Source: a virus | Virus record (IMG/VR): IMGVR_UViG_3300027881_000080 | Coordinates: 1 to 23,542 of that record | DNA: 23,542 nt | Direction: 5' to 3' (one strand) | Shown here: positions 1 to 23,542 of the stretch, piece after piece | Layout of the letters: every line of letters starts with the position of its first letter | Position numbering within the stretch: position 1 is the first letter of the stretch | Program-made: the position numbers and the translations under genes | The notes under the pieces: generated by a model | The model's database searches: none | What the model was told of the DNA's origin: nothing | The model's input: only the letters and a program-made list of their open reading frames with translations

Positions 1-1
1 A

Positions 2-133
2 TTGCTGGGCAACACAGGGTTCACAAGCGTCTATCAGTGCCAGGTTCCACATGAGCTCCAGAAGCCTGTGGACAGGATCACACTGGTGGCAATGAAAGGG
101 GAAGGAAGAAATGAAAGTGGTCAGACCGGATGA
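2..133 (+). CDS. C-terminal end of an unidentified protein (5' truncated)
   Basis: An open frame enters from the left edge and ends in TGA at 131-133, giving a 43-residue C-terminal piece. It ends in a polar, glycine-rich stretch (GEGRNESGQTG). Its stop overlaps the ATG of the next small gene (ATGA), which supports it being real and translationally coupled. No family is recognisable from so short a piece. Its place just upstream of the terminase genes suggests a small DNA-end or late-region phage gene, but no function can be given. Confidence 0.5.
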   Translation: MLGNTGFTSVYQCQVPHELQKPVDRITLVAMKGEGRNESGQTG

Positions 134-285
134 GTGATCGAGCCTTGGAAGAATTAAGGGAGAAACTGATGGAAAAGAATTCATGGTGGAATCAGAGCAC
201 ACCCGTCACCGTTAAAAACTGGGTGTGGGGTGCTATTCTTGGGGTGGTGATCCTGATGGCTTTGATCATTGCCATCTGGATCTGA
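130..285 (+). CDS. Small tail-anchored membrane protein, 51 aa
   Basis: ATG at 130 overlaps the preceding stop in an ATGA junction and the frame ends in TGA at 283-285. The first 30 residues are polar and charged (MSDRALEELREKLMEK). Residues about 32-51 form one hydrophobic segment (WGAILGVVILMALIIAIWI) that runs to the C-terminus, the layout of a tail-anchored single-pass membrane protein. No clear Shine-Dalgarno sequence precedes it, so coupling to the upstream gene is likely. Function is unknown; small membrane proteins before terS are sometimes accessory lysis or superinfection proteins, but nothing here proves that. Confidence 0.55.
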   Translation: MSDRALEELREKLMEKNSWWNQSTPVTVKNWVWGAILGVVILMALIIAIWI

Positions 286-321
286 TCCACATCAGGGGAA
301 GGTGGGAAGGGATCATGAACC

Positions 322-780
322 ATGAAGGGAAGAAAGCCCAAGCCCACAGTGCTGAAGATTATTGAGGGCAACAAAGGGAAGCGAAAGCTTAACACCCAGG
401 AACCCAAGCCCAGAAATCCAAAACCCCGGTGCCCCATCCACCTGTCAAAGGCAGCCCGATCTGAATGGAGAAGGCTGGCACATGATCTGCACAGGATAGG
501 GCTTCTGACCCATGCAGACAGAACCATCATGACTTTGTACTGCGAAAGTTATGCTGCCTGGATGGAAGTCAAAAAAACTTTCAAAGACGAAGGATCTCAG
601 TGGGTGCTGCAAACCAACAGGGGCAATTGGGTCAGAAATCCCCTGGTGGGCATCATGGTCAAACTGGAAGACCAGATCAGAAAAGCCTGTCAGGAAATAG
701 GCCTGTCACCCACTTCCCGGGTCAGGATTCAGATCCCGGGTGTCAGTGTGGAAGATGACCTGGAAGAACTGTTGAAGTGA
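322..780 (+). CDS. terS: Terminase small subunit, P27 family
   Basis: The small terminase subunit recognises phage DNA and helps the large subunit start packaging into the prohead. The N-terminus (MKGRKPKPTVLKIIEGNKGK) has the typical opening of P27-type small terminases: a basic GRKPKPT segment followed by a GNKGKR/LN motif and a Pro-rich EPKPRNPKP stretch. A helical core follows, and the 152-residue length is normal for the family. A purine-rich GGGAAGG lies 11 nt upstream of ATG 322; the out-of-frame ATG at 315 is not used. The stop overlaps the terL start (ATGA), and the large terminase neighbour confirms the role. Confidence 0.9.
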   Translation: MKGRKPKPTVLKIIEGNKGKRKLNTQEPKPRNPKPRCPIHLSKAARSEWRRLAHDLHRIGLLTHADRTIMTLYCESYAAWMEVKKTFKDEGSQWVLQTNRGNWVRNPLVGIMVKLEDQIRKACQEIGLSPTSRVRIQIPGVSVEDDLEELLK

Positions 781-2342
781 AGTCGGCAGCTTCTGAAAGG
801 GTGGTCAAATTCATTGAGCGAATCGGCAGCCATGCCAGGGGGGTGTGGGCTGGGAAACCTTTCCTGCTGCCCCAGTTTCAGAAGCAGATCACCCATCAGA
901 TCTTCGGACCCCAGACCCCTGAAGGCACCAGGGTTGTGTCCACAGCCTACCTTGAAATTCCCAAGAAAAACGGCAAGAGTGAATACGCAGCCATTCTGGG
1001 ATTGTTTGGACTTTTAGGGGACAATGAACCAGGCTCAGAAGTATATATAGCAGCTGCTGCGCGTCATCAAGCAGGTAGGATTTTTGAAACCTGTTCCCAG
1101 ATGGTCAGGAATAATAAATTCCTTAGATCCAGACTGGAAATCCACAAGACCACCAAAACCATCACAGTCAAAGACCACCCACTTTCCTTTCTTCGGGCCA
1201 TCAGTGCTGATGCTGGCTTGAATGATGGGGTGGAACCTTCAATGGTGATCTTTGATGAAATCCACAGGCAGAAGGACAGGTCACTGTGGTCAATTTTAGA
1301 ATATGGAATGGTCAACAGGCAGCAAGGCTTGATGATTGGTCTGACCACAGCTGGGATTGAATCGGAATCACCCCTTGCCTGGGAACTGCATGAATACGCT
1401 GAACAGCTTCAAAAGGGTGTTTTCAAAGATCAAAGCTTTGTGGGCATCCATTATGGGCTAAAAAAAGAAGACAACTGGAAAGACAAAAGGAACTGGGTGA
1501 AGTGCAACCCAGCCATGAAGGGGCCACTGGCATTCAAACGGGTGGATGCCATGGCAAAATCTTTCAACCAGGCCCAAAGGATTCCTTCCAGGGAAAATGA
1601 ATTCAGAAGGTATCATCTGAACCAGTGGGTGACATCCACTGAACGGTGGATTCCCCTGGAAGAATGGGACAAACCCACCATGGCTGCCCCTTTCAACACC
1701 TATGACCTGGAAGGAATGCAATGCTTTGGGGGTCTGGATCTGTCCACAAACAAGGATGTGACAGCACTTTCTTTGCTGTTTCCCATCCAGGAACAGATCT
1801 TCTGGCTGCCCAAGTTTTGGATTCCAAAGGAAGGAATCCATGAAAGGGCAAAGCGCGACAGGGTGCCCTGGGACAGGTGGGCAGATGCGGGTCTGGTGAC
1901 ACTGTGTGAAGGCAACACCATCAATCATGACCAGATAAGGGCAGACGTGAATGCCATGGGCAGACTGTATTCTATCCGTGAACTGGCATATGACCCCTGG
2001 AATGCCATTCAATTAGGTCAACAGCTTCAGGATGATGGCTTTCAAATGGTGACATTCAGACCATCCAGGACCACATACAATGTGCCCTGCACAGCACTGG
2101 AAAGAAATGTGTTCCATGGCAGAATCAGACATGGGGCCAATCCAATTCTTCGATGGATGGTTGACTGCACTTCCATCAAGCGGGACACCTTTGACAGAAT
2201 TGCACCAGTGAAACCAGACAGGGACAAATCTTCAAAGCGTATTGATGGGGTGGTGGCAGGGATCATGGCACATGACCGGCTGGAAAGACATCATCCAATG
2301 GATGTCAGTGCATTTCTGGCTGATCCCATCATCATCGGGTGA
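777..2342 (+). CDS. terL: Terminase large subunit (packaging ATPase and nuclease)
   Basis: This is the ATP-driven motor that pumps DNA into the prohead at the portal and cuts it. The 521-residue protein has an N-terminal ATPase with a Walker A-like PKKNGKS at residues 62-68, Walker B VIFDE with D160/E161 and a coupling motif LTTAG at 189-193. The C-terminal RNase H-fold nuclease carries three metal-binding acidic residues: D321 (GGLDLS), D406 (AYDPWNA) and D490 (RIDGVVAG). It matches the Terminase_1/HK97-like family. ATG 777 overlaps the terS stop by four bases, and the stop overlaps the possible GTG start of the portal gene. All motifs look intact, so it should be active. Confidence 0.97.
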   Translation: MKSAASERVVKFIERIGSHARGVWAGKPFLLPQFQKQITHQIFGPQTPEGTRVVSTAYLEIPKKNGKSEYAAILGLFGLLGDNEPGSEVYIAAAARHQAGRIFETCSQMVRNNKFLRSRLEIHKTTKTITVKDHPLSFLRAISADAGLNDGVEPSMVIFDEIHRQKDRSLWSILEYGMVNRQQGLMIGLTTAGIESESPLAWELHEYAEQLQKGVFKDQSFVGIHYGLKKEDNWKDKRNWVKCNPAMKGPLAFKRVDAMAKSFNQAQRIPSRENEFRRYHLNQWVTSTERWIPLEEWDKPTMAAPFNTYDLEGMQCFGGLDLSTNKDVTALSLLFPIQEQIFWLPKFWIPKEGIHERAKRDRVPWDRWADAGLVTLCEGNTINHDQIRADVNAMGRLYSIRELAYDPWNAIQLGQQLQDDGFQMVTFRPSRTTYNVPCTALERNVFHGRIRHGANPILRWMVDCTSIKRDTFDRIAPVKPDRDKSSKRIDGVVAGIMAHDRLERHHPMDVSAFLADPIIIG

Positions 2343-2347
2343 CAACT

Positions 2348-3559
2348 ATGGCAAAATTCAGTGAATGGGTGGGAAAGATCTTCAGCCTGACAGATCACCA
2401 GCCCTTGATTTCAATCTTTGGAAATGAAACCTACACTGGCAAGTCTGTCACCCCACAGACTGCCCTGGGGGTGTCCACTGCCTGGGCTTGCATCAAGCTA
2501 CTGACTGAAACCCTGGCAACCATGCCTGTGAACATGATCGAAAAGCTTCCCAATGACTTCAGGCAGAAAAACAATTCCCATGAACTGGCCTGGGTGTTGA
2601 AGATCAGGCCCAACAAACTGATGACTCCAGTGGAATTCTTCGAGTGTATGCAGCTGAACCTGCTGACATCGGGCAATGCCTATGCTGAAATCGAAATGAA
2701 TGGGGTGGGGGATGTCATAGGGCTGTGGCCTTTGCTCTCACAGAATATGAAGGTGGAACAGCTGGATGATGGGTCTGTCAGCTATCAGTTCCACACGCCA
2801 AAAGGGGTGCTGATCTATAAACCAGAACAGATTCTGCACATCAAGCTGTTTGGCTGGTCTGGCCTGGTGGGATTATCACCGATTGCCTATGCTGCCCAAA
2901 GCCTGGGGCTTGAAATGGCAACCCTGGAATTTGGTTCCAGATGGTTTGGATCAGGTGCCAGGCCCAGTGGTTTTATTATGTTCGATCAAGTATTAACAAA
3001 GCCACAGCGCGCACAATACAAGAAGAATTTTGAAACCCTGCATGAAGGGCTTGCCCGATCACACAAGCTGGCACTGCTGGAAGCTGGGATGAAATACGAA
3101 GCTGTGACCATCCCACCCAATGAAAGCCAGTTCCTGGAAACCAGGGCTTTCCAGGTGCCTGAAATTTGCAGGTTCTATCTGGTCCAGCCCCACAAAGTGC
3201 AGCACCTGGATAATGCCACTTATTCCAACATTGAACACCAGAACCTTGAATTCTTACAGACCACTTTCAGACCCTATGCAATCAGATGGGAACAGGGCAT
3301 GGAAAATGCCTTGCTGAAGCCCCAGGAAAAGGGCAGCTGGCAGATCAGATTCAATCTAAATGCCCTGTTAAGGGCAGACACAGAAGCCAGGGGCAACTTC
3401 TATTCCCAGATGGTTCAGAATGGGTTGTTCAGCAGAAATGAAGTCAGAAGCCTGGAAGATGTCAACCCTTCAGATCAGGCTGGGGCTGATGACCTGACAG
3501 TGCAATCCAATATGATTGACCTGGACCAACTGCAAAAAGTAGGAAAACCCAATGATTAA
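2348..3559 (+). CDS. Portal protein, HK97 family
   Basis: The portal is the dodecameric ring at one capsid vertex through which DNA enters and leaves and to which the neck attaches. The roughly 403-residue protein shows family features: an early TALGVSTAWACIKLLTETLA segment, a central LTSGNAYAEI and IGLWPL stretch, ILHIKLFG followed by GLSPIAYAAQSLGLE, and a C-terminal helical region with NLNALLRAD. The start is chosen at ATG 2348 because GGGTGA ends 5 nt upstream. A GTG at 2339, overlapping the terL stop, would add three residues. It overlaps the protease gene by 8 nt. Confidence 0.95.
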   Translation: MAKFSEWVGKIFSLTDHQPLISIFGNETYTGKSVTPQTALGVSTAWACIKLLTETLATMPVNMIEKLPNDFRQKNNSHELAWVLKIRPNKLMTPVEFFECMQLNLLTSGNAYAEIEMNGVGDVIGLWPLLSQNMKVEQLDDGSVSYQFHTPKGVLIYKPEQILHIKLFGWSGLVGLSPIAYAAQSLGLEMATLEFGSRWFGSGARPSGFIMFDQVLTKPQRAQYKKNFETLHEGLARSHKLALLEAGMKYEAVTIPPNESQFLETRAFQVPEICRFYLVQPHKVQHLDNATYSNIEHQNLEFLQTTFRPYAIRWEQGMENALLKPQEKGSWQIRFNLNALLRADTEARGNFYSQMVQNGLFSRNEVRSLEDVNPSDQAGADDLTVQSNMIDLDQLQKVGKPND

Positions 3560-4586
3560 ATATGCAACCATCCTTTCAGAAGTGACCAGGACACCCTGGG
3601 CCATTCTTCCTTCCAAACTGACAGCCATCACCAATTTCCTGGCAATCAAGGCAGCTGGGAAGGATGTGGAAGAAGCTGAAATTCTTGCCCTGGTGGAAGC
3701 AGCCAAATCCAGAAATACACAAGCCAGGGCAGTGGGGGATGTGGCAATCATTCCCATCCTGGGCACCATCATCAACAGGGGAAACAACTTCAGGGAAGCT
3801 TCTGGGGCCACTTCTGTTGCAGCCACCAGGCAAAGTTTGAAGAAAGCCATGAATGACAAGGATGTGGGATCAGTGCTTCTGGACATTGACAGCCCTGGTG
3901 GAAGTGTTGAAGGGATCACTGAACTGGCAGCTGACATCAGAAGAAGCCGGAACCAGAAACCCATCCTGGCCCACATTGATGGGCTGGGTGCATCAGCTTC
4001 CTATTGGCTGGCTTCCCAGGCTTCCAAGATCACCATGACCCCATCCAGTGAAGTGGGGTCCATTGGAGTGATCACAGCCCACACAGATCTATCTGAAGCC
4101 CTGGCAAAGGAAGGGGTGAAACCCACCCTGATCACAGCCGGAGATTACAAGGCAGAAGCCAATCCTTTTGAACCACTGACAGATGAAGCCCGAGAAGAAT
4201 TACAAGCTGGGGTGGATCACTTTTTTGACTTGTTTGTGGGGGATGTGGCAAAAGGCAGGGCAGTGGGGAAGAAGGTGGTGAAGGCTGATTTTGGAAAAGG
4301 AAGACTGCTACGGGCACCCCAGGCAGCAGAAGTGGGCATGGTGGATGGAATTGAAACTTCAGAAGAAGCCCTTTCCACAGCTGTGCTGATGGGCAATGCC
4401 CAGGCCAAAGCTGCTGGGATCACTGATATAAAACAGTTTGAAAGTTTTCTGCGTGATGCAGGATTCAGCAAGGCAGCAGCCAGAAGGGTTGCTTGCCATG
4501 GCTTTGAAGATCGGTGTGACGCTGATCAAACACCTGAAATGTTGAAACGAGTCAAAGACAATCTAATGAAAGGGATTCCCCAATGA
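3552..4586 (+). CDS. Prohead protease, peptidase S49 (SppA/ClpP-like)
   Basis: This serine protease likely matures the prohead by trimming the capsid protein's N-terminal delta region. The 344-residue protein has the S49 fold landmarks: LLDIDSPGGSVEG near residues 109-121, the nucleophile S148 within GLGASASYW, and the general-base lysine K200 within AGDYKAEANPF. A helical C-terminal extension (about 290-344) includes FLRDAGFSKAAARRVACHGF, as in other phage S49 prohead proteases, and may act as a scaffold or targeting segment. AGGAAAA lies just upstream of ATG 3552. The order portal, protease, capsid is classic for HK97-type phages. Confidence 0.93.
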   Translation: MIKYATILSEVTRTPWAILPSKLTAITNFLAIKAAGKDVEEAEILALVEAAKSRNTQARAVGDVAIIPILGTIINRGNNFREASGATSVAATRQSLKKAMNDKDVGSVLLDIDSPGGSVEGITELAADIRRSRNQKPILAHIDGLGASASYWLASQASKITMTPSSEVGSIGVITAHTDLSEALAKEGVKPTLITAGDYKAEANPFEPLTDEAREELQAGVDHFFDLFVGDVAKGRAVGKKVVKADFGKGRLLRAPQAAEVGMVDGIETSEEALSTAVLMGNAQAKAAGITDIKQFESFLRDAGFSKAAARRVACHGFEDRCDADQTPEMLKRVKDNLMKGIPQ

Positions 4587-5812
4587 ATGAGAATTGGAAG
4601 ACGGAACTGGATGCAATGTTCCAGTCTTATACAGACACCATGAAGAAAATGCACACGGCATCAACTGAAGCCCTGGGCAAAGAAACGCAGGTGAAACTGG
4701 AAAAGATTGAAGCTGACATTGCCCAGAAAATAGAGTCAATTCAAGCCAGCCAGAAGAAGGACAAAGCCAGGATCATGACCCTGGAACAGGATGGCGTGAC
4801 CCCACGCCAGACCCTGACCCATCCCCAATCTGTGGGGGAACAGTTTGTGAATTCTGAAAACTATCAGCTGGCTGCCAAAACCCACAATGAAAACACTGGA
4901 AAGGTTCAAGTGGGCTGTTTTCCCCATCAGATGGGTGCCACTGCCATTGTCAATGCCAGTGGGCAGAATCAGCCACTGGTGCCTGATGACCGGCTGAACA
5001 TTCCCATTGTGATTGATCCAGCCATGCGAAGAATGACCATCAGGAACCTGATTCCTGGGGGCAGGACAGAATCCAATCTGATCCAGTTCGTGAAGGAAAA
5101 TGTGTTCACTGATTCAGCTGCCCCACAATATGTTTCCCCGAGTGTGGAAAATGTGGCAAAGGCAGAGTCTGGAATCACCTTCACCCTGGAAAATGAACCT
5201 GTGCAGACCATTGCACACTGGATTCCTGCTTCACGCCAGGTGCTGGATGACAGCCCCATGCTGCGATCACACATTGACACCCGATTGATGTATGGGCTGA
5301 AGCTTGAAGAAGAAGCACAGCTTTTGTCTGGGGATGCTACGGGTGGAAATCTGAATGGATTGATCACCCAGGCCACTGCCTATGATACTGGGCTGGATGT
5401 GGCAAATGACACCAAGGTGGATCAGTTGCGTCATGCCATCCTTCAGGTGACGAAATCTGAATACATGGCTGATGGCATTGTCTTGAATCCCACTGACTGG
5501 CACCTGATTGAATTGCTGAAGGTCAATGCCGGAACTGATGACAGGTATGTGTGGGCAGATCCACAATCCAGAAATGTGCCCAGGATCTGGGGCCTTCCAG
5601 TGGTGGAAACCCAGAGTCAAACTGCTGGTGAATTTCTGGTGGCAAACTTTTCCATGTCCTGTCAGTTGTTTGACAGATGGGATGCCACCATTGAAGTTGC
5701 CAGGGAACATTCTGATTACTTCGTGAAAAACATGGTTGCCATTCTGTGTGAAGAAAGAATTGCCCTGGTGGTCTATAGACCCCTGGCACTGATTGAAGGC
5801 AGCTTCACCTAA
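4583..5812 (+). CDS. Major capsid protein, HK97 fold
   Basis: This protein forms the icosahedral shell. The first ~75 residues are highly charged and predicted to be coiled coil (ELDAMFQSYTDTMKKMHTAS and following). That is the usual delta domain that replaces a separate scaffold and is removed by the protease encoded just upstream. The shell domain carries family marks: GDATGGNLNGLI at about 250-261, LNPTDWHLIELLK near 311-323, WGLPVVETQ near 346-354, and a closing VVYRPLALIEGSF. The length of 409 residues is normal. The start overlaps the protease stop (ATGA). Two RNA hairpins follow the gene. Confidence 0.95.
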   Translation: MNENWKTELDAMFQSYTDTMKKMHTASTEALGKETQVKLEKIEADIAQKIESIQASQKKDKARIMTLEQDGVTPRQTLTHPQSVGEQFVNSENYQLAAKTHNENTGKVQVGCFPHQMGATAIVNASGQNQPLVPDDRLNIPIVIDPAMRRMTIRNLIPGGRTESNLIQFVKENVFTDSAAPQYVSPSVENVAKAESGITFTLENEPVQTIAHWIPASRQVLDDSPMLRSHIDTRLMYGLKLEEEAQLLSGDATGGNLNGLITQATAYDTGLDVANDTKVDQLRHAILQVTKSEYMADGIVLNPTDWHLIELLKVNAGTDDRYVWADPQSRNVPRIWGLPVVETQSQTAGEFLVANFSMSCQLFDRWDATIEVAREHSDYFVKNMVAILCEERIALVVYRPLALIEGSFT

Positions 5813-5829
5813 ACCTAAACCACAACCTT

Positions 5830-5854
5830 CCAGGCAGTGGTCGGGCTTGCCTGG
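5830..5854 (+). other. RNA hairpin 1 after the capsid gene
   Basis: CCAGGCA at 5830-5836 is perfectly complementary to TGCCTGG at 5848-5854, giving a 7-bp stem with an 11-nt loop, 18 nt past the capsid stop codon. No U-run follows, so it is not a canonical intrinsic terminator. It stands directly before a stronger second hairpin. The pair may protect the 3' end of the capsid message or cause partial termination (inference). Confidence 0.55.
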
Positions 5855-5858
5855 ACCA

Positions 5859-5890
5859 GGGAAGGCTGGACGCGACACACCAGCCTTCCC
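5859..5890 (+). other. RNA hairpin 2 after the capsid gene (perfect 11-bp stem)
   Basis: GGGAAGGCTGG at 5859-5869 and CCAGCCTTCCC at 5880-5890 form a perfect, GC-rich 11-bp stem with a 10-nt loop. It lies between the capsid gene and the ribosome-binding site (GAAGGGGGA) of the next gene. A U-tract is absent. Likely roles are mRNA stabilisation or processing, or factor-dependent attenuation, that sets capsid expression above that of the neck genes; this is inferred from position. Confidence 0.7.
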
Positions 5891-5909
5891 CACCTGAAGG
5901 GGGAATCAG

Positions 5910-6221
5910 ATGCCTGTGATTGTCATAGCAAACAAACCTTTGAAAACCAGGGGGGGCATGGTGGCAAGGAATGAAAAATTCCCATGCAGTGAAGCTGATG
6001 CAAAAAGCCTGATCAGCAGGAATCTGGTCAGACCAGCCATTGACAAACAGTTGACCAGTCCAGTCCAGCAGAAGGCAAGGAAAGACAAAGCCAAGGCAGC
6101 CCTGGAAGATATGGCACCCAAGGAAACTGCTGCTGCCAAACCCAAGAAACCCAGGAAAGCCAGCACCACCCGAAAGAAGAAAACCACCACCAAAAAGAAG
6201 ACAGCAGCCAGGGGAAAATAA
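5910..6221 (+). CDS. Small head-region protein with a Lys/Ala/Thr-rich tail
   Basis: A 103-residue protein of unknown function directly after the capsid gene, with a strong ribosome-binding site (GAAGGGGGA) before ATG 5910. Residues 1-45 look like a small folded domain (MPVIVIANKPLKTRGGMVAR and SEADAKSLISRNLVRPA), a pattern I associate with small proteins found beside capsid genes in many phages. Residues ~70-103 are extremely basic and low-complexity (PKKPRKAS, RKKKTTTKKKTAARGK), resembling histone-like tails. The tail could bind packaged DNA or the inner capsid surface. It could be a minor head or decoration protein; the role is not established. Confidence 0.75.
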   Translation: MPVIVIANKPLKTRGGMVARNEKFPCSEADAKSLISRNLVRPAIDKQLTSPVQQKARKDKAKAALEDMAPKETAAAKPKKPRKASTTRKKKTTTKKKTAARGK

Positions 6222-6224
6222 ACC

Positions 6225-6866
6225 ATGGACCAGATCACCAATAAGGTGAAACTGACAGCTGGACCCAGCAAAGAATATATCAGTGTGGGGGATGCCAAGC
6301 TTCAGCTGAGGCTGGACAACAGCCTGGAAGATTCCATCATCGCCAGACTGATCAGGGCTTCCAGAACCCACACAGAAAAACGCATAGGGCGTTATATCGG
6401 GGAACAGACTTTGCAGTGGAAGCTTCCCTGCTTCCCATCGGGCAGCACCATCTATTTCCCAAACCCACCCCTGACAGAAGTGGTGAAGGTTTCCTATAAG
6501 GATGAAGATGGAAACACCACTGTGGTCTATGACCCAGCTGCTTCCCCAGCTGTGGATCTGGGCCTGTTTTCCATTGAACTGGACACTGAACCAGGCTTCA
6601 TCTTCCTGAACCCAAATGAAACCTGGCCTTTGGTGAATCTGTTTCCAGGTCTGCCTGTCACCTTTGAATTCAAAGCGGGTTTGGATCTGCTTTCACCTGA
6701 ACAGGATGACCTGATTCAGGGGATGATGATGCTGCTGGGCCACTGGTTTGAACACAGGGAAGCTGTCGTGATTGGGTCCATTGCCCAGATGAATGCCCTG
6801 GCATCAGCCCTGGTGCCTTTGGGCTTTGATGACCAGATTTCCCCTTACATCTGGTATTCAGGCTAA
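6225..6866 (+). CDS. Head-tail connector (HK97 gp6 / phiE125 gp8 type)
   Basis: This protein is predicted to form the ring below the portal that extends the neck. The 213-residue sequence has the family pattern: YISVGDAKLQLRLDNSLEDS, then IARLIRASRTHTEKRIGRYI (the helical core), followed by a beta part with YFPNPPLTEVVKVSYKDEDG. The C-terminal part contains MMLLGHWFEHREAV, also typical. It is longer than the short gp6 form and closer to the phiE125 gp8 group. It follows the Lys-rich protein by 3 nt, and its stop overlaps the next start (TAATG). Confidence 0.85.
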   Translation: MDQITNKVKLTAGPSKEYISVGDAKLQLRLDNSLEDSIIARLIRASRTHTEKRIGRYIGEQTLQWKLPCFPSGSTIYFPNPPLTEVVKVSYKDEDGNTTVVYDPAASPAVDLGLFSIELDTEPGFIFLNPNETWPLVNLFPGLPVTFEFKAGLDLLSPEQDDLIQGMMMLLGHWFEHREAVVIGSIAQMNALASALVPLGFDDQISPYIWYSG

Positions 6867-7540
6867 TGGATCAGCCACTGGTCAGTTGTGTCTGCCCGAC
6901 AGCAAACCGGCACAAATACATTCCCCAGCTGCTGGATTCCTTCCTTTCCCAAACCTGGCAGAACAAAGAACTGATCATTCTGGATGATGGGAAGAAACCC
7001 TGCACCAATGAACTGATCCAGGTCCACAGGCAGATTCAATATTTCAAGCTGCCCGAAAAGCTGAACATCCCCAAGAAAAGAAATCTGCTTGCCAAGCTTG
7101 CTAATGGTAAATACATCATTCACTTTGATGATGATGACTGGTCTGCCCCTGGCCGAATTGCTGCCCAGATGAAACACCACCAGCAGTTCAGTGTGGGCAT
7201 TGTGGGCTTTCACAGCATTCTATTCTGGTCTGAAATCACCCAGGAAGTGTGGCGATATTCTGGCACCAAAGGGTATGCGTGTGGAACATCCTTCTGCTAT
7301 CTGAAAAGCTTCTGGAAAAGGCACCCCTTTCCTGAAAACCAGGATCTGGGTTCAGACAATTCTGTGATCTATCCAGCCAGGGCAAACAACCAATCAGCCA
7401 CTTTTGATGGGGGTCAACTGATTGTGGCAAGGATCCATCAGGGTCAATCCAACTTCAAAGATCTAAGGGGCAGAAATTATGCCAAAGTGCAGCTTTCAAG
7501 TTTGCCACCAGCTTTCCCCACCTTTTGCCAGCAAACCTGA
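6866..7540 (+). CDS. GT2-like glycosyltransferase, single domain
   Basis: A 224-residue GT-A fold enzyme predicted to move a sugar from a nucleotide-sugar to an acceptor in the cytoplasm. The start SCVCPTANRHKYIPQLLDSF is the family's nucleotide-binding first strand. RNLLAKLANGKYIIHFDDDDW gives the metal-binding acidic cluster at D88-D91, and GSDN (about 162-165) with H201 in RIHQG may supply later active-site residues. No signal peptide or membrane segment is visible. ATG 6866 overlaps the connector stop (TAATG), so it is co-translated with neck genes. The next glycosyltransferase overlaps its end by 62 nt in the +1 frame. Donor and acceptor are unknown. Confidence 0.87.
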   Translation: MDQPLVSCVCPTANRHKYIPQLLDSFLSQTWQNKELIILDDGKKPCTNELIQVHRQIQYFKLPEKLNIPKKRNLLAKLANGKYIIHFDDDDWSAPGRIAAQMKHHQQFSVGIVGFHSILFWSEITQEVWRYSGTKGYACGTSFCYLKSFWKRHPFPENQDLGSDNSVIYPARANNQSATFDGGQLIVARIHQGQSNFKDLRGRNYAKVQLSSLPPAFPTFCQQT

Positions 7541-8819
7541 TGTGACAGTGGTGGTGCCAGTCAGGAAGGGGGGTGATCCTGCCATCACCCTGAAAAGCCT
7601 GGACAGGCAATCATTCCAAAACTTCAAGATTATCCTGGTGCATGATGACCATCAGATGGGGGCTGCCTATTGCAGGAACAGGGGGTGGGATCTGGCAGAA
7701 ACACCTTTCACCCTATTCAGTGATGATGATGTGGACTGGCACCCACAGGCCCTGGCAAGGCTGGTGGCAGCCCTTCAAAACAATCCTGGGGCACACTTTG
7801 CCTGGGGTTCCTACCTGATGGGTGGGCAAAGGATTGGCAGACCCACAGGGGGGAAACAGGGCTGGGATCTGCGGAGATTACGAAAGGCAAACTACATCAG
7901 CACCATGGCACTGTGGCGAACGGATGACTGCCCAGGCTTTGATGAAGGATTGTCCAGGCACCAGGACTGGGATCTATATCTGCGGTGTGTGGGGCTGGGC
8001 AAGGTGGGCCATTATTCTGGGGATTTATTCAAAACCAGTCTGAAGTCTGGGGATATTAGTTCAGGCGATGGCATCCCCTGGGCTGAAAGCTGTGCCAGGA
8101 TTTCCAGGAAACACACAGCCCCAGCAGTGGATGTGATTATCCCCTGCTATCTGAACAGTGATGACCTGACCATTCTGACCAGCCGGTGTTTGGCAAGCCT
8201 GAAAAAGCACACCCAAAACTTCAGGGTGATCCTGATTGATAATGGTTCGGAAAACTGGCACCAGGTTCAGAAGGAACTGGATGGGCTGAATTATCTGGTG
8301 GTCAGGAACAGGAAGAATCTGGGCTTTGTGAAAGCCATCAATCAGGGGCTTCAGCTGTCAACTGCACCCTTTGTGGTGCTGCTGAATAATGACACCACAG
8401 TGACTGCAAACTGGTTGCTTCATCTGATGGCACCCATGGCAGCAGATGGCAATGTGGGGATCTGTGGACCCAGAACAGATGCAACCAACAGCTGGCAAGG
8501 CAGACAGGGGGATGAAGGCCCAAACTGGATCACACTGAACAAAAAGCAAATGCTGGCATTTTTCTGCATTTTGATGAGAAAAGAATGCCTGGAAGATGTG
8601 GGGGTGCTAGATGAAAGGTTTGGGGTGGGCTTTGGTGATGATGATGACTGGTGCCACAGGTGTCATCAAAAAGGCTGGAAAATGGTGTTTGTCAGGGATT
8701 CCTTTGTCAGGCACCACCACAGAACCACCTTCAAAACTTTGTGGTCAGATGCCCAGATCTATCAAATGCAGAAGAAAGCTATGAAGAAATTAAAAAGGAA
8801 GCACCATGACCACCACTGA
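7479..8819 (+). CDS. Tandem (two-domain) GT2 glycosyltransferase
   Basis: The 446-residue protein holds two GT-A domains. Domain 1 (about 20-200) has VTVVVPVRKGGD, the metal-binding SDDDVD at 81-86 and HQDWDLYLR at 151-159. Domain 2 (about 205-425) resembles rhamnosyltransferase-type GT2 enzymes: VDVIIPCYL, IDNGS near 253, NLGFVKAINQG, LLNNDTTV at 291-298, and an acidic FGDDDDW near 385 followed by RHHH. Such tandem enzymes can add two sugars in sequence. ATG 7479 is supported by AAGGGG 8 nt upstream although it overlaps the previous gene by 62 nt; a GTG at 7542 would start exactly at domain 1. The C-terminal tail is Lys/His-rich. Confidence 0.88.
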   Translation: MPKCSFQVCHQLSPPFASKPDVTVVVPVRKGGDPAITLKSLDRQSFQNFKIILVHDDHQMGAAYCRNRGWDLAETPFTLFSDDDVDWHPQALARLVAALQNNPGAHFAWGSYLMGGQRIGRPTGGKQGWDLRRLRKANYISTMALWRTDDCPGFDEGLSRHQDWDLYLRCVGLGKVGHYSGDLFKTSLKSGDISSGDGIPWAESCARISRKHTAPAVDVIIPCYLNSDDLTILTSRCLASLKKHTQNFRVILIDNGSENWHQVQKELDGLNYLVVRNRKNLGFVKAINQGLQLSTAPFVVLLNNDTTVTANWLLHLMAPMAADGNVGICGPRTDATNSWQGRQGDEGPNWITLNKKQMLAFFCILMRKECLEDVGVLDERFGVGFGDDDDWCHRCHQKGWKMVFVRDSFVRHHHRTTFKTLWSDAQIYQMQKKAMKKLKRKHHDHH

Positions 8820-9363
8820 AAGCATTGATCCTGACCAGCTGGGCCCTGACCACAGACAGACCCTGCTGCACCAAGCCCGATACAAAGCAGCAGCAGCTTT
8901 CATGCCCGATAGTGGCACCATTCTTGATCTGGCCTGTGGCACAGGCTATGGGGCAGTGCTGCTGGCAACCAGGCTGCCTGATTGCCTGGTGGTGGGGGTG
9001 GATCACACCTGGGCTGCCATCCAGCTGGCAAAAAGAACAGCCCTGTGTTGCAAGGGAAATGCTGAATTTCATGAAGCTGACATCACCACCTGGGCACCCA
9101 AGCAAAGGGCTGATGGCCTGGTCTGCCTGGAAACCATTGAACACCTGCCAGATCCCCAGGCTTTTCTGAAACACATCAGCTTCCATCTGAAGCCGGATGC
9201 CCCTGTTTGCCTGTCAGCACCCGTAGACGAAGAACCAGGCGTGAATCCCTGGCACCTGCACCAGTTTGATCATGCTGGGCTGGTAGGATTGTTCAAGGAG
9301 CATTTCAAATTGGAAGCCATTTTTGACCAAATCTGTTATCAGACCATGATAGGGAGAAAATGA
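8806..9363 (+). CDS. SAM-dependent methyltransferase (class I)
   Basis: A 185-residue Rossmann-fold methyltransferase. SAM-binding motif I is ILDLACGTGYG at 39-49, the acidic motif II is VVGVDHT near 62-68, and the later motifs DGLVCLETIEHLPDP and a proline-rich PVDEEPGVNPWHLHQF follow. This resembles Methyltransf_11/23-type small-molecule or sugar methyltransferases more than DNA methyltransferases: no DPPY/NPPY or cytosine-methylase PCQ motif is present. AAAAAGGAAG precedes ATG 8806. It overlaps the tandem glycosyltransferase by 14 nt and the head-closure gene by ATGA. Placement suggests methylation of the sugar made by the two upstream enzymes (inference). Confidence 0.85.
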   Translation: MTTTESIDPDQLGPDHRQTLLHQARYKAAAAFMPDSGTILDLACGTGYGAVLLATRLPDCLVVGVDHTWAAIQLAKRTALCCKGNAEFHEADITTWAPKQRADGLVCLETIEHLPDPQAFLKHISFHLKPDAPVCLSAPVDEEPGVNPWHLHQFDHAGLVGLFKEHFKLEAIFDQICYQTMIGRK

Positions 9364-9692
9364 AAGCAGGAATCCGATCTGGTGAACTGGATCAAAGAAT
9401 CACCATCCAGCAAGCCACCCTGGTCCAGAATGAATTCAAGGAAAATGTGCCCACCTGGACCACCTTTGCAACTGTCTGGGCTGATTATCTGCCCTTTGGT
9501 GGGACTGAATTCTGGGGAAGTATGCAGATCACAGCCAAAAAGATGGGAACCTTTGGCATCAGAACCCTGGCTGGTTTAAGTGCCACTATGAGAATTTCCT
9601 ATGATGGGGATCTGTGGGACATCCAAAGAATTGACCCAGGCAAGCGGAATGGGAAAATGGTGATTTTTGCCAATAGCAGGGATGTGGACTGA
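9360..9692 (+). CDS. Head closure / head-tail adaptor protein
   Basis: This 110-residue protein fits the phage head-tail adaptor family (SPP1 gp16-like). These proteins plug the neck below the connector after packaging. The diagnostic opening is SGELDQRITIQQ, followed by WTTFATVWADYLP and an all-beta core ending with DLWDIQRIDPGKRNGKMVIF. Length is normal for the family. ATG 9360 overlaps the methyltransferase stop and its own stop overlaps the next start, so the modification cassette is embedded within the neck operon rather than appended to it. Confidence 0.88.
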   Translation: MKAGIRSGELDQRITIQQATLVQNEFKENVPTWTTFATVWADYLPFGGTEFWGSMQITAKKMGTFGIRTLAGLSATMRISYDGDLWDIQRIDPGKRNGKMVIFANSRDVD

Positions 9693-10093
9693 TGGGCAAT
9701 CTGCTTGAACCAGCTGTGGCATCCATCCTGGAAGATTCGGTGGCAATCACTGCTGTGATTTCCACCAATCTGCACCATCACCACCTGCCACAAAACCCCA
9801 CCTATCCAGCTGTGACCTATCATTTGATTACCCAGACAATGGGCATCACCCATGATAAGAAAATTGGCCCTGGCTGGGCACAGTTCCAGGTGGGATGCTG
9901 GGGGGCAACCTATAAAGCAGCCCGAGAACTGGCAGAATTGGTGGTGGTGGAATTGACCGGCTACACAGGAACAAAGGATGGGGTGAAAATTCAAGGTTGT
10001 TTTCTGAACAACATGGTTCCAGTGTATGATCCAGATGAAACAGTGAAAACATGGCAAGTGGCTGTGTTATTCAACTGTTATTTCACATGGTAG
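9692..10093 (+). CDS. Tail terminator / tail completion protein (DUF3168-like)
   Basis: A 133-residue protein in the position and with the pattern of DUF3168 tail completion proteins, which cap the finished tail tube and join it to the head. It opens with LLEPAVASILEDSVAITAVI, then has the conserved PTYPAVTYHLI element and the central helix YKAARELAELVVVEL. A beta strand near the end (WQVAVLFNCYF) closes the fold. It starts at ATG 9692, sharing a base with the head-closure stop. The next gene, the tail tube, follows after 18 nt, matching the usual gene order. Confidence 0.82.
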   Translation: MGNLLEPAVASILEDSVAITAVISTNLHHHHLPQNPTYPAVTYHLITQTMGITHDKKIGPGWAQFQVGCWGATYKAARELAELVVVELTGYTGTKDGVKIQGCFLNNMVPVYDPDETVKTWQVAVLFNCYFTW

Positions 10094-10111
10094 AAAAGAA
10101 AGGATAAACCA

Positions 10112-10537
10112 TTGGCACAGACAGAAGGCAAGATCGGTTTTGGAACCCTGATTGGAATCGGGGATGGGGCAAGCCCTGAAGTGTTCACCACCATTGGTGA
10201 AATGTTTTCCATTGATCCTATTGGTGCAGATCGGGCTTTGGTGGATTTCACCCATCACGAGAGTCCAGACACTTTCAAAGAATTCAAGGTGGGCGTCAAA
10301 GAAGGCAGGGAAATCAGCATTTCTGCCAACTGGGTGGTAAGTGAAACAGGGCAGGAAGCCATCAGGACTGCATTCGATGCTGGGGAAATCATAAATTTTG
10401 AAGTGACATCCCCAGACACTGATGAAACTGCCACCTTCCCAGGCATTCTGACCAAGCATGATGTGGACAGACCCCTGGAAAACCGGCAAGTTTTCAACTT
10501 CAGCGTGAAGATTGCTGGGGCGATTGTCTACACCTAG
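10112..10537 (+). CDS. Major tail tube protein
   Basis: A 141-residue, beta-rich protein predicted to stack as hexameric rings forming the tail tube. The sequence FGTLIGIGDGASPEVFTTIG is typical of small siphovirus tail tube proteins, and LVDFTHHESPDTFKEF plus ISISANWV and FNFSVKIAGAI continue the fold. Start codon: TTG at 10112, preceded by AAAGGA with a suitable spacer; no closer ATG gives the full domain. A hairpin and CA-rich leader follow its stop. Its position after the terminator and before the tail chaperones agrees with the assignment. Confidence 0.85.
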   Translation: MAQTEGKIGFGTLIGIGDGASPEVFTTIGEMFSIDPIGADRALVDFTHHESPDTFKEFKVGVKEGREISISANWVVSETGQEAIRTAFDAGEIINFEVTSPDTDETATFPGILTKHDVDRPLENRQVFNFSVKIAGAIVYT

Positions 10538-10555
10538 ACTGCCTGAATGAGCAGT
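10538..10555 (+). other. Small RNA hairpin after the tail tube gene
   Basis: ACTGC at 10538-10542 pairs with GCAGT at 10551-10555 around an 8-nt loop; the stem can be lengthened with a bulge (AGA with TCT). It begins directly at the tail tube stop codon and is followed by a CA-rich leader. There is no U-tract. It occupies the same relative place as a stronger hairpin at 20432-20451. Confidence 0.45.
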
Positions 10556-10558
10556 TCT

Positions 10559-10582
10559 GACAAACAACACACACAGGAAGAC
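10559..10582 (+). promoter_or_regulatory. CA-rich leader with ribosome-binding site, copy 1
   Basis: The leader reads GACAAA, then CAACACACACA, then GGAAGAC, and stands 4 nt before the ATG of the tail chaperone gene. The same arrangement, slightly expanded, is present at 20451-20482. GGAAG supplies the Shine-Dalgarno sequence. The A/C-only stretch should be unstructured and could help ribosome loading. Confidence 0.6.
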
Positions 10583-10586
10583 GAAA

Positions 10587-10982
10587 ATGACAAAAGCAGC
10601 CGAAAAAGAAACCCAGGCACCACCCCAGAAGAAGTTGACCCTGGCAGACTTGATGAAGTTGAAGACCAGGGGAATGCTGAACAGGGAACCCATTGAAATC
10701 CCTGAATGGGGTGGTGTTATTTACCTTCAAGAACTGACTGGTGCCCAGCAAGAAAAGATCTATCTGAGCAACAAAGCCAAGGAAAAAGCCCAGGAAGATC
10801 TTTCCCTGGTGGATTCCGTGAAAGTGCTGTTCATTGCCCTGGTGGATGAAGATGGGGACCAGCTTTTCAAGACTGAAGAACAGTGCCAGGAATTCATCAT
10901 GGCATTGCCAGGTAGATTGATCACCCTGCTGACTACCAAAGCAGGGGAACTGAATGAAGATAAGCAGACAGAAAAAAACTAA
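10587..10982 (+). CDS. Tail assembly chaperone (lambda gpG-like)
   Basis: A 131-residue soluble protein in the slot between tail tube and tape measure, where lambda gpG-type chaperones lie. These hold the tape measure during tail assembly. Sequence features are a Lys/Pro-rich start (KAAEKETQAPPQKKLTLADL), EIPEWGGVIYLQELTGAQQE, and an acidic helical end. The last codons are GAA AAA AAC TAA, so the canonical slippery heptamer A AAA AAC sits immediately before the stop. Most ribosomes would end here; a fraction should shift to make the longer G-T form. GGAAGAC upstream provides the ribosome-binding site. Confidence 0.85.
   Translation: MTKAAEKETQAPPQKKLTLADLMKLKTRGMLNREPIEIPEWGGVIYLQELTGAQQEKIYLSNKAKEKAQEDLSLVDSVKVLFIALVDEDGDQLFKTEEQCQEFIMALPGRLITLLTTKAGELNEDKQTEKN
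10973..10979 (+). promoter_or_regulatory. -1 programmed ribosomal frameshift site (A AAA AAC)
   Basis: The heptamer is in the correct X XXY YYZ register relative to the chaperone frame (GAA AAA AAC) and is followed at once by the TAA stop. In the -1 frame the reading continues without a stop from CTA at 10979 into the next gene. This is the same logic as the lambda G/GT site and gives a 268-residue fusion. Confidence 0.88.
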
Positions 10983-11392
10983 TCAATTCCCCAGCTTACA
11001 GGTTCAGCTTCATGCTTGCCAGAAGCCTGGGGAAGACTAGAAAAGAACTGCTGGAAAGCATTTCAGCGTCTGAATTGAAACAGTGGCAAATGCTTTACCA
11101 GATGGAACCATGGGGTGAAAGAAGGCGGGACATCAACACTGCCCAACTTGCCCAGTTGCTGGTCCAGTTGCTTGCCAGCAAGGAATCCAGCAGCAATGTG
11201 ACCATGGAAACCTTCATCCTGGACTGGTGGGGGGAAGCGAAAAGAAGGCAAGCCAAAGACGTGTGGGGAAGGTTCAAGATTTTGGCTGGGAAAATCAATC
11301 AAGGCTTTGAAGATGGCAAAAGAACTGGTGATGAAGGTGGAAGGTCTGGCCCAGCTGGATCAGAACCTGAAATCACTGGGAATCAAGGTTGA
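10979..11392 (+). CDS. Tail assembly chaperone T extension, made by -1 frameshift (gpG-T)
   Basis: The T portion is read after the -1 shift: residues continue LINSPAYRFSFMLARSLGKT from codon CTA at 10979 to the TGA at 11390-11392, adding 137 residues to the 131 of the first product. The LARSLGKTRKELLESIS and QMEPWGERR elements match the T-type tail assembly protein pattern, in which a short helical domain contacts the tape measure. An ATG at 11012 lies in this frame but has no convincing Shine-Dalgarno sequence, which favours production only as the fusion. The end overlaps the gp10-like gene by about 80 nt. Confidence 0.83.
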   Translation, partial: LINSPAYRFSFMLARSLGKTRKELLESISASELKQWQMLYQMEPWGERRRDINTAQLAQLLVQLLASKESSSNVTMETFILDWWGEAKRRQAKDVWGRFKILAGKINQGFEDGKRTGDEGGRSGPAGSEPEITGNQG

Positions 11393-11735
11393 ATCCACCA
11401 TCAGCAGGAAAGCCCTGAATGAAGCAGCAGCCCTGGTGGAATCTACCATCAGAAGCAGAACACCCAGACTTCCATCACCCAAGCATCCTGAATACGGACA
11501 CCTGCAAGATAACATCACAGTGACCATTGCCCGAAAAATCAAGACCGGCTTTCATGTGAAGGTGGGAACTGGTGATGGATACTGGGGCCTTTTCCTGGAA
11601 CTGGGAACCCCTACCATGTCAGCAAAACCCTTCTTTCAGCCAGCCTGGGAAAGCATCAGGATGAATGCCTGGAAGGAAATTCATGGGGTGCTGTCTACTG
11701 AATTTGAACGGTGGGCAAAATCTAGGTGGATTTGA
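11313..11735 (+). CDS. HK97 gp10-like head-tail joining protein
   Basis: The protein (140 residues from ATG 11313) shows the HK97 gp10 family pattern: MKVEGLAQLDQNLKSLG, a helix with KALNEAAALVESTIRSRTP, then VKVGTGDGYWGLFLELGTPTMSAKPFFQPAW, where the FLELGT...PFF.PA segment is diagnostic. It is thought to act at the neck or in tail completion. Start choice: AAGG lies 8 nt before ATG 11313; TTG 11307 and ATG 11331 are alternatives. It overlaps the chaperone T frame. Its usual place is between head closure and tail terminator; here it follows the chaperones. Confidence 0.85.
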   Translation: MAKELVMKVEGLAQLDQNLKSLGIKVESTISRKALNEAAALVESTIRSRTPRLPSPKHPEYGHLQDNITVTIARKIKTGFHVKVGTGDGYWGLFLELGTPTMSAKPFFQPAWESIRMNAWKEIHGVLSTEFERWAKSRWI

Positions 11736-11738
11736 ATC

Positions 11739-14700
11739 ATGCTTGTTGGAAACTTAGTTGCAAGGCTGAAGCTGGAAACTGTCCAGTTTGAACAGGGCAT
11801 CAATAAAGTCACAAACAGCCTGACCAGGACAGGGGCAGCCATGAACCGGCTGGGGACTGATATGACCAGGGCTGTGACCCTTCCCCTGGTGGCTGCTGGT
11901 GCTGCTGCCCTGAAGTTTGGCACTGAATTTGAAGATGCCTTCACAGGGGTGAAAAAGACAGTGGAAGGCACCCCTGAACAGCTTTCCAAACTGAGTGAAG
12001 AATTCAAAAAGCTTTCCACAGAAATCCCAGTGTCTGCCACTGGACTGTCCAGAATCGGTGAAATAGCAGGGCAGCTGGGAATCCCCATTGACAAGATCAT
12101 GGAATTCACCCAGGTGATTGCAGAAATGGGTGATGCCACAGTGCTGTCCACTGAAGAAGCTGCCACAGGAATGGCCCAGTTTATCGCCTCAACTGGGGGA
12201 ACAGCTGACATGGCAAGGGATCTGGGCAATGTGCTGGTGGATTTGGGAAATAATTTTGCCACCAATGAAGCGATCATCCTGGATTTTGCCAAGCAGATGG
12301 GTGGAACGGCTGCTGGCATGGGTGTCACCCAGGAAAAGGTGCTGGCACTTTCAGCTGTCCTGGCAAATGTGGGCATCAGTGCTGAACGGGGTGCCAGTGC
12401 CATGACAAGGGTGTTTGTGGAAATGGACAAAGCCATTGCCATGAATACGGAGAACCTACAAGTGTTTGCACAGGTGGCTGGGCAGTCCACTGAAGAATTT
12501 GCAAGATCCTTCAGGGAAGATGCTGCCAAAGCTGTGGCTTCCTTTGTCATTGGTTTGAACAGAACCCAGGAACTGGGTGGTTCTGTTTCTGTCGTGCTGG
12601 ACACTTTGAAGCTGGATGGCTTACGGGTGGCTGATTCCTTGAGAAGGGTGTCCATGTCCACAGATGCCATGAATGATGCCTTTGCCAGGGCAGAAGAACA
12701 GTGGGAAGGTGGCACAGCCCTGGCTGATGAAGTTGCCAAGCGATATGAAACCATTTCATCACAGTTGAAGATTCTGAAGAACAACTTTGAACTGGCCTTC
12801 ATTGAAGTGTTTGAAGCTGTCCGGCCGATCTTGAAAGACCAGGTGATTCCCCTGCTGCGGGATCTGGTGGAATGGATCAAGCAAGCAGCCCAGTGGTTCA
12901 AGAATCTGGAACCTGCCACCCAGAAGATGATTCTGAAGTGGACTGCCCTGGCTGCCCTGGCTGGGCCTGTCCTGACCTTTGTGAGCAAATTTGTCTTTGC
13001 CCTGAAGAACATTCTGACCCTTCTGCCAGGGGTGGTGAAAGGGCTGGGATTGCTGGCAAGTGCATTTGTGGATTTGCAACTGTTCAAAGCAGTCAAAAGC
13101 TTTGGGGATCTGCAAGCAGCTATGTCACTGTCACTCGAGTCAAGTGCTTTGCTAAGGGGTGGGCTGATTGGTTTGGCTGTGGCCCTGGCAGGACTGGGAA
13201 CCTACAAAGCCATTGAAGGGATCAGAAGACTAACTGATGAAAGCCTGACCCTTCATGATGTGATTTCAGAACAGCCCAGTTTGTGGGATGGGGTGCTGAA
13301 AGCCATGAATCCCATCCAGGCAGGGATTGAAGAAATATACAGGACATGGCGAAAGCTTTCACTGGCATGGAAAGCCTGGTCAGAAGGGGGAATGCAGGGG
13401 CTTTGGGCTGCCATGAAGGGTATGAGTGAAAGCACTGTTGAAGCCAGCGCAAGCGTGACAAATATGCGGCTGGAAGTGGGCAAGCTTGCAAGCTCCCATG
13501 GTCAGGCAGCAGCAATAGTCACAAAGCTGGCAGCCTCTCATGGGAAGGCAGCCGTGGAAATCCAGAAAGTGGCTGCTATTGCACCCCCGGCTGCAATTAG
13601 AATCAGCAGTCTGGGCAATGAAGCAGAAAAAACTGCCATCAAAGCAGATGGGCTGGCAATGTCCATGAAGGCTGTCAATGCTGCCATCGCAGAACAGAAT
13701 GAAGTGATGACGCCGTACCTCTTCATGTTGCAGGACATGGGGGTGCTGGAAGCGAAAGCGACCAGGCAATCCATCGCATTCAGTGAAGCAGTTGACGGAT
13801 TGAAATTCAGCTTCGAGGATGCAGGTTACAGTTTCACAGAAGGCACCTATAAGCTCCAGGACTGGAAGGTGGAACTGGATAGCACTTCTGATGTGATTGC
13901 TGCCACCAACAGGTCCATTGATGCCTGGGCAAAGAAACAGGAAGAAGCCACCAAGCGCGGGGCCGACTTTGCCAAACAATGGAACAATGCCTGGTCCACT
14001 GCCATGGGGAATGTAGTGGGCCGATGGATGGATGGGCTGCTGGAAATGAAATTCAGTTTCAATGAATTTTCCAGCAACATTCTGTCCAGCCTGAAAGACC
14101 TGGGCAAGACCATGCTGAAATTGATCATTGGGGAAATCTTCAAGCCGATTTTAGGTGCTGCCAATGCCTTTGGGCAGAACCTCGCCAAGCAGATTGGAAG
14201 CTGGCTGTTTGGTGGCAAGGGTCCAGAAGGGGGTCTGTTTGGTGGTGTCTTTGATATGTTGGGGGGCAAAGGTGGTGGAGGCCTGTTCGGGAAAATCGGA
14301 GGCCTGTTTTCAAAGGGCACAGGTTCAGCGGCTTCCACTGGTGCAGGGGCTGCGGGGGGTGGCAGTTCAATGATGGCTTCCCTGGCTGGATTTTTCACGA
14401 ATCCTCTGACCATCGGAGTCGGTGCAGCCATTGCCAGTGGGTTGCTATTGTGGAAACAATTCTTCAAGAAGGATGCCTTCAAGTCTGGCATTGCTGAAAT
14501 CCAGCGGGATTTCCATGTAGCTGTTTCCCAGGGCACCCTGGATGGTTTCATTTCTGCGATCGGCATCAGCAAGCAGCAGTTTGAACCCTTCAGGAAATCC
14601 ATCACAGGCTCACCCAAAGCATTTGAAGATATCTTGTTACCGGCTGCCAAGGCTACCAATTCAGTCAATGAACTGATCCAAAGCTTTGGAAGATTTTCTG

Positions 14701-15509
14701 TCAGTGGTGCTTTCAAAGACATCCTTCAAGGGTCTGGCCTGAAATACACCAAGTCTGGAAACAACTTCATTGTGGATCTGTCAGTTCAGGCACAACAGGC
14801 TGTGGAAGGAAACTTTGCTGCATTGAATGATGCCTTCTTGCAGTTGTTTGGCGATTCGGGATTAGCTGATGCCTTTGGGGATCTGTCCAGGTTCCTTTCC
14901 ACCACAGTGTCAGACCTGACAGAAGACCTGGCTGACACCGGGGAAGCCCTGAGTGAATCAGCCCAGGAAATGAGAAGGGCAACAGATCGGGCCATCGGGA
15001 GACTGGATGGCACTGAAAATGGAAGGCGGGATGTAGGCAGACCTGGTGGAAGGGGTGGAACATCTGGAACCCAGGCTGGGGATATGTTTGGCTTCAACAG
15101 TGATGAATCCTGGGTGGAGAGACAGCAACGGTTGTATGGCAACTTGGGAAGCCCGGGCAACAGACCCCAAGCCAATGACGGACTGCCAGGGGTGAACATC
15201 TTCGATGTGCTGGATATGGGATATCCAGGCTGGGATGTGGGATCTTTCCAGCAGGGTGGGGTGATTCCGAGAACAGGCTATGCCTTTGTTCACCAGGGGG
15301 AAGAAGTGATCCCAGCCGGTGGGGGTGGGGTGAACCTGACCCAGAATGTCACGGTGATCATCAAATCCCCATCAGAAGATCTTGCTCGAGTGACCAAGGA
15401 AGTGGTGATCCCTGCATTCAGAAGAGAGTTGCAGATCGGTTCCACAGGGTTACGGGGTGACATTGTGCGGGTGGTGGTGAAAAACAACCAGGGTGTGAAT
15501 AGTAACTGA
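11739..15509 (+). CDS. Tail tape measure protein
   Basis: This 1256-residue protein sets tail length and is ejected with the DNA. The N-terminal ~400 residues form the conserved tape-measure core (LGTDMTRAVTLPLVAAGAAA, FEDAFTGVKKTVEGTPEQL, AEMGDATVLSTEEAATGMAQ). Hydrophobic segments that may insert in the host membrane lie near residues 410-450, 475-492 and 882-905. A glycine-rich stretch spans about 825-878 (GGLFGGVF, GGGGLFGKIGGLF). The end carries the frequent GGVIPRTGYAFVHQGEEVIP motif. By the usual ~1.5 Angstrom per residue, a tail near 190 nm is expected. No lysozyme or peptidase domain is visible inside. Confidence 0.95.
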   Translation: MLVGNLVARLKLETVQFEQGINKVTNSLTRTGAAMNRLGTDMTRAVTLPLVAAGAAALKFGTEFEDAFTGVKKTVEGTPEQLSKLSEEFKKLSTEIPVSATGLSRIGEIAGQLGIPIDKIMEFTQVIAEMGDATVLSTEEAATGMAQFIASTGGTADMARDLGNVLVDLGNNFATNEAIILDFAKQMGGTAAGMGVTQEKVLALSAVLANVGISAERGASAMTRVFVEMDKAIAMNTENLQVFAQVAGQSTEEFARSFREDAAKAVASFVIGLNRTQELGGSVSVVLDTLKLDGLRVADSLRRVSMSTDAMNDAFARAEEQWEGGTALADEVAKRYETISSQLKILKNNFELAFIEVFEAVRPILKDQVIPLLRDLVEWIKQAAQWFKNLEPATQKMILKWTALAALAGPVLTFVSKFVFALKNILTLLPGVVKGLGLLASAFVDLQLFKAVKSFGDLQAAMSLSLESSALLRGGLIGLAVALAGLGTYKAIEGIRRLTDESLTLHDVISEQPSLWDGVLKAMNPIQAGIEEIYRTWRKLSLAWKAWSEGGMQGLWAAMKGMSESTVEASASVTNMRLEVGKLASSHGQAAAIVTKLAASHGKAAVEIQKVAAIAPPAAIRISSLGNEAEKTAIKADGLAMSMKAVNAAIAEQNEVMTPYLFMLQDMGVLEAKATRQSIAFSEAVDGLKFSFEDAGYSFTEGTYKLQDWKVELDSTSDVIAATNRSIDAWAKKQEEATKRGADFAKQWNNAWSTAMGNVVGRWMDGLLEMKFSFNEFSSNILSSLKDLGKTMLKLIIGEIFKPILGAANAFGQNLAKQIGSWLFGGKGPEGGLFGGVFDMLGGKGGGGLFGKIGGLFSKGTGSAASTGAGAAGGGSSMMASLAGFFTNPLTIGVGAAIASGLLLWKQFFKKDAFKSGIAEIQRDFHVAVSQGTLDGFISAIGISKQQFEPFRKSITGSPKAFEDILLPAAKATNSVNELIQSFGRFSVSGAFKDILQGSGLKYTKSGNNFIVDLSVQAQQAVEGNFAALNDAFLQLFGDSGLADAFGDLSRFLSTTVSDLTEDLADTGEALSESAQEMRRATDRAIGRLDGTENGRRDVGRPGGRGGTSGTQAGDMFGFNSDESWVERQQRLYGNLGSPGNRPQANDGLPGVNIFDVLDMGYPGWDVGSFQQGGVIPRTGYAFVHQGEEVIPAGGGGVNLTQNVTVIIKSPSEDLARVTKEVVIPAFRRELQIGSTGLRGDIVRVVVKNNQGVNSN

Positions 15510-18500
15510 TGGCTTATGATTGGGCGCACAGCATCTCCATCCCCTGTTCAGCGGGTCTAACGTCTGATACCACTGATGTCACTTTTGAAAGAACACTTCG
15601 ATCCCTGGATGATGGGGATTATGATGGGGCCACCTATTACCTTGAAATCCAGGCAGCCAACTTTGACGGGGCAGCCCAGGATCGGGATGTTTCGCTTGTG
15701 GATTCAGGGGGGACAGCCAAAGCCACCATCACTGTGTCATCAGGAACGGGCAGCAGTGGCAACTTCACAAGACTACGATCCAGCAGCTTCACGCCTGTCA
15801 GTGGTGACGAAGAATACCGGCTGAAGCTGGAAGGAACGGATGGAGCCGATGAACTGGAAGTGAAGTCTGCCCGATGGTGGATTGTTCAGGTGGCTGCCAC
15901 TAAAGGAAGGTTTGAATATTGCCTGGGTGCCAATGATTCAGGCACACCTGACAATCTTGACACAGCTTCACTTTTTTCCACCCAGACTGGGAGTTATCTG
16001 CCCGATAACAACAACCGGCTGGGGGGCTTTGAATACAAATCAGGTGCTTTTGCTGGAACCACAGTGGTGTGGGAATTTGAAGCGACTGCCTGGTACAACG
16101 GGGCAAGCGGGGCAAATGCAGGGCTGCTGGATATAGATGACAGTGACACCCTGGTGGCAAGCAGCGAAGTGACTGTCACAGGGGATTCAACCCACAGGGT
16201 GGTGAAGACCACCATCACTGAAGCCCAGTTGACTGATGGACACCTTTATGAATGGAATGCCCACAGCAATGATTTCCTGAAAACCATGAGGGTGTTCGGG
16301 GCATCTGTGTTTGTCACTGTCACGGGTGTCACCCAGCTGGAAATCCAGCACTTCCTGCATGGGGGCTGGTCAGGTTCAGCTGCCCATGATTCTGTGGACC
16401 ATCGGGTGCTGTGGGATTCAGATGAATACACTGGCATCCCCACTGTCAAATACGCCCAGGTGTCCAAAGACATCAGTGGCACAGCCGGCAATGGCCTGGA
16501 ACTGAATCACTATGGCACCAATGATGGACCAGGCACCACGGGTGTCACCCAGGTCACAGAACACGCAGCAAGTGACACCAAGGGATTCTATGAAGAAACA
16601 GTCAGCCTGACGGATTCCAACAGGTATGGGGGTGGGGGATGGCGAACTAATAATGGACACGCTATCTATGGGCAGATGCTGCTGGTGTCCACTGATGGCA
16701 GCACACCCCTGACCCTGGAACCAGCTGACACCATTGAAGCATTGTCTGATGCTGTGATCACAGGTTCCTATCCTTACGACAGGCGGAACTTTTCCGACAG
16801 CCTGGCAGTCATTTCAGACAGCTTCATCCATACCCTGGCAAGTGTCCTGTCCCTGACCCCTTCAGACAGCCTGGGTGCCTTCAGTGATGCCATCCAAACC
16901 CAGCAAGCTGCCCACATCAACCAGGCAGTGTCAGATGAACTGGGAGCAATCACAGATGCCTTTGCCCATGATTTGAGCATCAGGCTGACTCTCACAGCAG
17001 CCGATCTGCTGGGTGAACTGGCTGATAACATCACCATTGAATCAGGCAGGTGGTTTGGCAGTCAGATGGTGCTGATTGTCACAATCTGGTTTGAATCAGT
17101 CACAGAAAAGCTGTCAAACATCCACATCAACACCCCAACAGAATCCTACAAAGGGTTGATCACCAATTATGGGAGGCTGTCCAGGTCTGTGGAAATCCCT
17201 GCTGGGTTGACCAGGGTGGCTGATGGTCAGATCACAGTGGCAGACACTGATCAATATTTCAGGGAACTGTTTGCCACTGAAGTGCCCAAAGGCAAGCAGA
17301 TTGAAATCAGAATGTTGCCAGTGGGGGGAAAGGTTGCCACCAGCCAAAGGGTTTACCTGGGGGAAATTGAATCAGTGGGGCTGCCTGAAGGTGCAGTCAC
17401 CTTTTACTTTTCAGATAAAACTTTGGCCTTCCTGGAAGAAGATATTCCACCCCTGGGCACACTGGAAAACTTCCCCTACCTTCCCCAAAAGGAAGAAGTC
17501 TTCATTCCCATATTATTCGGAGACTGTCACAGCCGGTTGTTGGGTGATCGGGGTGCCATTCAGTGCAAGCAGATTGATGCTGATGGCAAGCAGTTTGTCT
17601 TCAGTCGGCTGGATGTTGAAGAAGTCACCACAGTTTTCAGGAAGACATCCACTGATGAAGAATTTGTGATCATCACTGCTGGCTTCACTGTCACCAAAAC
17701 ACCCATGACCATTGAAGGGGTGGATTATACAATCTGCTGGCTGGAATTTGGGGCAGCCCAGGAAGCTGGCACCCAGATCAGGGTGGATGTCAAAGGGTAT
17801 CCCAATGCAGCAGATGGAACTGCCAGCCAGAACCTGTCAGTGAATCTGAAAAGCTACCTGAACCTGATTGCCCAGCAGCCTGATGCAGTGCTGGACCTGT
17901 GGGCATTCCAGAACCTGGAAACAGACTTCACATCCCTGGGCTGGCTGTGTGATGGGGCCTACACAGAAGACATGAATCACCGGTCTGCCATCAGCCAGAT
18001 GGTCACTTCATTCAATGCTGACTGGTTCCAGAACAAAGATGGGAAAATCACAGCATCCATCAGCCCACCCACTGGGGCAGAAGCCAGCTTTGATGACACC
18101 TTCCACCTGCTGAAGGAAACCATCCTGCACAGGATGCCTGGGGAAGCCATCAACAAAATCAGATATAACTTTGGGATCAGCCCAGATGGGTGGACAGAAA
18201 AACGGGTCTGGGATGATGCCACTGCACAGTCCATTGTGGGCAAGGTGATTGATCGAACCTATGAATACCCTTTCATCAGGGACATCCCCACTGCCCAGAA
18301 TGTGACTGAAGACATTGCCAGCTACCTGTCCCTACAAAGCTACTGGATTGATTTTGACCTGACTGCACCCAGAACTGTGGACCTGCTGGAACTGGCAAGG
18401 CTGGTGGACATCACCCACTATGGTGGCATTGGGGTGGGTGGATACCAGAATGAAGTGTTCAAGGTGGGTGAAATCAACTTTGACCCCAATGAATTGCGCT

Positions 18501-19915
18501 ATCGCGTGAAAGCCATCAGAAGGATTGCCCCACCTGACAGGCAGGGTGCCCAGCTGGAAGATGTGGCCTGGGCTGCCCATAGTTTGGCTGGTCCCTATTT
18601 GAGAGGGAAAGAATTCTTTGGTGTCTTCAAAGATGATAAAGCAGGTGACAGCCAAAACAAGCGCATGATCATTGTCTATTCCAATGATTATGGCAGGAAC
18701 TGGGTGAAGCTGGATGAAACTGGCTTTGCCATCATGTCAGGAACCATTGGTTCCTACAATTCAGTGATGGCTGATGATGACCACCTGCACATCAGCACCC
18801 AGGAAGAAACCACAGGCAGGGTGGCTTATCACAAATTCAGCATGGCAAATCGGGTCTGGGTGACAGTGGATGAAGAAGTGGTGGCTGCCACCATCACAAA
18901 TTCTGATCCAGTCCATGGATATGCTGGGGGGGGGTGGAGTCCACACACCACCCTGACCATCACCAAGCCATCGGGCAGACCAGTGGTTGTGTTTGCTGCT
19001 GATGGGTCTGCCTATGACCCAGCTGATGGCACCTATTTGTTTCAGACAGGCCCTGCTGATGATTACAAATTCAGAAGGATGATGGTTTCCCACAGGGGTG
19101 ATGGGGGAACCTGGACCACAGCCCAAAGGCTGGGTGCTGATGCCCATGGCAGATGCTGTTCCACATCAGATTATGGGGGGGAACTGGTGGCTGGTCAGAA
19201 TGATCATGTGTTTTATTTTTATGCTTCCCTGCCAGGATACGCCACATCCAGCACCCCAGATTATCGGGCAGCAGTTTACACAGCCGGTGGTGCAGTGGGT
19301 GCCCAGCAGACCTACTACATCACCAGCCTGGTCTATTATCCTGCTTATGGGGGAATCTTTGGCAGGATTGGAACCAGTCAGGATGAAGATGGGCAATTCA
19401 GGTTCCATGTCACCTACAAAGCAGGATATGGCAGAGCATACTTTTCTGAATTTCTGGAAAACAAATTGCTGGCTGGTGCCTATGATGCTGGGACCAATAT
19501 GCTGGACAACCAGGCTGAATGGACCACTTACTTTGTGGGCACTGATGGGCCTTTTGATGCCGTTAACGAATCCAGTGGGGCCACTGGCAGAACCCAGGGC
19601 CAGGTGCAGATACTGGACCCTTCTGCCCCTGGTGATTTTTCGGGCAATCCAAACAATGTGGTGTTTTTTGCCTGTTACACGCCCAAGCTTTACCATGCCC
19701 CACTGGGGGGATACAACAAATGTGGACCATCAGATTTCCTGGGCATCCAGACTTCCCAGCAGTGGGCTTTTGAATCGGGTGCCAGAACCTATGTGGCTGC
19801 CTTCTTCAGTGATTTTTATTATGACCCTTATTTCAACCTTTGGGCTTCTGATCAGCTGCCCCTTGAACCAGGCTATGATCTTTCAGCCTTCAAAACTGAA
19901 TTTGATCTTTGGTGA
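15509..19915 (+). CDS. Composite tail-tip/baseplate hub protein with sialidase-like Asp-box domain
   Basis: The 1468-residue protein follows the tape measure (TGATG junction) and seems to merge several tail-tip roles. Residues ~1-400 are beta-rich and carbohydrate-binding-module-like in texture. Residues ~405-513 hold a degenerate ~23-residue repeat with the core SDxLgxxSDA. Residues ~515-1020 resemble a tail hub: SYKGLITNYGRLSRSVEIP, GQITVADTDQYFRELF and IPILFGDCHSR, then a helical/beta part with FNADWFQNKDGKITASI. The C-terminal third contains an Asp box SNDYGRNW at 1058-1065, typical of sialidase/BNR beta-propellers. A run of nine G occurs at 18926-18934. Binding to a host glycan is a reasonable inference; no full sialidase catalytic set is identified. 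Confidence 0.8.
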   Translation: MAYDWAHSISIPCSAGLTSDTTDVTFERTLRSLDDGDYDGATYYLEIQAANFDGAAQDRDVSLVDSGGTAKATITVSSGTGSSGNFTRLRSSSFTPVSGDEEYRLKLEGTDGADELEVKSARWWIVQVAATKGRFEYCLGANDSGTPDNLDTASLFSTQTGSYLPDNNNRLGGFEYKSGAFAGTTVVWEFEATAWYNGASGANAGLLDIDDSDTLVASSEVTVTGDSTHRVVKTTITEAQLTDGHLYEWNAHSNDFLKTMRVFGASVFVTVTGVTQLEIQHFLHGGWSGSAAHDSVDHRVLWDSDEYTGIPTVKYAQVSKDISGTAGNGLELNHYGTNDGPGTTGVTQVTEHAASDTKGFYEETVSLTDSNRYGGGGWRTNNGHAIYGQMLLVSTDGSTPLTLEPADTIEALSDAVITGSYPYDRRNFSDSLAVISDSFIHTLASVLSLTPSDSLGAFSDAIQTQQAAHINQAVSDELGAITDAFAHDLSIRLTLTAADLLGELADNITIESGRWFGSQMVLIVTIWFESVTEKLSNIHINTPTESYKGLITNYGRLSRSVEIPAGLTRVADGQITVADTDQYFRELFATEVPKGKQIEIRMLPVGGKVATSQRVYLGEIESVGLPEGAVTFYFSDKTLAFLEEDIPPLGTLENFPYLPQKEEVFIPILFGDCHSRLLGDRGAIQCKQIDADGKQFVFSRLDVEEVTTVFRKTSTDEEFVIITAGFTVTKTPMTIEGVDYTICWLEFGAAQEAGTQIRVDVKGYPNAADGTASQNLSVNLKSYLNLIAQQPDAVLDLWAFQNLETDFTSLGWLCDGAYTEDMNHRSAISQMVTSFNADWFQNKDGKITASISPPTGAEASFDDTFHLLKETILHRMPGEAINKIRYNFGISPDGWTEKRVWDDATAQSIVGKVIDRTYEYPFIRDIPTAQNVTEDIASYLSLQSYWIDFDLTAPRTVDLLELARLVDITHYGGIGVGGYQNEVFKVGEINFDPNELRYRVKAIRRIAPPDRQGAQLEDVAWAAHSLAGPYLRGKEFFGVFKDDKAGDSQNKRMIIVYSNDYGRNWVKLDETGFAIMSGTIGSYNSVMADDDHLHISTQEETTGRVAYHKFSMANRVWVTVDEEVVAATITNSDPVHGYAGGGWSPHTTLTITKPSGRPVVVFAADGSAYDPADGTYLFQTGPADDYKFRRMMVSHRGDGGTWTTAQRLGADAHGRCCSTSDYGGELVAGQNDHVFYFYASLPGYATSSTPDYRAAVYTAGGAVGAQQTYYITSLVYYPAYGGIFGRIGTSQDEDGQFRFHVTYKAGYGRAYFSEFLENKLLAGAYDAGTNMLDNQAEWTTYFVGTDGPFDAVNESSGATGRTQGQVQILDPSAPGDFSGNPNNVVFFACYTPKLYHAPLGGYNKCGPSDFLGIQTSQQWAFESGARTYVAAFFSDFYYDPYFNLWASDQLPLEPGYDLSAFKTEFDLW
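16721..17047 (+). repeat. Degenerate protein repeat (~23 aa, about 4.5 units) in the tail-tip gene
   Basis: Units begin at PADTIEALSDAV, FSDSLAVISDSF, PSDSLGAFSDAI, VSDELGAITDAF and AADLLGELADNI. Each has an acidic-x-Leu then Ser/Thr-Asp pair spaced five to six residues apart. The DNA is diverged, so the repeats are old. They link the N-terminal beta domains to the hub region and could form a stalk. Confidence 0.7.
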
Positions 19916-19940
19916 TGACTAACACAAAAGGAACAACCCA

Positions 19941-20441
19941 ATGAAACCACAGGAAGTTTTTGACGTTATGCAACCAGTCAGGGGTGTGATCACCTTATAT
20001 TTGAAGGATGCCCTGCCTGGTTCACCCACCTATGGTCAGGTGATCAAGACCATTGACACAAAGAACAGCCCCACCAGGGGTGGGGTGGCCTGGTTGTGTC
20101 AGCAAATGCTATCGGGTGAAGCCATCAGCAGCCAGGTGCTGGAACAGCTGGCATTGGGGACTGATACCACAGCACCCACCACTTCAGACAGTGCCCTGGG
20201 CAGTGAAGTGGTCCGAAAAGCAGTGGGAACATGGGACACTGCTGGATTGACAGCTGCTGTGCCTTACTTTGTGGCGCAGGTAGAATTCGGAACAGGTGAA
20301 GGGAATGGAACCCTGGCTGAAGTTGGACTATTCAACAGTTCAGCGGGTGGAACCATGCTGGTGCATGGAACCTTTGGCACTTTTGCAAAGGCCACATCTA
20401 ACACCCTGGGAGTCAGCTACACTGTTTCTCACGCTGTGTAA
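19941..20441 (+). CDS. Tail fibre-like protein
   Basis: A 166-residue, beta-rich protein. The segment LALGTDTTAPTTSDSALGSEVVRKAV followed by FVAQVEFGTGEGNGTLAEVGLFNSSAGGTMLVHG is a pattern I recognise from small tail-associated or fibre proteins of many phages and prophages. It probably sits at the tail tip or forms part of the receptor-binding apparatus; the exact place is unknown. ATG 19941 has AAAAGGAAC upstream within an A/C-rich 25-nt gap. The stop codon lies in the loop of a perfect 8-bp hairpin, suggesting 3'-end control. It is followed by the glycosyltransferase-methyltransferase fusion. Confidence 0.7.
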   Translation: MKPQEVFDVMQPVRGVITLYLKDALPGSPTYGQVIKTIDTKNSPTRGGVAWLCQQMLSGEAISSQVLEQLALGTDTTAPTTSDSALGSEVVRKAVGTWDTAGLTAAVPYFVAQVEFGTGEGNGTLAEVGLFNSSAGGTMLVHGTFGTFAKATSNTLGVSYTVSHAV

Positions 20442-20451
20442 AAACACAGCG
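20432..20451 (+). other. Perfect 8-bp hairpin enclosing the stop codon of the fibre-like gene
   Basis: CGCTGTGT at 20432-20439 pairs exactly with ACACAGCG at 20444-20451 around an AAAA loop. The TAA stop at 20439-20441 lies in the stem-loop top, so a terminating ribosome would melt it. No U-tract follows. A CA-rich leader begins at its last base, as after the tail tube hairpin. Confidence 0.7.
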
Positions 20452-20482
20452 ACAAAACAACACACACACACAGGGGAAGACA
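20451..20482 (+). promoter_or_regulatory. CA-rich leader with ribosome-binding site, copy 2
   Basis: The leader reads GACAAAA, then CAACACACACACACA, then GGGGAAGAC, and precedes ATG 20486. It matches the leader at 10559-10582 apart from one extra A, two extra CA units and two extra G. GGGGA at 20473-20477 is a strong Shine-Dalgarno sequence 8 nt from the start. Confidence 0.65.
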
Positions 20483-20485
20483 GAC

Positions 20486-21739
20486 ATGCAGATTCAGGAC
20501 AAACTAACAAAGGGGATAATGATGGCAGTGCCCACCCTGGGCAGACCTATTCCACCTTCCATGATGTTTTGTATGGCAAGCATGGTGCCACCGATCAACT
20601 ACCATGTGGTTTCATCCATGATCTGGGGCCAGGAAGTGGCTGATGCCAGAAATGGAATTGTCAAAGCAGCTATGGACCAGGGGAAAGAATATGTGATGCT
20701 GGTGGGGGATGATACAGAACCACCACCCCACACTGTGAAGCAACTGATTTACAGAATGGAACACAACCCCAAGGCTGGGGTGATCGGTGGTGTCTACTGT
20801 TCCAAATCCCACCCACCTGCACCCCTGGTGTTCAGGGGCAATGGGGGGGGCAGCTTCTGGAAGTGGAAGGCTGGTGAATTTTTCCAGGTCACAGGCATTG
20901 GGATGGACTGCACCCTGATCAGAACAGCTGTGTTCAAAGACCTATCTGAACCCTATTTCAAAACAGTCAGGGAAGATCAGTTCCTGGAAGGCATCCCCAT
21001 GGCTGAAGCATGGACTGAAGATTTGTGGTTCTGCGAAAAGCTGGCTGAAGAAACTGATTGGGAAGTCTGGTGTGACAGCATGATTATGGCGAAACACTGG
21101 CAGTGGAATGGGGGATTCAACTGGGAATATTTTACTTTGCGCCAGGACAGCATCCCCTTCCTGGCTGAACCCCAGAAGAAGAAACAGAAGCAGATCCTGG
21201 ATCTGGGATGTGGGCCACTGCACCATGATTTCAAAGGCGAAGGAATGGTCACAACTGTGGACATCAGGGAAGAGTGCAGCCCAGACAAACGGGCAGATTT
21301 AAGGCAGTTGCCCTTCCCACCAGACTGCTTTGATGTGGTGTTCAGCAGCCACACCCTGGAACACTTCCCCAGGTGTGAAGTGAAAGAAGTGGCAAAGGAA
21401 TGGATCAGGGTGCTGAAGCCTGGTGGGGAAATCAGATTGGTGATTCCTGATCTGGAATGGGCAGCCCGACAGATCCAGGAAGGGATTGTGTCTGATGACG
21501 TATTGAATGTGCTTTATGGCAGCCAGGAATATGTCCAGAACTTTCACCAGGTGGGCTTCACAGCAAACACCTTGACTAAATTGTTAAAGGGTCTGGCAAT
21601 TTCGGGAATAGAAACAGCACACCAGGGCTATAACATTCTGCTGACAGGGAAGAAAAGGAAACCCAGAAAGAAGGCCAATGCCATCAGCAATACTAAAAGA
21701 AAATCTGCTGGAAGCAGCAAGCCTGACAAGCAGCACTGA
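20486..21739 (+). CDS. Glycosyltransferase-methyltransferase fusion protein
   Basis: The 417-residue protein joins two enzymes. The GT-A part (about 8-225) has MAVPTLGRPIPP, a central VADARNGIVKAAMD helix, VMLVGDDTEPPP with metal-binding D75/D76, WTEDLWFCEKL with likely catalytic E178/D179, and H204. This is a phage-frequent glycosyltransferase type. The class I methyltransferase part (about 235-395) has ILDLGCG at 237-243, LPFPPDCFDVVFSSHTLEHF and VLKPGGEIRLVIPD, a Methyltransf_11 pattern. A Lys-rich tail follows (KKRKPRKKAN). A single polypeptide adding and then methylating a sugar is the simplest reading. Its place between fibre-like and discoidin-like genes suggests a tail-tip target (inference). 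Confidence 0.87.
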   Translation: MQIQDKLTKGIMMAVPTLGRPIPPSMMFCMASMVPPINYHVVSSMIWGQEVADARNGIVKAAMDQGKEYVMLVGDDTEPPPHTVKQLIYRMEHNPKAGVIGGVYCSKSHPPAPLVFRGNGGGSFWKWKAGEFFQVTGIGMDCTLIRTAVFKDLSEPYFKTVREDQFLEGIPMAEAWTEDLWFCEKLAEETDWEVWCDSMIMAKHWQWNGGFNWEYFTLRQDSIPFLAEPQKKKQKQILDLGCGPLHHDFKGEGMVTTVDIREECSPDKRADLRQLPFPPDCFDVVFSSHTLEHFPRCEVKEVAKEWIRVLKPGGEIRLVIPDLEWAARQIQEGIVSDDVLNVLYGSQEYVQNFHQVGFTANTLTKLLKGLAISGIETAHQGYNILLTGKKRKPRKKANAISNTKRKSAGSSKPDKQH

Positions 21740-22439
21740 AGACACTGCCTTTACACTGTCCAATCTGTTTGATGGCATTGCTGCCAGCAGGTTTGCCTTC
21801 ACAGTCACCACAGGGGGCTGGATTGAAGTGGACAATGGCAGTGCCAAAGCCTTTGACACCCTGCACTTTGTCAATCACAACCTTGATTCTGGGGTGGACA
21901 TTGATGTGTTTGCAGGTGCCACCCCAAACCCAGGCACACCCATTGCCAGCAATATTCCCTGGAGGGAATTTGACATCTGGAAGGATCTTGGCACCCAGTC
22001 TGCCCGATATGTCAGGGTGGTGTTCAGTGAATCCAACAGTGACAACACTGCCCTGGGGGAACTAAGGCTGGGCACCAGGGTGGAATTGCCACAGGCCCAC
22101 AGATTTGGCAAGGTTCCTGGGAAAACCAACAGGGATATATTCCATGAAACCCAGGCAGATGTGGCCTGGGTCTATCATGTTTCATCCAGGGAAATCAGGG
22201 AACTGATGTGGCGAATCCTGGAAACTGATCTGGCAAAGTTTGAAGCACTATTTGATGATGTTCTAGCGCGAACGATTCCATTCACTTTCATCATGGACAC
22301 CACCACAGTTGATGTGATGCTGGTCAGGTTCCTGGAAGCTGCCTACAGGCCCAAGGAACTGAATGAACCCATGGAAATCCCAGGCTATGATGTGGAATTC
22401 AAAGTGAAGGAAGAATCACGGGGTGTACTGCTTGGTTGA
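21678..22439 (+). CDS. Minor tail protein with discoidin (F5/8 type C)-like domain
   Basis: A 253-residue protein. The first ~135 residues look like a discoidin-like beta-sandwich: LSNLFDGIAASRF, GGWIEVDNGSAKAFDTLHFVNHNLDSG, and SARYVRVVFSESN before LGELRLG. Such domains often bind carbohydrate. The C-terminal half (FGKVPGKTNRDIFHETQADV and onward) is a separate, unrecognised domain. ATG 21678 overlaps the previous gene by 62 nt in the +1 frame. AAGG is only 3 nt upstream of it, so initiation may depend on coupling. Likely a tail-tip component; function uncertain. Confidence 0.7.
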   Translation: MPSAILKENLLEAASLTSSTEDTAFTLSNLFDGIAASRFAFTVTTGGWIEVDNGSAKAFDTLHFVNHNLDSGVDIDVFAGATPNPGTPIASNIPWREFDIWKDLGTQSARYVRVVFSESNSDNTALGELRLGTRVELPQAHRFGKVPGKTNRDIFHETQADVAWVYHVSSREIRELMWRILETDLAKFEALFDDVLARTIPFTFIMDTTTVDVMLVRFLEAAYRPKELNEPMEIPGYDVEFKVKEESRGVLLG

Positions 22440-22740
22440 GCCTGCAAGAAATAACCTGTCTCTGGAATTGAAGTCCTGGTTCTACGGCCTGGTGTCTTGT
22501 GCATCCCTCATTTGGAGAACGGTGGCCGTGGTATCTCTGGCTTTTGCCGGATGGGTGGCAGTCTCCATTCTGCAAATGCAGAAGGACATTGCTACCATCC
22601 AGGCGCAAACCCCGCTGAATGTGATATTGCTGGCTGAACGATTCAAACGTCTGGAACAGAAACTGGACAGCATGACAGTCCAGCAAGTCAGGGTGCAGAA
22701 ACTGCTCGAAGAGCATATGGCTAAACATGAATCCTACTGA
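22423..22740 (+). CDS. Membrane protein with coiled coil, lysis-associated
   Basis: A 105-residue protein starting at GTG 22423, with GGAAG 9 nt upstream and a 17-nt overlap with the previous gene. Residues ~32-51 form a single hydrophobic membrane segment (VAVVSLAFAGWVAVSIL). Residues ~52-100 are an amphipathic, heptad-like helix (LAERFKRLEQKLDSM, VQKLLEEHM). It directly precedes and overlaps the endolysin gene, so a role in lysis (holin, antiholin or membrane partner) is likely, but the layout alone does not choose between them. Confidence 0.65.
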   Translation: MYCLVEPARNNLSLELKSWFYGLVSCASLIWRTVAVVSLAFAGWVAVSILQMQKDIATIQAQTPLNVILLAERFKRLEQKLDSMTVQQVRVQKLLEEHMAKHESY

Positions 22741-23143
22741 ACTGCTCATCAAGCATGAAGGGTTCCGGCAATTCCCCTACAAAGACACCAGAGGAATTTT
22801 GACCGTGGGCATCGGCAGGAACCTGGAAACGGTGGGCATCAGGGAAAAGGAAGCCAGGTTCCTGCTGGGTGAAGATTTGAGAATCACAGAAGATCTACTG
22901 AAGGCAAAGCTGTCACCAGGACAATGGGCCAGGTGGGATGATGTCAGGAAAGCAGTGCTTCTAAATATGGCATTCAACCTGGGGGTGGCTGGGCTGTTCA
23001 GCTTTGAGAAGATGATTCTGGCTTTGCAGACAGACAACTGGGACAGGGCTGCCACTGAAATGCTTGACAGCCTTTGGGCCAAACAGGTGGGCAATCGAGC
23101 GGTGGAACTGTCTGAAATGATGAAGAAGGGAGACTGGATCTGA
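22727..23143 (+). CDS. Endolysin, lysozyme GH24 (T4 type)
   Basis: This muramidase cuts the glycan backbone of peptidoglycan at the end of infection. The catalytic triad is visible in exactly the T4 lysozyme numbering: E11 in KHEGFR, D20 in YKDTRG and T26 in LTVGIGR. Helical C-terminal lobe features follow (VRKAVLLNMAFNLGVAGLFSF). At 138 residues it is shorter than T4 lysozyme (164). No signal peptide or SAR segment is visible at the N-terminus, so export would need a holin. The start overlaps the upstream membrane gene by 14 nt and the stop shares a base with the next ATG. Confidence 0.93.
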   Translation: MNPTELLIKHEGFRQFPYKDTRGILTVGIGRNLETVGIREKEARFLLGEDLRITEDLLKAKLSPGQWARWDDVRKAVLLNMAFNLGVAGLFSFEKMILALQTDNWDRAATEMLDSLWAKQVGNRAVELSEMMKKGDWI

Positions 23144-23334
23144 TGCAGTTGCTGGGCTGGAGAAAACTTGCAGGAGCACTCAGCACCATTGTGCTGATTC
23201 TGGTGTATGGCTGGTTTCAGATGACCAGTGAAGCCGGCCACATTGAAACGGTCAAATATGTCAGTTATGTTGCTATCGCTCTGATGGCAGGGAATGGCAT
23301 TGCCGCCATCGGAAATGCCCTGGGCAAAAAATGA
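23143..23334 (+). CDS. Holin-like small membrane protein, 63 aa
   Basis: Two hydrophobic stretches are visible, residues ~10-26 (GALSTIVLILVYGWF) and ~38-58 (VKYVSYVAIALMAGNGIAAIG), with a basic end (GKK). This size and two-segment layout suit a class II-type holin, which would release the cytoplasmic endolysin encoded just upstream. ATG 23143 shares its A with the endolysin stop, and its own stop overlaps the next start in ATGA. No family motif is diagnostic, so the holin call rests on topology and place. Confidence 0.65.
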   Translation: MQLLGWRKLAGALSTIVLILVYGWFQMTSEAGHIETVKYVSYVAIALMAGNGIAAIGNALGKK

Positions 23335-23542
23335 CCAGCAGGGGACTGAACATCGGCATTGTGGGGGCTGCTATTCTGGCAGCCTTTTTTGTTGTCGGGG
23401 TGTTCTACTGGTCTGACTTGCAGATTAAGGGAAAGCAAATAGAACTGATCAAACTGGAAACCCTGGCTGAACAGTTGGAAAACGAGTTGGAGCAACTCAC
23501 GAGAACCTATGCCAATGCGCGTCAGCATAGCCTGGAAACGAA
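23331..23542 (+). CDS. Putative i-spanin (Rz-like), 3' truncated by the window
   Basis: ATG 23331 overlaps the previous stop (ATGA) and the frame stays open to the right edge, giving the first 70 residues. Residues ~7-27 are an N-terminal membrane anchor (NIGIVGAAILAAFFVVGVFY). The rest is a charged heptad-rich helix (IELIKLETLAEQLENELEQL) running toward the cut edge. Type II anchor plus periplasmic coiled coil after the endolysin and holin is the Rz layout; spanins disrupt the outer membrane in Gram-negative hosts. An overlapping or downstream o-spanin, if any, would lie outside this window. Confidence 0.65.
   Translation, partial: MTSRGLNIGIVGAAILAAFFVVGVFYWSDLQIKGKQIELIKLETLAEQLENELEQLTRTYANARQHSLET

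What the first reader, a model, noticed from the sequence alone, without database searches (positions are those of the whole stretch)
20486..21739. Single polypeptide fusing a phage GT-A glycosyltransferase to a methyltransferase
Residues 8-225 carry glycosyltransferase motifs (D75/D76, E178/D179, H204) and 237-395 a complete methyltransferase with ILDLGCG. The combination hints at a sugar that is added and then capped by methylation, parallel to the separate enzymes at 6866-9363. It lies between two likely tail-tip genes, suggesting modification of the receptor-binding apparatus.
Basis: partly seen in the sequence, partly recalled or inferred. Interest (0 to 1): 0.68.

Follow-up and report, generated by a model that had tools for sequence, protein, structure and literature searches.

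The report
Phage glycosyltransferase–methyltransferase fusion enzyme
An uncultured tailed phage makes one protein joining a sugar-attaching enzyme to a methyl-capping enzyme; the fusion is conserved in dozens of uncultured phages, nearly always near one tail-fibre-like gene, so it probably decorates the virus particle with capped sugars, although its true target is untested.

Summary
Window 20486-21739 is one intact 417-aa ORF: a GT-A glycosyltransferase domain (residues ~9-214) plus a class I SAM methyltransferase domain (~232-393), both modelled confidently (pLDDT 88.6) with intact motifs. It is not an artefact: the same fusion recurs in about 25 other contigs (IMG/VR, one MAG), with D76, E178, D179, H204 and methyltransferase motif I invariant. 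About 19 further contigs keep the glycosyltransferase but carry a decayed methyltransferase remnant; one separate clade is glycosyltransferase only. The strongest new result is linkage. All fused contigs but one (cut off at its contig end) also carry a homolog of the upstream gene 19941-20441, a tail-fibre/baseplate-arm fold; 56 of 63 contigs with that gene carry the enzyme, usually just downstream. Glycosyltransferase-only contigs lack it. Relatives of the window phage (L075, L076) keep the tail gene without the enzyme, so the enzyme is optional. Best explanation: a bifunctional enzyme that adds a sugar to a virion tail protein and then methylates it, as demonstrated for chlorovirus A064R and reported for mycobacteriophage virion proteins with separate enzymes. 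Donor, acceptor and methylation site are unknown. New variant of a known kind.

The parts
20486..21739 (+). GT-MT fusion gene, 417 aa (P0001)
   Evidence: ORF; Pfam; model; conserved fusion
20510..21127 (+). GT-A glycosyltransferase domain, residues 9-214
   Evidence: Glycos_transf_2; STIV A197 2c0n Z 20.4; phrog_1574
20708..20713 (+). D75-D76, DxD-type metal/donor motif of the GT
   Evidence: D76 invariant in 36 members; sequence
21017..21022 (+). E178-D179 'ED' motif (TEDLxF) of the GT; one homolog carries an intein in this motif
   Evidence: invariant in fused set; intein in L011
21095..21097 (+). H204, conserved His of the GT
   Evidence: invariant in 36 members
21179..21664 (+). Class I SAM methyltransferase domain, residues 232-393
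   Evidence: Methyltransf_11; structural matches; A5 alignment
21197..21214 (+). Motif I LDLGCG (residues 238-243), SAM-binding loop; intact here, lost in about 19 related contigs
21647..21736 (+). Basic C-terminal tail (12 K/R, 1 D/E in 30 residues), low model confidence; its end overlaps the start of the next gene
19941..20441 (+). Tail-fibre / baseplate-arm-fold protein ('fib', 166 aa), linked partner gene and candidate acceptor
   Evidence: linkage; fold; phrog_5417, phrog_4176 tail fiber
21678..22439 (+). Downstream gene, 253 aa, weak discoidin-like hit; overlaps the fusion gene by 62 nt; its homolog follows fib directly in L075
6866..7540 (+). Separate GT2 glycosyltransferase in the head-tail connector region
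   Evidence: Pfam Glycos_transf_2 E 7.5e-21
7479..8819 (+). Second separate GT with two Glycos_transf_2 stretches
   Evidence: Pfam E 2.2e-28
8806..9363 (+). Separate class I methyltransferase
   Evidence: Pfam Methyltransf_31 E 2.1e-15

Best explanation
The gene encodes a cytosolic bifunctional late enzyme. The N-terminal GT-A domain transfers a sugar from a nucleotide-sugar to a virion tail protein, most likely the adjacent tail-fibre/baseplate-arm-fold protein or a structure it belongs to. The C-terminal class I SAM methyltransferase then methylates that sugar, capping or altering it. Shown: the fusion, both folds, intact motifs, conservation, linkage to the tail gene, no obvious transmembrane segment. 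Inferred: enzymatic activity, protein acceptor, order of steps, and a benefit such as changed adsorption or shielding. Glycosylation appears to be the core function and methylation an optional extra, because the GT is always kept while the MT decays in several lineages.
For: GT-A and MT folds and intact motifs. Fusion conserved over divergent homologs (about 41-49% identity). Linkage: fib found in all fused contigs but one truncated one; 56 of 63 fib contigs carry the enzyme family; the 16 GT-only contigs lack fib. fib-to-enzyme gap of 44 nt or less in 12 contigs, including a 4-nt overlap. fib has a tail structural fold (HFTV1 tail Z 11.2; A511 gp105 and phi812 arm Z about 9). No promoter-like site in 19700-23000. 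Highest 19-residue hydropathy mean 1.13, so no obvious membrane segment. Purifying selection on both domains where dS is measurable (L089/L130: omega 0.13 GT, 0.12 MT). Intein insertions at two different sites in the conserved GT core of homologs, as expected of a functionally important site. Precedents: PBCV-1 A064R, a single GT-GT-MT polypeptide shown in vitro to add rhamnose and 2-O-methylate it in capsid glycan synthesis (PMC9614988); cluster O mycobacteriophages with an O-methyltransferase gene next to three GT genes, enzymes stated to modify capsid and tail tube proteins (PMC11600133).
Against: No donor, acceptor or activity was tested. Relatives L075 and L076 (56-60% identical fib, also sharing the tip protein) lack the enzyme in the contigs held, so fib functions without it. 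Many fused contigs belong to phages that also share other structural genes, so part of the linkage is common descent. In a minority of contigs fib and enzyme are 1.8-5.6 kb apart. About 19 related contigs carry a degenerate MT, so methylation is not general in the family.
Confidence: 0.55

Rival explanations
1. It modifies a host surface glycan (receptor alteration or superinfection exclusion), with the methyl group capping a host polysaccharide.
For: Glycos_transf_2 is common in phage seroconversion enzymes, and GtrB-like PHROGs match the separate GTs at 6866-8819. Enzymes of glycan pathways often carry methyltransferases (general knowledge).
Against: No obvious transmembrane segment and no flippase or Gtr partner recognised among the window ORFs (by inspection). 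It lies inside the tail gene block and travels with a tail structural gene. The best structural matches are a viral GT and protein-glycosylating enzymes such as COLGALT1 rather than GtrB.
Confidence: 0.2
2. It glycosylates and methylates modified bases in phage DNA.
For: Phage DNA glycosyltransferases exist; a separate GT upstream in L130 weakly matches beta-glucosyl-HMC-alpha-glucosyltransferase, phrog_842, E 0.0019. The C-terminal tail is basic in this and some homologs.
Against: No base-hydroxylating gene was recognised near it, though the window is only a 23.5-kb fragment. It sits in the late structural block beside a tail protein. The basic tail is absent in many homologs.
Confidence: 0.07
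3. The two domains are independent enzymes joined by chance and do not act on the same product.
For: The MT domain is dispensable: degenerate in about 19 contigs, absent in one clade.
Against: GT and MT genes are recurrently paired in several forms: fused GT-MT, overlapping genes (L005, L008), MT-GT-MT neighbours (L004), and an MT-GT fusion of a second pair in L115/L123.
Confidence: 0.13

Closest known systems
Chlorovirus PBCV-1 A064R (PMC9614988)
   Same: One viral polypeptide with GT domains and a C-terminal class I SAM methyltransferase; adds a sugar and methylates it; acts on a virion (capsid) glycan; shown in vitro.
   Different: A064R has two GT domains plus MT, is encoded by an algal virus and acts on the N-glycan of the major capsid protein; the present enzyme has one GT, is in a tailed phage and is linked to a tail gene. 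Homology was not tested directly.
Cluster O/F mycobacteriophage virion glycosylation loci (PMC11600133, PMC12363180, citing Freeman et al. 2023)
   Same: Phage-encoded GTs, in cluster O with a neighbouring O-methyltransferase gene, modify capsid and tail tube proteins.
   Different: Separate genes, not a fusion; targets are capsid and tail tube rather than a tail-fibre-fold protein.
STIV A197 glycosyltransferase (PDB 2c0n)
   Same: Closest solved fold of the GT domain (Z 20.4, rmsd 2.4 A, 174 residues); viral stand-alone GT-A enzyme.
   Different: 15% identity; no methyltransferase.
PHROG 1574 (unknown function)
   Same: Matches the GT domain here (E 1.4e-6) and the upstream separate GT of L130 (E 1.1e-11).
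   Different: A 240-position family of phage proteins with no assigned function and no methyltransferase part.

Membership tests
GT-A glycosyltransferase of GT2-like type (Pfam Glycos_transf_2) | Sequence match above the curated cut-off | tested here: met
   25.5 bits against cut-off 23.3, residues 48-108; 23 of 36 members match at E<=1e-3
GT-A glycosyltransferase of GT2-like type (Pfam Glycos_transf_2) | GT-A fold | tested here: met
   STIV A197 Z 20.4; COLGALT1 Z 15.9
GT-A glycosyltransferase of GT2-like type (Pfam Glycos_transf_2) | DxD-type metal motif and downstream acidic catalytic residue | tested here: met
   D75/D76, E178/D179, H204; D76, D179 and H204 invariant in 36 members. Geometry in the model was not measured (coordinates not available)
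GT-A glycosyltransferase of GT2-like type (Pfam Glycos_transf_2) | Transfer of a sugar from a nucleotide-sugar | not testable with these tools
   No biochemistry
Class I SAM-dependent methyltransferase (Methyltransf_11) | Sequence match above the curated cut-off | tested here: met
   48.8 bits against 21.2
Class I SAM-dependent methyltransferase (Methyltransf_11) | Rossmann-like fold and motif I (GxG) with acidic residue after beta-2 | tested here: met
   D239, G241, G243 and D259 invariant in fused homologs; Z about 15-16 to SAM methyltransferases
Class I SAM-dependent methyltransferase (Methyltransf_11) | Methylates a sugar hydroxyl | not testable with these tools
   Substrate cannot be read from sequence
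Viral bifunctional GT-MT acting on a virion glycan (A064R-like) | GT and MT domains in one polypeptide | tested here: met
Viral bifunctional GT-MT acting on a virion glycan (A064R-like) | Virion protein carries the methylated sugar | not testable with these tools
   Only genetic linkage to a tail-fold gene
Viral bifunctional GT-MT acting on a virion glycan (A064R-like) | Sequence homology to A064R itself | not tested
   A064R was not compared directly; similarity of kind, not of membership

The most novel reading that the evidence does not exclude
The tail-fibre-fold protein (19941-20441) and the GT-MT fusion form a portable substrate-plus-modifier cassette: the phage acquires a tail protein together with its own dedicated glycosylating and methylating enzyme, giving the tail a phage-made capped glycan. 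The MT half is repeatedly inactivated as the glycan is diversified.
Probability: 0.3. Interest if true: 0.75.

Novelty: new variant of a known kind. Interest (0 to 1): 0.52.

Why it matters
Among the papers found here, phage virion glycosylation is documented in mycobacteriophages. A whole family of GT-MT fusions, with no match covering 80% of the query among 50,697 deposited phage records, points to methyl-capped glycans on tail structures of uncultured tailed phages. It names a specific, testable enzyme-acceptor pair. Repeated decay of the MT half and two inteins in the GT core give a natural record of which activity is essential.

Tried and rejected
Frameshift or assembly artefact: rejected (same fusion in many contigs; even composition). 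Independent internal methyltransferase gene: no usable ATG start before motif I. Close homologs in deposited phages: none covering both domains, and fib has none at E<=1e-3. Finding a host: the first bacterial genome scan found nothing; the second found one phage-like MAG contig with no informative name. Conserved basic tail as a functional element: rejected as general, since many homologs lack it. 'Unrelated phages share only the pair' was too strong: many fused contigs share other structural genes with each other; the window phage itself shares little else with them. A remnant of the enzyme in the empty site of L075: none found. dS is saturated for most pairs, so omega is informative only for some. 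Full-text searches turned up no paper whose title or abstract describes a phage GT-MT fusion, though the lists were only skimmed.

Full report
WHAT IS THERE. Window 20486-21739 is a single 417-aa ORF. Pfam places Glycos_transf_2 at residues 48-108 (25.5 bits, cut-off 23.3) and Methyltransf_11 at 239-316 (48.8 bits, cut-off 21.2). The AlphaFold model built from 36 homologs has mean pLDDT 88.6. Against solved structures the N-terminal part matches STIV A197, a viral GT-A enzyme (Z 20.4, rmsd 2.4 A, 174 residues), then the LH3 domain at 293-536, mimivirus R699 and COLGALT1; the C-terminal part matches class I SAM methyltransferases at Z about 15-16. The window is itself a whole 23.5-kb virus record of a siphophage-like virus: P27 small terminase, HK97 portal and capsid, head-tail connector, head closure, TP901 tape measure.

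IS THE FUSION REAL? Yes. With the window protein and one stand-alone relative as a profile, viral contigs gave several loci aligning over both domains, and a wider GT profile gave 64 loci. Fifteen fused proteins (the window's included) align end to end, the others at 41-49% identity to the window protein, with D76, E178, D179, H204, D239, G241, G243, D259, S288, H289, E292 and H293 invariant. Classified by contig, near-duplicate contigs not removed: 25 contigs with fib and an intact fusion (including the window and one MAG contig), one further intact fusion truncated at its contig end (L011), 19 with GT plus degenerate MT remnant, 9 partial, one apparently split, 16 GT-only. Over all 36 aligned members, D76, D179 and H204 stay invariant: the GT is always kept, the MT is not. 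On a maximum-likelihood tree of the GT domain, GT-only members form one group (support 99/99), while the degenerate state needs five changes on the best tree and at least two by well-supported branches. Remnants still show omega below 1 in the measurable pairs (0.09-0.34), against 0.02-0.09 for their GT halves, so they may retain a structural role.

LINKAGE TO A TAIL GENE. Among window genes, the only one apart from the fusion with homologs in the fused loci first found was the upstream neighbour 19941-20441 ('fib'). The reverse search with a fib profile gave 60 loci. Combined, 54 of 63 contigs with fib carried the enzyme family in the stretch held, and whole-contig searches added two more: 56 of 63. 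Of the seven others, three (L088, L097, L129) end at or just after fib; four (L075, L076, L113, L117) lack it. The 16 GT-only contigs lack fib. In family clustering fib occurs in 48 of 49 fused contigs and 1 of 17 GT-only ones (the apparently split L094), more than any other gene outside the GT/MT cluster, the next being 40 and 31. The gap from fib to the enzyme is 44 nt or less in 12 of 51 contigs and 622 nt or less in 42, with a 4-nt overlap in L035. The caveat is descent: many of these contigs share other structural genes, so they are not all independent, and the fib profile was built from enzyme-linked copies. The window phage shares almost nothing else with the fused contigs apart from weak capsid and tip hits, which suggests transfer of the pair between lineages. 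The MAG contig L130 carries portal/head-tail adaptor and major head protein genes followed by separate GT, separate MT, fib and fusion.

WHAT FIB IS. Modelled at pLDDT 84, fib matches tail parts: Haloferax tailed virus 1 tail (Z 11.2), Listeria phage A511 gp105 and staphylococcal phage phi812 baseplate/arm (Z about 9), phage GP4 fiber I (Z 6.4). All 26 aligned members match phrog_5417 and 24 match phrog_4176, a tail fiber family.

AN EMPTY SITE. L075 and L076 are relatives of the window phage by tape measure, tip protein and fib (56% and 60%); in L075 fib is followed by the homolog of window 21678-22439. Neither held contig has the enzyme or any PF00535 gene. The gene is therefore an optional addition between fib and the next gene. 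The L075 homolog supports the start at 21678, so the last 62 nt of the enzyme gene overlap the next gene, which may explain its extended basic end.

HOW IT LIKELY WORKS. The protein has no obvious membrane segment, sits in the late tail block, and accompanies a tail structural protein. The simplest reading is a cytosolic enzyme that glycosylates a tail protein during virion assembly and methylates the sugar. GT and MT pair in several other arrangements: overlapping MT and GT genes in L005 and L008, MT-GT-MT in L004, and a reversed MT-GT fusion in L115/L123, which argues for joint action. The biochemically shown precedent is chlorovirus A064R (PMC9614988); cluster O mycobacteriophages have an O-methyltransferase gene beside virion GT genes (PMC11600133; also PMC12363180). 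Shown: architecture, fold, conservation, linkage. Inferred: activity, acceptor, order, benefit.

VERDICT. The fusion is a new variant of a known kind (viral GT plus MT for virion glycans). No deposited phage among 50,697 records has a match covering 80% of the query, although predicted structures of uncultured Caudovirales proteins include ones whose alignment spans both domains.

Noticed in passing
L011 2-2440: The homologous fusion is interrupted by an intein (Intein_splicing just below cut-off, LAGLIDADG_3 above) inserted in the GT motif TEDLYF|C.
   Followed up: yes
L135 19-2286 (same record as L115): A second intein-like insertion with a LAGLIDADG_3 domain at a different site of the GT domain (PWFK|TVDD).
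   Followed up: yes
L013, L014, L016, L018, L020, L021, L029, L031, L034, L038 and others: Methyltransferase half decayed to a 70-115 aa remnant without the SAM loop but still under purifying selection; possible pseudoenzyme or structural role.
   Followed up: partly
L115 2823-4043 (and L123): A second, reverse-order MT-GT fusion (406 aa) upstream of the fib gene, where other phages have separate GT and MT genes.
   Followed up: partly
L008 3228-4486, L013 1557-2790, L130 4179-5678 and others: Many of these phages carry a further GT gene followed by an MT gene (often overlapping) upstream of fib, so two glycan-modifying sets per phage.
   Followed up: partly
6866-9363: Three glycan-type genes (GT, tandem-domain GT, MT) sit between the head-tail connector and head closure genes of the window phage.
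   Followed up: partly
L113 6525-7439, L117 8100-8981: Two fib-carrying contigs without the fusion encode a related ~300-aa protein that by eye resembles a GT-B heptosyltransferase-like enzyme; not tested.
   Followed up: no
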